64,000 nucleotides of DNA from Pedobacter sp. SL55 (lineage in GTDB: Bacteria > Bacteroidota > Bacteroidia > Sphingobacteriales > Sphingobacteriaceae): contig NZ_CP113059.1 of the NCBI RefSeq assembly GCF_026625705.1, positions 682,001 to 746,000 of the forward strand, given 5' to 3'. This document shows positions 1 to 64,000 of this stretch, one piece after another. Both the position numbers and the translations under genes were made by a program. Every line of letters starts with the position of its first letter. Position 1 is the stretch's first letter. The notes below the pieces were generated by a model. The model worked only from the letters and a program-made list of their open reading frames with translations. It made no database searches and was not told where the DNA came from.

Positions 1-2062
1 AGTTGCAGTAGTTGCATATTTTAAAGTACCGTTGGTATACGTTACAAATGGGAAAGCATTTTTACCTACGTTGTTACCAGCTTTACCAGCCTTTGTACGT
101 CCGTAACCTAAAGCTACAGAAGCAGTACCCATTGCTTGGCCTGGTTGGAACAATACTGGCAAATCTACCGTATAACCATTTTCAGCTTTAATGCTTACTA
201 CATCAAATTCCTTGTAACCTAACTTCTCAGCCTGACGAGGATTTAAAGCTACATAGTTATCCCAAGTTACTTTGGTTACCGGACAAGGGAACTCTTGCAA
301 GAATGCATTGTTCGCTTGTTTACCATCACGCATTGGAATGCTTTCGAAAATCTGAAGCTCGATATCTTTCTTCAATGCTTTGCTGCTTGCTACGATAGCC
401 GCTGCTACTGCATCTAAAGATAGAGTGAAACCATAGCTACCTGCTGCTTTTGGCGCAGAAGCGATTACACCTGTTTGTAAAACATCTTCCCAAGTTTTAC
501 CTGCTGCTGGTAAAATATTTTTCTCCCAGTAGTTACGTACATATTGGTAGTAATCTTGTACAGGAGCATCAGCCCAAGTTAGCAAGCTTTGCTCCGCCTG
601 ACGAGAGTTGAAAACTGGATTGATAGTAGGTTGAACGATAGAATAGAAACCTTCGTAAGTATTGGCATCGCCCCAAGCCTCTAAATAGTTTGGCGTAATT
701 GCTACTACATCAGAAAGGTCTGACGTTTCATCTTCTCTATCAGAGAAAGAAACTTTCAAAGCAACTTTAGCTAAACCATCAGTAAAGGCTTTTACGTTGA
801 TGGCATCGTAAGCTGGGTTTGAGTTCAAGAAAAACACCGCACCAACTTCACCTTTGTTCATTTCGTCAACTAATAATGCAAATTCAGCATCATTGCCTTC
901 GTAACGTTTACAAGGGTTATCTAAATCGATAGTAGTACCGTAGCTACCAATAGCCACGTTAATTGCGTTTACTAAAGTTTGAACAGAAACATCGTTAGAA
1001 CCAGCTACTACAACCGCCTTACCTTTGTTCTGTAATAATTCTTTAGCTACTAATTTGATTGCTTTATCAGCAGTTGCGTTATCTGGCAAGCCAGCACCTG
1101 GCAAACTAGCACCAGTAATTGCATTGTATAAAGCGATTAACGCAGGTCCTTCTTCAGATAATTTTAAAGCAATACGAGTATCAGCATTAGTACCTGTTAA
1201 ACTCATACCAGCTTCAAACTGGAAGTGACGAGACATTTTCTTTTTCTCTAACGATTTGTAATCTCTGTTAGAAGTGTATTGAGCAGTAAATTCTTCGCCG
1301 CTAATCCAAGTTCCTAAGAAATCGGCTGCAAAGCTTACAATTAAATCTGCTTTATCGAAGTTGTATTTTGGCAACACTGCTTTACCAAAGCTATTCTCGT
1401 TAGCTTTGATGATACCAGTGTAAGAAATTGGATCGTATTGAACCAATTTAGTAGTAGGATATTTTGCTGTAAACTCGGTTACTACCGCTTTAGCCGAAGG
1501 GCTGTTTAAAGAACTTGCTACTATACGAATTTGTTTACCCGAAGCTTGTACTTTGTTCAGTTCGCCTTTAACGAATTTATCCAAATCTGCCCAAGTAGTT
1601 TCATCCTTTTTTAATAACGGAGTTTTAAGCTTAGATACATCATACAAATCTAAAACCGAAGCTTGAGCTTGTGCATCAGTACCACGACTAAACGCTCCTG
1701 CATTTGGATTTACCTCAATTTTAATTGGACGACCTACCACAGTTTTTACCATTACACTGTTTCCTTTGAAACTAGAAACATAATAGTTAGGAATACCTGG
1801 AGTTACCTCTTCTGGTCTAACTAAGTAAGGGATTGATTTGTGTACTTGTTGCTTTTTGACACGCAGCTAAAGTTACAGCACCTAAACCAAAACCTAATGC
1901 CTTTAAAAAGTCACGGCGTGGGGTAACTGTACTTAATCCTGCTTCACTTAAAACATCTTCTATTGGAAGCGGCTCGGCAAATTCGCTTTTGTTGTTTTCA
2001 ACAAACTCGGGAGTTTTGTTCAACTCCTCCAAACCTTTCCAGTATTTTTTGTTGCTTTCCAT
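1..2062 (-). CDS. actB: ActB, TAT-variant-translocated molybdopterin oxidoreductase-like subunit of alternative complex III (C-terminus off window, frameshifted)
   Basis: This is the N-terminal two thirds of the large Fe-S/molybdopterin-fold subunit of alternative complex III, which oxidises menaquinol and passes electrons to cytochrome c or an oxidase. The first ~67 codons (1860-2062) encode a variant twin-arginine signal (RRDFLKALGFG) ending at AAC. The frame then changes: reading resumes as VHKSIPYLVRPEEVTPG and stays open, with no stop, to base 1. A T5 run at 1853-1857 (A5 in the gene) with one base too many accounts for the shift. The rest of the gene, including the cluster-binding domain, lies before base 1. 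It sits 47 bp downstream of actA, as in act operons. The family is certain; whether the frameshift is real is doubtful. Confidence 0.88.
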
Positions 2063-2109
2063 TTAAGCTATATTACTGTTTATCGAACGTTCTTAAAAAA
2101 CTCTATTAA

Positions 2110-3396
2110 TTAATAGTGGCACTTACCACACTCTAAACCGCCTAACAATGCTGGTGTAATTTTCTCACCTTTTTTGATTTTTTCGTGAGCTGCAATTACG
2201 TTAGCATAGAAAGCATCGTTTTTCTTATTAGAAATATCTGCTTCTCTGTGGCAATTGATACACCATTTCATAGTTAATGGAGAGTATTGATAAACCTCTT
2301 CCATGGTATTAACCGGACCGTGACAAGCGAAACAAACTGGGTCTTTAGGATTTAAACCTGCCTCTTTACGGATAGCTTCTTCGCCTACCACTACGTGTTG
2401 AGAGTGGTTAAAGTAAGCGAAATCTGGCAAGTTGTGTACACGTACCCACTCAATCGGCTTCTCTTTAGTTTTGTCGTAAGTTTGAGTTTCTGGATTGTAA
2501 CCCAAAGCGTTATAGATTTTTTGAATTTCTGGAGAAATCAAACCATCATCTGTTCTTGCCTGTACGTTTTTATGACAGTTCATACAAACGTTTAACGAAG
2601 GAATAGTTGAGTTTTTTGATTTGAATGCACCAGTATGGCAGTACTGACAATCGATTTGATTGATACCAGCGTGTAACTCGTGAGAGAATTTAATTGGTTG
2701 TGTTGGCTGGTAACCAGTGTGAACGCCAGTGTTCCACATACCCATCCAACCGAATGAACCTAAAACAATCACTAAACACAACACCGTAAAGAATACAAAC
2801 TTCTTGTTTTTGAACAAGCCTTTTACACCAGTTGCAAAAGAAACACTTTCTTCTTCTACAGCAATGCCTTGTTTTTCTAAGATTAAGCGCTCTAACATTT
2901 TAACCGCTCTGCCCAACACTACCAATACCACAATAGATAGTACAATGATAGCAATTACACCAGCGATAGAAAGTCCAGAAACACCTTCGTCTTTAACTTC
3001 TGCACCTGGCACAACAGCAGGTTTAGGCTCGCCCTCTTTGGCATAAGCAATGATGTTCTTGATTTGATCATCAGTTAATGTAGGGAATGCTGTCATTTCT
3101 GACGGCGAGTATTTCGAAGCCTCGATAGCCTGCGCATTACCCGATGCAATTAAAGCCTGATTGTTTCTGATCCAAGGAATCAAGAACGATTCGTCTCGCT
3201 CGTTCATCTTTGGAGTTAAGGCAGGACCAGCATTTGGCGCATCAAGAGCGTGACAAGAAGCACACTTCGACTTAAATAAAGTTCTTCCCTCTACCACATC
3301 TTGCGCTTTCGATACATTTACAGTTAAAAAAGATAGTGCAGCTACTACTAATGTTGCTTTTCTAAGTTTTTTAAGTCCGAATGAGATATTCCTCAT
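2110..3396 (-). CDS. actA: ActA, multiheme cytochrome c subunit of alternative complex III (fused monoheme + pentaheme)
   Basis: 428 aa. A signal peptide or N-terminal anchor (residues 1-31) precedes a class I cytochrome c domain with one heme motif, CASCH at 45-49. Two hydrophobic segments follow (about 143-165 and 200-222). The C-terminal half is a cytochrome c3-like domain with five more CXXCH sites (CQYCH, CMNCH, CFACH, CINCH, CGKCH, the last at the extreme C-terminus). Six hemes are therefore predicted. In Rhodothermus the pentaheme ActA and the monoheme ActE are separate proteins; here they appear fused. The gene is the first of an act operon continuing into actB. It should take electrons from the quinol-oxidising core on the periplasmic side. 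Confidence 0.92.
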   Translation of the reverse strand: MRNISFGLKKLRKATLVVAALSFLTVNVSKAQDVVEGRTLFKSKCASCHALDAPNAGPALTPKMNERDESFLIPWIRNNQALIASGNAQAIEASKYSPSEMTAFPTLTDDQIKNIIAYAKEGEPKPAVVPGAEVKDEGVSGLSIAGVIAIIVLSIVVLVVLGRAVKMLERLILEKQGIAVEEESVSFATGVKGLFKNKKFVFFTVLCLVIVLGSFGWMGMWNTGVHTGYQPTQPIKFSHELHAGINQIDCQYCHTGAFKSKNSTIPSLNVCMNCHKNVQARTDDGLISPEIQKIYNALGYNPETQTYDKTKEKPIEWVRVHNLPDFAYFNHSQHVVVGEEAIRKEAGLNPKDPVCFACHGPVNTMEEVYQYSPLTMKWCINCHREADISNKKNDAFYANVIAAHEKIKKGEKITPALLGGLECGKCHY

Positions 3397-3478
3397 AATG
3401 AGTATTTTATGCTTTATTTTGAAATATAATTGTTAATCTAAGTGATGAATGATGATTTACCTCTCAGAAATAATTGGA

Positions 3479-3486
3479 CAAAAGTA
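3479..3486 (-). promoter_or_regulatory. Putative -7 element for the act operon
   Basis: On the minus strand this reads TACTTTTG, matching the Bacteroidota -7 consensus TAnnTTTG, about 83 bp upstream of the actA start. A possible -33 TTG lies 16 bp further upstream (3503-3505 on the minus strand). It is a motif match only. Confidence 0.45.
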
Positions 3487-3582
3487 AGCTTTATTAAGAT
3501 ACCAATGACATATTAATGACAGTGAAATACAATTTATAATCATTCTAAACAAATGCATTTTTATGTGCTAGAACTAAATAAA

Positions 3583-3608
3583 TCAGCGATTTTTCACAAA
3601 ATCGCTGA
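3583..3608 (-). terminator. Hairpin after the deoxyhypusine synthase-like gene
   Basis: An 11-bp perfect stem (TCAGCGATTTT / AAAATCGCTGA) with a 4-nt loop lies about 45 bp past the stop of the minus-strand gene at 3652. The sequence after it on the minus strand is T-rich but not a clean U tract. Confidence 0.55.
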
Positions 3609-3651
3609 CTCACTTAGGGTTAATTTTACACCCCAATATTTTGAAATTAAA

Positions 3652-4632
3652 TTATTGTTTTAAAATCCAAGCAAACATTAATGGTGCTACAATTGTAGCA
3701 TCGCTTTCTACGATAAATTTTGGTGTGTGGATATCTAATTTGCCCCAGGTAATTTTCTCATTAGGAACTGCGCCAGAATAAGAGCCATACGAAGTAGTAG
3801 AATCTGAAATCTGACAGAAATAGCTCCAGAAAGGAATGTTTTCCATCTCCATATCTTGATAAAGCATTGGCACTACACATATAGGAAAATCTCCTGCAAT
3901 ACCTCCCCCAATTTGAAAGAAGCCAATTCCTTTACCTTCAGAATTTTTCACGTACCAATCTGCCAACCAGCCCATGTATTCGATACCGCTTTTCATGGTA
4001 GTGGCCTTAAATTCGTTCTTAATTACATAAGAAGCGAAAATGTTACCCATGGTACTATCTTCCCATCCTGGCACTACAATTGGCAAGTTTTTCTCTGCCG
4101 CAGCTAACATCCAAGAATTTTTAGGGTCAATTTCGTAGTACTGCTCCAACACGCCACTGTTTAACATTTTGTACATAAACTCATGCGGGAAGTAACGCTC
4201 GCCTTTATCATCGGCATCTTTCCAAATGGCGTGGATATGTTTTTGCAAACGACGGAAAGCTTCTTCTTCTGGAATACAAGTATCTGTAACGCGGTTGTAG
4301 TGGTTCTCTAACAAATCCCACTCGTCTTGTGGACTTAAATCGCGATAGTTAGGCACTCTTTTATAGTGTGAATGAGCAACCAAGTTCATGATATCCTCTT
4401 CTAAGTTAGCTCCTGTACAAGAAATAATTGAAACTTTATCTTGTCTAATCATTTCCGCTAACGAAATACCCAACTCGGCGGTACTCATCGCTCCAGCAAG
4501 GGTAATCATCATTTTACCGCCCTCATCTAAATGCGTTTCGTAACCTTTAGCCGCATCCATCATTGCCGCAGCGTTAAAATGGAGGTAGTTCGTCTCCATG
4601 AATTTCGATATTGGTCCTCTATTTACACTCAT
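3652..4632 (-). CDS. Deoxyhypusine synthase family protein
   Basis: 326 aa from the ATG at 4632. A longer reading back to 4710 only adds an untypical AT-rich tail, and a -7 element lies at 4657-4664, so the shorter start is preferred. The protein has the Rossmann-type deoxyhypusine synthase fold (SCTGANLEEDIMNL, FFQIGGGIAGDFP). Near the end is TWGKLD; its lysine (about K298) corresponds to the catalytic lysine of the eukaryotic WGK motif that forms the enzyme-imine with the aminobutyl group from spermidine. Bacteria lack eIF5A, so the acceptor is probably not a protein lysine; some bacterial relatives are implicated in polyamine synthesis such as homospermidine. The exact substrate here is unknown. 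Confidence 0.85.
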   Translation of the reverse strand: MSVNRGPISKFMETNYLHFNAAAMMDAAKGYETHLDEGGKMMITLAGAMSTAELGISLAEMIRQDKVSIISCTGANLEEDIMNLVAHSHYKRVPNYRDLSPQDEWDLLENHYNRVTDTCIPEEEAFRRLQKHIHAIWKDADDKGERYFPHEFMYKMLNSGVLEQYYEIDPKNSWMLAAAEKNLPIVVPGWEDSTMGNIFASYVIKNEFKATTMKSGIEYMGWLADWYVKNSEGKGIGFFQIGGGIAGDFPICVVPMLYQDMEMENIPFWSYFCQISDSTTSYGSYSGAVPNEKITWGKLDIHTPKFIVESDATIVAPLMFAWILKQ

Positions 4633-4656
4633 TTTATATTCATTTTGTTTTCGCCG

Positions 4657-4664
4657 CAAAAGTA
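4657..4664 (-). promoter_or_regulatory. Putative -7 element for the deoxyhypusine synthase-like gene
   Basis: The minus strand reads TACTTTTG (consensus TAnnTTTG) 25 bp upstream of the ATG at 4632. This supports choosing the downstream start. It is divergent from the element at 4776. Confidence 0.5.
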
Positions 4665-4775
4665 CAAATTGATTTACGATTTTAGGTTTACGATTTACGA
4701 TTTGACGCAAAACACTAAAAATAGCACTACAGTTAAGCAGTTTTACGATTAACCGATTAAGCTTAATAAAATGCG

Positions 4776-4783
4776 TAGATTTG
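4776..4783 (+). promoter_or_regulatory. Putative -7 element for the MFS exporter gene
   Basis: TAGATTTG matches TAnnTTTG and lies 17 bp before the ATG at 4801, giving a leader of about 10-12 nt. No clear -33 element is visible. Confidence 0.5.
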
Positions 4784-4800
4784 TCTAAAACCCTTTATTC

Positions 4801-6014
4801 ATGAACTCAAACCCCTCTGATTTTAGCAAAGCAAATGCTACAGTGTTCCCTATTTTATTTGCTTTAAGTTTTTCGCACCTACTTAACGACACCATTCAAT
4901 CTTTAATTCCAGCCATTTATCCGTTGGTTAAAAACTCTTACCATCTTACTTTTTCACAGATTGGCCTAATCACGCTAACTTTTCAACTAGCTGCGTCTCT
5001 TTTTCAGCCCTTTGTTGGCTTATATACTGATAAAAAACCTCAGCCTTACTCCTTAGCCATAGGTATGGGCTTTACTTTAATGGGTTTAATTACACTTTCG
5101 TTATCAAACAGCTTTTATTTGATCTTATTTTCGGTGGCGTTAGTTGGCACTGGCTCCTCTATTTTTCATCCCGAGGCTTCGAGAATGGCACATGCCGCAT
5201 CTGGCGGGAAACGAGGATTGGCACAATCGGTATTTCAATTGGGAGGCAACGCTGGAAGTTCAATTGGGCCACTTTTAGCCGCTTGGATCATTGTTCCAAA
5301 AGGACAGTTTGGCGTAATTTGGTTCTCAGTGATAGCTTTACTAGCAATTATGGTGCTAAGCTATGTAGGTAAATGGTACAAAGGATACATTATTAATCGC
5401 GAAGCAAAGAAAGGCAGTGCAGTAACAGAAGGACACCAACTTTCGAAAAGGAGGGTAGTTTTTGCGATCGGAATTTTACTTGTATTGATCTTTTCGAAAT
5501 ACACTTTTATATGGCAAGTTTAACCAGCTACTTCACTTTTTATTTAATTGATAAATTTCATGTTTCGGTACAAACCTCACAGATTTATTTGTTTGTTTTC
5601 TTGTTCTCGGTAGCGGCAGGCACTTTATTAGGCGGCCCAATTGGCGATAGAATTGGCCGTAAATATGTGATTTGGGTGTCTATTTTGGGCGCAGCGCCTT
5701 TTGCCTTACTTTTACCTCATGCAAATCTCTTTTGGACGGGCGTTTTAATTGTACCCATAGGGATGATTTTAGCTTCTGCTTTTTCAGCGATTTTAGTTTA
5801 CGCACAAGAATTGATCCCAGGCAAAGTTGGTCTAGTAGCTGGTCTTTTCTTCGGCTTTGCCTTTGGCATGGGCGGTTTGGGCTCTGCTTTAATTGGCAAT
5901 TTAGCAGACAAAACCAGCATCAACTATGTTTTTTCTATCTGTGCATATTTACCGTTAATTGGATTGATTACGATGTTTTTACCGAACATCAGCACCACTA
6001 GAAAAGCTAAGTAA
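4801..6014 (+). CDS. MFS transporter, fosmidomycin-resistance (Fsr) type, with a single-base frameshift
   Basis: A 12-helix major facilitator. The first reading frame (4801-5523) covers helices 1-6 with the Fsr signature (LSFSHLLNDTIQSLIPAIYP and a FHPEASRMAH loop). The second frame (from about 5511 to 6014) supplies helices 7-12, including the inter-domain motif GDRIGRKYVI. Together they make about 404 aa, the normal family length. The join is at a T4 run, 5505-5508; restoring one T gives SKYTFYMASLTSY, which reads smoothly across. Such pumps export small toxic compounds or sugars by proton antiport across the inner membrane. The substrate cannot be told from sequence. Confidence 0.85.
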
Positions 6015-6021
6015 TTAAAAA

Positions 6022-6056
6022 AACTGCGCATTAATTTTGAAGATTAATGCGCAGTT
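6022..6056 (-). terminator. Strong intrinsic terminator between convergent genes
   Basis: A perfect 14-bp stem (AACTGCGCATTAAT / ATTAATGCGCAGTT) with a 7-nt loop. On the minus strand it is followed by a T7 run, so it ends the gene at 6076-7131. It may also serve the plus-strand transporter, though no U tract follows on that side. Confidence 0.85.
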
Positions 6057-6075
6057 ACCCATTAGTTAAATTGGT

Positions 6076-7131
6076 TTATTTTAATGCACTAAAAAAAGCT
6101 TCGGTATGAAAATCTAGAAACTTTTTGGCACCTGCGTATACACCTTCAATATATTTCTTGTTATCTACCTTTATTATTTTTGCCGTTTCCGATGACCTAT
6201 CCTCTGGTGTAAAATAAGTTACGTATAAATTGCTTGTTCCTACAAAATCGGCTCCACCCCTTGCAAAGCTGGTTACTTTTGTATCTTCTATCACATCATT
6301 AATTTCTAATGGCTTAGATAATTGTCCGCTGTAGCTGGTAGTAGCGCCCAAGCCCATTTTACCGTAGGCAAAATTAACAGTGCTATTAATGGCAGTAATA
6401 CTATTTTGGCCTTTAAGCCTAATGAAAGAGTCGTTATCAGACATCACGATTGCTTCAGTATCTGCTATGCGCAAATTTGTTTTTATTTTAATTGATGCGC
6501 CACCACCTTGAAAAGCTGTTTTATCTTCTACAAACATTACGTAGATATTTACATCTGCAATTATCGCATCACCCAAGGCTTTAGACAACTTCGGATACAA
6601 GAAAGAAGCATTCCCTAAAAAACCACCGCTTTTGGTTTTACCGTCTTGTTTCAGTTTCTTAACAAACCATTCATAATAGGTTGGCGCAGTTGTCATAGTA
6701 CCTGGAAATTGTGCTAAGCTTGCTTTGCCCCCCTGCATTTTTACATACTCCTCATATACTTCTGTTTTACCAGCTTCGTCTGCGCTTACAACCTGCAACC
6801 CTTTTGCTTTAATTTGGGACAGGAAATCGTTGTATAGCTTGTCCGTAATTTGCTGAACATCGGCTTCCGATAATCCTGTTAAGCCAACAGAAGCTTCGGC
6901 TTTGGCATCGCCCCTATATCCTCCGCCCAGCATACGACCGCCCTGCTTAAATTTTTGCTTTTCGTTGTAAATTTGATAGTTGATTGCAAAATTTGAAATA
7001 TAGATCTTAGTTGCATCTTTAGCTTTACCTAGCCCAAATTTTGTCTCCTTTGGTTTAAACTCTCCCAAGGTTTGTGCGCTTACACTTACCGAAAAAACAG
7101 TAATAAGTGCAAATAGTAGTTTTGTTTTCAT
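6076..7131 (-). CDS. Hypothetical secreted protein
   Basis: 351 aa with a clear signal peptide (MKTKLLFALITVFSVSVSAQ). The mature part is soluble in character, with a Gly-rich stretch (GGRMLGGGYRGD) and mixed alpha/beta composition; I see no transmembrane segments, lipobox or catalytic motif. I do not recognise the family. It stands alone, convergent with the MFS gene, and is closed by a strong terminator. It is probably periplasmic or outer-membrane associated. The upstream side has no recognisable -7 element within 40 bp. Confidence 0.75.
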   Translation of the reverse strand: MKTKLLFALITVFSVSVSAQTLGEFKPKETKFGLGKAKDATKIYISNFAINYQIYNEKQKFKQGGRMLGGGYRGDAKAEASVGLTGLSEADVQQITDKLYNDFLSQIKAKGLQVVSADEAGKTEVYEEYVKMQGGKASLAQFPGTMTTAPTYYEWFVKKLKQDGKTKSGGFLGNASFLYPKLSKALGDAIIADVNIYVMFVEDKTAFQGGGASIKIKTNLRIADTEAIVMSDNDSFIRLKGQNSITAINSTVNFAYGKMGLGATTSYSGQLSKPLEINDVIEDTKVTSFARGGADFVGTSNLYVTYFTPEDRSSETAKIIKVDNKKYIEGVYAGAKKFLDFHTEAFFSALK

Positions 7132-7286
7132 CTTTGTACTTTCTTATTAGAAGCTGTATCACTTTCGATTGCTAAGTTGCAGAGATGAATAACTAAACCG
7201 AATACCCTTTTACACGGAATTGAAGTACGGGATAATACGTAGAGAATAGAACAAATACGATGTCGAGCTATTACGGCTAGCTCTCT

Positions 7287-7480
7287 CTAAGAAATTAGCT
7301 TTACCCTACCAAAACCAGCACATTCAAAAATCTCACTTTAAACAATTGTACAATCTCCAGTTTTACCGGTAAAGCCATTGTGGTTGGTTTTATACTTTGC
7401 TAAACGTTTTCAATATCCGATGTGGAGCCAACGTAATAGCGGTTGCGGGAAGGAGAATACAAGATGTAGGTAATGAACAT
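7287..7480 (-). pseudogene. Degenerate GIY-YIG endonuclease gene
   Basis: Reading the minus strand from the ATG at 7480 gives a GIY-YIG N-terminus: MFITYILYSPSRNRYYVGST, then SDIE. The frame is then lost. In another frame it continues RLAKYKTNHNGFTGKTGD and, after an in-frame stop, SEIFE. Restoring one A (GAAAAC to GAAAAAC, about 7406) would join the first two pieces as EKRLAKYK. The catalytic-Glu helix region (usually REKQIKSWK) is missing or scrambled before a stop near 7287. Frameshift, nonsense codon and deletion together make this a true pseudogene. It fills most of the gap between the tRNA-Val pair and the gene ending at 7131. Confidence 0.75.
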
Positions 7481-7503
7481 CTCTTAAATTTAAGACATTT
7501 ACC

Positions 7504-7542
7504 AAAAACAAAAAAGCCTTGCTAGTTAAACTAACAAGGCTT
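7504..7542 (-). terminator. Terminator of the tRNA-Val pair
   Basis: An 8-bp stem (AAGCCTTG / CAAGGCTT) with further partial pairing inside. On the minus strand it is followed by a T-rich tract. It lies directly 3' of the second tRNA-Val. Confidence 0.8.
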
Positions 7543-7545
7543 AAG

Positions 7546-7620
7546 TGGAAAATGAGGGATTCGAACCCCCGACCCCCTCGGTGTAAACGAGGTGCTCTGA
7601 ACCAGCTGAGCTAATTTTCC
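7546..7620 (-). tRNA. tRNA-Val (anticodon TAC)
   Basis: 75 nt on the minus strand with acceptor GGAAAAT / ATTTTCC, D-arm TAGCTCAGCTGG, anticodon stem CCTCG / CGAGG around the loop TTTACAC (anticodon TAC, valine) and T-arm GGTTCGAATCC. CCA is not encoded. The sequence is identical to the copy 120 bp away. Confidence 0.97.
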
Positions 7621-7665
7621 AATATTTTAGATAATCTTCGTTTACAATCCTGCAAACTTATTGAG

Positions 7666-7740
7666 TGGAAAATGAGGGATTCGAACCCCCGACCCCCTCG
7701 GTGTAAACGAGGTGCTCTGAACCAGCTGAGCTAATTTTCC
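7666..7740 (-). tRNA. tRNA-Val (anticodon TAC), second copy
   Basis: 75 nt, identical to the copy at 7546-7620. This copy is transcribed first on the minus strand. The two share short flanks, which indicates tandem duplication with a 120-bp period. Confidence 0.97.
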
Positions 7741-7842
7741 AGTATTTCAATTTTAAACTACTTTTCAGCATAACCACCGTTTTCGTTTGGGAATGCAAAT
7801 ATAGCGTTATATTATTTCTTTACAATTCTTTTTTTCATTTTT

Positions 7843-8568
7843 TTAAGAAAGCACCTCCTCTAAAATCTGATGCGACTTTATTTTACCGAAAGAAGCAGTA
7901 TGCAACTGATAGTAAATCAATATTTTATCTAACAAATCTCGGCGATACGTATTGGTAAATTTTATCGTACTAATTTTCTCAAAAGAAGTGTCGAGTAGTT
8001 GCATCAAGGCATTTCCTTCTGAAGCGGCTACAAAATAAGGATGTACAGGAGCCACAGACGTGAAGTTACCATCCTGTAAATCGAAATACTTTTGATCCTG
8101 CCGAATTTGTGCTTGCGGGGCAAATCCTAAAAACCGAGTTAACTTCATTAAAAAAGACAGATGAAAATTTACACTTATCCCTTGCGTTTCATCAAACCAA
8201 CTAATTGCATTATACAGATAAGAAAATAGTTGCTCATCTACATATTGCTGCCTAATACTTTTATACAAAACCTCATTTAAGAACTGAATAATGGTATTCT
8301 TAATTACATCGTAAGGAATACTCTTAAATATGGGCATTGGTCTGGCTTCCTGTACTCTTTGTATCTGCGTGTTCTGTTTGTGGTAAACTACCATGTCTAG
8401 CAAGTGTAAAGGCTGCAACACATTCATCGGGATTTTTGCCTTTGGCTTTTTAACCCCATTAATGAGATAAGATTGAATACCAAATTTTTCGGTAAACACC
8501 TGCACTACCACACTGCTTTCGCTATATGTAGTGGTTAGCAATACAATACCTCGGGTTTTATGCAGCAT
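7843..8568 (-). CDS. recO: DNA repair protein RecO
   Basis: 241 aa, normal length. The N-terminal OB-fold begins MLHKTRGIVLLTTTYSESS, typical of RecO, followed by the helical domain. The zinc-binding cysteines found in some bacterial RecO proteins are not evident. RecO loads RecA onto SSB-coated single-stranded DNA together with RecR. The start codon directly abuts the stop of dgkA (8569), so the two are translationally coupled in one transcript. Confidence 0.93.
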   Translation of the reverse strand: MLHKTRGIVLLTTTYSESSVVVQVFTEKFGIQSYLINGVKKPKAKIPMNVLQPLHLLDMVVYHKQNTQIQRVQEARPMPIFKSIPYDVIKNTIIQFLNEVLYKSIRQQYVDEQLFSYLYNAISWFDETQGISVNFHLSFLMKLTRFLGFAPQAQIRQDQKYFDLQDGNFTSVAPVHPYFVAASEGNALMQLLDTSFEKISTIKFTNTYRRDLLDKILIYYQLHTASFGKIKSHQILEEVLS

Positions 8569-8916
8569 TTAAAAAATTTTAGGCACAAAAATAATCAAAG
8601 CTACGGTTAAAGCCATTAACGCGATTATTAAAACTGCAGCCGCTGCAATATCTTTTACCAAGCCAGCTTTAGGGTTAAATTCGGGAGAAACCAAATCCAC
8701 CAAGGCTTCAAGTGAGGTATTCATCAGCTCTGCTGCCAAAACACAACCCACACAAATGGCGATAGCCAACCATTCTAAAAACGAAATATTAAATGAAAAA
8801 CCTGCAATCACAACCAGCAACGCAGCAAACAACTGAACCCGAACATTTAGCTGGGTTTTAATGGCGTAAATTAATCCGTTCAAAGCAAATGTAAATCCTC
8901 TAAAAAACTTCTGCAT
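8569..8916 (-). CDS. dgkA: Diacylglycerol kinase family protein (DgkA-like)
   Basis: 115 aa, a small integral membrane kinase with three helices. The family signature is present: the acidic AAELMNTSLEALVD in the middle and KDIAAAAVL before the last helix. In many bacteria this family phosphorylates undecaprenol or diacylglycerol to recycle lipid carriers at the inner membrane; which substrate applies here is not decided by sequence. It is immediately upstream of recO on the minus strand with no gap. A TAACTTTA near-match to the -7 element lies about 15 bp upstream. Confidence 0.9.
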   Translation of the reverse strand: MQKFFRGFTFALNGLIYAIKTQLNVRVQLFAALLVVIAGFSFNISFLEWLAIAICVGCVLAAELMNTSLEALVDLVSPEFNPKAGLVKDIAAAAVLIIALMALTVALIIFVPKIF

Positions 8917-9058
8917 ATTTGGTTTAAAGTTACATCATTTTAGCTACAACAATTAGGCAAAAACCTTGTTTATAAAGACAATATTAACGCATATTTAACT
9001 TGCCGCATTTTGCATTCCGTCAATTTTATGCGTTCTTTACATTTTTTTAAAGATTTAT

Positions 9059-11416
9059 ATGTGGGTAAAACTATCTAATGCAATATTAAAAAACCGCGTT
9101 CTCCTTATCGTTTTATTTGTAGCCCTTACCATATTCATGGGATGGCAGGCCAAAAACATCAAACTTTCTTACGCTGGCGCTAAAATACTTCCGCTAACCG
9201 ATTCGGTTTTTGTGAAGTATAATGCTTTTAAAAAACAATTTGGCGAAGACGGCAGCATTGTAGTGATTGGCGTAAAAAGTGAGAAAATCTTTAAAAAAGA
9301 AACTTATAATAAATGGGTGCAGCTATCTAATGACCTTCAAAAGCTGAATGGCATTAAAGGTGTGCTTTCTATCGGTAAGTTTTTCGAGCTCCAAAAAGAT
9401 ACTTTAAATCAAAAATTTACGGTTAAACCGCTTCCTGGCAAAATGCTAGTTACCGATGCTGAAATGGACTCGCTGAAAAGCAAGCTGAACGAACTGCCAT
9501 TTTACAAAGGACTACTGTATAATACCGAGAGCAATGCCACGTTAATGGCGGTTACCTTCGATCAGAAAATTCTAAATTCGGCAGCTAGAAATCCAATCCT
9601 TAAAGAAATAGAAGAAAAAGCATTGGCATTTGGTAAAAGCGAAGGGGTAGACGTTCACTTATCGGGCTTGCCTTACATTAGAACAGCTACCAGCAAACTG
9701 GTTTCTAACGAATTTGTGCTCTTTTTAGGCTTATCCATTTTAGTTTCGGCGTTAATTCTAGTGATCTTTTTCCGCAGTTTCTCAGCCGTTTTTTATCCGA
9801 TTTTGGTAGTAATTATGGGCGTAGTGTGGAGCGTGGGTACTTTAGTGTTGTTTGGCTATGAAATTACCATTCTAACGGGATTAATTCCGCCGCTTATCGT
9901 AATTATCGGTATTCCAAACAGCATTCTTTTGCTAAACAAATATCATAACGAACTTAAAAAACACGGCGACAAGCAGAAGGCTTGGCAAATTACCGTAGAA
10001 CGAATTTCGGTAACTACCTTAATTGCAAATGTTACCGCTGCTATAGGTTTTGGTGTTTTATACTTTACAGGAAGTGAATTATTGATGCAATTTGGCAGTG
10101 TGGCTGCCCTAAACGTAATGTTTACTTGGTTAATGAGTTTATGTTTGATACCAGCTATTTTTAGCTATTTACCAGCGCCAAAGAATAAAATTAACGGCAC
10201 ACACAAAGCCAACTTTCTAGATAAAATTCTAGTAAAAACCGACCACTTAGTACAACATAAAAGCGCCACAATTTATATAGTTACCATTATTTTAACCATA
10301 GTTTCTTTAATTGGCGTTTACCGCATCAACGTAAACGGATATGTGGTGGATGACCTGCCAAAAAGCTCTAAAATATTAACCGACCTTAAATTTTTTGAAA
10401 AGAATTTTGAAGGAATTTTACCGCTAGAAATTAGTGTAGATACTAAACGCAAAAATGGTGTAATGAGCGTTTCTACATTAAAGAAAATTGACAAAATGGA
10501 AGAGATGATTTCGGCTTATCCCGAGTTTTCTCGCTCTATTTCTTTAAATACAGGGCTAAAATACGCCACCCAGGTTTTTTACAATAGCGACACCAATTTT
10601 TACCGACTGCCAAGCGATTTTGAGAAGAATTTCATCTTAATCTATGCCGCCAACTCTGGTAAAGGCAATGGCGATATGCTTACCAATTTTGTAGATAAAC
10701 CGAAACAAACTGCTCGTGTGAGTTTCCAAATGGCCGATGTAGGCTCTAAGCGCTTAGACCAACTGTTAGAGGAATTAAAACCTAGGATAGATTCTTTGCT
10801 CTCTCCTAAACGCTTTAACGTTACCCTAACTGGCTCTAGCATTATTTTCGCAAAAGGAACTGATTATTTACTAAAGCATCTATTTGAAAGCATTGGCTTA
10901 GCCATTGTGTTGATTTCTTTATTACGTTTAGCTCAATTTAAGAGCTTGGGTATTATGTTCATTTCGTTGCTACCAAACATTGTTCCTTTAATTATTACAG
11001 CAGGGCTGATGGGCTTTTTTGGCATTCCGTTAAAACCTTCCACCATTTTAATTTTTACCATTGCATTTGGCTTAGCATCTGACCAAACCATTTATTTCTT
11101 AACCAGATACCAGCAAGAATTAAACCTAACCAATTACAGCGTAAGCAAGGTAATTACAGATACCATTACCGAAACAGGTGTAAGCATGACACACATTGCA
11201 TTGATCTTGTTCTTCGGTTTCGGCATTTTTACAGCTTCTACATTTGGCGGTACGGTAATTTTGGGCTTTCTGCTTTCAATTACTTTAATTGTAGCCTTAA
11301 TTTTTAACCTTACCTTATTGCCTGCATTAATGTTATGGTTAGATAAAAACAAAAAACGCAAAAAAATATCGGAAGCAGAGGTTGCAAAAAACCTTGAGAA
11401 TTTGGATGATCATTAG
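9059..11416 (+). CDS. RND/MMPL family exporter
   Basis: 785 aa. The architecture is one N-terminal helix (about 11-30), a large periplasmic loop, five or six helices (about 215-375), a second periplasmic loop beginning at another helix (about 405-425), and a final helical bundle (about 605-765). This is the two-fold RND layout of MMPL/SSD proteins (lipid, hopanoid or hydrophobic substance exporters) and is shorter than AcrB. There is no adjacent membrane fusion protein or outer membrane factor, which fits the MMPL type. The substrate is unknown. The DUF4269 gene follows 3 bp after the stop, probably in the same transcript. Confidence 0.85.
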   Translation: MWVKLSNAILKNRVLLIVLFVALTIFMGWQAKNIKLSYAGAKILPLTDSVFVKYNAFKKQFGEDGSIVVIGVKSEKIFKKETYNKWVQLSNDLQKLNGIKGVLSIGKFFELQKDTLNQKFTVKPLPGKMLVTDAEMDSLKSKLNELPFYKGLLYNTESNATLMAVTFDQKILNSAARNPILKEIEEKALAFGKSEGVDVHLSGLPYIRTATSKLVSNEFVLFLGLSILVSALILVIFFRSFSAVFYPILVVIMGVVWSVGTLVLFGYEITILTGLIPPLIVIIGIPNSILLLNKYHNELKKHGDKQKAWQITVERISVTTLIANVTAAIGFGVLYFTGSELLMQFGSVAALNVMFTWLMSLCLIPAIFSYLPAPKNKINGTHKANFLDKILVKTDHLVQHKSATIYIVTIILTIVSLIGVYRINVNGYVVDDLPKSSKILTDLKFFEKNFEGILPLEISVDTKRKNGVMSVSTLKKIDKMEEMISAYPEFSRSISLNTGLKYATQVFYNSDTNFYRLPSDFEKNFILIYAANSGKGNGDMLTNFVDKPKQTARVSFQMADVGSKRLDQLLEELKPRIDSLLSPKRFNVTLTGSSIIFAKGTDYLLKHLFESIGLAIVLISLLRLAQFKSLGIMFISLLPNIVPLIITAGLMGFFGIPLKPSTILIFTIAFGLASDQTIYFLTRYQQELNLTNYSVSKVITDTITETGVSMTHIALILFFGFGIFTASTFGGTVILGFLLSITLIVALIFNLTLLPALMLWLDKNKKRKKISEAEVAKNLENLDDH

Positions 11417-11419
11417 CAA

Positions 11420-11958
11420 ATGGATTTTCTAAAAATTGATTATTTAAAAGAGGGTAATGCACTACAAAGAGCTGCTTACCAAACCCTCGTAACGCATCAA
11501 ATTTTAGAAAAACTAAGCCCATTTGAGCCTATTTTAGCAGGTACCATTCCAATAGATATCAATATCGAAAATAGTGATCTCGATATCATTTGCTGTTGGA
11601 AAGAAAAGCAAACATTTATTGAAGTATGCTTTATCAATTCTTTGCAGAAAAAGAAGCTTTTCAAATTAAGCAGACCAACATTGATGGCCAAGAAGCTGTA
11701 GTTTGCAACTTTAAAGCAGACGAATTTGAGATAGAGATTTTCGGTCAAAACATTCCATCCAAACAACAAAACGCTTATCTGCATCTGTTAGTTGAGCATC
11801 AAATTTTACAACAGCGAGGCGAAGACTTTAGACTTGAAATTATTGCACTCAAAAAAGAAGGCTACAAAACAGAACCCGCATTTGCTAAACTTTTAAATCT
11901 GAAAGGCAATCCTTACCAGGCATTGTTAGAACTTTTACCTACAATGAATTGCCAATAA
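11420..11958 (+). CDS. DUF4269 family protein, with a single-base frameshift
   Basis: About 179 aa when two frames are joined. The first frame (from 11420) gives LAGTIPIDINIENSDLDIIC, the family hallmark, which resembles a nucleotidyltransferase core with paired Asp. The second frame (from about 11626) gives EAVVCNFKADEFEIEIFGQN and the conserved tail EGYKTEPAFAKLL. One missing A at GTATG (about 11625-11626) explains the shift and would read FIEVMLYQFF. Function is unknown. It follows the RND gene by 3 bp and its 3' end overlaps the convergent O-antigen ligase gene by 24 bp. Confidence 0.8.
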
Positions 11959-14258
11959 TTTCGCAGCATCGGGATAATTACCGGCCAATTTGAAATAGTT
12001 ACAAGCATTTGCTTTATCCCCAACATTTACATAGCATAAGCCTAAAAAAAACTCGGTTTTACCGTTATTTAAACCCGGCAACGCCAAAGCCTTTTTAAAA
12101 TAAGGAATAGCCGCCCCTGCCTTGCTTAGGTTAAAGTAATAAAATCCTATATTTTGATTTACATAAATATTACTAGGATCTAATTTTAAGCCTCGCTCGT
12201 AAGTATTTAAAGCTTCTTGATGCTTACCGGCAGCAAACAAACGCTGTCCTTCTATAATGTAGTTGGTAATAGCCAACTGGCTGATGGCTTTCTGCACTAA
12301 AGTGTCTTTTGGAAAGCTTTTAAGCGCCAAAGCTTTAAAGTCTGCAAGTCCAGCTTTACTGTAACCTGCATTATTTAATGAAAAATAGGCCGTAGACCAA
12401 CTTTTAGGCTTTGTTACACCTTCTGGAAAAGCCGCATACATCTTTAAGATTTCGGTGGTGTCACGTCGAGACGAAGCAAGTGTAGTTGCCGTTTCAAAGA
12501 AATTATCACTGATTGGCCTTTGATAAAAAGCCGATTTTACATAAAAATAAGCGCTATCTGGCAGGCCTCTTTCTGCAGCAATTAAATATTTGTAAAAATT
12601 TGGCCTCCCCAAATACGGGTTGATCTTATTGGCGCTATCTAGCAATTTTATTGCCTTATCATAAGCTTTTTCTCTAAAATAATAGATACCAGCATACTCC
12701 ACAAATGCTTCCGAAGATTGAAAAACATTAGGGATTTTGGGGCTAAGGTTTACCACATCATCGCCCTTTAAAACGCCAGAAGCAGCAAAATTGATGTTAT
12801 CTGTTTGTATCAAATACTCTAATTTAGAAGTTTTGTAGGCTTGATAGGTAACATACAGCGGGAGCACACACAACACAACAAAACCCAATAAGATCTTCTT
12901 ATTTAATGAAGTTTTATCTTCAATCTGTTTTTCGGTATTTACAAAAGTAAAAGCCATTAAAAACGAAAAACAAAGCTGCATAGTTGGCCTATAAAAAGGG
13001 AAATTAAACAGCGCATCAACACCATAAACAATGAGCAATAGCAAAGTAAGCAAGGCAATGTTTCTAACCTGATTATCCTTGGTTCTTATCAACCGTTTTA
13101 AATTGACAAACAAAAGCACCACAAAAATCGAAAAATAAAGCAGGCTGTTAAAAATCCCGGTTTCAGCAGCTAATTCTAGAAAATCGTTGTGCGCATGCAA
13201 GGGCACACTAAGGTTCGTCGTTAAGTCGTAAGGAATAGATTCGACACGATAATTTCCCAGACCAATGCCTGTAATAGGATTTTGTTTTGCCAACGCTACG
13301 GCAGCCTTGTAAAAAGTAATACGCCTATTGATAGAGCCATCGTTCACGTTAACCTTCGTCAATCTATCTGCTGTAGACACAAACCTTTCATCTGTCTGGG
13401 CTTTTTCTAAAACTTGGTTAGCCAGAAAAAGGAAACAACCAAAGGCAGAACTAAAAACAAAAGTTGCATGGCGGTTTGCTTTTTGTTCTCGTTTACCCTA
13501 ATAAAATAAATTAAAAATACGATGCTTGTGATAATCAGCGATAATATAGATGCCCTTGCGCTAATTAAGAAAATAACAGCCGAAGCGAAAATCAGCCCTA
13601 TTGTAAGGAACCATTTTTTCCAATTATGCAAATTAACTATCCCGATGTAGATAAACGGTATTTTAAACACTAAACTAGCTGCGAGAATATTGATATTGCC
13701 AGCATTACCTTTTAAAATATTGGATTGTAAAGCCTCTACTATTGACTTACTTTTTGCAAAAGTATCAAAATTATACAATACCACCCCTGCCTGAAAAAAA
13801 GCACTGACACCAACTAAAAACGCAACCTTAACCACCAAATGCAGCTTATTATAAAATAAAATGCTAAAGTTGATGAACATAGCCAGAACAACAAAAATCT
13901 CGGCTATACTTACAACACCCAACGAAACATTTTTCGCAAAAAATATAGAAATGCTACAAAGTACTATAAAACCTATATAAGCGCCAAAAATATAACTTTG
14001 CTTAAAGATTGAAATGAGCGATTGTTGATGCAACAATGGGTTCGAATAAATGTAAAGGCCAGTAACAAGATTGATTACCGTTAAGTATAAAAATTGTGGA
14101 GCAATGATTTCATAGCTCTTAAAATAAGGCAAGAAATCTATCAATAGGAAAGCCGCCACAAGCAAGAGCACCATAAACTCTTCGTAAGATAGTCCGTTGC
14201 TTTTTGCGCCAACATTTGAGGGAGCGGCGTGAATTTTAGATTTGTTTGATTTACTCAT
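11935..14258 (-). CDS. O-antigen ligase (Wzy_C) family protein with C-terminal TPRs, frameshifted
   Basis: About 774 aa when joined. The first frame (13407-14258) holds a cytoplasmic N-terminus and about 9 membrane helices. The second (to 11935) continues with the ligase signature GIGLGNYRVE and HAHNDFLELAAETG, three to four more helices, then TPR-like repeats (for example ALNTYERGLKLDPSN, the last ~120 residues). The frames join near 13405-13430, where adding one A (the CTAACC tract on the minus strand) gives WLNQVLEKAQTDERFVSTAD. The apparent start at 13380 is a GTG inside the gene. Such proteins transfer or polymerise surface glycans at the periplasmic face. No other glycan genes are nearby. 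Confidence 0.83.
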
Positions 14259-14419
14259 GTTACTTGTAGGTATGCAAAGCTTCCATAAACACTTATCATG
14301 TGGCTGTTACTTCGCAAATAAAAGTAAAAAAATCTAATTAAATTCTATCGCACAATAAAAGCAATATATCTACTAACCTCAAGCTAAAATAAACGAACTA
14401 GAAGAAGTATAGCGATGGC

Positions 14420-14683
14420 CTAACTTGCATTTAGAGCTTGATTTTCTGGTTCTTTCTCTACAGGCTGCAACTCTACGCTTTTGCCATCCTTATCCGCTTT
14501 TTTAGCGAAAACAATTGGATATAAAAAGACAAGTGCGCTGGCAATAAACAATACTCCGGCAACAAATAATGCTACTTGGTTGCCTTCCATCTTATAGTTT
14601 TCCATGATTTTTGCGACAATAAGCGCCACAATACCCAAAGCCATTGCTACAACAGCTTTAGTTAGCTTTAAATGTTTGATCAT
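14420..14683 (-). CDS. Small membrane protein, unknown function
   Basis: 87 aa with two predicted transmembrane helices (about 9-27 and 37-60) and a charged, Glu-rich C-terminal tail (VELQPVEKEPENQ). No recognised family. It lies 2 bp downstream of another two-helix protein (14686-14880), so the pair is almost surely co-transcribed. Confidence 0.65.
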   Translation of the reverse strand: MIKHLKLTKAVVAMALGIVALIVAKIMENYKMEGNQVALFVAGVLFIASALVFLYPIVFAKKADKDGKSVELQPVEKEPENQALNAS

Positions 14684-14685
14684 CT

Positions 14686-14880
14686 TTATTGGGTTTTACC
14701 TTTTCTTCGTTTCAATATACTTATGATAACAAAGACCAACCCAATAAGTTCTAAAATCATGCTTAAAAAAAGCACTACTAATGTTATATTTTGGTACGAG
14801 CTTTTAAGCAGTAAAGCAGCTGGCATCAATAACACTGCCGCCAACATGCAAAAAAGTCCTCTTTTAATAAATTTATCCAT
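14686..14880 (-). CDS. Small membrane protein, unknown function
   Basis: 64 aa with two predicted helices (about 7-26 and 31-54) and a basic C-terminus (KRRKGKTQ), suggesting both ends are cytoplasmic. It is the first gene of a two-gene unit with 14420-14683 and has its own -7 element at 14897-14904. I do not recognise the family. Confidence 0.62.
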   Translation of the reverse strand: MDKFIKRGLFCMLAAVLLMPAALLLKSSYQNITLVVLFLSMILELIGLVFVIISILKRRKGKTQ

Positions 14881-14896
14881 AAAACTATTTCGGGGG

Positions 14897-14904
14897 CAAA
14901 ACTA
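14897..14904 (-). promoter_or_regulatory. Putative -7 element for the small membrane protein pair
   Basis: The minus strand reads TAGTTTTG, 17 bp upstream of the start at 14880. It is back-to-back with the ileS element at 14926. Confidence 0.5.
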
Positions 14905-14925
14905 CCATTATTCATTCTAAAACCT

Positions 14926-14933
14926 TAACTTTG
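14926..14933 (+). promoter_or_regulatory. Putative -7 element for ileS
   Basis: TAACTTTG matches TAnnTTTG, 30 bp upstream of the ileS ATG. No T-box or leader structure is visible in the short leader. Confidence 0.5.
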
Positions 14934-14962
14934 CAACCTTAATTTTTTGAGATACTTGATTG

Positions 14963-17900
14963 ATGTATAGGGAATTTAAACAGTTAGAACTAGCTAAAAT
15001 AGGAGAAGAAATACTAGCATTTTGGAAAGCACAAAATATCTTTGATAAAAGTATTGACAGCCGCCCAAAATCGAAACCTTTTACTTTTTACGAGGGGCCA
15101 CCATCGGCAAACGGAATGCCTGGTATCCACCACGTAATGGCTCGTGCTATTAAAGATATTTTCTGTCGTTATAAGACCCTAAAAGGATATCAAGTTAAAC
15201 GCAAAGGCGGATGGGACACCCACGGTCTACCTATCGAATTAGCGGTAGAGAAAAAATTAGGCATCGTTAAGGAAGACATCGGAAAGAAAATCTCGGTAGA
15301 TGAATACAATGCAGCCTGTAAAGAAGAGGTAATGCGTTATACCGATGTTTGGAACGACCTTACCGAAAAAATGGGCTACTGGGTTGACTTGAAAAACCCT
15401 TACGTAACCTACGAAAACGAATACATTGAAACCCTTTGGTGGATTTTACAACAACTCTACAACAAAGGACTTTTATACAAAGGCTACACTATCCAACCTT
15501 ACTCGCCAGCTGCTGGTACAGGTTTAAGTTCGCACGAGCTGAACCAACCAGGTACCTACCGCGATGTTAGTGATACGACCATTGTAGCACAGTTTAAGGC
15601 AAAAGCGGAAACTTTACCTTCATTTTTACAAGGATTTGGTACTGTCGACATTTTAGCTTGGACAACTACGCCTTGGACTTTGCCAAGTAACACTGCGTTA
15701 ACAGTTGGTCCAAAAATCGACTATGTGTTGGTAAAAACTTTTAACCAGTACACTTTCGAACCAATCAATGTAGTTTTAGCGAAAGCTTTAGTGAGCAAAC
15801 AATTTGGCGGCAAATTTTTCCTAGCGGAAGATGAAACAGCCTTTACCAACTACAAAGCCGAAGACAAGAAAATTCCTTACCAAATTTTAGCCGAATGCAA
15901 AGGCGAAGATTTAGTGGGTATCAGATACGAGCAATTGTTGCCATTAGCTACGCCTTACCAAAATGCAGAAGATGCTTTTCGTGTAATTGCTGGCGATTTC
16001 GTAACTACGGAAGACGGCACAGGCATTGTGCACACTGCACCTACTTTTGGCGCTGATGATGCTCGTGTAGCTAAATTGGCTAGCCCTGAAATTCCTCCAA
16101 TGTTAATATTGGATGATAAAGGTAATGCTGTTCCTTTGGTTGATTTACAAGGGAAATTTGTAGCATCACTAGGAGAATTTGGCGGCAAATACGTTAAAAA
16201 CGAATATTATACAGAAGGCACAGCTCCTGAGAAATCGGTAGATGTAGAAATTGCGATCCGTTTAAAAGAAGAAAACAAAGCCTTTAAGGTAGAAAAATAT
16301 GTACACAGTTATCCGCATTGTTGGAGAACTGACAAACCAGCATTTTACTATCCGTTAGACAGTTGGTTCATTAAAACTACAGCCGTTAAAGAAAAAATGG
16401 CTGATCTGAACAAAACCATCAACTGGAAACCTGAAGCAACTGGAACTGGTCGTTTTGGCAACTGGTTAGAAAACTTGGTAGACTGGAACCTTTCGCGTTC
16501 TCGTTATTGGGGCACACCATTGCCTATTTGGCGTACTGCCGATGGTTTGGAAGAGAAATGTATCGGCTCTATTGCAGAGTTAAAGGATGAAATGATTAAA
16601 GGATTGAATAGTGGAGTACTATCAGCAGAGGAGGCAGAAAAGCAAAATTCAATCATTCAATCACTTAATCATTCAAAATTCGATTTGCACCGCCCTTATG
16701 TAGATGATGTATTCTTAGTATCATCCAAAGGCGAAAAAATGACCCGCGAAACCGACCTAATTGACGTTTGGTTTGATAGCGGCGCCATGCCTTACGCACA
16801 ATGGCATTTTCCTTTTGAAAATAAGGAAGAGTTTGAAAATGCTTACCCTGCAGATTTTATTGCAGAAGGTGTAGATCAAACTCGCGGTTGGTTCTTTACT
16901 TTACATGCCATTGCGGTAATGTTAAGCGAAAGCAGCGACGAAATCAAAGCGATTAACGAGCGTGTAAACAATCCCGGTATTGCATTTAAAAATGTAGTAT
17001 CTAACGGATTGGTATTGGATAAAAACGGCGCAAAAATGTCTAAACGTTTAGGCAATGCGGTTGATCCTTTCAGCACTATTGATACTTACAGTGCCGATGC
17101 TACACGTTGGTATATGATTTCGAATGCATCGCCTTGGGATAATTTGAAATTTAACCTAGAAGGATTAGATGAAGTGCGCCGTAAGTTCTTCGGAACCTTG
17201 TACAATACCTACTCTTTCTTCGCTTTATATGCCAATATCGATAAATTCGAGATTGACTTGAACAACCAAACGCCTGTTGCACAACGTAGCGAGCTAGACC
17301 GTTGGATTTTATCGTTATTGCAAAACTTAATTGCAGAAGTTGATGAAGCTTACAATACTTACGAACCAACTAAAGCGGCAAGAGCTATCCAAAACTTTGT
17401 GGACGAGCATTTAAGCAACTGGTACATTCGTTTATCTCGTCGTCGTTTCTGGAAAGGCGAAATGACCGAAGATAAAAAAGCAGCTTACGAAACTTTATAC
17501 ACTTGCTTGGTTAATATCGCACAGCTGATGTCGCCAGTGGCACCGTTCTTCTCAGATTGGTTGTATCAAAACTTAACGGAGATTTTACCAGCCGAAGCGA
17601 AATCAGAATCGGTACACTTAACGATATTACCAGATGCAGATCAATCATTAATTGATAATGAATTGAACGAACGTATGGAATTGGCGCAAAACATTTCTTC
17701 GATGGTGCTATCACTACGTAAGAAAATGGGTATCAATGTTCGTCAGCCGTTGGCAAAAGTACTGATCCCCGTTTTGGATGAAAACTTTAAAGATAAAGTA
17801 GAATTAGTGAAGGATTTGATCCTTTCTGAAACCAATATTAAAGAAATTTCATACATTACCGACACTGCTGGTTTCATCAAGAAAAAGGTAAAACCAAACT

Positions 17901-18394
17901 TTAAGGCTTTGGGCGCTAAAGTAGGCAAGGATATGAAATTGGTAACGGAAGTCATCAATAAAATGAGCCAAGAAGAGCTTGCTCAGTTTGAAAAAGAGGG
18001 CACTTTCTCTATACCCAACACTGCATACTCAATACTTTTGAGCGATGTAGAAATTATAGCAGAAGACATCCCAGGATGGCAGGTAACTAATATGGGCAGC
18101 TTAACCGTTGCATTGGATATCAATATAACGACCGAACTTAAACAAGAAGGTTTATCTCGTGAGCTGATTAACCGTATCCAAAACTTAAGAAAAGAGTTAA
18201 ATTTTGAAGTTACCGATAGGATAACGGTAAGTTTACAACAACATAATTTAATTGCAGATGCGGTGGCACAAAACAAACACTACATTTGCAACGAAATTTT
18301 AGCTAATGATATTTTGTTAACAGAAAGCGTATCGAACGGAAACAAAATCACCATAGAAGATGTTGAATTGGATATTTTGATTACCAAATTATAA
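14963..18394 (+). CDS. ileS: Isoleucyl-tRNA synthetase
   Basis: 1143 aa from the ATG at 14963; a TTG three bases earlier is less likely. Class I synthetase: the HIGH-equivalent is in SANGMPGIHHVMARAIKD (about residues 49-66), the KMSKS loop is KMSKR (in GAKMSKRLGNAVDP), and the CP1 editing domain carries WTTTPWTLPSNTAL. The long C-terminus fits the IleS type common in Bacteroidota. It charges tRNA-Ile and hydrolyses mischarged valine. Around residues 562-573 is a short tract (NSIIQSLNHSKF) whose DNA resembles intergenic simple repeats of this window. It is followed by the DksA-like gene and lspA, a gene order I know from relatives. Confidence 0.97.
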   Translation: MYREFKQLELAKIGEEILAFWKAQNIFDKSIDSRPKSKPFTFYEGPPSANGMPGIHHVMARAIKDIFCRYKTLKGYQVKRKGGWDTHGLPIELAVEKKLGIVKEDIGKKISVDEYNAACKEEVMRYTDVWNDLTEKMGYWVDLKNPYVTYENEYIETLWWILQQLYNKGLLYKGYTIQPYSPAAGTGLSSHELNQPGTYRDVSDTTIVAQFKAKAETLPSFLQGFGTVDILAWTTTPWTLPSNTALTVGPKIDYVLVKTFNQYTFEPINVVLAKALVSKQFGGKFFLAEDETAFTNYKAEDKKIPYQILAECKGEDLVGIRYEQLLPLATPYQNAEDAFRVIAGDFVTTEDGTGIVHTAPTFGADDARVAKLASPEIPPMLILDDKGNAVPLVDLQGKFVASLGEFGGKYVKNEYYTEGTAPEKSVDVEIAIRLKEENKAFKVEKYVHSYPHCWRTDKPAFYYPLDSWFIKTTAVKEKMADLNKTINWKPEATGTGRFGNWLENLVDWNLSRSRYWGTPLPIWRTADGLEEKCIGSIAELKDEMIKGLNSGVLSAEEAEKQNSIIQSLNHSKFDLHRPYVDDVFLVSSKGEKMTRETDLIDVWFDSGAMPYAQWHFPFENKEEFENAYPADFIAEGVDQTRGWFFTLHAIAVMLSESSDEIKAINERVNNPGIAFKNVVSNGLVLDKNGAKMSKRLGNAVDPFSTIDTYSADATRWYMISNASPWDNLKFNLEGLDEVRRKFFGTLYNTYSFFALYANIDKFEIDLNNQTPVAQRSELDRWILSLLQNLIAEVDEAYNTYEPTKAARAIQNFVDEHLSNWYIRLSRRRFWKGEMTEDKKAAYETLYTCLVNIAQLMSPVAPFFSDWLYQNLTEILPAEAKSESVHLTILPDADQSLIDNELNERMELAQNISSMVLSLRKKMGINVRQPLAKVLIPVLDENFKDKVELVKDLILSETNIKEISYITDTAGFIKKKVKPNFKALGAKVGKDMKLVTEVINKMSQEELAQFEKEGTFSIPNTAYSILLSDVEIIAEDIPGWQVTNMGSLTVALDINITTELKQEGLSRELINRIQNLRKELNFEVTDRITVSLQQHNLIADAVAQNKHYICNEILANDILLTESVSNGNKITIEDVELDILITKL

Positions 18395-18467
18395 ACCATA
18401 TGGATTAATCTTGGTTTAATATCAGGTAAAACCATATATAGCATCATACCACTAAATTAATTAAGAG

Positions 18468-18851
18468 ATGGAAAAGACTGAAAAAACACGTTACTCTGAT
18501 AGCGAACTACAAGAATTTAAAGAGCTTATTCAAGAGAAATTAAAAAGCTCAAGGGAAGAATTACAAGCCTTAACTGCATCGCTAAGCAACCCGAACTCTA
18601 ACGGTACAGAAGATACTTCTGGTGCTTATAAAACTTTAGAAGATGGTTCTGCCACTTTAGAAAAAGAACAAACCAACCAATTGGCAGCCCGTCAGAAAAA
18701 GTTTATAGATAACCTTGAAGCTGCATTGGTGCGTATCGAGAATAAAACTTATGGCATTTGCAGGGAAACTGGCAAATTGATCCAAAAGGAACGTTTACGT
18801 GCGGTACCTCACGCTACTTTAAGCATGGAAGCTAAATTGAAACAAGGTTAA
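18468..18851 (+). CDS. DksA/TraR family protein with incomplete zinc finger
   Basis: 127 aa. An N-terminal coiled-coil-like helical region is followed by the C-terminal DksA signature YGICRETGKLIQKERLRAVP. Only one of the four zinc-ligand cysteines of classical DksA is present, as is usual for this Bacteroidota subgroup. DksA proteins bind RNA polymerase through the secondary channel and modulate the stringent response; whether this degenerate form does so is inferred. It sits between ileS and lspA. Confidence 0.85.
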   Translation: MEKTEKTRYSDSELQEFKELIQEKLKSSREELQALTASLSNPNSNGTEDTSGAYKTLEDGSATLEKEQTNQLAARQKKFIDNLEAALVRIENKTYGICRETGKLIQKERLRAVPHATLSMEAKLKQG

Positions 18852-18951
18852 TGAACCCAACGTGATTAAAATAATCATTAAGCTAACAAGCAATGGTTAT
18901 TTTAATCATCAAAGGCTCCATCTGACATAACAAAAACATCATTAAACATAG

Positions 18952-19554
18952 ATGAAAGGCTACACAAAACCTTTACTTTTAATATGCTTAGTGCTATTGG
19001 CAGATCAGGTTTCTAAAACTTGGATCAAAACCAATATGTACTTAGGCCAAGAATTTAAAATCTTGGGCGATTGGTTCATTATTCACTTTACAGAAAATAA
19101 TGGGATGGCCTTTGGCTTAGAGTTTGGCGGAGAGTTTGGCAAACTAGCTTTATCGTTATTTAGGATTTTGGCAGTTGGAGGCATTGGTTATGCCCTGCAC
19201 TACATGATCCAGCGCAAATACCATCGTGGCTTAATTTTAAACGTAGCCTTGATATTTGCGGGTGCTTTGGGCAACATTATCGACTCGGTTTTTTACGGTG
19301 TAATTTACAAATACGCTACTCTTTTTCATGGTCGTGTGGTAGACATGTTGTATTTCCCAATTATCAAAGGCACTTTCCCTAGTTGGTTTCCGATATGGGC
19401 AAACGAGCCATTTGAATTTTTCAGACCTGTATTTAACCTAGCAGACGCTGCAATTTCTGTAGGTGTAATTACCATTCTTATCTTCCAAAAAACTTATTTT
19501 AAGGAAGAGGTAAACGATGAAATTGGCATTAACAACGAAAGTGTAGAAGACTAA
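18952..19554 (+). CDS. lspA: Lipoprotein signal peptidase (LspA), first paralog
   Basis: 200 aa, longer than the usual ~165, with four membrane helices. Both aspartate motifs of the aspartyl peptidase are present: GALGNIIDSVFYG and FNLADAAIS. N-terminal DQVSKTWIKTN is typical. It cleaves the signal peptide of prolipoproteins after diacylglyceryl transfer in the inner membrane. It ends with a strong terminator at 19610. A second paralog is at 28470-28994. The extra length is a loop around HGRVVDMLYFP before the second Asp motif, which is common in Bacteroidota. Confidence 0.93.
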   Translation: MKGYTKPLLLICLVLLADQVSKTWIKTNMYLGQEFKILGDWFIIHFTENNGMAFGLEFGGEFGKLALSLFRILAVGGIGYALHYMIQRKYHRGLILNVALIFAGALGNIIDSVFYGVIYKYATLFHGRVVDMLYFPIIKGTFPSWFPIWANEPFEFFRPVFNLADAAISVGVITILIFQKTYFKEEVNDEIGINNESVED

Positions 19555-19609
19555 GGAATTGAAGATTGTAGAATTACGATTTTAGATTTAATCTATACCG
19601 TTTTATAAA

Positions 19610-19639
19610 AACCTCACAGTTGTCGCTGTGAGGTTTTTT
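19610..19639 (+). terminator. Intrinsic terminator after lspA
   Basis: A 10-bp perfect stem (AACCTCACAG / CTGTGAGGTT) with a 6-nt loop, ending in T6. Confidence 0.9.
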
Positions 19640-19653
19640 GTTTCGTTATGATC

Positions 19654-19745
19654 GCCATTTCGAGTGAAGAAGCAGCGAAATGGAGAAATCTTTAACCTAT
19701 AAATTATATTTTAGCCAAAAGATTTCTCCAAAAGGTCGAAACGAA
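19654..19745. repeat. Palindromic intergenic repeat, family C (CATTTCG type)
   Basis: Contains GAGAAATCT at 19683 and its inverse AGATTTCTC near 19720, framed by CATTTCGA-like and TCGAAACGA ends. It resembles the widespread Bacteroidota intergenic palindrome with GTCATTTCGA ends. It creates a false N-terminal extension of the DUF1080 ORF. Confidence 0.65.
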
Positions 19746-19787
19746 GACAACGATAATTTCCTTACATTTGATAAAAGACCAAATCGT

Positions 19788-20483
19788 ATGTTCAGCAAGA
19801 AACTCCTTTCCATCTTCCTATTGTTAATCAGTTTAAACTATTTGGTATTTGCCCAAAAATCCATTAACCTCTTTAACGGAAACGATTTAATAGGTTGGCA
19901 TGCAGATGTACCCGGAAAAGATAAAAACCCAGATACTGCCGCTTCGTTTATAGTTAGAGATGGCAAATTAGTTAGCTTGGGCGACCCACGTGGACACTTG
20001 ATTACCAATGCCGTTTATGAAAATTACCGCCTCGATGTAGAATATCGCTTTGCGGGAAAACCCGGAAACTGTGGTGTATTGGTGCATGTTTCTACGCCCA
20101 GAGTTTTGTACAAAATGTTCCCAAAATCTTTAGAAGTACAAATGCAACATCAAGATGCTGGCGATTTTTGGTGTATTGGCGAAGACATTACCGTGCCTAA
20201 CATGGAGGAAAGACGTGGACCAAAAGCAGATTGGAGTATCGATAAAAAAAATGGAAGACGCATTAAAAATTTAACCGATGATTCCGAAAAACCCTTAGGC
20301 GAGTGGAATACCATGCGTATCGAGTGCTTGAAGGATAAAGTAAGGGTTTGGGTAAATGGAACTTTAGTTAACGACGGCTACAACTGTACAGCAAACAAAG
20401 GACAAATTGCCTTACAGGCCGAAGGTAGTGAGGTAGAGTTTAGAGAGTTAAAACTTACTCCAATTAAAAAATTAAGCAAGTAA
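19788..20483 (+). CDS. DUF1080 (3-keto-disaccharide hydrolase-like) secreted protein
   Basis: 231 aa from the ATG at 19788; the upstream extension to 19680 is translated repeat DNA. A signal peptide (MFSKKLLSIFLLLISL, cut near VFAQ) is followed by a single concanavalin-like DUF1080 domain: LFNGNDLIGWHAD at the start, NCGVLVHVS in the middle, EWNTMRIECLKDKVRVWVNG near the end. Proteins of this fold act on 3-keto-sugars or serve as sugar-binding lectin-like domains. It is periplasmic by prediction. It stands alone between a terminator/repeat and the cold-shock gene. Confidence 0.88.
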   Translation: MFSKKLLSIFLLLISLNYLVFAQKSINLFNGNDLIGWHADVPGKDKNPDTAASFIVRDGKLVSLGDPRGHLITNAVYENYRLDVEYRFAGKPGNCGVLVHVSTPRVLYKMFPKSLEVQMQHQDAGDFWCIGEDITVPNMEERRGPKADWSIDKKNGRRIKNLTDDSEKPLGEWNTMRIECLKDKVRVWVNGTLVNDGYNCTANKGQIALQAEGSEVEFRELKLTPIKKLSK

Positions 20484-20539
20484 GCTAACCAATCAAACCC
20501 TACTACTTTCCAACATTTCAACCTTCCAACAATTATTCG

Positions 20540-20547
20540 TATCTTTG
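20540..20547 (+). promoter_or_regulatory. Putative -7 element for the cold-shock gene
   Basis: TATCTTTG matches TAnnTTTG. If used, the mRNA leader would be about 135 nt, long for this window; long structured leaders are known for cold-shock genes. Confidence 0.45.
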
Positions 20548-20688
20548 CATATCTTCAAAACATCCCAACGTAAATTGTTGGTTCAGGCACTGTCTTAAGA
20601 TTTAAAATTACCAATTACGCTCATTAAAGGCAATAATGCCAATAACTATCCAACGTGCCTATCTGGATATAAAACGAAATAATTAAAT

Positions 20689-21144
20689 ATGGCTAAATCT
20701 CAAGCAACTTTTAGTAAAAAAGAAAACGAGAAAAAACGATTAAAAAAGAGAAACGACAAACAAGAAAAGCGTGAAGAACGCCAAGCTAATAAAAAAAGCA
20801 TGTCACTAGAAGACATGATGGCTTATGTAGATGAAAACGGAAACATCACTTCTACTCCACCAGATCCGAACAGAAAGAAAAAAGTAATCAATACAGAAGA
20901 TATCCAAATCTCTACTGCCAGACAAGAAGATTTGATTGATGAAGACCCAGTTAAAAAAGGTACTGTTACTTTTTTTAACGAATCTAAAGGCTATGGTTTC
21001 ATTAGAAATAGCGAAACTCAAGAAAGTGTTTTTGTACACGTTAACGGTTTAAAAACCCAAATCAAAGAAGGCGATAAAGTTACTTTCGAGGTTGAAAAAG
21101 GTCAAAAAGGACCAACTGCGGTTAGAGTTTCTACTGTCAAATAA
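20689..21144 (+). CDS. Cold-shock domain protein with basic N-terminal extension
   Basis: 151 aa. The C-terminal ~65 residues form a cold-shock domain: KGTVTFFNESKGYGFI (RNP1) and SVFVHV (RNP2). The first ~40 residues are very Lys/Arg/Glu-rich and probably helical, and a linker (residues ~40-85) contains PPDPNRKKK. The domain binds single-stranded RNA or DNA and acts as an RNA chaperone. This extended architecture is common in Sphingobacteria and Flavobacteria. It has its own promoter candidate and a long leader. Confidence 0.92.
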   Translation: MAKSQATFSKKENEKKRLKKRNDKQEKREERQANKKSMSLEDMMAYVDENGNITSTPPDPNRKKKVINTEDIQISTARQEDLIDEDPVKKGTVTFFNESKGYGFIRNSETQESVFVHVNGLKTQIKEGDKVTFEVEKGQKGPTAVRVSTVK

Positions 21145-21749
21145 ACTTCAGATATACTGAAATAAATTCAAAGGTTGCATTGAGTTTATTTCAGATCTTT
21201 TTACGATAGAAATTTCTTTCTTTTCTATAATAGCAGCAATGTCTTTGCTTAATTGACTCGCTTGAAGGGATATATTTTTCGTTTTACTTATTGTCACCCT
21301 AAATTCTTCCCGTTCTTAGCGAAAACACACACCTTTGCGGCTGTTTTTGACGCAAATAAAGTAAGAACTACGCAAAGATCACTAAGCTTTGTATTCCGCC
21401 TTGATTGATCAAACCCTGTACCGATAGCTATCGGTAGCAGCGTCAATACGTTTTGGTATGCCCATTTGTACCAAGAACGAGGCGCACTGAAAGGAAGCAA
21501 TGCTAAATCTGTTGGATAGGTGTATTTATCCTTAGATTTCTCACAGGCGTTAGAAATGAAAAAAACAAAAAAAGATTGCAGCAGTACGTCCAAACTACCC
21601 CTGTAGCATTGCAATTGCTTTTCAAAATAAAAAAATAAATCATTCATTACTTGATGGTTGGCGCAATTTTTGCTTATCGCATGAAAATTGTTTATGGATT
21701 TGTGTGGATATTCACATCTGATTTATAAACACACATAAAAACACACAAG
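21145..21749. other. 605-bp intergenic region with degenerate repeats, no convincing gene
   Basis: Contains the 14-bp perfect palindrome CCGATAGCTATCGG (21421-21434), tracts like AGTGATCTTTGCGTAGTTCTTAC (minus strand) that resemble common Bacteroidota intergenic repeats, and TACTGAAATAAATTCA near the left end, related to repeat family A. A 117-codon minus-strand ORF (21294-21647) crosses these repeats and has no protein-like character. Another minus-strand frame (about 21150-21320) is open for ~55 codons (ISLQASQLSKDIAAIIEKKE), lacks an ATG, and could be a gene remnant. Confidence 0.5.
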
Positions 21750-22441
21750 ATGAAACGATTATTCACAATTGCGCTTGTAGCGCTTACCACATTAGCTAGT
21801 TTAAATGCCTCGGCACAACAAGTAGATTTAAGAAAAAAATTACGGTTAGCGGCACTGCCGAAACCGAAATTACACCTGACATCATTTATATCAATATTTC
21901 CCTAAAAGAATATTTAAAAGATGGCAACAGTAAGAAAAAAGTAGATATCACTACTTTAGAAACACAGTTATTTAATGCCGTACAAAAAGCAGGCATAGCT
22001 AAAGAAAATTTAACCATTAATAACTTAAGCAGCTGGAATTACACCACCACTAAGAAAAAAGACCCAGACTTTTTAGCCAGCAAACAATACCGTTTAAAAG
22101 TTAGCGATTTAAACAAATTTAACTTGATTTTAGAAGGTATTGATGCCAAAGGAATTTTAAGCACCAATATTGATGGCTACGACCATAGCAAACTTGAAAT
22201 ACTGAAAAAAGAACTAAAAGTAAAAGCTTTATTGGCAGCTAAAGAGAAAGCTACTTATATGGTAGAGGCTTTGGGCGATAAATTAGGTAGCGTATTAGAC
22301 ATACAAGACCTTGGCGATAACAATGGCGGTATGATGGTGCCACAATACAGAAACTACGCAATGAAAGCAGAAATGGCAATGGATGCAAGCCAAGCGCCAG
22401 AAATTGACTTTAAAAAAGATAAAATTGAGCTTCACGGTTAA
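21750..22441 (+). CDS. SIMPL domain (DUF541) protein, with a single-base frameshift
   Basis: About 230 aa. The start at 21750 gives a signal peptide (MKRLFTIALVALTTLASLNA, cut near SAQQ). After VDLRKK the frame breaks at the A7 run 21833-21839. With eight As it reads ITVSGTAETEITPDIIYINI, the classic SIMPL start, and continues open to 22441, with MVPQYRNYAMKAEMAMDASQ near the end. SIMPL (BP26/YggE-like) proteins are periplasmic and form ring-like assemblies; their function is poorly known and some are linked to oxidative stress. A terminator follows at 22483. Confidence 0.82.
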
Positions 22442-22482
22442 TACCGTTTTCGAGATTAAATAATTTATTTTAATAATTTTGC

Positions 22483-22520
22483 GAACCTATCAGCGTATTG
22501 TTGGTAGGTTCTTTTATTTT
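22483..22520 (+). terminator. Intrinsic terminator after the SIMPL gene
   Basis: The stem GAACCTATCA pairs with TTGGTAGGTTC (one T-G pair) and is followed by CTTTTATTTT. Confidence 0.75.
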
Positions 22521-22580
22521 ATAACTAGCGCAATGCGAAGCCTTAAAGATTTTGTAACCGCTAAAAGCAATAATTAAAAA

Positions 22581-22889
22581 ATGAAAAAATTACTTTACTC
22601 CTTAATCTTAGTTTTTACGCTTTCTACTACTGTTAATGCCAAATCTGCAATTAACGACAAGCCTAAAACAGAACTTACAGCAGAACAGAAAGTAGAATTA
22701 CAAAGCATTACCAAACGAGTGGAAGAAATTAGATCAATGGATAGATCTACACTTACCAAAACGGAAAGAAAAGCTTTAAGGAAAGAAGTAAAGGAACTGA
22801 AAAAGCGTGCTGATTTTTTAAATCAAAACGTAACCCTTTCTTTAGGCGCTATCATCATCATCTTATTGTTATTGATCATTATTCTTTAA
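22581..22889 (+). CDS. Small secreted/anchored protein, first of a tandem pair
   Basis: 102 aa: signal peptide (MKKLLYSLILVFTLSTTVNA), a charged helical, probably coiled-coil middle (residues ~30-78, with LTAEQKVELQSITKRVEEI), and a strongly hydrophobic C-terminal helix (SLGAIIIILLLLIIIL) ending at the last residue. It is paralogous to 22996-23304, with the same length and layout. Function is unknown. Similar proteins are abundant in Bacteroidota, and some are misnamed seryl-tRNA synthetase in databases, possibly because of neighbours like serS here. It is likely anchored in the inner membrane with its coil in the periplasm. Confidence 0.75.
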   Translation: MKKLLYSLILVFTLSTTVNAKSAINDKPKTELTAEQKVELQSITKRVEEIRSMDRSTLTKTERKALRKEVKELKKRADFLNQNVTLSLGAIIIILLLLIIIL

Positions 22890-22995
22890 ATCAAATTTCT
22901 TTTTGTTAAGGATAGAACAATATTTTACAATTGTTGTTATAGAAATTGAGCTTTAAAAACCTCAACGAATACGATAACAACTAAAATTTAAAAAG

Positions 22996-23304
22996 ATGAA
23001 AAAAATTATCTATCCTTTACTGTTATTGGTTACACTAACCTTTAACCTCAATTTCGCCGTTGCCGCAAGCGACAAGCCAAAAACCGAGCTCACTGCTGAG
23101 CAACGTGTAGAGCTAAATAGAATTATATCTAGGGTTGATGAAATAAAAGCCATGGATAAATCTAAGCTAACCAGAGAAGAGAAAAAAGAACTGCGTAAAG
23201 AGCTAAGGGAGATGAAGAAAAAGGCCAATTCGATGAGCGGAGGCGTTTATCTTTCGGTTGGAGCCATCATTATTATCATCTTATTATTGATACTTATTTT
23301 ATAA
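22996..23304 (+). CDS. Small secreted/anchored protein, second of a tandem pair
   Basis: 102 aa with the same plan as the gene 106 bp upstream: signal peptide (cut near VAASDK), the shared block DKPKTELTAEQ, a basic coiled-coil core (REEKKELRKELREMKKKAN) and an oily C-terminal helix (SVGAIIIIILLLILIL). The two clearly arose by tandem duplication and have diverged in the signal peptide and core. Function is unknown. It is convergent with serS and separated from it by a bidirectional terminator. Confidence 0.75.
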   Translation: MKKIIYPLLLLVTLTFNLNFAVAASDKPKTELTAEQRVELNRIISRVDEIKAMDKSKLTREEKKELRKELREMKKKANSMSGGVYLSVGAIIIIILLLILIL

Positions 23305-23320
23305 GCCAAGTTTATAAAAC

Positions 23321-23357
23321 AAAAAATGCCAGAAACGAAAAGTCTCTGGCATTTTTT
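23321..23357. terminator. Bidirectional terminator between small protein gene and serS
   Basis: A 13-bp stem (AAAAAATGCCAGA / TCTGGCATTTTTT) with T9 on the plus strand and T6 on the minus strand, so it can end transcription from both sides. Confidence 0.9.
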
Positions 23358-23380
23358 TTTAAAGATTGTTAGCGCTATTT

Positions 23381-24652
23381 CTAATCAATCATATCGAAAC
23401 CTGTATATTTTATCAAGGCTTCTGGAATTTTAATTCCTTTATCTGTTTGATAATTCTCTAGGATAGAAGCCACAATACGAGGTAACGCCAGTGCGCTTCC
23501 ATTTAAGGTATGCGCTAATTGGGTTTTACCCTCCTTACCTTTAAATCTTAACTTTAAACGGTTACTTTGGTAGGTTTCGAAGTTCGATACAGACGAAACT
23601 TCTAACCAACGTTGTTGCGCAGCACTCCAAACTTCCATATCGTAAGTCATGGCTGAAGTAAAGCCCATATCGCCACCACATAAACGCAATACACGGTAAT
23701 GCAACTCTAGCTCTTGCAACAACGATTGTACATATTGGCTCATGTCTTCCAAAGTTTCGTAAGACTTCTCTGGATGAGTAATTTGCACTACTTCTACCTT
23801 ATCAAACTGATGTAAACGGTTTAAACCACGTACGTGAGCGCCATAAGAACCAGCCTCTCTGCGGAAACAAGGTGTATACGCCGTATTCTTAATTGGAAGA
23901 TCTTCTTCCTTTAAAATCACATCTCTGTACAAGTTGGTAACTGGTACTTCTGCCGTCGGGATCAAGTACAAATCGTCTACAGTAGAATGGTACATTTGGC
24001 CTTCTTTATCTGGCAACTGCCCCGTGCCAAAACCCGATGCAGCATTTACCAAATGTGGCACTTGCATTTCTTTATAACCCGCAGCAGTAGCGTGGTCTAA
24101 AAAGAAATTGATTAAAGCACGTTGTAACCTCGCTCCTTTTCCTTTGTAAACAGGGAAACCAGCACCAGTAATTTTCGTTCCTAATTCAAAGTCTATGATA
24201 TCGTATTTTGCAGCTAATTCCCAATGTGGCAAGGCATTTTCTGGCAAAGCCGATGGCTCGCCATGTGTTAAAACAATCTCATTATCATCAGCTGTGCTGC
24301 CTGTTTTTACCAAGTGATATGGCAAATTTGGCAACTGCACAATTAAGGTTTGTTGCTTTTCCTCTAAAGCAGTTAACTGCTCATTTTGGGCTTTGATTTT
24401 TTCTTTGTGAGCTGCAGTATTAGCCTTGATAGATTCGGCCTCTTCTTTTTTGCCACTGCGCATCAGCTCGCCAATTTGTTTGGCCGCAGCATTTGCTTCT
24501 GCTTGCAAATTATCCAAAGAGGATTGTGTAGAGCGACGTTCTTCATCTACAGCGATGATTTCATCTACCAATTCTACCTGTTTAAAGTTACGAACGCTCA
24601 ATCGCTCTAAAACTTTCTCTCTATTTTCACGGATATAGTTAACTTGCAGCAT
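23381..24652 (-). CDS. serS: Seryl-tRNA synthetase
   Basis: 423 aa, normal length. The N-terminal ~100 residues form the long antiparallel coiled coil that grips the tRNA-Ser variable arm. The class II catalytic core follows, with motif 2 FRREAGSYG and motif 3 NGSALALPRIVASILENYQ. It charges tRNA-Ser (and tRNA-Sec where present). Its start is 17 bp from a -7 element at 24669-24676. Confidence 0.97.
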   Translation of the reverse strand: MLQVNYIRENREKVLERLSVRNFKQVELVDEIIAVDEERRSTQSSLDNLQAEANAAAKQIGELMRSGKKEEAESIKANTAAHKEKIKAQNEQLTALEEKQQTLIVQLPNLPYHLVKTGSTADDNEIVLTHGEPSALPENALPHWELAAKYDIIDFELGTKITGAGFPVYKGKGARLQRALINFFLDHATAAGYKEMQVPHLVNAASGFGTGQLPDKEGQMYHSTVDDLYLIPTAEVPVTNLYRDVILKEEDLPIKNTAYTPCFRREAGSYGAHVRGLNRLHQFDKVEVVQITHPEKSYETLEDMSQYVQSLLQELELHYRVLRLCGGDMGFTSAMTYDMEVWSAAQQRWLEVSSVSNFETYQSNRLKLRFKGKEGKTQLAHTLNGSALALPRIVASILENYQTDKGIKIPEALIKYTGFDMID

Positions 24653-24668
24653 TATTTATAATTTTTGA

Positions 24669-24676
24669 CAAAGATA
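24669..24676 (-). promoter_or_regulatory. Putative -7 element for serS
   Basis: The minus strand reads TATCTTTG, matching TAnnTTTG, with a predicted leader of about 10 nt. Confidence 0.5.
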
Positions 24677-24770
24677 GTTTTTAAAGGCGAAAGGTAAAAG
24701 GCGGAAAGGCATAAGGAAAAACTTAGCGCTTGTACCAAAACCTTAAACCCTATACCTTAAACCTCAAAGC

Positions 24771-25550
24771 ATGCAAGGAAAACTTTACATTGTACCTACA
24801 CCTATCGGCAACTTAGAAGATATGACTTTTAGGGCTATCCGTATTTTAAAAGAGGTAGATTTGATTTTGGCAGAAGATACACGTACTAGTGCGCCTTTGT
24901 TGAAGCATTTTGGTATTGATAAAAGGGTTTTTGCGCATCATCAACACAATGAACACAAGGCAACAGCCGAAATCATCAAGTTTTTAAAGGAAGGACAAAA
25001 CATTGCCTTAATTTCTGACGCAGGCACGCCAGCTATTTCTGACCCAGGTTTTTTCTTGGTTCGTGAGGCGATTAAACATGAAATTGAAATTACTTGCTTG
25101 CCTGGTGCTACCGCTTTTGTACCTGCCTTGGTCAACTCTGGCTTACCTAACGATCAGTTTGTTTTTGAAGGATTTCTGCCTGTGAAGAAAGGTCGCCAAA
25201 CACGAATGAAACAACTGGCCGAGGAAGAAAGAACAATGATTTTTTACGAAAGTCCGCACCGATTATTGAAAACATTAACAGAGTTTGCCGAGTTTTTTGG
25301 CGAGGACAGGCGGGTTTGCGTAAGCAGAGAATTAAGCAAAATGTACGAAGAAAATGTTCGTGGCACAGTTATAGAAGTAAAATCACATTTCGAAAACAAT
25401 ATTTTAAAAGGAGAATTCGTAATTTGTGTTGGCGGAAATGAGGAGAGCGCTAAGAACAAAGATAAAAGAGCAAAGAATAAAGATAAATATGGAAAGTTAG
25501 ATGACCAGCGAAGTAGGTCGTCATCCCGAATTTATTTTAGGATCAGCTAA
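24771..25550 (+). CDS. rsmI: 16S rRNA (cytidine1402-2'-O)-methyltransferase
   Basis: 259 aa. Tetrapyrrole-methylase-like fold: LYIVPTPIGNLEDMTFRAI at the N-terminus, AEDTRTSAPLL, and LISDAGTPAISDPG, which are RsmI hallmarks. It 2'-O-methylates C1402 of 16S rRNA at the decoding centre. The core ends near GEFVICVGG (~residue 223). The last ~35 residues are unusual: a Lys/Asn/Asp repeat (KNKDKRAKNKDK), then a tail translated from a palindromic intergenic repeat (25519 onward). The stop lies within that repeat. Confidence 0.95.
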   Translation: MQGKLYIVPTPIGNLEDMTFRAIRILKEVDLILAEDTRTSAPLLKHFGIDKRVFAHHQHNEHKATAEIIKFLKEGQNIALISDAGTPAISDPGFFLVREAIKHEIEITCLPGATAFVPALVNSGLPNDQFVFEGFLPVKKGRQTRMKQLAEEERTMIFYESPHRLLKTLTEFAEFFGEDRRVCVSRELSKMYEENVRGTVIEVKSHFENNILKGEFVICVGGNEESAKNKDKRAKNKDKYGKLDDQRSRSSSRIYFRIS

Positions 25551-25601
25551 ATAGATATAATAAACTTACAAAAATGATGCTGAAATAAATTCAGCATGAC
25601 G
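25519..25601 (+). repeat. Palindromic repeat, family A, copy 1 (left of GIY-YIG gene)
   Basis: 83 bp made of two inverted-repeat modules: CGTCATCC-GAATTTATTTTAGGATC, then GATGCTGAAATAAATTCAGCATGACG. The outer CGTCAT / ATGACG ends are inverted. It is nearly identical, in the same orientation, to 25929-26010. The left part forms the C-terminus of RsmI. The ATG inside the right end (25596) gives a spurious extension of the GIY-YIG ORF. Confidence 0.85.
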
Positions 25602-25613
25602 GAAAGAATAAAA

Positions 25614-25922
25614 ATGGTAAGAGGTGGAAGTGTTTATATTTTAACAAACTACTATAATAATGTATTTTACATCGGAGTAACTTCCAATTTGTTTTCAAGG
25701 ATTGTAGAGCATAAAGCAAAATATTATCCAAATTCGTTTACTTCAAAATACAACTGTTATAAATTGGTTTATTTTGAACATTTTATGAATATTGAAGAAG
25801 CCATAGTTAAAGAGAAGCAACTTAAAAACTGGAAAAGACAATGGAAAATAAATCTAATCAATAATTTTAATCCTGATTGGGAAGATTTGTTTTACAAATT
25901 AGGCGAGGAACCATTAACCTAA
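25614..25922 (+). CDS. GIY-YIG family nuclease
   Basis: About 102 aa from the ATG at 25614; an ATG at 25596 lies inside the repeat and is less likely. The GIY-YIG core is complete: GGSVYILTNYYNNVFYIGVT, the catalytic Arg region (LFSRIVEH), and the catalytic Glu helix (EEAIVKEKQLKNWKRQWKI). Single-domain GIY-YIG proteins of this type are numerous in Bacteroidota genomes and their role is not established; related domains cut DNA in homing endonucleases and UvrC. This gene is bounded on both sides by direct copies of an 82-bp palindromic repeat, which suggests a small mobile unit. Confidence 0.9.
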   Translation: MVRGGSVYILTNYYNNVFYIGVTSNLFSRIVEHKAKYYPNSFTSKYNCYKLVYFEHFMNIEEAIVKEKQLKNWKRQWKINLINNFNPDWEDLFYKLGEEPLT

Positions 25923-25928
25923 ATAGTA

Positions 25929-26010
25929 CGTCATCCTGAATTTATTTCAGGATCGGCTATACAAATTACTAAACTTGCAAAACTGATGCTGAAATAAATT
26001 CAGCATGACG
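25929..26010 (+). repeat. Palindromic repeat, family A, copy 2 (right of GIY-YIG gene)
   Basis: 82 bp with CGTCATCCTGAATTTATTTC, AGGATCGGCTA, then a spacer and GATGCTGAAATAAATTCAGC followed by ATGACG. It is a direct copy of 25519-25601 with a few substitutions, starting 7 bp after the GIY-YIG stop codon. Confidence 0.85.
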
Positions 26011-26048
26011 AAACGCTTAACTAGCATTAGAATAATAAAAAGAAAACC

Positions 26049-26699
26049 ATGATTAACATAGATAGATTTTTGGCCGACGAGCAAGACCCGAAAGCCGTAG
26101 AAAAAGTAGCTGGCAAATTAAACGATTTATTAACCAGTGGCGAAGAAATTTTATACCTAGCCGTGCAAAAAAAACCTGCGGTAAACTTGTTGCCAGATTG
26201 CATTGCCATTAGCAACAAAAGAATTTTTTATTGCTCGCCTAGCAACTTAGGCTTAACCATGAACTTTAAGGATATTTCTTGGAAAAACATTAAAGAAGTT
26301 TCTTTTAAGGAAGGTTTGTTAGGTTCTAAATTTATTTGCGTACCACAATCGGGAGAAAACATTGTTACTGATTTTATTCCTAAAACACAGGTGCGTAAAC
26401 TGCACCAAGCAGCCAACCAACAGCTAGAGGAGTATAAAGAATTATTGAGACAACAAAAGTTGGAAGAAAACAGAGCAACGGCATCTACGTTTAACATTCC
26501 TGCACCTTCTACTCCGCAAGTAATTGACTTACCAATTGAGGAAGCAGTGATTATTCCAGAAATTGCACCTGTTGCAGAGGTAAACAAAGAAGATGAAATT
26601 GAGCAAAAACTGATCAAACTAAAAACTTTATACGATAAGCAGTTGATTACCCGTGAAGAGTATGAACACAAAAAAGCTGCAATTTTAGATAGTATGTAA
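26049..26699 (+). CDS. PH-like and SHOCT domain protein
   Basis: 216 aa. Residues ~25-125 match a bacterial PH-like fold (YokE/bPH type: ILYLAVQKKPAVNLLPDCIA, ISNKRIFY, DISWKNIKEVSF). A helical linker (LEEYKELLRQQKLEENRA) and a Pro/Ile-rich segment follow. The last ~35 residues form a SHOCT domain (IEQKLIKLKTLYDKQLITRE, then EYEHKKAAIL). No signal peptide or membrane helix is seen, so it is probably cytoplasmic or membrane-peripheral. SHOCT domains are thought to mediate oligomerisation or contacts with nucleic acid or membrane. The role here is unknown. Confidence 0.82.
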   Translation: MINIDRFLADEQDPKAVEKVAGKLNDLLTSGEEILYLAVQKKPAVNLLPDCIAISNKRIFYCSPSNLGLTMNFKDISWKNIKEVSFKEGLLGSKFICVPQSGENIVTDFIPKTQVRKLHQAANQQLEEYKELLRQQKLEENRATASTFNIPAPSTPQVIDLPIEEAVIIPEIAPVAEVNKEDEIEQKLIKLKTLYDKQLITREEYEHKKAAILDSM

Positions 26700-26707
26700 A
26701 TCCATAT

Positions 26708-26782
26708 CGTCATTGCGAGGCACGAAGCAATCCTACTACTTTAGCTAAACGCTTTAAGATTGCTTCGTGCCTCGCAATGACG
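26708..26782. repeat. Palindromic repeat, family B, copy 1 (upstream of lnt)
   Basis: A 75-bp inverted repeat with arms CGTCATTGCGAGGCACGAAG + CAATC and GATTG + CTTCGTGCCTCGCAATGACG and a central spacer of about 25 bp. It fills almost the whole gap between the PH/SHOCT gene (stop 26699) and lnt (start 26794). A second copy lies between thrA and thrB. Confidence 0.9.
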
Positions 26783-26793
26783 AAAGCCTAGAA

Positions 26794-28410
26794 ATGACAA
26801 AAAAAACTACCCTCTTATCGCTCCTTAGTGCTTTCATCATGTGGTTGGCGTGGCCACCTCATACTTGGTTTGCACCATTACTTTTTATCGGTTTAGTGCC
26901 CTTACTAATTGCTTTACAACAAATCGTAAAAACATCAGATAAAAAAACAGGAAAGAAAGTATTCCTTACCGCAGGTTTAACTTTCTTAGTTTGGAACACC
27001 GCTTCTATTTATTGGGTTTTTAATTCGATAAATGCGGTAAATACGGGTTTCATTGGCACTATCATTTCATTATTGGTGTCACTTATTCCTTATGGCTTGG
27101 GCGCATTGTTAATGACTTTTGCTTTTTGGATGTATTACCGATTAAGCACTTACACAAAAAATAAATGGGCAGGCTACACAGCGCTAATTGCCTTTTACAT
27201 CAGCATGGAATATTTGCACCAAACTTGGGATTTGGCTTTCCCTTGGATGACTTTGGGAAATGGCTTTGCCGGAATGCACCAGATTGTGCAATGGTATGAA
27301 TTTACTGGCGTTTACGGTGGTTCATTATGGATTTTATTGAGCAATATTTTAGCTTTTGAAGCTTACCAGCAAATTAAACATCAAAAGCAGTATAGGCTAG
27401 CTGGAATTTGGCCTTTAACCGTCCTTTTACCTATCGGATTTTCTGTTTACCAATATAAAAACCACAAAGAAAAAAGTGTTCCTGTAAATGTAGTTACGGT
27501 ACAGCCCAATATCGATCCGTATGAGAAATATGAAAGTGCATCAGCACACGAACAGCTAAGTATTTTAACCAAACTTTCAGATTCTATAGCGCAAACTAAT
27601 ACCGAATACTTTATTTGGCCAGAAACAGCTATCCCTAATTATGCGGATGAAGACCGAATTAGAAGTAATCCTGATTATTTGCAAGCACAACAATTTTTGT
27701 CTAAATATAAAAATGGTACGCTGATCACAGGAATAGAAAGCGTTCGTTTCTATAATGATAAGAAAACTCTATCGGCCAAAGAAAATCCGAACGGAGGTTT
27801 TTACGACAATTACAATGCAGCTATGCAGGTAGAAAATTCGGCAAGCGTAGCTTTTTACCACAAATCGAAGTTGGTACCTGGTGTAGAGAAAATGCCTTTC
27901 CCTAAAGTATTTTCATTTCTTGCACCGGTATTTAGCAAACTAGGCGGTAGTGTATCTGGCTGGGGCTGGCAAGACGAACCTGGCGTTTTCTATGCTCAAA
28001 GTGGCATTGGAGTTGCGCCTACCATTTGTTACGAATCTATTTGGGGAGATTGGGTAGCAGGCTCAGTGAAACAAGGCGCACAATTTATTGCGGTAATTAC
28101 CAACGATGGCTGGTGGGGAAATACTTCTGGCAAAGATCAACACTTAATGTATGCCAAACTACGTGCTATAGAAACCAGAAGATATGTAGTTCGTTCGGCA
28201 AATACGGGAATTTCGGGTTTTATTAATCAACGTGGAGATGTGGTACAGCAAAGTAAATGGTGGACACGCACCGCTTTAAAAGCGGATATTAATTTGAATG
28301 ACGAAATTACGCCTTATGTAAACTATGGCGATTTAATTGCTAAATTTTGCGTTGGCTTCGCCGCAATAGCAGCTTTATTTATCCTAATAAAAAAGTGGTT
28401 AATTAAATAG
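26794..28410 (+). CDS. lnt: Apolipoprotein N-acyltransferase
   Basis: 538 aa from the ATG at 26794; the longer reading from a GTG at 26767 is repeat DNA. N-terminal membrane helices (about five to six in residues 1-215) are followed by a periplasmic nitrilase-like domain with the E-K-C triad: WPETAIPNY, HKSKLVPGVEKMPFP, and APTICYESIWG. A last helix sits near the C-terminus. It adds the third acyl chain to lipoproteins in the inner membrane. It is followed 59 bp later by a second lspA, so two lipoprotein-maturation enzymes are encoded together. Confidence 0.95.
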   Translation: MTKKTTLLSLLSAFIMWLAWPPHTWFAPLLFIGLVPLLIALQQIVKTSDKKTGKKVFLTAGLTFLVWNTASIYWVFNSINAVNTGFIGTIISLLVSLIPYGLGALLMTFAFWMYYRLSTYTKNKWAGYTALIAFYISMEYLHQTWDLAFPWMTLGNGFAGMHQIVQWYEFTGVYGGSLWILLSNILAFEAYQQIKHQKQYRLAGIWPLTVLLPIGFSVYQYKNHKEKSVPVNVVTVQPNIDPYEKYESASAHEQLSILTKLSDSIAQTNTEYFIWPETAIPNYADEDRIRSNPDYLQAQQFLSKYKNGTLITGIESVRFYNDKKTLSAKENPNGGFYDNYNAAMQVENSASVAFYHKSKLVPGVEKMPFPKVFSFLAPVFSKLGGSVSGWGWQDEPGVFYAQSGIGVAPTICYESIWGDWVAGSVKQGAQFIAVITNDGWWGNTSGKDQHLMYAKLRAIETRRYVVRSANTGISGFINQRGDVVQQSKWWTRTALKADINLNDEITPYVNYGDLIAKFCVGFAAIAALFILIKKWLIK

Positions 28411-28469
28411 TTGTAAAATGCTTGAAAATATTTTTCAGTTAACCAATTTGAACGATTAAACTATAATCT

Positions 28470-28994
28470 ATGCTTAAAACCCCCATAAAATTCGTATTCC
28501 TGCTACTTATTATAGCTTTAAATTTAGTTTGCGACCAGTTCTCTAAAGTAATTGCAAGAAAAAACATTGCTCCTTATGAACAAATTTCAGTAATCAAAGA
28601 TCGTTTTACATTAACACTAGTAGAAAATACAGGGGCTTTTTTAAGCGCAGGTAGCAACTTACCCAATATTGTTCGTATTGCATTTTTAACTGTACTTCCT
28701 ATTTTAGTTTTAGGCTATGGCTTATGGTTTCTGTATTCGAATAAAAGCTTGCCACGCTTAATGCAAGTTGGCATTTGCTTTTTAATTGGCGGTGGAATTG
28801 GCAACATTTACGATAGGATTGTTTACGGTTCAGTAACCGATTTCTTACACCTAGATTTTGTGCTGTTTAGAACTGGAATTTTTAACATGGCCGATGTTTC
28901 TATTATGGTTGGCATAGGACTGTTATTATTACAGAATTTAACCGCAGCAAAAATTAAAAACCAAGAAGCTGAGCAGGAAGAGGCATCTGCCTAA
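28470..28994 (+). CDS. lspA: Lipoprotein signal peptidase (LspA), second paralog
   Basis: 174 aa with four membrane helices and the standard motifs: CDQFSKVIARKNI, VENTGAFLSAGSNLP, GGGIGNIYDRIVYGSVTDFL, and FNMADVSIMVG, which hold both catalytic aspartates. It is closer to textbook LspA than the copy at 18952-19554. Its place directly after lnt suggests a dedicated lipoprotein-processing pair, perhaps for a different substrate set; that is inference. A long inverted repeat follows at 29001. Confidence 0.93.
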   Translation: MLKTPIKFVFLLLIIALNLVCDQFSKVIARKNIAPYEQISVIKDRFTLTLVENTGAFLSAGSNLPNIVRIAFLTVLPILVLGYGLWFLYSNKSLPRLMQVGICFLIGGGIGNIYDRIVYGSVTDFLHLDFVLFRTGIFNMADVSIMVGIGLLLLQNLTAAKIKNQEAEQEEASA

Positions 28995-29000
28995 TGCAAA

Positions 29001-29082
29001 AAACTTACGAAGTTTTGAAACTGCAAAGCCCTCAACTTTATCATTAAAACCAAGAACATACAAAGTTAAACTTCGTAAGTTT
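29001..29082. repeat. Inverted repeat between convergent lspA and nadE
   Basis: A perfect 15-bp inverted pair, AAACTTACGAAGTTT (29001-29015) and AAACTTCGTAAGTTT (29068-29082), separated by 52 bp. Each arm is itself partly palindromic. It may act as a bidirectional terminator or be a member of another dispersed repeat family. Confidence 0.7.
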
Positions 29083-29123
29083 AATATTCAATCGTAATTC
29101 GTCAATCTAAAATCGTAAGTCTC

Positions 29124-30767
29124 CTAATCCATATATTTGCCCACAATTGGCATACGCCTACCCATACCAAAAGCCTTAGGCGATACCCTTAAAATTGGTG
29201 GCGTTTGATAACGCTTAAACTCTGCCAAGTTTACCATTCTTAAAATCCGTTTTACTAGAACTTCATCAAAACCTTGGGCAATAATGGCTTTCGAACCTTT
29301 TTTAAGCTCAATGTGCTGATATAAAATAGCATCTAATACATCGTACTCTGGTAGCGAATCAGAGTCTTTTTGGTCGGGCCTTAGCTCTGCCGATGGCGGT
29401 TTAACGATGGTGTTGATTGGAATAATTTCTCGATCCTTATTGATGTACTTAGCCAAGTTAAACACTTGGGTTTTGTACACATCGCCAATAACACTAATAG
29501 CGCCGCACATATCGCCATACAAAGTACCATAACCAACTGCACACTCACTTTTGTTAGAAGTGTTCAGCAAAATGTACCCAAATTTGTTAGACATGGCCAT
29601 TACCACAATACCGCGGCTACGGGCCTGAATATTCTCTTCGGCCAAGTTAAATGGCAAACCTGCAAATGGTTTGGCCAACATGCTATCGAAAGCATCAGCA
29701 GCTTCTTTAATAGGGATAATTTCGTGTTTACAGCCAATGTTGTTCACTAAATCCAAAGCATCTTGCACCGAATGATCTGATGAGTACTTAGAGGGCATTA
29801 ATACCGCCATTACATTTTCTGCGCCTAAGGCCTTACACGCCAAAGCACAAACCACAGCAGAATCAATTCCTCCAGACAAGCCAAGCACTGCCTTTTTGAA
29901 ACCCGATTTTGCGAAATAATCTTTGATACCCAAAACTAGTGCATCGTGAATTTGCTCTATATCCGATGTTCTTTCTGCTGCTGGATATTTGTTCTTCACA
30001 TTTTGTACTTCATCCAAATCAAACACTTGCAAGTCTTCCTCAAAGTAGCATTTCATTTCTGCCTTTAGCGAACCTTCTTCATCAAATACTAAAGAACCAC
30101 CATCAAAAATAATTTCAGTTTGCGCACCTACTTGGTTTACATAAAATAAAGGCAGTTGATATTTCTTGACATTATCAGATAGCACCTTAATGCGATCTTC
30201 ATCATGTCCATAATCAAATGGTGAAGCAGCAATGTTGATCATTAAATCAGGCTGCTGCTTAATCAGTTCATCCATTGGAGAAGATACGTACAACGGATTA
30301 TCGTTGATGTTCCAAAGATCTTCGCAAATGGTTAGCGCAATTTTTTTGCCCTTAAACTCCACACAATCGAAAACGGTATTAGGTTCGAAATAGCGATATT
30401 CATCAAACACATCGTAAGTGGGCAGCAAAGCTTTTTTAATTACCTGTTTTACTTCTCCATTGGCAATAAAATAAGCGGCATTAAACAAATCTTTACCTTC
30501 TAAAACTGTATTTTTTATCGGCAAGCCAACAATGCAGGCAATATCTGTACAGTGTTTAGCAATGGTTTGTGCCGCATTTTCGCAGAGCGATATAAAATCT
30601 TCGAACTCCAAAAAATCGCGTGGCGGATAACCGCAAATAGCCAATTCTGCAAACACCACCATATCTGCGCCTTTGGCTTTCGCCAAGTTGATATGCGAGA
30701 TTATTTTTTGCGTATTATTTTCAAAATTTCCGATATGGTAATTGAGTTGTGCTAATGCTATTTTCAT
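29124..30767 (-). CDS. nadE: Glutamine-dependent NAD+ synthetase
   Basis: 547 aa. The N-terminal nitrilase-type glutaminase domain (residues 1-~250) has the E-K-C triad in FAELAICGYPPRDF, KKALLPTYDVFDEYRYF and LTICEDLWN. The C-terminal synthetase domain carries the PP-loop GLSGGIDSAVVCAL. It converts nicotinate adenine dinucleotide to NAD+ using ammonia from glutamine. It is divergent from gldB, with the outer membrane protein gene between; nadE close to gldB is familiar in gliding Bacteroidota. Confidence 0.96.
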   Translation of the reverse strand: MKIALAQLNYHIGNFENNTQKIISHINLAKAKGADMVVFAELAICGYPPRDFLEFEDFISLCENAAQTIAKHCTDIACIVGLPIKNTVLEGKDLFNAAYFIANGEVKQVIKKALLPTYDVFDEYRYFEPNTVFDCVEFKGKKIALTICEDLWNINDNPLYVSSPMDELIKQQPDLMINIAASPFDYGHDEDRIKVLSDNVKKYQLPLFYVNQVGAQTEIIFDGGSLVFDEEGSLKAEMKCYFEEDLQVFDLDEVQNVKNKYPAAERTSDIEQIHDALVLGIKDYFAKSGFKKAVLGLSGGIDSAVVCALACKALGAENVMAVLMPSKYSSDHSVQDALDLVNNIGCKHEIIPIKEAADAFDSMLAKPFAGLPFNLAEENIQARSRGIVVMAMSNKFGYILLNTSNKSECAVGYGTLYGDMCGAISVIGDVYKTQVFNLAKYINKDREIIPINTIVKPPSAELRPDQKDSDSLPEYDVLDAILYQHIELKKGSKAIIAQGFDEVLVKRILRMVNLAEFKRYQTPPILRVSPKAFGMGRRMPIVGKYMD

Positions 30768-30790
30768 GATTTTATATGAGCCGTAAATAT

Positions 30791-30815
30791 AAAAAACAAG
30801 CCTTGCTGAGACTTG
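30791..30815 (-). terminator. Terminator after the small outer membrane protein gene
   Basis: On the minus strand CAAGTCT-CAGCA-AGGCTTG (7 bp with one G-T pair) is followed by T6. It separates the gene at 30842 from nadE. Confidence 0.75.
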
Positions 30816-30841
30816 CTTTATTAAAACTTAATTATTGGGGC

Positions 30842-31492
30842 TTAAAAGAAAATGCCAATATTTAATCCTACGTAGTGGTTTTTAACTTCTTGTCCTTTAG
30901 CAGCTATATTAGTTAAACCATTGTTATAAGTGAGGCCACCAACCAGGCTTGTTTTGCCACTTAACCTGTATTCTGCACCGCCGCCAATAACCATTCCGGC
31001 CCTAAAAAACTTGGTACGATCAGTTGCTGATGCATGATCTGCCAGTTGGTTGTTGTTCTGCTCAACATCTTGCCTGGCACTAATACGAAAATCGGTAGTT
31101 AACCCAAACTGACCAAACCACTTAATTTCGTCTACTTCATCTGTTTTTAGTTTTATGGTTAATGGAATCTGTAGGTATTGCATCTTAAACTTCACATCAT
31201 AAGCGGCATCGCCATTTACCCCAGCATGATAGGGCTGGTAGTTTAGTAACGAGCCAGTTCCGTTGATACTGGTAATGGTTAAACCGGTACCAAAACAGTA
31301 GTTTTCGGCAAATTCAAAATCGCTCATTAAACCGTAAGTGAAACCTGTACTTAGGCCATTGCCTTTACCATTTTCAACTTTTAGAAAACCAAAAGTTGGG
31401 TGGGCAGTAAGGCCTAATCTAACTTGAGATGCATCTTGTGCAAATGAATTAACTGCGATAAATAAAAATAATACTAATAATGTTTTTTTCAT
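30842..31492 (-). CDS. Outer membrane beta-barrel protein, porin family
   Basis: 216 aa with a signal peptide (MKKTLLVLFLFIAVNSFAQ) and alternating beta strands typical of small eight-stranded barrels (PorT/OmpA-like family), ending in NIGIFF with a terminal aromatic residue as required for Bam insertion. It carries GAEYRLSGKTSLVGGLTYNN near the end. No enzymatic motif. The specific role is unknown. Confidence 0.85.
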   Translation of the reverse strand: MKKTLLVLFLFIAVNSFAQDASQVRLGLTAHPTFGFLKVENGKGNGLSTGFTYGLMSDFEFAENYCFGTGLTITSINGTGSLLNYQPYHAGVNGDAAYDVKFKMQYLQIPLTIKLKTDEVDEIKWFGQFGLTTDFRISARQDVEQNNNQLADHASATDRTKFFRAGMVIGGGAEYRLSGKTSLVGGLTYNNGLTNIAAKGQEVKNHYVGLNIGIFF

Positions 31493-31592
31493 TTTGGATG
31501 TATTTATGATGTTTTTACTATTTCGAAAGTATCAGCTCAGCTATTTAATATTATCGAACCATCATATTAACGACAGTTCATATTCGTTTCAT

Positions 31593-31600
31593 ATATTTGT
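31593..31600 (+). promoter_or_regulatory. Putative -7 element for gldB
   Basis: TATATTTG, a perfect TAnnTTTG, ends only 5 nt before the ATG at 31606. If this is the promoter in use, the mRNA would be leaderless or nearly so. Confidence 0.45.
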
Positions 31601-31605
31601 TAGCA

Positions 31606-32643
31606 ATGATACTCAACTCAAAATTTAGCCAAAGTTATCTATTTTTTCTATGTGCTGTGCTATTTTTTTCGTGCAGCGATAGTAAAAAGCCAGATGTAAG
31701 CAACATCAAACTAGACATTAAAATCGAAAGGTTCGACAAAGATTTATATCAAGGTAAAGCTAAAAGTATCGAATTAACTGATAGTCTGCTACACCAAAAA
31801 TATGGCGCTTTTTACGAAGACTTCATCTTTAAAATGGTAGGCAACGATAGCTACACCAGCCAAGAAGTTTTGCAAGGCTTGTACAATGATAAAGCTTATA
31901 CTGATCTTAATCACGAAGTAGACAGCGTTTTCCCGAACTTAACGCAGGTAGAAAACGAACTTACCCAGAGTTTTAAATACATTAAATATTACTACCCAAA
32001 AGTCCAAATTCCTCGTTTTATCGGTTTTTTATCAGGATTTTCTTACCAAACACCAATTGGCGACAACTATGTGGGCATTGGCCTAGATATGTTTTTAGGT
32101 AAAGACAGTAAATTTTACGGTGCCTTGGTAAATAGCATACCACTATATTTATCCAGAAAATTTACGCCAGCATACATTGTACCTCGCGTAAGCGAATATT
32201 ACATTAGAGAAAACTTGTTTAAAGAACGCGACGAAGACCGTAGTTTATTGGCCAAAATGATCTACAACGGAAAGATTTTGTATTTCATGGATCAGATTAT
32301 GCCAGATAACATGCCCGATAGCGTAAAGATTGGCTATACCGATAAACAACTAGACTGGTGCAAGGCTTTTGAAGCAGAAATTTGGGGATTTTATCTGGAA
32401 AGCAACCTACTTTATGAAACAGACTATCCAAAAATACAAGTGTATTTAAGCGAAGGACCATTTACACCTGGCTTGGGCGAAAACCGACAATCGCCCCCCA
32501 AACTGGGTGTTTGGACCGGCTGGCAAATTGTAAGGAAATATATGGAAGAAAACCCAGAAGTTACCTTGCAACAGCTCATGGCAGATACGGATACGCAGAA
32601 ATTATTAACCAAATCGAAGTATAAACCTAAATTGATGAGATAA
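31606..32643 (+). CDS. gldB: Gliding motility lipoprotein GldB
   Basis: 345 aa from the ATG at 31606. A TTG nine bases upstream overlaps the presumed -7 element and is rejected. A lipoprotein signal (SYLFFLCAVLFFSC, lipid Cys at residue 23) is followed by the GldB domain, with IKIERFDKDLYQ near the start and YLSEGPFTPGLGENRQSPPK near the end. GldB is a lipoprotein required for gliding in Flavobacterium; its exact role is not defined. gldC does not follow here, unlike in Flavobacterium. It may instead be co-transcribed with the patatin gene 77 bp downstream. Confidence 0.92.
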   Translation: MILNSKFSQSYLFFLCAVLFFSCSDSKKPDVSNIKLDIKIERFDKDLYQGKAKSIELTDSLLHQKYGAFYEDFIFKMVGNDSYTSQEVLQGLYNDKAYTDLNHEVDSVFPNLTQVENELTQSFKYIKYYYPKVQIPRFIGFLSGFSYQTPIGDNYVGIGLDMFLGKDSKFYGALVNSIPLYLSRKFTPAYIVPRVSEYYIRENLFKERDEDRSLLAKMIYNGKILYFMDQIMPDNMPDSVKIGYTDKQLDWCKAFEAEIWGFYLESNLLYETDYPKIQVYLSEGPFTPGLGENRQSPPKLGVWTGWQIVRKYMEENPEVTLQQLMADTDTQKLLTKSKYKPKLMR

Positions 32644-32720
32644 TTGGCAAATATGATAATTAGCCAATAACCTTTCCAAATCATCACATTCTTAAATTAA
32701 CAAATCATCAAATTATTACA

Positions 32721-33500
32721 ATGAAAGTTGGTATCGTATTAAGCGGGGGCGGAATAAGAGGGATTGCGCATTTGGGCATTTTAAAAGCCCTAAAAAATAG
32801 TGGTGTAAAGATTGATCAGATTGTGGGCACCAGTGCTGGCTCTATTGCAGGCTCTTTTTACGCTGCTGGTGTAGACCCAGAAGATGCTTTCAATATTTTC
32901 ATGAAAACGAAATTGATGAAATTTGTTCGTCCGGCTTTGGGTTCTTTAGGCTTGATTAACATCGAACGAACTGGCGATATTTTCAAAGAATACTTGCCTG
33001 CACATATTGAGGATTTAAAAATTCAGACGACGATTTGCACGACCAACTTTAGCGAGGGCAAGGTAGCCTATTTTACCAAAGGCCCATTAGTTAGAGCCAT
33101 CCACGCTTCTTGTTGTATCCCCGGCGTTTTTAAACCCATCATGATTCATGAGCAGATGTATGTAGATGGCGGTGTTTTGAACAATTTCCCTGCAGAGCCG
33201 CTATTAAATAACTGCGATTACATTATCGGCTCTACCTGTAACCACCTAAAACCCGTAGATAAAATTGTAGGCATTCATAGGTTAATGCAGCGAGCCGCAA
33301 TCATGTCTATCAACCATGACATGGAACGAAAATCTAAATTTTGTGATTTGATGATCGAACCAAAAGGGATGGGCGAGATCAATACTTTTGACACCAAAAA
33401 AGCCGAAACTATTTATTGGCTGGCTTATGAAGAAGCTTTGAAAACGATTAAAAATAGCGAGAGCTTTAAGGAGTTAATTAAAAAACAGCAGCGATTTTAA
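32721..33500 (+). CDS. Patatin-like phospholipase family protein
   Basis: 259 aa. The patatin core is clear: oxyanion glycines in LSGGGIRGIAHLG, nucleophile Ser in GTSAGSIAG, and catalytic Asp in VDGGVLNNFP. No signal peptide, so probably cytoplasmic. Such serine lipases release fatty acids from phospholipids; the RssA/NTE group is close. It lies 77 bp after gldB, the gap being an AT-rich repetitive tract. Confidence 0.92.
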   Translation: MKVGIVLSGGGIRGIAHLGILKALKNSGVKIDQIVGTSAGSIAGSFYAAGVDPEDAFNIFMKTKLMKFVRPALGSLGLINIERTGDIFKEYLPAHIEDLKIQTTICTTNFSEGKVAYFTKGPLVRAIHASCCIPGVFKPIMIHEQMYVDGGVLNNFPAEPLLNNCDYIIGSTCNHLKPVDKIVGIHRLMQRAAIMSINHDMERKSKFCDLMIEPKGMGEINTFDTKKAETIYWLAYEEALKTIKNSESFKELIKKQQRF

Positions 33501-33549
33501 TTCTTCTTTTGAATTTGGTATTTTAGGACTACATCTTAATGTAAAACCT

Positions 33550-34128
33550 ATGCCAAATAAATTTGATAGGCGAAGTATCAGACTGAAAGGGTATGATTAC
33601 TCAAAAGAAGGATTATATTTTGTAACCATCTGTTGTCAAAATATGGCTCATTTGTTTGGCAAAGTGCTTAACGGACAAATGAAGCTAAACGCAGCAGGGC
33701 TGATGGTTGACAAGTGGATTAAAGAACTCGAAAACAAATTTCCTGACATTCGAACTGATGAATATGTGATTATGCCTAATCATCTACACATTATTATTTA
33801 AAATATGGGATTGCATAATGCAGGCGTCGTACGGGTCGACCTATGTGTCGACCCTTCAACCGACCCTAATATGCAAATTAAACGCCAAGCAGAGGGCAAA
33901 CACAGAGGTTCGCCCCTACACCACGTTGTTCAATGGCTTAAAACGACGACCACAAATTCTTACATAAAGGGTGTGAAAACTTTGGGATGGAAACCTTTCG
34001 ACAAAAAAATCTGGCACCGAAATTATTACGAACACATTATTCGCAATGAAAGAGCTTATCAGAACATCGCAAGGTACATCCAAGAAAATCCAATAAAGTG
34101 GAGAACGGATAAATTTTACAGACAGTAG
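33550..34128 (+). pseudogene. REP-associated tyrosine transposase (RAYT, IS200/Y1 type) with in-frame stop
   Basis: 193 codons including one internal TAA at 33799-33801. The first part holds the fold start (IRLKGYDYSKEGLYFVTICC) and the HUH motif MPNHLHIII; the stop comes immediately after it. The same frame goes on with a low-complexity insert containing GGTCGAC palindromes and then the catalytic part (WKPFDKKIWHRNYYEHII, ARYIQENPIKW, with the Tyr in ARYI). A single substitution (for example GAA to TAA) would create the stop. RAYTs process and may spread REP palindromes such as those in this window. It is probably inactive here unless the stop is a sequence error. Confidence 0.88.
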
Positions 34129-34138
34129 TTGATGGTAA

Positions 34139-34852
34139 TCAAATAGACAGTTTCACTAAATACTCGCCTTCCAAAACAGGAATAATTGTACAAACATCAA
34201 CTTTTAAACAAAACTGCACATCTTCTTCGATATTCAATTTCACAAGACGATGGTTGTGAGAAGACTTCTTGAGGTATTTGCGTAAATCGCCTTTGGCCAA
34301 TTGATACATATCTAAAGCAGCTACGCTAGAATCATCGCCTACGGTAAAATCATTTTGTAGTTGTTCAACTACGGCACCTGCAAACAAAGTATCTTCTAAA
34401 TTGAAGTTATCTTTCCAGCCTGCACAAAGTAAGAGTACATCTTTATCTTGTTTCTTCAAATAATCGCAAACTGAGCTAAGATTAAGAAATGAGCCTACAA
34501 TTACCTGATGTGCTCTTTCTTGAGCCAAGTGCATAGCTTTAGTGCCATTTGTGGTAGTTAACACAATGGTTTTACCCGCTACTTTTTCGGCGGTATAAGA
34601 AAAAGGCGAATTACCGAAATCGTAACCTTCCACCACTTCTCCATTACGCTCTGCAGCTAGCAAATAGCCTTTATCAGCATAGTTCAAACAATCTTCCACG
34701 TTCATTACCGGAATAATGGCCTCTGCACCATTTTCGATACCGTAAGTGATAGAAGAAGTTGCTCTCAAAATATCAATCACAACAACTATACTATTTTCGA
34801 TAGCATATAAATCTAACAGAGCGGGCGTTAAACAAACTTCTATTTTAGGCAT
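34139..34852 (-). CDS. comB: 2-phosphosulfolactate phosphatase family protein
   Basis: 237 aa. ComB family: VVIDILRATSSITYGIENG near the N-terminus, TTTNGTKAMHLA, and LLCAGWKDNFNLEDTLFAGA. In methanogens ComB dephosphorylates phosphosulfolactate in coenzyme M synthesis; in Bacteroidota the sulfolactate may feed sulfonolipids or another sulfonate, and the true substrate is not known. It is convergent with the RAYT gene with a 10-bp gap and lies downstream of gcvT on the same strand. Confidence 0.9.
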   Translation of the reverse strand: MPKIEVCLTPALLDLYAIENSIVVVIDILRATSSITYGIENGAEAIIPVMNVEDCLNYADKGYLLAAERNGEVVEGYDFGNSPFSYTAEKVAGKTIVLTTTNGTKAMHLAQERAHQVIVGSFLNLSSVCDYLKKQDKDVLLLCAGWKDNFNLEDTLFAGAVVEQLQNDFTVGDDSSVAALDMYQLAKGDLRKYLKKSSHNHRLVKLNIEEDVQFCLKVDVCTIIPVLEGEYLVKLSI

Positions 34853-34933
34853 CGGAGTGGGTTATGAGTTATGAGTTACAGGTTATGAGATATGAAGCTT
34901 AGCCTCGCAACTCAAAACCCGTAACTCGTAACC
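34853..34933. repeat. GTTATGAGTTA-type inverted intergenic repeat
   Basis: The comB-gcvT gap consists of GAGTTATGAGTTACAGGTTA and, inverted, CTCAAAACCCGTAACTCGTAAC. It is related to the element at 40705-40797. This is a degenerate palindrome, so copy boundaries are approximate. Confidence 0.55.
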
Positions 34934-36016
34934 TTATTTTTTCAAAAAAGGGAACTTTACTATCTTAGCTTTTACTTTGTTATTTCTTATGTCGATGAAG
35001 ATTTCTGTACCTTCTTTAGCAAATTCTTTAGCCACGTAAGCCATACCAATGGCTTTTTGCAGTGATGGAGATTGCGTACCAGAAGTCACTTTACCGATCT
35101 GATTTCCGTCAGTATCAACTACAATGTAATCGTGACGAGGAATGCCTCTATCAACCATTTCGAAACCTACCAATTTACGGGTAACACCAGCTTCTTTTTG
35201 TGCTAATAAAGCTGCCGAATTGGTAAATTCTTTAGTGAATTTAGTTACCCAACCTAAACCAGCTTCAATTGGAGAAGTAGTATCGTCAATGTCATTTCCA
35301 TATAAACAGAAACCCATTTCTAAACGCAAGGTATCACGAGCACCTAAACCAATTGGCTTGATGCCAAACTCTGCGCCGGCTTTAAAAATGGCATCCCAAA
35401 TTTGATCAGCATATTGGTTTTCGAAATAAACCTCGAAACCACCAGCGCCAGTGTAACCTGTAGCAGAAACCAATACATTATCTACACCTGCAAATTTGCC
35501 TTTCTTGAAAGTATAATATTCCATCGAAGCCAAATCTATATCAGTTAAAGATTGTAAAGCATCTGCTGCTTTCGGACCTTGAACCGCTAATAAAGAAGTT
35601 TGATCAGAAATGTTGTGCATCTCTACATCTTTATCGTTGAACTTTTGGATCCAGTTCCAATCCTTTTCGATATTCGAAGCGTTAACCACCAGCATATAAG
35701 ACTTTTCATCGATACGATAAACCAGCAAATCATCTACAATACCGCCGGTTTCGTTTGGCAAGCATGAATACTGAATTTTACCGTCGTAAAGCTTTGAAGC
35801 ATCGTTACTGGTTACCCGTTGAATTAAGTCTAAAGCATTTTCTCCTTTAAGGATAAATTCGCCCATGTGACTTACATCGAAAACACCTACTGCATTACGT
35901 ACCGTAGCATGTTCTGCATTAATTCCTTCGTATTGTACCGGCATATTGTAGCCAGCAAAAGGAACCATCTTAGCTCCAAGTGAGATATGTTTTTGTGTTA
36001 ACGCGGTATTCTTCAT
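34934..36016 (-). CDS. gcvT: Glycine cleavage system T protein (aminomethyltransferase)
   Basis: 360 aa, normal length. GcvT signatures: [39 protein letters not shown], and [13 protein letters not shown] near the folate site. It transfers the methylene group from aminomethyl-lipoyl GcvH to tetrahydrofolate, releasing ammonia. gcvH is 17 kb away in this window. No glycine riboswitch is seen upstream; instead a -7 element lies at 36062-36069. Confidence 0.96.
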
Positions 36017-36061
36017 TTTTATAATAAGTTATAATCAGGGTTACATTGGTTTTATTTGGCG

Positions 36062-36069
36062 CAAAAGTA
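36062..36069 (-). promoter_or_regulatory. Putative -7 element for gcvT
   Basis: The minus strand reads TACTTTTG, 46 bp upstream of the gcvT start, and matches TAnnTTTG. Confidence 0.45.
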
Positions 36070-36092
36070 CTAAGAAAAAGCCGAATTTTTTA

Positions 36093-36261
36093 TTTGGCTA
36101 AAGCCTTTATATTTCATTTTTGCCCCTTGGCTAAAGCCAAGGGCTATGAAACCAAGCCCATATTAGAACCAAACAAGAGCCATCAAGATTATGAAATAAT
36201 GTATGCTTCATTGCCGTCGGTTTCAACCGACGGTTACAGTTAAATTAAGTTGGCTTTAGCC
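36093..36261. repeat. Multi-hairpin intergenic repeat (three-stem element)
   Basis: An outer pair, TTTGGCTAAAGCC (36093-36105) with GGCTTTAGCC (36252-36261), encloses two perfect hairpins: CCCTTGGC-TAAA-GCCAAGGG (36124-36143) and CCGTCGGTT-TC-AACCGACGG (36214-36233). Together they would fold as a three-way junction. Elements with GGCTAAAGCC and GTCGGTTTAAACCGAC arms recur between genes in many Bacteroidota. An ORF across it (36046-36243) is fortuitous. Confidence 0.75.
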
Positions 36262-36285
36262 TAAATCTTTAAAGCCTTTTAAAGC

Positions 36286-36293
36286 TATATTTG
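36286..36293 (+). promoter_or_regulatory. Putative -7 element for the GNAT gene
   Basis: TATATTTG, a perfect TAnnTTTG, 17 bp before the ATG at 36311. Confidence 0.5.
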
Positions 36294-36310
36294 GATCATA
36301 AATTTCAAAC

Positions 36311-36763
36311 ATGACTTTTTCACTAAAAAGAACCACTTCTACTGATCCTGATTTCGTTAAATTAGTAGGCTATTTAAATGCCGAATTATCAAAAGTTAAT
36401 GGCAATGAAGATGCATTTTACGCACAATTCAATAAAATTGATCAAATTAACCACGTAGTTTTAGTGTGCGATAATAATAAACCAATAGCTTGCGGAGCCA
36501 TCAAACAATTTTCTTCAGCTGCAATGGAAGTAAAACGGATGTTCACTTTGCCAAACAACAGAGGACAAGGCGCAGCCAGTATTCTTTTAGAAGAACTTGA
36601 AAGATGGGCAAAGGAAATGGGCTACGAAAAATGTGTGTTAGAAACAAGTAAACGTCAACCCGACGCATTAGCGCTTTATAGCAAAAATGGATATGAAGTC
36701 ATTCCAAATTACGGGCAATACATTGGCATAGCAAACAGCATCTGTTTTGAAAAAACAATATAA
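36311..36763 (+). CDS. GNAT family N-acetyltransferase
   Basis: 150 aa, a single GNAT domain. The acetyl-CoA binding signature is MEVKRMFTLPNNRGQGAASI (residues ~76-95; R/Q-x-x-G-x-G/A type), followed by LEELERWAKEMGYEKCVLET and the C-terminal ALYSKNGYEVIPNYGQY. It transfers an acetyl group from acetyl-CoA to an amine; the substrate is unknown. It stands alone with its own promoter. Confidence 0.9.
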   Translation: MTFSLKRTTSTDPDFVKLVGYLNAELSKVNGNEDAFYAQFNKIDQINHVVLVCDNNKPIACGAIKQFSSAAMEVKRMFTLPNNRGQGAASILLEELERWAKEMGYEKCVLETSKRQPDALALYSKNGYEVIPNYGQYIGIANSICFEKTI

Positions 36764-36860
36764 CCCATACCTACATTTTGAAAATTTTGCAAAATAAAAA
36801 CACCAAATCAACCAACTTCATAAATCTTTATAGAAAAAATTAAAAATTTCAACAGAAACA

Positions 36861-36892
36861 TTTGCATATATCAAAATTATTACGCTCTTTTG
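36861..36892 (+). promoter_or_regulatory. Weak promoter candidate for the thr operon leader
   Basis: TTTG at 36861-36864 and CTCTTTTG at 36885-36892 are spaced like -33/-7 elements, but the TA of the -7 is missing. Transcription would then start about 20 nt before the leader peptide ATG. Low confidence. Confidence 0.3.
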
Positions 36893-36918
36893 AAGTGTAA
36901 ATAAAACACTAACAGAAA

Positions 36919-36993
36919 ATGATTTTTAACTCTTCAATTATTACCACAATTATTATTACCGGCGGCAAAGCTATCGGGAGCAACCTTGTGTAA
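36919..36993 (+). CDS. thrL: thr operon leader peptide (Ile/Thr-rich)
   Basis: A 24-codon ORF: M I F N S S I I T T I I I T G G K A I G S N L V, then TAA. Codons 7-14 (36937-36960) are all Ile or Thr. This is the hallmark of an attenuation leader sensing charged tRNA-Thr and tRNA-Ile, as in enteric thrL, and it lies 176 bp upstream of thrA. Its last codons overlap the antiterminator arm (36972-36979), so a ribosome reaching the stop codon would mask that arm. It is too short for routine ORF calling. The assignment is by codon content, position and RNA structure together. Confidence 0.85.
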   Translation: MIFNSSIITTIIITGGKAIGSNLV

Positions 36994-37055
36994 CATTGAG
37001 AAAAACATAAAAACACAAAAAGCGTCCCGATAAAAATCGGGACGCTTTTTTTTTT
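36972..37055 (+). promoter_or_regulatory. Transcription attenuator of thrABC (antiterminator and terminator)
   Basis: Terminator: AAAAGCGTCCCGAT (37018-37031) pairs over 14 bp with ATCGGGACGCTTTT (37036-37049), loop AAAA, T10 tract to 37055. Antiterminator: TATCGGGA (36972-36979), inside the leader peptide codons, is an exact complement of TCCCGATA (37025-37032), the terminator's left arm. A ribosome stalled on the Ile/Thr codons (36937-36960) leaves 36972-36979 free to capture the left arm, so transcription reads into thrA. With enough charged tRNA the ribosome covers it and the terminator forms. Confidence 0.85.
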
Positions 37056-37087
37056 AAAACGTTAAAACCTAATAAAAAATAAATAGA

Positions 37088-37140
37088 TGAAACCGTCTTG
37101 ATTGACAAAATCAAATCAGAGCATAATCAAGACAGCTTCA
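37088..37140 (+). other. Stem-loop between the attenuator and thrA
   Basis: GTCTTGATT (37095-37103) pairs with AATCAAGAC (37125-37133), with a flanking TGAA/TTCA pair beyond a small internal loop. It lies past the terminator, so it exists only on read-through mRNA. It may protect the 5' end or hold a processing site; its function is not known. Confidence 0.5.
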
Positions 37141-37168
37141 TTACCATTAAAAACAAATAAATAAAACG

Positions 37169-39616
37169 ATGAAAGTCCTCAAATTTGGCGGTACATCCGT
37201 AGGTACCACCGAAAACATTAAAACCCTTCTTAAGCTAGTGCAAGAAGAAAGAAAGAACGCAAATCCGGTGGTTGTATTATCGGCGATGAGCGGTGTAACC
37301 AATCTTCTTCTAGAAATGGCGGAGCTAGCCGAAAAAGGAGAAAGCTATCAAGACCAACTGAAAAGCATTGAGCAAAAACACTTCGATGTAGTAAAAACAT
37401 TATTGCCAGCAGCAGCTCAAAACCCTATTTTAACCAAGCTTAAAATTCATTTTAACGAGCTGGAAGATGCTTTGCAAGCAGTTTCTAGTTTGCAAGAACT
37501 CAGCTTACGCACTAGAGATTTTATTGTTAGTTTTGGCGAAAGGTGCTCAAATAGTATGGTAGCGCACATTGCTACACAGTATTTCGACAATTCATTGTAT
37601 GTGGATGGCTCTAAACTCATTAAAACCGATAGTGAGTTTGGAAATGCCCGAGTTAATTTTGAACTGACGGATACGCTAATCAAAGAATTTTACGAAGCAA
37701 ACAGCGACAAAGTTTTGTTCGTTACGGGTTTCATCGCCAGCAACGCCGCAAATCAAATTACTACACTTGGTAGAGGCGGCTCTGATTATACCGCAGCCAT
37801 TTGGGGTGCCGCTTTAGATGTTTCGGAGATTGAAATTTGGACAGACGTAAATGGCATGATGACTGCCGATCCACGCATCGTTAAAAAAGCTTTTTCATTA
37901 GATGAACTGAGTTACATTGAGGCAATGGAATTGAGTTATTTTGGGGCTAAAGTGATTTATCCACCAACCATGGTTCCGGCTTTTGCAAAAAAAATCCCCT
38001 TGGTCATTAAAAACACTTTCGAGCCAGAATTTGCTGGAACTTTCATCCGTAGCAACATCAAACCTTCCGATTTACCAATTAAAGGCATTTCTTCTATCAA
38101 CCAAATCAGCATCATTAACTTGAGCGGTAGTGGTATGGTAGGTAAAGCTGGTTTTAGTGGCCGTTTGTTCTCTCTACTATCCAGAGAACAAATCAACGTA
38201 ATTTTAATTACGCAATCCTCTTCTGAACATAGCATTACTTTTGCGGTAAATCCTGCAGACGCCGCTAGAGCGGTAACCATCATCAACAAAGAGTTTGAAT
38301 TAGAGCTAGCTGCAGGCAAATTAGCTTATCCAGAAGTTGAAGGCGAACTTGCGGTACTGGCCATCGTTGGCGAAAACATGAAACGTACACCTGGCATGAG
38401 CGGCCGTTTGTTCAATGCTTTAGGGAGAAACGGTGTTAATGTTAGAGCCATTGCGCAGGGTTCTTCAGAATATAACATTTCGGTAATCATCGGCAAAGAT
38501 GATTTGGCAAAATCTCTCAATGCAGTACACGATGCTTTCTACACCGATTTGAAACGCACCCTAAATGTTTATTGCTTAGGAACTGGAAATATCGGTAAAA
38601 CGATGTTTAAACAGATTAAAGAGCAAAGCCAATTTTTAGCAGAGAAAAACGATTTGCAAGTAAAAGTTGTAGGTATTGCCAATACCCGCAAAATGGTTTT
38701 TGATGCCAACGGAATTGATTTAGATAACTGGGAAAATACTTTAGAAGCAAACGGCGAACAAGCAAACCTTTCGGATTTTGTAGGCAAGATGCAATCGTTA
38801 AACTTGGCGAATAGTGTATTTGTGGACAATACCGCTAGTGAAGCTCCAATTCCATTTTATAAGCAAGTTTTCGAAAGCAGCGTTTCTATTGTTGCCTGTA
38901 ATAAAAAAGGTAACTCGGCAGAGTTTGCCCAATACAAATTATTTAAGGATACGGCCAGTAAACACGGTGTAGATTTTTATTACGAAACCAACGTGGGTGC
39001 AGGTTTGCCTATTATTGGCACATTGAAAAACCTGATGATGAGCGGAGACCGAATCGATAGAATCGAAGCGATTTTATCGGGAACAATCTCGTTTATCTTC
39101 AACAGCTTTAAAGGCGACAAGGAATTTTACGACATTGTAAAAGAAGCACAAGATTTAGGCTACACAGAACCAGATCCACGTGACGACCTCAACGGCATGG
39201 ACTTTATGCGCAAAATGCTGATTTTAGCTAGGGATGCAGGCTATCCTTTAGAATCAAGTGATGTAAAAATAGATAACATTTTGCCCGAAGCTTGCTTAAA
39301 AGCAGCAACGGTAGAAGAGTTTTATCAAGAACTTAAAAACAACAGTGCCTATTTCGAAAACCTAAAAAATACGGCTGAAAGCGAGAAAAAAGTATTGCGT
39401 TACATTGGCAAATTAGAAAATGGCAAGGTAGAAATCAGCTTACAAATGGTTGGCGAAGACCATCCTTTCTATGCACTTTCTGGAGCCGACAACATTATTT
39501 CTTTCGTAACCGATAGATATAAATTTCGCCCAATGGTAGTAAAAGGCCCAGGTGCTGGTGCCGAAGTTACCGCAGCAGGTGTGTTTGCAGATATTATTAA
39601 TGTGGCTACTCCTTAA
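37169..39616 (+). CDS. thrA: Bifunctional aspartate kinase / homoserine dehydrogenase I
   Basis: 815 aa. The aspartate kinase domain (1-~290) begins MKVLKFGGTSVGTTENI. Two ACT-like regulatory repeats follow (~310-450; SGRLFSLLSREQINVILITQ and SGRLFNALGRNGVNVRAIAQ). The homoserine dehydrogenase domain (~465-815) has the NAD(P) motif LGTGNIGKTM and the catalytic region GDRIDRIEAILSGTISFIFN. It catalyses the first and third steps from aspartate to threonine. It is the first gene of thrABC, behind the attenuator; threonine feedback through the ACT repeats is expected from the family. Confidence 0.97.
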   Translation: MKVLKFGGTSVGTTENIKTLLKLVQEERKNANPVVVLSAMSGVTNLLLEMAELAEKGESYQDQLKSIEQKHFDVVKTLLPAAAQNPILTKLKIHFNELEDALQAVSSLQELSLRTRDFIVSFGERCSNSMVAHIATQYFDNSLYVDGSKLIKTDSEFGNARVNFELTDTLIKEFYEANSDKVLFVTGFIASNAANQITTLGRGGSDYTAAIWGAALDVSEIEIWTDVNGMMTADPRIVKKAFSLDELSYIEAMELSYFGAKVIYPPTMVPAFAKKIPLVIKNTFEPEFAGTFIRSNIKPSDLPIKGISSINQISIINLSGSGMVGKAGFSGRLFSLLSREQINVILITQSSSEHSITFAVNPADAARAVTIINKEFELELAAGKLAYPEVEGELAVLAIVGENMKRTPGMSGRLFNALGRNGVNVRAIAQGSSEYNISVIIGKDDLAKSLNAVHDAFYTDLKRTLNVYCLGTGNIGKTMFKQIKEQSQFLAEKNDLQVKVVGIANTRKMVFDANGIDLDNWENTLEANGEQANLSDFVGKMQSLNLANSVFVDNTASEAPIPFYKQVFESSVSIVACNKKGNSAEFAQYKLFKDTASKHGVDFYYETNVGAGLPIIGTLKNLMMSGDRIDRIEAILSGTISFIFNSFKGDKEFYDIVKEAQDLGYTEPDPRDDLNGMDFMRKMLILARDAGYPLESSDVKIDNILPEACLKAATVEEFYQELKNNSAYFENLKNTAESEKKVLRYIGKLENGKVEISLQMVGEDHPFYALSGADNIISFVTDRYKFRPMVVKGPGAGAEVTAAGVFADIINVATP

Positions 39617-39622
39617 CTAACC

Positions 39623-39700
39623 CGTCATTGCGAGGCACGAAGCAATCTCTTCAACGTTTAACAAGATGCTTTAGGATTGCTTCGCAGGCTCGCAATGACG
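39623..39700. repeat. Palindromic repeat, family B, copy 2 (between thrA and thrB)
   Basis: A 78-bp inverted repeat with arms CGTCATTGCGAGGCACGAAG + CAATC and GATTGCTTCGCAGGCTCGCA + ATGACG. The right arm carries a small internal change (CAGGCT for TGCCT) relative to 26708-26782. It lies inside the operon, 6 bp after the thrA stop and 23 bp before thrB. Confidence 0.9.
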
Positions 39701-39723
39701 ACAAGACTATTAAAAGAAACAAA

Positions 39724-40704
39724 ATGTCAAATAATACAGATACACTTGTGGAACCTAAAAAACAGAAAGTGGATTTAAAAGAAATCAAAGTTTTCGCCCC
39801 TGCAACGGTAGCCAACGTGGTATGCGGCTTCGATGTACTTGGCTTTGCGGTAAATGCTCCAGGCGACGAGGCAGTGATGCGTTTGGTGGAAGAACCTGGT
39901 GTTCGCCTATTAAAAATCACTGGCGATGATGGCAAACTTCCGCTAAACAGCGATAAAAATACCGTGAGCGCTTCAGTTAAGCACTATTTAAGTCACATCA
40001 ACCGTGAGGATGTAGGTGTAGAAATTGAACTGCACAAAAAAATGCCAATTGGCAGCGGTTTGGGTTCTAGTTCGGCAAGTACCGTTGCAGGTTTGTATGC
40101 CATCAATCAATTGATGGGCAACCTACTAACCGCTAAAGAACTGGTTCCTTTTGCCATGAAAGGGGAAGAAATTGCTTGTGGTTATGGTCATGCGGATAAT
40201 GTAGCGCCAGCAATTATGGGTGGCTTTGTATTAGTACGCAGTTACGAACCTTTAGATGTAATTTCTCTTCCAGTTCCCGATGGCATGTTTGCGGCAATTG
40301 TTTATCCAGAAGTAGATGTACCTACCAAAGATGCCCGCCAAATGATCCGTGCTAAGGTGGCCTTAAAAGATGCCGTTACCCAATGGGGAAATGTAGCTGG
40401 CTTGGTAAGTGGCTTGTTCTTAAACGATATGGATTTAGTTGGCCGCAGCATGAAAGATGTTTTAGTCGAGCCAACGCGTTCTATCCTTATCCCAGATTTT
40501 GAGGTGCTACGCAAACTAGCGATGGAGAACGGTGCTGTTGGCTTCGGGATTTCTGGCTCTGGCCCATCTGTTTTTGCCTTAACTAAGGATGAAGAAAGTG
40601 CCAAGAAAATTACAAAAGCACAACAAATGCACCTGCATCAAATTAATATTAATAGTCAAGCTTACGTTTCTGAAGTAAATACAGAAGGACCGAGAACGTT
40701 GTAA
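39724..40704 (+). CDS. thrB: Homoserine kinase
   Basis: 326 aa from the ATG at 39724; the upstream reading to 39628 is repeat DNA. GHMP kinase family: IKVFAPATVANVVCGFDVLG at the N-terminus, the ATP loop MPIGSGLGSSSASTVAG, and the C-terminal GFGISGSGPSVFALT. It phosphorylates homoserine for threonine synthesis. It is the second gene of thrABC, separated from thrA by a family-B palindrome that might influence mRNA stability between the two. Confidence 0.96.
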   Translation: MSNNTDTLVEPKKQKVDLKEIKVFAPATVANVVCGFDVLGFAVNAPGDEAVMRLVEEPGVRLLKITGDDGKLPLNSDKNTVSASVKHYLSHINREDVGVEIELHKKMPIGSGLGSSSASTVAGLYAINQLMGNLLTAKELVPFAMKGEEIACGYGHADNVAPAIMGGFVLVRSYEPLDVISLPVPDGMFAAIVYPEVDVPTKDARQMIRAKVALKDAVTQWGNVAGLVSGLFLNDMDLVGRSMKDVLVEPTRSILIPDFEVLRKLAMENGAVGFGISGSGPSVFALTKDEESAKKITKAQQMHLHQININSQAYVSEVNTEGPRTL

Positions 40705-40797
40705 AATTGTTACGAGTTACGAGTTGAATGTTATGGGTCTAGATGTCTAAACCTGCAACTCGCAACACACAACTCGTAACCCAAAACCCAAAACCCA
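40705..40797. repeat. GTTACGAGTT-type inverted intergenic repeat
   Basis: Contains GTTACGAGTTACGAGTT near the left end and ACTCGCAAC...ACTCGTAAC near the right, so the thrB-thrC gap can form a long hairpin. It is related to 34853-34933. Confidence 0.6.
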
Positions 40798-42105
40798 ATG
40801 CAATTCTACTCAACCAACAATAAAGATTTACGTGTTTCCTTTAAAGAGGCTGTTTTTAATAGCATGCCTTTAGACAAAGGTTTATACATGCCCGAGGTAA
40901 TTCCTCAATTACCTGCTGCATTTATCGATAACATTGAGCAATATTCGCTTACAGAAATTGCTTACGAAGTAGCATCAGCTTTGCTGAAAGACGAAATACC
41001 TGCCAACGATTTGAAAGCTTTGGTAGAGGAAGCGGCTAATTTTGATGCGCCTACAGTTCCTTTAAACGAGAACACTTTTGTTTTAGAGCTTTTTCACGGA
41101 CCATCGTTAGCTTTTAAAGATTTTGGTGCCCGTTTCATGAGTCGCGTAATGGGTTATTACCTTAAAGATGGCGAACAATTACTGGATGTTTTGGTAGCTA
41201 CATCGGGCGATACTGGCGGTGCTGTAGCTTTAGGGTTTTTAGGCGTAGCGAATACAAGAGTAACCATACTTTATCCAAAGGGAAAAGTAAGCCCAATACA
41301 AGAGCAACAATTAACCACCTTAGGGCAAAACATTAGAGCCATTGAAATAGACGGCACTTTTGATGATTGCCAAGCTTTGGTAAAACAAGCATTCGCTGAT
41401 GAAGAACTGAACAAAAAATTCCGTTTAACTTCGGCCAATTCTATCAATATTTCTCGTTTAATTCCGCAGACTTTCTATTATTTTAATGCTTATGTGCAAT
41501 TGAAAAGAAAAGGTTTTAAGGAGGTGGTATTTTCTGTACCTAGCGGGAATTTGGGAAACATTGGCGCTGGTTTATTAGCTTATAAAATGGGTTTACCAGT
41601 GAAACAGTTTATCGCTGCTACGAATGTGAATGATACCGTTCCTCGTTTCTTGGAGACTGGTGTTTATGAAACCAAACCATCTGTACAAACTTATGCTAAC
41701 GCGATGGATGTTGGCGCTCCTAGCAACTGGGTGCGTATCATGGATTTGTTTGCTGATGATGCAGATGCTTTGAAAAAAGTAGTAAGTGCTGCTCGTTTCA
41801 CTGATGAAGAAACTTTAGCTGCCATTAAAGCAATTGATACAAAATACGATTACATCGCTTGTCCGCATACGGCAATTGCTTATTTAGCAGTAGAAAAATA
41901 CAGAAACGAAACTGGTTACGATGGAGCTGCTGTATTTTTATCTACTGCCCACGCTTGTAAATTCCCCGATATTTTCCCTGCCGAGTTAGCTGCTAAAATT
42001 GAAATCCCCGCTTCGGTAAAAGAATTGGAAGGTAGAGCCAAACAAGCTGATGAATTAGATGTAGCATTCGAAGGATTTAAAAACTGGTTAATCAATAAAA
42101 ATTAA
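40798..42105 (+). CDS. thrC: Threonine synthase
   Basis: 435 aa. Fold-type II PLP enzyme: the N-terminal MQFYSTNNKDLRVSFKEAVF is typical; the PLP lysine lies in HGPSLAFKDFGARF (~residue 107); the phosphate-binding loop is SGDTGGAVALG, and SVPSGNLGNIGAG follows. It converts O-phosphohomoserine to threonine. Last gene of thrABC; a 15-bp hairpin follows at 42123. Confidence 0.97.
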   Translation: MQFYSTNNKDLRVSFKEAVFNSMPLDKGLYMPEVIPQLPAAFIDNIEQYSLTEIAYEVASALLKDEIPANDLKALVEEAANFDAPTVPLNENTFVLELFHGPSLAFKDFGARFMSRVMGYYLKDGEQLLDVLVATSGDTGGAVALGFLGVANTRVTILYPKGKVSPIQEQQLTTLGQNIRAIEIDGTFDDCQALVKQAFADEELNKKFRLTSANSINISRLIPQTFYYFNAYVQLKRKGFKEVVFSVPSGNLGNIGAGLLAYKMGLPVKQFIAATNVNDTVPRFLETGVYETKPSVQTYANAMDVGAPSNWVRIMDLFADDADALKKVVSAARFTDEETLAAIKAIDTKYDYIACPHTAIAYLAVEKYRNETGYDGAAVFLSTAHACKFPDIFPAELAAKIEIPASVKELEGRAKQADELDVAFEGFKNWLINKN

Positions 42106-42122
42106 TCAAAGATTAGTCATCA

Positions 42123-42174
42123 TTAACGGCCAGATGTGGATATCAATGTAATTATATCAACATCTGGCCGTTAA
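42123..42174 (+). terminator. Long hairpin after thrC
   Basis: A perfect 15-bp stem (TTAACGGCCAGATGT / ACATCTGGCCGTTAA) with an inner GATAT/ATATC pair, followed by ATTTTAAAG. It is probably the end of the thr operon, though the U tract is poor. Confidence 0.65.
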
Positions 42175-42199
42175 ATTTTAAAGCCCTAGCCTATTTACC

Positions 42200-42207
42200 T
42201 ATATTTG
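42200..42207 (+). promoter_or_regulatory. Putative -7 element for lutB
   Basis: TATATTTG ends 6 nt before the ATG at 42214, the same arrangement as at gldB. It implies a leaderless or nearly leaderless mRNA if used. Confidence 0.45.
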
Positions 42208-42213
42208 ACAGCT

Positions 42214-43602
42214 ATGACCATTGCCGAAGATTTTTTAGCCAAAGCCGACCAAAAGGCTTTCGATATGCCGCATCGCAATACCATCAATTACAATATTGGT
42301 AAGTATGATACAGCGGTGTCTCGTGGTTTGTCTAAATTTGAAAATCTGGAAGCATCTAAACGCAAAGCACACGTTATTAAATGGCGTGTGATGGAAAATC
42401 TGGACAAGCTGTTGCCAGAGTTTGAATCTAATTTCCAGAAACGTGGCGGTAAAGTAATTTGGGCAAATGATGCCGAAGAGGCTCAAAAAGAAATCCTGCA
42501 AATTATTCAAAGAAACGGAGGCAAGTCGGTCATCAAGTCTAAATCAATGACTACCGAAGAAATTCATTTGAATGAGTTTTTAGATAAAAACAATATCGAA
42601 TCTTTAGAGAGCGATCTGGGCGAATACATTGTACAGTTGTTGGGCCAAGCGCCTTATCATATTGTTACGCCAGCCATGCACTTGAGCAAGGAAGATATCG
42701 CCAAGCTTTTTAATGAGAAATTCGGTACCCCAATAGACGCCACTCCCGAGCAATTGACCCAAAAAGCTCGTGAATTACTGCGTGATAAATACCTAAAAGC
42801 AGATATTGGCATTACTGGCGGCAACTTTTTAATTGCAGATAGCGGAAGTATTGCATTGACAGAAAATGAGGGCAATGCGAGGTTAACCACCACTTTTCCT
42901 AAAATCCATATTGCGGTGGTTGGTATAGAGAAATTAGTTCCGTCTATTGCAGACTTAGATTTATTTTGGCCTTTGTTGTCTAGCCACGGTACGGGACAGA
43001 ATTTAACGGTTTACAATACCATTTTGAGTGGACCACGCAAAGCACATGAAACAGACGGGCCAGAAGAAATGTATGTGATATTGCTAGACAATGGACGTAC
43101 GAATTTGCTAGCTCAAAAAGATCAACGCCAGGCTTTATATTGCATTCGTTGTGGCGCTTGTTTAAATGCTTGCCCAGTTTATAAAAACATTGGAGGCCAC
43201 ACTTACAACACCACGTACAGCGGGCCAATTGGCTCCATCATTACGCCTCACTTTAAAGGCATGCAAGAATTTAAACATTTAAGCTACGCCTCGAGCTTGT
43301 GCGGAAAATGTTCGGAAGTTTGCCCGGTTAAAATCGACATTCATAAAATGCTGTTACTAAACCGTAGAGATGCGGCTGTAGCCAACGAAAATACCGCTAA
43401 AGAAAACATGGGCTGGAACCTTTGGAAAAAAGGAATGAAAAAACGCTCATTGATGGATTTCTTTGGTGGAAAAATGAAGAACTTCTTCCTTAAAACATTC
43501 TTTAAAAAAGGCTGGGGCAAATACCGTGAAATGCCAGAAGTAGCAGAGAAATCTTTCGCAAAACGCTGGGAAGAACACCAGAAGAAGAAAGAGATAGAGT
43601 AA
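42214..43602 (+). CDS. lutB: Lactate utilization iron-sulfur protein LutB
   Basis: 462 aa from the ATG at 42214; a TTG at 42205 lies inside the -7 motif. The DUF162/LutB domain (residues ~60-300) includes ADIGITGGNFLIADSGSIAL. Two 4Fe-4S motifs follow: CIRCGACLNACP (~310-321) and CGKCSEVCP (~363-371). The C-terminal tail is Lys-rich. LutABC oxidises L-lactate to pyruvate with electrons passed through the Fe-S proteins. lutA and lutC are not next to it here, so the complex must be completed from elsewhere or this copy acts alone. Confidence 0.93.
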   Translation: MTIAEDFLAKADQKAFDMPHRNTINYNIGKYDTAVSRGLSKFENLEASKRKAHVIKWRVMENLDKLLPEFESNFQKRGGKVIWANDAEEAQKEILQIIQRNGGKSVIKSKSMTTEEIHLNEFLDKNNIESLESDLGEYIVQLLGQAPYHIVTPAMHLSKEDIAKLFNEKFGTPIDATPEQLTQKARELLRDKYLKADIGITGGNFLIADSGSIALTENEGNARLTTTFPKIHIAVVGIEKLVPSIADLDLFWPLLSSHGTGQNLTVYNTILSGPRKAHETDGPEEMYVILLDNGRTNLLAQKDQRQALYCIRCGACLNACPVYKNIGGHTYNTTYSGPIGSIITPHFKGMQEFKHLSYASSLCGKCSEVCPVKIDIHKMLLLNRRDAAVANENTAKENMGWNLWKKGMKKRSLMDFFGGKMKNFFLKTFFKKGWGKYREMPEVAEKSFAKRWEEHQKKKEIE

Positions 43603-43781
43603 GCAGGTACTAGGTGTTAGGGATCAGGTATTAGTCTAAGCGGCGAAACTGTAGCGAACGGCTATTAGTTTAGCTAAACGAACCTTAAACAGATCTAAAG
43701 ATTCAAAATAAAAACTGTCTCCTGATTTCTGACGACTGATGACTTAATTACTATATTTACGGTAAACCAATATCAACCTTT

Positions 43782-45758
43782 ATGCAATTCGACCGTAAAC
43801 AAAAAAGCGATTCAGAGTTATTGGAAATTTATAAGCGTTTACTTTTCCCTCGTTTGGTAGAAGAAAAAATGCTGATTTTGTTACGACAAGGTAGAATTGG
43901 CAAATGGTTTTCGGGCATTGGGCAAGAAGCCATTGCCGTGGGCAGCACACTTGCCATGCAGAGCGATGAATACATTTTGCCCATGCATCGCAACTTGGGC
44001 GTATTTACCGCCCGCGATATTCCACTTAGAAAGTTAATGGCACAATGGCAGGGCAAAGTAACAGGCTTTACCAAAGGCAGAGACAGATCTTTCCACTTTG
44101 GAACTCAGGAATATAAAATTATCGGGATGATTTCGCACCTAGGCCCACAAATGGCCTTGGCAGATGGTATTGCTTTAGCAGATTTAATTGCCGAAAAGCC
44201 AAAAGCGACCTTAGTTTTTACAGGCGAAGGAGCTACCAGTGAAGGCGATTTCCACGAAGCCATTAATGTAGCTTCAGTTTGGAACTTACCCGTAATTTTC
44301 CTAATCGAGAACAACGGATATGGCCTCTCTACCCCTATTAACGAACAATACAAATGCAAACATTTAGTAGACAGGGCCATTGGTTACGGCATTCAAGGAG
44401 TGCAATTAGATGGCAATAACATCTTAGAAGTTTACGACAAATTAAATGAAATAGCCGAAGATATTCGCCAGAACCCAAGACCAGTTTTGGTAGAGTGTTT
44501 AACCTTTCGAATGCGTGGACACGAAGAAGCTTCGGGCACTAAATATGTTCCTCAACATTTGTTTAACGTATGGGCGCAGAAAGACCCAGTAAAGAATTTC
44601 GAAGATTATCTTTTAGAAGAAAACATTTTAACCGAGCAACTAATTACCGAAATTAGGAATACGTTCAAAAAACAAATTGACAGCGAGGTGGAATTAGCCT
44701 TTGCTGAGCCTGAGCCACAAGCCAATGCCGACCAAGAATTGGCAGATATGTATTATCCTTATCATGCAAATGCTATTAACCCAACTACAACAAATAGCGA
44801 AAAAAGATATTTAGATGCCATTACAGATGGTTTAAAAATTGCCATGCAACGCCACAGCAACTTGGTGTTAATGGGGCAAGATATTGCCGAATATGGTGGC
44901 GCATTTAAAATAACAGATGGTTTTGTTGCCGAGTTTGGCAAAGCCAGGGTGCGTAACACGCCCATCTGCGAATCTGCTATTGTTGGCGCTGGCTTAGGCC
45001 TTTCTATTAATGGCTTTAAGTCGGTAGTAGAAATGCAGTTCGCTGATTTTGTAAGTGTAGGTTTCAACCAAATCGTTAACAATTTAGCCAAAACGCATTA
45101 CCGTTGGGGCGAAAAAGCAGATGTGGTAGTGCGTATGCCAACAGGCGCTGGAACTGGAGCAGGGCCATTTCACTCGCAAAGCAACGAGGCCTGGTTTACC
45201 AAAACACCTGGGCTAAAAATCGTTTATCCGGCTTTTCCCTCTGATGCTAAAGGTTTACTGCTTGCCGCTATCGAAGATCCTAATCCAGTCATTTATTTCG
45301 AACATAAATATTTATATAGAAGCTTAACAGGTTTAGTACCCGAGGGTTTTTACACCCTTGAAATCGGGAAAGCAAATACTTTACAAAAAGGCGAACAGCT
45401 CAGCATTATTACCTATGGCCTTGGCGTACATTGGGCATTAGACTATCTTAAATCTAATCCAGAAATTTCTGCAATATTAGTAGACTTGGTAAGTTTACAA
45501 CCTTGGGATAAAGAAGCAGTAAAAGCTGCAGTAAAAGCTACCGGAAGAGTTTTGGTACTTCATGAAGATACTTTAACTAACGGCTTTGGCGCCGAAATTT
45601 CTGCTTGGATTAGTGAAAATTGTTTCGAGTATCTTGATGCTCCAGTAATGCGATGCGCCAGCCTAGATACCGCCATTCCCATGAGCAAGGTATTAGAGAA
45701 CGATTTTTTGGCAAAGGCTAAACTGCCAGAGTTTGTAACTAAATTGTTAGCATACTAA
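43782..45758 (+). CDS. 2-oxoacid dehydrogenase E1 component, fused alpha and beta subunits
   Basis: 658 aa. The N-terminal half is an E1-alpha TPP domain with GEGATSEGDFHEAINVAS and LIENNGYGLST (GEG-x-NN TPP/Mg motif, ~145-180). The C-terminal half is E1-beta with EYGGAFKITDGFVAEFG, RNTPICESAIVGAGLGLSI and FHSQSNEAWF. The fusion is typical of Bacteroidota branched-chain or acetoin-type 2-oxoacid dehydrogenases. It decarboxylates a 2-oxoacid and hands the acyl group to lipoyl E2; no E2 or E3 lies here. Substrate choice (pyruvate or branched-chain) cannot be settled by reading. Confidence 0.92.
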   Translation: MQFDRKQKSDSELLEIYKRLLFPRLVEEKMLILLRQGRIGKWFSGIGQEAIAVGSTLAMQSDEYILPMHRNLGVFTARDIPLRKLMAQWQGKVTGFTKGRDRSFHFGTQEYKIIGMISHLGPQMALADGIALADLIAEKPKATLVFTGEGATSEGDFHEAINVASVWNLPVIFLIENNGYGLSTPINEQYKCKHLVDRAIGYGIQGVQLDGNNILEVYDKLNEIAEDIRQNPRPVLVECLTFRMRGHEEASGTKYVPQHLFNVWAQKDPVKNFEDYLLEENILTEQLITEIRNTFKKQIDSEVELAFAEPEPQANADQELADMYYPYHANAINPTTTNSEKRYLDAITDGLKIAMQRHSNLVLMGQDIAEYGGAFKITDGFVAEFGKARVRNTPICESAIVGAGLGLSINGFKSVVEMQFADFVSVGFNQIVNNLAKTHYRWGEKADVVVRMPTGAGTGAGPFHSQSNEAWFTKTPGLKIVYPAFPSDAKGLLLAAIEDPNPVIYFEHKYLYRSLTGLVPEGFYTLEIGKANTLQKGEQLSIITYGLGVHWALDYLKSNPEISAILVDLVSLQPWDKEAVKAAVKATGRVLVLHEDTLTNGFGAEISAWISENCFEYLDAPVMRCASLDTAIPMSKVLENDFLAKAKLPEFVTKLLAY

Positions 45759-45788
45759 CCTAAAACCCAATAAATTTTTATTTGCTAG

Positions 45789-45898
45789 TAAAAATCCGCT
45801 CAGTAGAGCCCACAACATTTAAAACAAAAAGAGCGTTAATTAAATGATGGGGCTTACTGAAGTGAGTAATTGAGCGTTTATTTAAATGACGGATTTTA
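45789..45898. ncRNA. Structured intergenic region, possible small RNA or dispersed repeat
   Basis: CAGTAGAGCCC (45801-45811) pairs with GGGCTTACTG (45850-45859) over 10 bp with one bulged G. An outer pair AAAATCCG (45791-45798) with CGGATTTT (45890-45897) encloses it. A 20-nt direct repeat (GAGCGTTAATTAAATGAT and GAGCGTTTATTTAAATGA) sits in the loop and the right flank. It is nested, ordered structure in a 255-bp gap with no ORF. Function is unknown. Confidence 0.35.
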
Positions 45899-45960
45899 TT
45901 CTATGCCGTAAAAATATTCATTTACAGCACTTAACGAGAAAATGTGACTTTTTTTCCCAT

Positions 45961-45988
45961 TTTGTCTATTAATGAAGTCGTATCTTTA
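45961..45988 (+). promoter_or_regulatory. Promoter candidate for the HTH gene
   Basis: TTTG (45961-45964) and TATCTTTA (45981-45988) resemble the -33/-7 pair, with 16 bp between. The last base of the -7 differs from consensus. It lies 25 bp before the ATG at 46014. Confidence 0.4.
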
Positions 45989-46013
45989 GTTAATTTACTA
46001 CAAATACGCTTTT

Positions 46014-46310
46014 ATGAATGTTGGTAAAGTCTTAAAGAAGCTTAGAAAATACAAAGGAGTTACACAAGAAAACATAGCCAACTTTTTAAATTTGGAACGA
46101 ACTAGCTACGCCAAATTAGAAAAGGATAAAACTATGCTACGATTAGATACGGCCAAGCTAATTGCTATTTTTTATGGCTTTGAGCTACACTATCTAATTT
46201 TATGTATGGAGTACGACAACTATGTTAACAACCCTACCACCATTAGGCTAATTAAAGCTCAAAAAGAAAGGGAAGCGCTGTATAAAAAGCAGACAGCCTA
46301 TTCGGCATAA
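46014..46310 (+). CDS. Small XRE-type helix-turn-helix protein
   Basis: 98 aa. Residues ~4-60 form a Cro/CI-type HTH: LRKYKGVTQENIANFLNLER, then TSYAKLEKDKTMLRLDTAKL. The rest is a short tail with no second domain. It is probably a DNA-binding regulator; the target is unknown. Its 3' end overlaps by 13 bp the convergent SprT-like gene. Confidence 0.85.
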   Translation: MNVGKVLKKLRKYKGVTQENIANFLNLERTSYAKLEKDKTMLRLDTAKLIAIFYGFELHYLILCMEYDNYVNNPTTIRLIKAQKEREALYKKQTAYSA

Positions 46311-46900
46311 ACCTCTGCTAGCGGATTAAAAAGATAAACTTTGTTGTTATCTAAACAAACACAACGGTAACGCTTTCTAATTCGCTCGCCTTTTTGAAAT
46401 CTGCGACCGTCTTTTAATGTGAAAATAGTACCAGCGGGTAATTGTTCAACATGATGGGTTTCTGTTTTTTGGTCATATTTCTTTAAGGCTCTCGCCAAAT
46501 GTAAATCGGTGCAGCTAGATGCCGCTGGATTATTCAAATAAGCAATAATACTTTGGTTAACATCTGGAGGAAAAACATTAAGATCAAAGAAAGGCTTCAT
46601 CATTCGTTTAAAATTAACCTTCCACTCTGTGCCGTGGGGTTTTACTTTATTCTTATGGTCGTTCCATGTAAGTAAATGAGCAAATTCGTGCACGGTAGTC
46701 ACTAAAAAAGCGTATTGATTTAGGTTGTTGTTTACAGAAATTTTATGGCCTTTTCCTTTAAATGGATGTCGGTAATCGCCTAATTTAGTATTCCTAGTTT
46801 TAGAAATCTTAAACTCACACTGGAAATAATCTATCCACTTAGCAATAATAGGTGCCGCAGCTGGTGGCATATAATTCGCTAAAACTTCTTTTTTATCCAA
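46298..46900 (-). CDS. SprT-like zinc metalloprotease domain protein
   Basis: 200 aa. The zinc motif HEFAH (HExxH, ~residue 71) with a downstream His (HGTEWK) fits SprT-like proteases. The N-terminal MPPAAAPIIAKWIDYFQCEF is typical of the Bacteroidota group. The C-terminal part (GERIRKRYRCVCLDNNKVYL) resembles the SprT zinc ribbon but has lost most cysteines. SprT/Spartan proteins cleave DNA-bound proteins in eukaryotes; the bacterial role is not known. Confidence 0.87.
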   Translation of the reverse strand: MDKKEVLANYMPPAAAPIIAKWIDYFQCEFKISKTRNTKLGDYRHPFKGKGHKISVNNNLNQYAFLVTTVHEFAHLLTWNDHKNKVKPHGTEWKVNFKRMMKPFFDLNVFPPDVNQSIIAYLNNPAASSCTDLHLARALKKYDQKTETHHVEQLPAGTIFTLKDGRRFQKGERIRKRYRCVCLDNNKVYLFNPLAEVYAE

Positions 46901-46966
46901 TGAATGACTAAATTTTGAATGATTGAATATCCTTACAGCAATTCAACAATTAAGCAATATAGCAAT

Positions 46967-49090
46967 TTACTTCAACAACTGATAAGCAATCAGCGCCGCC
47001 ACATAAGCCATCAACGTCATATAAACCAATTGGATGATTGGCCATTTCCATGATTTGGTTTCTCTATACACCACAGCAACCGTACTCATACACTGCATGG
47101 CAAAAGCATAAAACAACATTAACGATAAAGCTGTTGCAAAGGTAAATATAGGTAAGCCCGTTTCTGGATTTTTTGCAGCAGCAATTTTATCACGTAACCG
47201 CAATTCGCCATTTTCATCGTCTACCCCTTCTACGCTATAAATAGTGGCCATGGTACCCACAAAAGCCTCACGGGCAGCAAATGAAGTAATTAAGGCAATA
47301 CCTATTTTCCAATCGTAACCTAAAGGTTTAATAGCTGGTTCTATAGTTTTGCCAAGAATACCAGCATAAGAGTTTTCTAACTTTTCTGCCGATCTATCTC
47401 TTTCTAACGAAGCCAACTGCACAGTATCTATTGAGGTAGCTTCTATTTGATCGTATTTGGCATCAATGGCTTCGAAACGTGAGCTTGGACCATAAGTAGA
47501 CATTACCCATAAAATAATTGAGATAGCAATAATGACCTTACCAGCCTCGATTACAAAAGTCTTAGACTTCTCGTACATCGTATACAAAACATTGCTCCAA
47601 CGTGGCATACGATACACCGGCAGTTCCATAATAAAATACGAGCGTTCTTTGGCCTTAATAATAAATTTGAATATCAAAGCCACCAAAATAGCGGCAATAA
47701 TACTGATCAAATACATCGCCATTAAAGTTAACCCTTGAAGACTAAAGAAGCCCCAAACTTTTTCATCTGGTACTACTAATGAAATTAATAAGGTGTAAAC
47801 AGGCAACCTGGCCGAGCAGCTTACCAAGGGAGTAACCATAATGGTAATAATGCGGTCTTTCCAGCTTTCAATATTACGAGCACTCATAATAGAAGGCACT
47901 GCACAGGCAATACCGCCAATCATAGGCACTACAGATTTGCCACTTAAGCCGAACTTACGCATAATTTTATCCATCATGAAAGTAACACGGGCCATGTAAC
48001 CCGTATCTTCCAAAATAGAAATCAAAGCGAACAGAATAGCAATTTGAGGGATGAAAATCACAATACCACCTAAACCTGCCACTACACCATCCAATAGCAA
48101 ATCAGTAAGCACACCCGCTGGCAGGTACTCGTGCCCCCATGCTGTTAAGGTGGCAAAAGATCCTTCTATTAAATCCATCGGCAACGAAGACCAAGAGAAA
48201 ATGGCATTAAAGATGAAGAAAAGGATGAAGATGAAAATAACGAAGCCCCAAACTTTGTGGGTTAAAATAGAATCGAGTTTATCTGTAACCGTAAATTTCT
48301 TTGCCGCTCCGGTATCTGTAACTACATCTGCCAATACTTTACTTAAATGCTTGTATCTGGCAACAGTTTCTTCGCCTTGTAACTTGGTGGTGTCAAAACC
48401 AGTGCTTACTTCAATGGCTTCAATTTCTTGTTGCTCTTTTTCAGTAAAAAAATTGAGATGCTCGTGCTGATGCAGCACCTGCAGCGCAAAATAATCGTTT
48501 GTTGTAGCTATTTTTTGCTTAACTGCTTCTATGGCTTGTGGCGCAAATTCTTTAGCTGCAATGCTGCTATTTTGCGTAGCAATGGTAGTAGTTTGCGCAA
48601 TAGCCTGCTTCAGTTCGGTTAATCCTTCTCCCTTTCTTGCCGAGATATTTACCACCTGTACGCCTAAACGCTCAGCCAGTTTATCTATATCTATATTGAT
48701 GCCTTCTTTCTTGGCCATATCGGCCATGTTAAGCACCAACATCATGGGTATACCCAAATCGGCAACTTGAGAAAACAGTAAAAGATTACGGCGCAAATTG
48801 GTAGAATCTGCCACCAATACAATCATATCTGGATGACTGGCATTGCTTTTATCCGCAAGCACTTGAAAAACAATACTTTCGTCTTTACTTTTTGGGTACA
48901 GGCTGTAAGTACCTGGCAAGTCGATAATCTCGGCAGTTTTACCCGATGGAAGCTTACAGTAACCCGTTTTTTTATCAACAGTTATGCCCGGAAAGTTCCC
49001 AATTTTTTGATTTAATCCGGTTAGGAGGTTAAATAAGGTAGACTTTCCTGTATTCGGATTTCCAACTAATGCTACTTTTAAATCGGCCAA
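46967..49090 (-). CDS. feoB: Ferrous iron transport protein FeoB
   Basis: 707 aa. The N-terminal G-protein domain has G1 GNPNTGKSTLFN, G3 DLPGTYSL and G4 LNMAD. A linker domain leads to a polytopic membrane domain (from about residue 280) with two gate motifs; VMPMIGG-like VVPMIGGIACAVPSIMSARN and LVSCSARLPVYTLL are the conserved FeoB membrane signatures. It imports Fe2+ across the inner membrane. feoA lies 4 bp upstream; no feoC is seen. Confidence 0.97.
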   Translation of the reverse strand: MADLKVALVGNPNTGKSTLFNLLTGLNQKIGNFPGITVDKKTGYCKLPSGKTAEIIDLPGTYSLYPKSKDESIVFQVLADKSNASHPDMIVLVADSTNLRRNLLLFSQVADLGIPMMLVLNMADMAKKEGINIDIDKLAERLGVQVVNISARKGEGLTELKQAIAQTTTIATQNSSIAAKEFAPQAIEAVKQKIATTNDYFALQVLHQHEHLNFFTEKEQQEIEAIEVSTGFDTTKLQGEETVARYKHLSKVLADVVTDTGAAKKFTVTDKLDSILTHKVWGFVIFIFILFFIFNAIFSWSSLPMDLIEGSFATLTAWGHEYLPAGVLTDLLLDGVVAGLGGIVIFIPQIAILFALISILEDTGYMARVTFMMDKIMRKFGLSGKSVVPMIGGIACAVPSIMSARNIESWKDRIITIMVTPLVSCSARLPVYTLLISLVVPDEKVWGFFSLQGLTLMAMYLISIIAAILVALIFKFIIKAKERSYFIMELPVYRMPRWSNVLYTMYEKSKTFVIEAGKVIIAISIILWVMSTYGPSSRFEAIDAKYDQIEATSIDTVQLASLERDRSAEKLENSYAGILGKTIEPAIKPLGYDWKIGIALITSFAAREAFVGTMATIYSVEGVDDENGELRLRDKIAAAKNPETGLPIFTFATALSLMLFYAFAMQCMSTVAVVYRETKSWKWPIIQLVYMTLMAYVAALIAYQLLK

Positions 49091-49094
49091 AATA

Positions 49095-49310
49095 CTATTG
49101 AATTATAATTACAGCAGCTTCGGCTTTACGTAAACAAAGTTGATATCCCGCAATGCGGATGGCTATTGGACAACCCAATGGAGCACAACGCTCTACCTCT
49201 ACCTCTTCTCCCGGAAGGCATCCCATTTCCATCAGTTTTACAGCCATTTCAGAATCTGTGAATGAGATAATGGTACCTTTTTGACCTGGATCTAATTGCG
49301 AAAGTTTCAT
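49095..49310 (-). CDS. feoA: Ferrous iron transport protein FeoA
   Basis: 71 aa, an SH3-like FeoA domain: MKLSQLDPGQKGTIISF, KLMEMGCLPGEEVEVERCAP and GYQLCLRKAEAA. It regulates or assists FeoB. Its stop is 4 bp before feoB on the minus strand, so the two form an operon. No Fur box could be recognised with confidence upstream. Confidence 0.96.
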   Translation of the reverse strand: MKLSQLDPGQKGTIISFTDSEMAVKLMEMGCLPGEEVEVERCAPLGCPIAIRIAGYQLCLRKAEAAVIIIQ

Positions 49311-49463
49311 AGAAAAATCTTTATTTACAAGCCAAAAACAACATTTTTGTACTCGTTAAAACGCCTGCAAGTTAACCCTTATTTATATCAAATCCAAATA
49401 AGAATATGTAAAAAAAAGTAAAAGGAATGCCATGCTATACAGGTTAGAGATTACTCCAAAAAG

Positions 49464-49494
49464 AAAGGGAGCTAATCTTGCTTTAGCTCCCTTT
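49464..49494 (-). terminator. Terminator after the outer membrane receptor gene
   Basis: An 11-bp perfect stem (AAAGGGAGCTA / TAGCTCCCTTT) with a 9-nt loop. On the minus strand it is followed by CTTTTTGG, 23 bp after the stop at 49517. Confidence 0.85.
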
Positions 49495-49516
49495 AAAGTA
49501 TATAAAATTTCTACAA

Positions 49517-52297
49517 CTACATTCTACCCGGGCCACCCATTCTAAAATTGCCTGGGCCTCTGCCTTGTTGCTGTTGCGGGCTCATACCTGCAATGGTACT
49601 TAACGCATAAGTGAATGAGAACATGAAATAACGTTTCAACACGTTAAAGTTCTGATCAACAATAGCGTTGGCATTTGCATTACGAATAACGCCCGTATTT
49701 TCGTTAAACAAATCGTTTACCGAAAGCTTAAATGTGCCTTTGTTTTTGAAAAACTGACGGCTAATGTATGCATTTACCTGCGTGTAATCTGCATTTGCTG
49801 CACCTCTTCCAGTTAAGCTATTGTAAGTAACATCTGTTTGCAAACGGATATTTCCAGGGAACATATAACTGATGTCGATATTTGGCGATAAGGTATAAAA
49901 GTTGGTAGTTTGGCCAATGGTATAATTGCTACGATCCCATCTACCAGAAACACCTGCAATTAAATCTAATTTATCCATGTTAGAAACCAATTTATAGCCA
50001 TTTCTTAAGCCAATAGATTTGGTTACATTTTCTAAACCTTCGGTAACGTTGGTGCCCTGACTTGCAGACAAACCACCGTTCATTTGAAAGTTTAATTTAT
50101 TGCCTTTAATAATTGGCAAACCTAAGCTACCAAATAAGTTTGCGCTGTAATTTCCTTTAACATTTACGTAGCCATTTTCAATCTTTCCTAAATCTTCTCC
50201 TGCCTCGGTAATTTCTCTTTGTGCATTACCAAAATCATTAAATGTTTGCGTAATAAATGCGCCTAAAAACAAAGTACGGTAACTGGCGAAATCAAAATTA
50301 TTATAGAAAATTCTTAAATTATTAGAGAATGAAGGTTTCAAGTTTGGATTACCTAATGGTACCGTTTGCGTGTTGGTGTTATCTCTTACCGGTTGTATTT
50401 GATCAATACTTGGCTGGTTAGTTCTACCATCGTAACGCACATTTAAACGTTTAGAGTTACTAAAGTTATACCTAAACTGTGCCGAAGGAGTAATATTAAA
50501 AAAATCCTGTTTGAATAAAAAGCCCGTGGTTAGGTTATCGTTTGTTCTGTTGGTTAGCTGTCCGGCTACGCCTACATTCCAATTGTATTTCTTCTCGTTT
50601 TTGTTTAAACTAAAACCTAGGGCATTGGTCCAGGTTGTGTTTTCGAACTCATTGCTATAATCTATATTTACCACGTCATACTGCTGAGTTCCGTTATTGA
50701 AATCGTAAACTAAGCGCTGTCTATTATCGTGCATATAAACATTTTGCAAGTTAAACTCTAAACTTAAAGTTTTAGATAAAGGCTCTGTATACACCAATCT
50801 AGCGGTATTACTAAAGGAGTTTACATTGTTGTTAGTTAGTTGATCTAAATTTCTGTTTGGAAGGCCATCTAGCGTTTCCGGATTTTTATTGAAATTATCT
50901 GCTTCGCTATCGTTGATATTCGTGTTTACATTTAAGGAAAGTGTACGTCCGCGGCGAAGAAACTTTCTTCTTAGCAACAAGTTGTTACTAATTGATGGAG
51001 CCTTAGAACCAGTAATTAAATTCTGCGTACCCACCGCATTTCCTGCAGTATTCATCCTGTCGTAACTACTGAAACTATTGGCACTATTATCCGTATAAGA
51101 AATATTTGGCTGTATCCTAATTGAAGTTGCCGAGTCTAATTTAGTGTCAATCATAAAGTTTAAACGATGATTTAACCGCTCGGTAGTACTTTCTGAATTT
51201 TCTAAACTGGTAGTTGTTCTATTATTGCTTAAAAACCTTTGCGTGCTAGAAACATTGGTATTAAACAATGAAGTTTTGTTAAAGAAATAACTACCGTTAA
51301 ATTGCATACCATCGTCAAAAGTATCGGCAAAGTCTATACCACCCGCACTGGTTGTGGTAATGCCTTGTTGCTGTTGGCCACCACCACCGCCAAACATTTG
51401 ACCACGGCCACCACCGCCGCCTCCAACACCGCCACCAAAGTTCTGTTTGTTCACGTTATTGAACTGACCTAAAAGGGTAATCCTTTGCGAACCATCAAAA
51501 CGGTTAAGGTTAATGTTAACATCATGACGTTCGTCTGTACCATAACCTACGGTAGTGTTACCAATGTAACCTTTATTTTTAACCCCATTTTTAGTCACGA
51601 TGTTCAAAATCTTTTCACGGTTACCATCATCAACACCGGAGAATTTGGATTGCTCAGACATGTCATCGATGATCTGGATTTTATCTACCATATCAGCAGG
51701 TAAATTTCTGGTGGCCAACAACGGATCGTTACCCATAAAATCTTTACCATCTACCCTTACTCTTTTAATGGTTTCTCCTTGGGTTGTTACTGTACCATCC
51801 TTAGCTACTTCAACTCCTGGTACTTTTTTCAATAAATCTTCTACTACCGAGTTCTCTTTAACTTTTAAAGTAGATGCATTGATCTCCAAAGTATCTTTTT
51901 TAACTACTACAGGTGGCGTTTCTCCTTTAATTTCTACGCCTTGTAAGGTAACCCCGGTATCTTCCATTAAAAGCTCGCCAAAGTTAATGCTAGGCTTAGC
52001 TGCTGTTAATTCGAAATCTTTATTGATGCTTTTTAAACCTAAGTAAACTACATATAACCTGTATTTACCAGTTGCAATGTTACCAACCGAGAAAGATCCG
52101 GTAGCGCCTGTAGAGGTAGAGCCTACTACGGCAGAATCTGCGCTTAATTTTTTGATAGCAATAGAAGCATAGTCTATTGGTTGCTTGTCTTTTTGATTTA
52201 ATACTTTTCCACTAACAGTACCCTGCGCTTGTGCAAAAGCAATATTGGCAAGGCAAAAAATGGCCAATAATAAAAATCGTTGTAAATGTTTGTTCAT
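49517..52297 (-). CDS. Outer membrane beta-barrel protein with CarboxypepD_reg and plug-like domains (TonB-receptor-like)
   Basis: 926 aa. A signal peptide (cut near FAQAQG) is followed by a carboxypeptidase-regulatory-like beta-sandwich (~25-110; GTVSGKVLNQKDKQPIDYAS), a plug-like segment (~150-225; VEDLLKKVPGVEV) and a long beta-barrel with many Asn/Ser-rich strands. Around residues 290-325 is a Gly/Gln-rich low-complexity insert (GGGVGGGGGG...GGQQQQG), and the C-terminus is also Gln/Gly-rich. The C-terminal strand is not a classic TonB-receptor end. It is probably an outer membrane transporter of unknown ligand; no SusD partner is present. Confidence 0.87.
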   Translation of the reverse strand: MNKHLQRFLLLAIFCLANIAFAQAQGTVSGKVLNQKDKQPIDYASIAIKKLSADSAVVGSTSTGATGSFSVGNIATGKYRLYVVYLGLKSINKDFELTAAKPSINFGELLMEDTGVTLQGVEIKGETPPVVVKKDTLEINASTLKVKENSVVEDLLKKVPGVEVAKDGTVTTQGETIKRVRVDGKDFMGNDPLLATRNLPADMVDKIQIIDDMSEQSKFSGVDDGNREKILNIVTKNGVKNKGYIGNTTVGYGTDERHDVNINLNRFDGSQRITLLGQFNNVNKQNFGGGVGGGGGGRGQMFGGGGGQQQQGITTTSAGGIDFADTFDDGMQFNGSYFFNKTSLFNTNVSSTQRFLSNNRTTTSLENSESTTERLNHRLNFMIDTKLDSATSIRIQPNISYTDNSANSFSSYDRMNTAGNAVGTQNLITGSKAPSISNNLLLRRKFLRRGRTLSLNVNTNINDSEADNFNKNPETLDGLPNRNLDQLTNNNVNSFSNTARLVYTEPLSKTLSLEFNLQNVYMHDNRQRLVYDFNNGTQQYDVVNIDYSNEFENTTWTNALGFSLNKNEKKYNWNVGVAGQLTNRTNDNLTTGFLFKQDFFNITPSAQFRYNFSNSKRLNVRYDGRTNQPSIDQIQPVRDNTNTQTVPLGNPNLKPSFSNNLRIFYNNFDFASYRTLFLGAFITQTFNDFGNAQREITEAGEDLGKIENGYVNVKGNYSANLFGSLGLPIIKGNKLNFQMNGGLSASQGTNVTEGLENVTKSIGLRNGYKLVSNMDKLDLIAGVSGRWDRSNYTIGQTTNFYTLSPNIDISYMFPGNIRLQTDVTYNSLTGRGAANADYTQVNAYISRQFFKNKGTFKLSVNDLFNENTGVIRNANANAIVDQNFNVLKRYFMFSFTYALSTIAGMSPQQQQGRGPGNFRMGGPGRM

Positions 52298-52563
52298 TCG
52301 ATGTTTGAATATTTATTTTTTGAATTAACTATCAGACTACTAAAAGCCCTAAAAGTTTGTTGAGGATTGAAAAAAGCGTGGTAACATTTTAAATACAAAA
52401 ATTTTTTCGTTACAAAAGCTAATTTGCAATTAAATAATGTTGAAGTATATTAAGGAATTATAAGCTTTTTTGACGTGAGTGAGCTACTTTTGGGCACTTG
52501 CAACTAGGTTTAAAAATACTACAAGATTGCAATAACACTAACAGAAAAAAAATTAAAAAGAGA

Positions 52564-52983
52564 TTAAACCTTGTCTTCATTGTAATTTGATCGATGCAAA
52601 AGTACATAACTAAACACGCCCATTAAACAGCCTATCATATCACAAGCAAAATCCCACCACTCTGCAGAACGATAGGTAAACATTTTCCATTGTAGCAATT
52701 CTATGCCTCCGCCAATAACTACAGATATCATGATGATTTTGAAGATAGTGAGCGAGCGGAAGCTATAATTGTGCTGGTATTTTATTTTTCCGTAGAATAG
52801 TAAAATGGTAAGTACATAAAAGAAGCCGAGGTGGGCAAGCTTATCGAAACCGGTAAAGAAAAAACCAGATGTGTGGCTTGCTTTAGATAAATCTATATTA
52901 CAAAGCACTAAAGTTACAACTGCCCAAAGTATGGCCCAACGTTGGTACTTTAGTGCTTTAATACTTGACATATTAAGCGCCAA
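52564..52983 (-). CDS. VanZ family membrane protein
   Basis: 139 aa with four predicted membrane helices and the VanZ-like pattern: [20 protein letters not shown] near the middle and GGGIELLQ...[17 protein letters not shown] toward the end. VanZ proteins are linked to teicoplanin resistance in Gram-positives; here the role is unknown. The ORF overlaps gcvH by 11 bp on the same strand, so it is translationally coupled. The gene order sprA-gcvH-vanZ is familiar from related bacteria. Confidence 0.88.
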
Positions 52984-53353
52984 TTAACGCTTTATATTCG
53001 TCTGCACTAAGTAAACCATCTACATCAGTAGCATTAGTTAAAGTTACTTTAACCATCCATCCTTGTCCATAAGGATCTGAGTTTACCAGCTCTGGATTAT
53101 CATTTAATGCCGCATTAAACTCGCTAACTGTACCAGCAACTGGCATAAAAAGATCTGAAACTGTTTTTACTGCTTCTACAGTACCAAACACTTCTTCTGC
53201 TGCAACTTCTGCACCTACAGTATTGATATCGATGTAAACAATATCTCCTAGTTCTCTCTGCGCAAAATCAGTAATACCAATGGTTGCTTCGTTACCTGAT
53301 ACCGAAACCCACTCGTGGTCTTTTGTGTATTTTAACTCTGATGGAAAGTTCAT
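52973..53353 (-). CDS. gcvH: Glycine cleavage system H protein
   Basis: 126 aa, normal length. The lipoyl-lysine lies in [15 protein letters not shown] (K63). N-terminal [20 protein letters not shown] is typical. GcvH carries the aminomethyl group on its lipoyl arm between GcvP, GcvT and GcvL. It is far from gcvT in this window and lies between sprA and vanZ. A TAACTTCG near-match to the -7 element sits about 40 bp upstream. Confidence 0.97.
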
Positions 53354-53482
53354 TTTTATACGATTAAGTTTTGTTGTGTTTGAATTATTAATGCGAAGTT
53401 AGTAATTTTTGTTGGGGCGAAAAATCTTTCGCCCATAATAGAAAAATCTTTATTACTGTTGTAAAAAAATGTGCGTGTATTT

Positions 53483-56400
53483 TTAATTTAATGTTGCCCT
53501 TAAGCTAAAACCAAAATTACTGAACGAGGTATTAAACGATTGCGAAGTGTAAGGCTTGGTAATATTCGAATCGTAGAACAAACGCACATTAAAACGTTGG
53601 TTTAGCACATAATCTACACTTGGACGTAAGGTAATATTTTTAGCTCCAGAAGATACTTCGGCCTCCACAATATCGGCTCTGTAAATTACCGTTTTGTTAT
53701 CACGAACTGATATATCCAACTTAAAGTCCATGTTGTTATCCATTTTTAACTGCTTAAATAAACCAAACGGGAAACGGAATTTTGTAGTACGATAGCCCAA
53801 CCCGAAGACTACATTATTTTCTGAAAGATGAGCCAATTGACTATTTGACAAGCTCAATCCCAGCAATCTGGTTTTATTGATCTCGAAGTTAAGTGTCATG
53901 TTGTTTTTTAAACGCGTATCTATACCAACCAAAGGCGCAAACTGCTCGGCAATACTTACCTGTGCAAATTGATACAATGGCAAGAAGTTACCATTTACAT
54001 CCTTACTGCTGGCGAAACCATCAACCTCTTCGTACCTTAACAAGCTGTTAAAGCCGTTTACGCTATACACCGAACGATAGCCGTGTCTTAAGCTCATTTC
54101 AGAAAAACGATCGGCAATGAAAGGATACTTTGTTAGGCCAGAATAGGTTAACCGCCAGTTTGGCAACGGTATTTTAGGCAAGGCATTTAAGCTAGATGAA
54201 TTAGCATCTTTACCTGTATAAGCAGCCAAGAACGAAAGCACCACCACATCTTGCGAGCTCTTATCGTAACCATTTGCATAGCCTGCTGTAACACCTCCCG
54301 AGTTGGGATTTCGTGCACCCAACCTACGTGAAATTACAGACCTGTTGTTCATGAACTCGTTAAACACTCCAGACAGCGTGCTGCCGCTTTTATCTTTAAA
54401 TGCCGTACCAAAAGTAATGGTAGAGATACTATAGTCGCCCGTTGTATTTGGACTTAAATTGGTAAATCCGCCAGAAGGCACGTCGTATTTAAAGTTGGTA
54501 GAATAGTTTAAGGTACGGTTTTTACTCGCTGTTAAAGTTACCTTTAAGTCTTTTAGCGGTTCTATCGTGCTCGTTAACTGAAAATCTTCGCGAAGCGTAT
54601 TTACATACAATTGCATTTGATTTTCGTCGGTAGTAATCCAGCCGTTGTTAACTGCCATTAACCTGATATCTCTTTGGCTGCCAAACACAAAGCCTAAGCC
54701 AGGCGCTCCGCTAACATCGTCTATACCAAAGAACTTTGTTTTAGGCAAATATCCCGGCAAGAAAGTTCCTTTTGTTTGGGTATAAGCAACGTTCACATTT
54801 TTGATACTGGTTAGCAAGCCAACCATAAAGTTCGAAAACTTAAATACCGTATCTCGATTATTAAGTGTTCGTCTAATAAAGCCAAACTTATTATATAGCG
54901 AAGCCATATTTAAGGTTGGGTTAACTTGTATAGTTCTCGAATTTTGAATGGTATTACCTAAATCAATGGTTGGATCATTTAGTGTAGACAATGCCTCTGT
55001 TTGCCAAGTAAAGGTAGTTCCGTAAGTAGTGGCCACGGTCATCCAGTCCATACCCGGAATTTTATTGATTGGCCAGTTGTATCTTACATTTAAGCTATGG
55101 TTATAATCTGTGGTTCTTCCTAAACTTTTAAGGTTGTTCCAAAGTGTATCGCTTTTCAAGCCATTTATACGGCCTTCTGGTTCATCAATAATAGAGTAGT
55201 TGGTGGCATCAAAATCTAAGCTTAGTGATTTGGTTAAATCCCAAGCAATACCGTACACCCTAGTTACCTGAAAATTCTTGTTAAAGGTGGTGTTTATTGG
55301 AATGTAGTTGTTAGGGTCGTTGTTTCTCAGCGTGTTTTCTGAGTAGAAACGGTCGAAATCTATCCTAAAATTAATGGCATTTGGCAATAAAGAAAAATTG
55401 AAATCCTTCAATAACTTTAAGGTATTAGATTTAATTAGTTTATCAAATGGCTGATAGCTTTTGGAGTTATAGCTATAATTATAAGCTAATGAAGCTTTGT
55501 AAGTATTTTGTATGGTAGACTGATTAATAAAATCGCGATGCGACAACTTACTTTGCGCATAAGAAACATTGAAGTTTTCTATATCCCAAAGCCTTACTTT
55601 TGCATCTTCTTTCACTCTATCTTTACGCACATTGGTAAAGGCCAAACTACTACGGGTGGTGTAATCTTGTGCAAAGTTTAGTATCGAATCTCTTTGTGCT
55701 TTGTTAGAAGCATCCAAAGCTTTAGACAACTCTATATCTGGTGTACGAGGATCAAACTGAGGGGTGGCCACCTGCTTAGAATAGCTCACAAACATAGGTA
55801 CTTTAACGCCGCTGTTTTTAGGCAAAAACTTGCCCAATTCCATATTCGAAGAAATATCAAAAGCGGTATGATCTGCCCTGCTACGTTCGCTCACTTTGCT
55901 ATCTATAGAGCCAAAACCAACGGTAGATTTTGTTCCCGAAACATTCACATCAGCAAAATCGGCAAGTTTCATGCTCATTCTTGCAGTTGCTGCCCAGCCG
56001 CCACGCTCATCAAACTCGGTTAAGCGCAATTCGTTAAACCAAACTTGGGCGTATTTGGCTAAACCATCGTCATTGGTAGGAGAGCCAACAGCTCCCTGCA
56101 ATGGGTTTTTAACCCCAAGCATATACACCCGCACCTTGCTCATGTCTGGCTGGCCTTTTACAATAATGGTGTTTACCCCATCGCTATAGCGAAAAGGCTG
56201 GTTAATTGGCCACGGACCAGCACCCAAGCGAGCATTGTTACGGGCAACTTTTGCTTTTTGAAACAACTCTAGTGCAATATCTAACTTATTATCTTCTGGC
56301 CAAATGGCGTACGGATCGCTAGTGCCCGGCTGCGTTACTCGCAAAGGTTTGTTGTACTCGTAATAGTTATCATCGTTATCGGTACCAATCCGTAAAAAGG

Positions 56401-59400
56401 CACTTAAATCGTTGTTCTCTAGGTTGTGTACGCCATCAGCTTCTAAATGGACATACATTTCTAACCGTTTATAAGATCTAAAATCGTTGATACCCGTTTT
56501 AAAAGCCGCCCTACCATAACCATCTCGTAAATCTTTTACAATTAGCGATAGCGATTGCTCGTTTTGGCGAGTATCTCCTCTGTAATTACTAAAATCACGT
56601 TCTCTTTCTATACCTGGAGGCACCACATAAGGAATTGGTGTTCTCCTGCCGTTTTCTTCAATATTTACCGTTCCTAGTTCTAAAATCGAATTATCTGCTG
56701 GTGGGGTTAAACCTAAGGCCGGATCGGCAATTACTTTATTGCTTTCATTTTTGGTGTTGTACTGTCTCCACTCGCCACGTACAAACTGTATTTTCGCGAA
56801 CCTTAAAACCGCCGTATCCGCAAACTCGGTCATAAACATTCTTACAAAGCGGATAGATTTAAAATCTTGAATGCCACCCATGGCTCTTTCATACTGAGCC
56901 AAAGGAATACGGATTTGGTACCAAGTAGCGTTTTGCGTTTGCCCGTTTGCCAACTTTACAGAAGAAACTACTTTATCGGTAACAAAACCTTGCCCTACCT
57001 GTAAATCTCCCGGACGAATAGAAACCTTATACTGGAAATATTCGTCTGACTGGGTCATGTTGTTATCACGGTTCACATCTTCGCCATCTGGCAAGGCCGT
57101 AGAAGCCGAGTTTTCCAATCCTAACTCTTGTTGCGATTGTTGCGAGGTTTTAGAGTTTCCTTCTAAACCATTAAAATTCATGTAGCGCTTTAAGATACCT
57201 GCATTTTCTTGATCTAGTGCACCACCTCTAAAATAAGCATAATCGTCTGATGATGGATCGTTCTCGAAAGCCGCAGCCGCACCAGGATTTAACAACGCTT
57301 TAATCTGATTAATTTCGCTTTGGAACTTGGCTCTTTCGTTGGCATTAGACAAACCATCTAAACCCACATCTTGTGCACGCCTTACATTTGGATCGTTATC
57401 AAAAACCTGTACCACCGGCTGTAGCTTGGCTACCCTACCCCAAATGGTTTCGTCGTATTTGGTTGGATCGTCTCCAGCTGGCAAACCATTTTCAATAGAT
57501 TTACGCCCATCTTTTAGAATATCTTCAGAAATATTACCGATGTTAAAATATAGATCTCCACCTTGTGAGCCTGGCTTGTACATAAACGGATCCATCATCC
57601 AAAGCTCTACATACTCAATGTTGTTGGCTTCAAAATCGTTTACGTCTACCCTGCGCATTAAACCTCCCCATCTGCTTCTCGGGTTTTGCAAAGTTCCGTC
57701 TGCATTAAAACCTGTAGTGGCAAAGTTATAAGGGCCTCTTAGCATTGGGTAATAAGCCAAATCTAAAGTTTGTAGTGTAATGGCCTGCCCTGTACTGATT
57801 TGTTTAAACGGGAAAACTTCAGTTTCTAAAACTTCTCTCACATAGTGGTTAGAAAGTTCGTTCTTATCGTTACGCAAACCGGCTGGTATTTGTCCTTGTC
57901 CGCCCCTACCGTAAAAAAGCGGATCGATGTTATAGAAAGCTATTTTAGCCCTATTGTAACCATAAGATAAGCTTGGTGTTAAACTAGGCGAACCTTCGGA
58001 AAATAATTGCGGTGTACCAGAAATTTGCCAAGCAATGGCACTTTTTAAATCTATTACCGAGCGAGAGGCCTCAAAATCATCAATGTAACTGGTACCTCCT
58101 TTGCTGCCTCCCATGTTTAATGCAGACGGATGGCCCGGAACTAACTGTGCAAATTCGCCATAAAAGGTAATGTTAGATTTCTCCTTAGTAGAAATTAAAG
58201 GAAGTTTATCTACCAGTTTAGTTAAAAACCTAGACGAAGAGGTATAGTTTACATCCATTCCCCAAATAGAGTTGGAAATAGGTTCTTCCCCAAAGTTTAC
58301 TTTCGGCGTAATTGGCCGCTCGGTAAGGTTCATAAAAGTACCACCGATATTTAATTTGTTATTTACGCGATAATCTCCGCGAATACCAAATAAAGAACGC
58401 TGCTGCAAGCCAAAAAGCTCATTGTTTTCTGTAGAAATACGGATAGACTGGCCAGAGCTCAATAGTGCTGTATTTAAGATTTTTACACGACCGCTCATGT
58501 AATCTACCGTATAATCGTTACCCTCTACCAAAGGAATACTGCCCATAAACACCTTTACCGAACCTTCTGGCACATTGATGGCGTTTAAGCTAAATTCTGA
58601 AGAAATCTCTGATTGGTAGTGTCCTTTAATGATATATCTATCTTTACCAGGGAAATTTTGTTGGGCCACCACTTTAGTAGAGTCGTACAATTGCGGATAG
58701 GTATACTTATCTATCAAATTGGTTTCTGTAGAAACAAACTGACCAGCCAAATCTTTACCAAACGGCTCTATTACTGGAAAAATAATACGACCGTTTTGTG
58801 GGTCTATAGTTACATAACCGCTGATGGTATTGGTTAACGAGGTAGCCGAAGTACCTGTACCAAAAGTTGGATTATTGGTAGTTCCTACATTACTTTGCGA
58901 CGAAGCAAAGGGGCTACTTTGGGCTTCAAAATCAAAAACACCATCGGGCTTGCGCTCTTTCTGCTGATTTAACCTATCTAAAGCTACCGCTTGTAGCCAA
59001 ATCTTATTGGTAGTTCTAGCTCCTTCTGTAATTACGGCACGCTCTACGCCAGCAGTTTCGTCTACCCTAAAAATATCTAGTTTAAAGTTCTGATTACTGA
59101 TTTGATAACCGCCAATGTTATAAATGTTTTTCATCATCAAATCCCAAATTGGCAAGTTGGGTTTGGTAGTTTCGTTCTTTAATAGCTTTGCGAATAAAAC
59201 ATTTGGGGTTGCTTGGTCAAAAGGTACATCGGTAGAAAACTCGCCCACCTGAAACTCCTGGCCATTGTAAGTGTAACGATAAGCTACCGCCAACAACTCG
59301 TCTGTATTTAACTGAACATTTAAAGAGATATACCCTAACTGTGGGTGCATGGTAAACTCCCTATCGGTAAGTTTACGGGCATAGGTAATTTTAGCAAAGT

Positions 59401-60650
59401 TATCTGTAGAACCAGAGCCCTGAAAAAATTGAAGTAAATCGTTACTATTAGACAACCTTGCGCCTGGTGGGATGGTTGCCAATAAATTATTTGATTGCGT
59501 TGGGAAGGTACTGTTGTTAAAACCAGAAGGTAAACTATCCGTTCTGGTACGGGTAAAATTTGGGTTATGAGGTGCGTACTCGGCCAAGTCTGCAAAACCG
59601 ATCACGTCTCTAGAGTCTGTAGTGTTACCAGTCTTGTTGGTAATCCAAACCTCTACTTTGGTAATATTTACTGGCGATAACACTGTTGGCGGGGTTCTTT
59701 GCGCTCTGTTGTATTGGTCTCTAAAATACTGCGCCAAGAAATAGTGTTTGTTAGCTTCGTACTCGCTACCACTTACACGGTACTCGCTTTGCTGTGCACC
59801 GTTGCTAATTTCTATTTGCTTAGATTGAGATTTTTGCTGCGTAAAAACTGTAGTTAAACCCAGTTTACCAAATTGCAACTGCGTTTTAATACCGAACAAG
59901 GCTTGTGTACCAGTAATTAACGAAGTATTTAAAGGCAAACTCACGTTACCTGCCTCAATTCTTCTGATGATATCGTCAGGACCGCCAGTGTAGTCTAACT
60001 TAATTTGGTTCTCAAAATCAAACTGCGCTTCGGTATTGTAGTTCATCTTGATTTTCATTTTGGTACCAATGTTACCTACCACATCCATTTGGATACGTTG
60101 TGTAAAATCAAAATTACTTTGCACCCGTTGCCGTTCGTTAAACAAAGGGTTTTCGTTCTTATTGATGCGCCCTAAAAAGGTAAGCTCTGCCTCGCCGCTC
60201 GGCTGTATATCAATGGTGGTACCACCAAAAATCTTTTTCAAAAACACGACTGTTAATTTTTACTTCCGGAATAACACCCGTTTTACGGATATCATCAATT
60301 TCTTGGTTAGAAAACAAGCGCCAATTCTCACGCTTAATATCGCTATTAACCATGCGCAAGTATTGCTCTACGGTAAGGTATTGAGGTGGTGTATAGAGCT
60401 TATCGCCAATACGTTCGGTAATTACATAACGGTTATTAATGGCATCATACGCTACCTCACGTTTTATATTTTCGGGAAGTTTAAAAAAAGGATTGCTGTA
60501 GTTGCGCAACCCCATCCATTGTTTTTCTTGTAGGTTAAATGTGTTCTTCGCAGAGTCTATCCTAGAACTAGCACTGTGTACTTGTGAGAACGCTTTTTTG
60601 CCTATGCATAGGCCTACCAATAAAACAAAATAGGTAAGTTTGTTTGTCAA
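53483..60650 (-). CDS. sprA: SprA, outer membrane translocon of the type IX secretion system, with a single-base frameshift
   Basis: About 2388 aa when joined, the usual size for SprA. The N-terminal frame (60210-60650) gives a signal peptide (MTNKLTYFVLLVGLCIGKKA, cut near FSQ) and ends TGVIPEVKINSRVFEKDFWW then stop. The main frame gives KIFGGTTIDIQPSGEAELTF and runs to 53483, with the SprA hallmarks GQIPAGLRNDKNELSNHYVR and GWAATARMSMKLADFADVNV. The join is at a T5 run, 60234-60238 (A5 in the gene); four As restore VFEKIFGG. SprA is the giant 36-strand barrel through which T9SS substrates and gliding adhesins pass. ruvA lies 10 bp upstream. Confidence 0.93.
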
Positions 60651-60660
60651 TCTGGTTTAT

Positions 60661-61245
60661 TTATAAATTCTTCAAAGCTTGTTTGATCATTTGCTCAACA
60701 GTAAGTTCACCGTCAGCTTTTTTAATCACATTTTCTAATGCTTTATCTGCTACCTGTTTGCCAAAGCCAAGCATGATCAAAGCAGATAACGCTTCATCTT
60801 TAATTGTATTGTGAACAGGCATTAAAATTAATGATTCTATGCCTTCTTTTTTCAATTTATCTTGCAGCTCTAATACTATACGCTGCGCAGATTTAGCTCC
60901 TATTCCTTTTATTTTTTGTATCAATGCTACATCTGCATTTACAATTGCCTGTTGTATTTCTGCTGGCGTAATAGAAGAGAGCATCATACGGCAAGTGGTT
61001 GGGCCAATGCCCGAAACCGAAATTAAATGCAGGAACAACTTGCGTTCTCCTTCATCGGCAAAGCCGTAAAGCGTATGCGCATCTTCTTTTACATGCAACC
61101 AAGTGTAGATTTTGCATCGCTCTGCGCTACCTAAAGCAGCATAAGTATTAAGCGATATATTGATGTGATAGCCCACTCCAGCTGCTTCTACAACAATATA
61201 AGTTGGGCATTTAAACGTAAGTTTACCATCAATATAAGCGTACAT
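60661..61245 (-). CDS. ruvA: Holliday junction branch migration protein RuvA
   Basis: 194 aa, normal length. OB-fold start MYAYIDGKLTFKCPTYIVVE; helix-hairpin-helix motifs in LISVSGIGPTTCRMMLSS and KIKGIGAKSAQRIVLELQDK; a C-terminal three-helix domain (ALSALIMLGFGKQVADKAL) that contacts RuvB. RuvA binds the four-way junction. It lies between maeB and sprA on the same strand; ruvB is not in the window. Confidence 0.97.
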   Translation of the reverse strand: MYAYIDGKLTFKCPTYIVVEAAGVGYHINISLNTYAALGSAERCKIYTWLHVKEDAHTLYGFADEGERKLFLHLISVSGIGPTTCRMMLSSITPAEIQQAIVNADVALIQKIKGIGAKSAQRIVLELQDKLKKEGIESLILMPVHNTIKDEALSALIMLGFGKQVADKALENVIKKADGELTVEQMIKQALKNL

Positions 61246-61320
61246 AAATTTAAGTTATAAGTAAAAAATCAAAAGTCAAAAAAAGATTTTCAGTTTTTAA
61301 ACACCAGCATTAATAAAACA

Positions 61321-61351
61321 CTTTAGGCGAGTGCATTACACTCGCCTAAAG
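61321..61351 (-). terminator. Terminator after maeB
   Basis: A perfect 13-bp stem (CTTTAGGCGAGTG / CACTCGCCTAAAG) with a 5-nt loop. On the minus strand it is followed by TGTTTTATT. It lies 54 bp past the maeB stop. Confidence 0.8.
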
Positions 61352-61404
61352 CTACAGTAAACATAGCGTTTAACGCTAAATTAACTAGATTTTTATTTTT
61401 AAGC

Positions 61405-63714
61405 TTATTTCTTTTTAAATAACCCTCTTTTTTTAGGACTTGCCTCTTCTTCTTTTGCTTGCACATCTAGCACTGCAATGGTTACCATGTTTACAATTTC
61501 TCTTACCGAGCTACCCAGCTGCACAATATGAACAGGTTTTTTTAATCCCAACAAAATTGGACCTACGGCCTCTGCACCACCAAGTTCTTGTAAAAGTTTG
61601 TAAGCAATATTGCCCGACTCTAAGTTAGGGAACACCAGGGTGTTTGCTGGCGCATCTGCTAAGCTACTGAAAGGGAAATTGTCTTTTAACATCGCATTAT
61701 TAATGGCAAAGTTTCCTTGCATCTCTCCGTCCACAATTACTTCAGGATATTTTTCGTGAAGAATTTTAACAGCCTTCCTAGTCTTTTCTGGAATAACGCC
61801 CTCGTTAGAACCAAAGTTAGAGTAAGAAAGCATAGCAATACGTGGCGTAATGTTGAATTTTCTTACTGATTTCTCTAGCAACAAGGTTAAATCTACCAGC
61901 TCTTCTGCCGTTGGGTCTACATTTACAGTGGTATCGCCAAAGAAAACCGGACCTTTTTCGGTCATCATCATATACATACCTGCTACACGACTTACACCTT
62001 CTTCTGTACCAATAATTTGCAAAGCAGGTTTAATGGTAGTTGCATAGTTTTTGGTCAGCCCCGAGATCATGGCATCAGCTTCGCCAAACTCTACCATCGA
62101 TGAGCCGAAATAGTTTCTGTCACGCATCATTTTTGCAGCTTCGGCTACGGATGTAACACCACGTCTCTGTCTTTTTTGATATAAAGATTGTGCATATTTT
62201 TGCGTTCTGGCTGGTTCTAAAGCCGGATCAATAATTTCAACGCCATCTAATTCTAAGGCACTTTCTTCAATAATTTGCTGTATTTTCTCTTTGTTACCCA
62301 ATAAAATTGGAATGGCGATGTTATCGTCTTTCACAATCTGGGCAGCCTTCAAGATTTTGTAGTTATCTGCTTCTGCAAAAACCACACGCTTAGGATCTGA
62401 TTTTGCTTTGTTGGTAATGGCACGCATAATGGCATCATCTGTACCTAAACGCTTCCTCAATTCTTCTGCATAAGCATCCCAATCGGTAATGATCTTACGT
62501 GCCACACCACTTTCTATTGCCGCTTTTGCCACCGCCATAGAAACGTTGGTCATTAAGCGAAAATCCATTGGTTTTGGAATGATATAATCTTTACCAAATT
62601 TGATGTTTTTGGCATTGTAAGCCATATTTACTGCTTCTGGCACTGGCTTTTTAGTGAGCTCGGCAATAGCACGAACCGCTGCAATTTTCATTTCTTCGTT
62701 AATTGCGGTAGCTCTTACGTCTAAAGCACCTCTAAAAATATAAGGGAAACCTAAAACGTTATTTACTTGGTTAGGATAATCAGAACGACCAGTGGCCATA
62801 ATGATGTCCTTACGTGAACTGATGGCCAAATCGTAAGCAATTTCTGGGTTTGGATTAGCCATGGCCATTACAATCGGGTTTTTCGCCATCGATTTGAGCA
62901 TATCTACCGATACACAATCTGCTGAAGAAAGTCCAATGAATACATCAGAGTCTTTCATGGCTTCTTCCAAAGTAGTTAAGTTGCGACTGGTAGCAAACTC
63001 CGCTTTGATAGGATCTAACTTCTCTCTATCTGCACGTATCACACCATTTCTATCGCACATTACAATGTTTTCCTTTTTAGCACCAATGGCCATATAAAGT
63101 CTAGAGCAAGAAATAGCAGCTGCACCTGCACCGTTCACTACAATCTTGATTTTATCTAGTTTCTTTTTCTGCAATTCGCAAGCGTTAATTAATGCTGCTG
63201 CAGAGATAATGGCCGTACCGTGTTGGTCATCGTGCATTACCGGAATGTTCATCTCTTCTTTGAGCCTACGCTCAATTTCGAAACATTCTGGTGCTTTAAT
63301 ATCTTCTAAGTTTACACCGCCAAAAGTGGGTTCTAAAGCTTTAACGATGTTTACAAACTCATCTACATTTTTGGTATCAAGCTCTAAGTCAAACACATCA
63401 ATGTCAGCAAAAATCTTAAATAAAAGGCCTTTACCTTCCATTACTGGTTTACCAGCTTCGGGGCCAATATCGCCTAAACCTAAAACCGCTGTACCGTTAC
63501 TAATAACGGCTACTAAGTTTCCTTTTGCGGTGTATTTATATACGTCGTCTTTATTATCTGCAATTTTTAAACAAGGCTCTGCCACACCTGGCGAATAGGC
63601 TAATGTTAAATCACGTTGTGAAGAGTATGGTTTGGTTGGGATTACTTCAATTTTTCCAGGTCTACCCTGCGAGTGGTAATCCAAGGCATCTTGTTTTCTG
63701 TTAATCTTGCTCAT
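61405..63714 (-). CDS. maeB: NADP-dependent malic enzyme (with C-terminal phosphotransacetylase-like domain)
   Basis: 769 aa. The malic enzyme N-domain (YSPGVAEPCLKIADN, NGTAVLGLGDIGPEAGKPVM) is followed by the NAD-binding domain (KIVVNGAGAAAISCSRLYMA) to about residue 410, then a phosphotransacetylase-like domain (from ~430; ISGLTKNYATTIKPALQIIG, VFFGDTTVNVDPTAEELVDL). This is the MaeB layout; the PTA-like domain is thought to regulate the enzyme. It decarboxylates malate to pyruvate, yielding NADPH. Gene order maeB-ruvA-sprA-gcvH is typical of the phylum. Confidence 0.96.
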   Translation of the reverse strand: MSKINRKQDALDYHSQGRPGKIEVIPTKPYSSQRDLTLAYSPGVAEPCLKIADNKDDVYKYTAKGNLVAVISNGTAVLGLGDIGPEAGKPVMEGKGLLFKIFADIDVFDLELDTKNVDEFVNIVKALEPTFGGVNLEDIKAPECFEIERRLKEEMNIPVMHDDQHGTAIISAAALINACELQKKKLDKIKIVVNGAGAAAISCSRLYMAIGAKKENIVMCDRNGVIRADREKLDPIKAEFATSRNLTTLEEAMKDSDVFIGLSSADCVSVDMLKSMAKNPIVMAMANPNPEIAYDLAISSRKDIIMATGRSDYPNQVNNVLGFPYIFRGALDVRATAINEEMKIAAVRAIAELTKKPVPEAVNMAYNAKNIKFGKDYIIPKPMDFRLMTNVSMAVAKAAIESGVARKIITDWDAYAEELRKRLGTDDAIMRAITNKAKSDPKRVVFAEADNYKILKAAQIVKDDNIAIPILLGNKEKIQQIIEESALELDGVEIIDPALEPARTQKYAQSLYQKRQRRGVTSVAEAAKMMRDRNYFGSSMVEFGEADAMISGLTKNYATTIKPALQIIGTEEGVSRVAGMYMMMTEKGPVFFGDTTVNVDPTAEELVDLTLLLEKSVRKFNITPRIAMLSYSNFGSNEGVIPEKTRKAVKILHEKYPEVIVDGEMQGNFAINNAMLKDNFPFSSLADAPANTLVFPNLESGNIAYKLLQELGGAEAVGPILLGLKKPVHIVQLGSSVREIVNMVTIAVLDVQAKEEEASPKKRGLFKKK

Positions 63715-64000
63715 TTTTCAAATTATTTGTAACGGCCAAAGTTACAATCTTTTTTTAAGGATGTGGTTGTTTTTATCAATCTGTATTGATTGGCAATAGG
63801 TTATGAATGTTTAGAAAATAGTCTGTAAAAACAACCAAAAGGACCGCTAAAGATTTTTTGAAAAGCAAATTACTGCTACTATTCAATAGTTAGCCCCTCT
63901 TTCCGCTGTAGTCCTCGCTCGCTACGCTCACTGCGGGCTGCCGCTGCAATAGGGTTTATGATACAAAGGTTTTGCACAACAAATTACGGTTAAATAGAAC
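63715..64000. other. Intergenic region upstream of maeB with a repeat-like tract
   Basis: No ORF is seen. From about 63893 there is TAGCCCCTCTTTCCGCTGTA, then GTCCTCGCTCGCTACGCTCA and CTGCGGGCTGCCGCTGCAAT, ending with GGGTTTATGATACAAAG. It is GC-rich compared with its surroundings and resembles a dispersed Bacteroidota intergenic repeat. The next gene lies off the window. Confidence 0.4.
63737..63744 (-). promoter_or_regulatory. Putative -7 element for maeB
   Basis: The minus strand reads TAACTTTG, matching TAnnTTTG, 23 bp before the maeB start. Confidence 0.5.

Follow-up and report, generated by a model that had tools for sequence, protein, structure and literature searches.

The window (the whole 64,000-nucleotide stretch of DNA that was analysed) contains a threonine biosynthesis operon in the order thrA-thrB-thrC, established by NCBIfam matches above cut-off. 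The closest named relatives, judged by the N-terminus of ThrA, belong to Pedobacter (96% and 88% identity), which places the window in this genus or near it. Upstream of thrA lie a short open reading frame (ORF) and a set of alternative RNA stems. The features are as follows:

36861-36892, forward strand: candidate promoter, weak (TTTG at 36861-36864, a 20-nt spacer and CTCTTTTG at 36885-36892)
36919-36993, forward strand: leader peptide ORF of 24 codons, MIFNSSIITTIIITGGKAIGSNLV followed by a stop codon (translation; conserved in relatives)
36937-36960, forward strand: regulatory codons 7-14, an uninterrupted Ile-Ile-Thr-Thr-Ile-Ile-Ile-Thr (translation; conservation in the family)
36959-36977, forward strand: 1:2 hairpin of 7 bp, CCGG.GGC / GCU.UCGG, which holds arm 2 (minimum-energy fold of the leader)
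36972-36981, forward strand: segment 2, TATCGGGAGC, putative 5' arm of the antiterminator, beginning 11 nt past the last regulatory codon (folding, complementarity)
36986-36991, forward strand: 5' strand of the inner stem within the antiterminator, TTGTGT (folding)
37013-37018, forward strand: 3' strand of the inner stem within the antiterminator, ACACAA (folding)
37017-37031, forward strand: segment 3, the left terminator arm; 37022-37032 doubles as the 3' arm of the antiterminator (stem search, folding)
37036-37055, forward strand: segment 4, comprising the right terminator arm (37036-37050) and the T10 run (37046-37055) (stem search, folding)
37169-39616, forward strand: thrA, bifunctional aspartate kinase/homoserine dehydrogenase I (NF006959, 1027.7 bits, cut-off 726)
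39721-40704, forward strand: thrB, homoserine kinase, start codon approximate (TIGR00191 and NF002288 above cut-off)
40798-42105, forward strand: thrC, threonine synthase (TIGR00260, 303.8 bits, cut-off 167.1)

A preliminary description of this DNA had proposed a 24-codon leader with eight Ile/Thr codons in a row. Translation confirmed the run IITTIIIT, and the ORF coordinates hold, with the stop codon at 36991. The candidate promoter resembles TTTG/TAnnTTTG, which we take to be the promoter pattern of Bacteroidota, except that its -7 box is without the TA. Little was gained from the strict pattern, which was found in 10/73 family loci and in 9/1460 shuffled sequences. A same-strand ORF (36311-36763, a GNAT-like gene) stops 155 nt 5' of the leader. 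A small hairpin, GTGT/ACAC, lies at 36895-36909, immediately 5' of the leader start codon; its equivalent in three Pedobacter relatives (L001, L004 and L005) reads GTGTA/TACAC or GTGTAC/GTACAC, as if paired changes preserve it. The gap between thrA and thrB (39620-39715) is occupied by a dispersed, partly palindromic repeat with 69 matches in the genome on both strands, which adds a spurious N-terminal extension to the thrB ORF.

The terminator is a perfect 15-bp stem (37017-37031/37036-37050) with a 4-nt loop and a run of ten T residues, which ends 113 nt 5' of thrA. The preliminary description had the T10 tract right and gave the stem as 14 bp (37018-37055), one pair too short. The outer A5/T5 pairs of the stem consume half of the T run. 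This hairpin folds at -24.0 kcal/mol (z = -9.6; 0/200 shuffles as good). The competing structure involves an 8-nt arm near the end of the leader ORF, TATCGGGA (36972-36979), which had been put forward as an exact complement of the left arm of the terminator. It is indeed 100% complementary to TCCCGATA at 37025-37032, and a wider pairing of 36972-36991 with 37013-37032 is 70% complementary across 20 nt. The predicted antiterminator is larger than the original claim of eight pairs: TATCGGGAGC pairs with GC-G-TCCCGATA to give 10 bp with one bulged G, adding two further pairs across the bulge, and encloses the 6-bp inner stem TTGTGT:ACACAA. The segment 36969-37038, which stops short of most of the right arm of the terminator, folds at -18.4 kcal/mol (z = -5.1; 0/200 shuffles as good).

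In the fold of the complete leader (z = -6.3; 0/200 shuffles as good), arm 2 is held by the hairpin at 36959-36977, which includes the end of the regulatory codons, while the terminator forms. As modelled, this 1:2 hairpin, the arms and the terminator provide all four segments of the classical attenuator scheme. When only the RNA from 36972 onward is free, as it would be with a ribosome stalled on the final Thr codon, folding favours the antiterminator as long as the terminator lacks its right arm. With that arm added, stability shifts in favour of the terminator. With 37005 onward free, as for a ribosome at the stop codon, folding leaves the terminator as the only structure that can form. Since the terminator is favoured at full length even with a stalled ribosome, antitermination would have to be kinetic. 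The difference in stability between terminator and antiterminator (-24.0 vs -18.4 kcal/mol) counts against reading the element as an attenuator. An inverted repeat at 37087-37141, between the terminator and thrA, has 17-nt arms that are 88% complementary and occurs once in the genome. By eye it is present in L001, with one arm differing, and absent from L002, and it was left aside as a part of the switch.

Conservation was assessed in 84 ThrA loci (E <= 1.5e-22) from 101 genomes of the window's family, 17 genomes with weaker or no ThrA matches being left out. The leader scan looked for ORFs of 8-60 codons with at least six Ile/Thr codons within eight, up to 450 nt upstream of thrA. Such a leader was found at 81/84 loci, compared with 10/420 shuffled and 2/84 reverse-complemented (antisense) regions, and at 73/84 it is followed by a terminator with a T run. 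The same scan in front of other operons of the relatives gave 0/13 for hisG, 1/12 for trpE and 1/13 for ilvD. The preliminary description had suggested looking at thrA of related genomes for conserved Ile/Thr leader ORFs and covarying stems, and would have abandoned the idea had neither been conserved. The leader counts, together with at least seven arm pairs in 72/73 loci (see below), bear it out.

We call a leader with a terminator/antiterminator pair class A, and an Ile/Thr leader with a GC hairpin and no recognised terminator class B. The class script assigned 73 family loci to class A, 4 to class B, 4 to leader only and 3 to neither. These exceptions (3/84 with no leader by the scan, 4 with a leader lacking a terminator above threshold, 4 of class B) also count against an attenuator.

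The leader arm and the terminator are matched to each other throughout the family. The first 25 nt past the regulatory codons form at least five pairs with the left arm of the terminator in 73/73 loci and at least seven in 72/73 (minimum-energy fold), as against 542/1460 and 315/1460, respectively, when the same 25 nt are shuffled. Folds of the post-codon segments have a mean z of -3.6 relative to simple shuffles, with 62/73 at z <= -2. The longest exact match alone gives a less even picture: in 44/73 loci at most 5 of 100 shuffles were as good, and in the other 29 at least 6. The enclosed loop of the antiterminator makes at least four pairs in 64/68 family loci, with varying sequences (five of the 73 loci were left out of this count). 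Taken one locus at a time, support for the inner stem is weak: 10 or fewer of 100 shuffles did as well in 21/68 loci, and the median was 18.5.

The terminator arms fall into a CCTTCC type (62 loci), a TCCCGA type (7 loci, all in the window's genus) and others (4 loci), and the leader arms vary along with these types between lineages. In an arm-swap test, leader arms of the CCUUCC type paired with their own left arm at a mean of -14.9 kcal/mol and with UCCCGA-type left arms at -6.7 kcal/mol; those of the UCCCGA type gave -12.4 kcal/mol with their own and -7.8 kcal/mol with CCUUCC-type left arms. Eight terminators with CCTTCCGA were not counted as TCCCGA type in this test. For 61/62 CCUUCC-type and 7/7 UCCCGA-type leaders, pairing with the own left arm beat the average for the other type. 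When left arms were permuted among all loci, disregarding relatedness, the observed mean was reached in 0/2000 permutations.

The median distance from the last regulatory codon to the start of arm 2 is 12 nt (range 2-25, most 10-16). Measured from the stop codon, the position of the arm ranges from -23 to +16. This spacing, tied to the last regulatory codon and variable with respect to the stop, suggests that the stalled ribosome is the ruler. A GAGGAA core is present in 44/71 distinct loci and occurs in all three leader frames (GGR/GGS, RRK or EEG), in 21, 13 and 7 loci, with 3 more beyond the stop codon. The core is kept while the reading frame changes, which points to selection on the RNA rather than on the peptide.

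A covariance model (R1) was built from 38 loci in genera other than the window's (alignment A2). Alignment A1 took 48 of the 71 distinct loci and A2 38 of 71, both chosen for clear arms, so R1 leans towards clear-arm loci. In the window, R1 gave the thrA element the top score of 53.9 bits (E = 1.9e-9), followed by 25.8 bits for the next match. The element was also best genome-wide, with E = 1.3e-7 among the 150 of 3417 first-look candidates that were scored. Second within the same scored set (35.5 bits, E = 0.001) was a site on the minus strand at 2267397-2267495, just upstream of ilvD, where an Ile-rich leader, MPLNTVIINNIIIIPQPREGNRCI, is followed by a terminator. In the scan of ilvD upstream regions, GGGAGG in the leader was seen by eye to face CCTCCC in the terminator; the scripted arm search for ilvD had started only after the final Ile of the complete peptide and so missed this arm. 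In the window's genome, trpE (1480564) is preceded by a Trp leader, MINKTNTWHWRSNSKESFVNDLCKI, and a terminator, and hisG (3151289) by a His-rich leader, MNLSLNHHFHLHHRHCGDM, with no terminator by the criteria used. By their sequences, four amino acid operons of this genome carry putative attenuation-type leader peptides. Given the leaders at ilvD, trpE and hisG, control by attenuation could be widespread among the amino acid operons of this organism.

The anatomy of the element, its conservation, the matching of its arms and their spacing are features of the loci themselves, and the thrABC element is, with a probability of roughly 0.9, a ribosome-mediated transcription attenuator, as predicted from its sequence. 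A classical attenuator combines a short leader ORF having a run of codons for amino acids of the pathway, an intrinsic terminator between this ORF and the first gene, and an exclusive antiterminator that shares the left arm of the terminator past the stalled ribosome. The first is evident from the ORF and its conservation, the second is present here and at 73/84 family loci, and the third is indicated by sequence and folding.

From this arrangement we infer that the leader is translated, how the switch would behave in time, which way it would control the operon and where transcription would terminate. RNA polymerase would transcribe the leader with a ribosome trailing on the 24-codon ORF. When charged Thr-tRNA or Ile-tRNA is scarce, the ribosome would stall within codons 7-14. 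Its footprint would then end at about 36972, which is about where arm 2 begins, so that arm 2 would be free to pair with the left arm of the terminator once this has been made. The antiterminator with its inner stem would form, and polymerase would continue into thrA. When both charged tRNAs are plentiful, the ribosome would reach the stop codon at 36991 and cover arm 2 and the inner stem; the terminator would form, and transcription would end at about 37050-37055.

Three other explanations were weighed. The leader could act on translation or via Rho, the ribosome hiding or exposing a downstream site, in which case the hairpin would not be the effector. Ile/Thr leaders without a recognised terminator, as in 4/84 family loci and in class B, would fit this explanation, but we consider it improbable for the window's element given that 73/84 family loci have a T-run terminator 3' of the leader and that the arm pairs with the left arm in those 73. 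A riboswitch or T-box, binding a ligand or tRNA and making the small ORF incidental, is less probable still. T-boxes control amino acid genes in other settings; however, only two tRNAs in the window reach an Rfam cut-off, the element is touched at the lax threshold only by Thr_leader (29.6 bits) and an unrelated sRNA model (E = 0.43), and the Ile/Thr run recurs in 81/84 loci. No T-box matched at the Rfam cut-off in the window, and none matched at the lax threshold in the element's locus (L081). That an ATT-rich ORF arose by chance in an intergenic region that is indeed AT-rich, next to an ordinary terminator of the GNAT-like gene whose same-strand ORF ends 155 nt upstream of the leader, is exceedingly unlikely in view of the conservation in the family, where shuffled and antisense regions rarely yield such a leader, the arms that match their own terminators and the genome-wide R1 match.

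The putative attenuator in the window was compared with the thr leader of E. coli K-12 (thrL; RF00506, Thr_leader). Both have a run of Ile/Thr codons in a leader of 21-24 codons before thrA, and in both arm 2 lies a few nucleotides past the last regulatory codon and is complementary to the left arm of the terminator, which is GC-rich and has a T run. In the identical scan, thrL gave a 21-residue peptide, an arm, GGTGCGGGCT, 6 nt past the last regulatory codon and the terminator arms AAAAAGCCCGCAC/GTGCGGGCTTTTT; in the window the arm is TATCGGGA, at 11 nt. The preliminary description had spoken of enteric thrL logic rebuilt with a different sequence, which is fair because thrL shows the same layout and its arm sequences differ. 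An inner antiterminator stem is possible in most family loci, whereas the E. coli segment showed none. The thrL peptide and many of the family leaders share the ending ITTG.

The Rfam model of the enteric leader does not take in the element, which scores 29.6 bits with a cut-off of 55. The best Thr_leader score among three family loci scanned was 41.7 bits, and 0/101 family genomes had a match over the cut-off. Thr_leader was tried as a detector of relatives and rejected: at E <= 1 it has matches in 101/101 family genomes, none over the cut-off. Of the six best matches listed, four are directly upstream of thrA. Many others lie elsewhere, with both strands matching at a single site, as would be expected of palindromic terminators. 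We take these matches as no proof of homology to the enteric leader. The element is thus predicted to work like Thr_leader, yet falls outside its Rfam membership. The Bacteroid-trp RNA (RF01692), presumably a tryptophan leader, had no match in the window at cut-off and none in 14 loci at the lax threshold.

Attenuation by Thr and Ile is a textbook case in enteric bacteria. Gene regulation in Bacteroidota has been charted less thoroughly, and Shine-Dalgarno sequences are seldom used in this phylum. The attenuator reading would extend the enteric case to one of its families, and the family loci, whose arms shift frame and change in step with the terminators, offer material from which an RNA family could be built.

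In its relevant passages, a 2010 survey by Weinberg et al. (PMC2864571) lists Bacteroid-trp RNA (RF01692) as a candidate cis-regulatory RNA of Bacteroidetes. For Flavobacterium psychrophilum, a passage of PMC9723704 reports strong clues for leader peptide attenuation upstream of amino acid biosynthesis operons; this passage names no operon, and the word 'threonine' is absent from the main text. The Flavobacterium thr leaders found here belong to class B and, unlike the window's element, have no terminator above threshold. Passages of PMC7366714 describe long 5' UTRs of B. thetaiotaomicron with short ORFs reminiscent of attenuation leaders. The authors of PMC2965389 (2010) state in the part consulted that, before their own case in Firmicutes, they knew of no leader peptide system demonstrated outside Proteobacteria and Actinobacteria. 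A Thr attenuator in Bacteroidota is described neither in the passages of PMC9723704, PMC7366714, PMC4833913 and PMC2864571 nor in those of PMC2965389, PMC10272879 and PMC10219788, and we therefore take the element as a new case of a known mechanism. An earlier prediction is possible, most likely in the 2010 comparative survey by Lopatovskaya et al. The mechanism is ordinary, and the element is well conserved and apparently little described in Bacteroidota.

Beyond the family sample, the class script was applied to 80 named relatives and gave 20 of class A, 32 of class B, 1 with a leader only and 25 with none; 2 had too little upstream sequence. A non-random phylum sample of 90 loci (30 chosen by score and 60 regions, about one per genus; 169/198 genomes had a match) contained 0 of class A by the scan, 21 of class B, 1 with a leader only and 68 with none. 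R1 found one class A element that the scan had missed, at thrA of one genome (G106, locus L216). Being frequent in the family and at 0/90 by the scan, plus one by the model, in the phylum sample, class A appears from these sequences to be mainly a device of the window's family. Scattered class A loci beyond it include those of Empedobacter, one Pontibacter and one Chryseobacterium (L019, L020 and L039).

Class B hosts include Flavobacterium, Salegentibacter, Lutibacter, 2/3 of the named Chryseobacterium loci and others. Their Ile/Thr run leads into a short hairpin with perfect pairing, ACCCC/GGGGT (variants ACGGG/CCCGT and AACCC/GGGTT), such that the last Thr codons lie in the GC hairpin and the stop codon is within or adjoining it. 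A conserved CATATmatCC follows about 10 nt past the hairpin, and no intrinsic terminator above threshold was detected downstream of the leader at class B loci. One locus (L074), for which the script chose another hairpin, was assigned to class B by hand.

The class B alignment (A3) took 33 of 48 reference loci from 57 finds, with 9 removed by hand. The model built from it (R2) found one site per genome at E <= 0.5, upstream of thrA, in 9/9 class B genomes. Seven of these had contributed a thrA locus to the model, the exceptions being G120 and G124. In the window's genome R2 found no site at E <= 0.5. RNAalifold gave no common structure for the free class B alignment, and the model from a shorter alignment has three pairs.

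We make a tentative proposal, to which we would give somewhat less than even odds: the Thr leaders of Bacteroidota may have one sensor, the Ile/Thr run, and two outputs, class A and class B, that replace each other between related lineages. If so, ribosome stalling in class B leaders would act on the operon by a novel route. The contrast between the classes poses a concrete question. Class B leaders are found upstream of thrA at L049, L052, L059, L201, L225, L227 and about 50 further loci.
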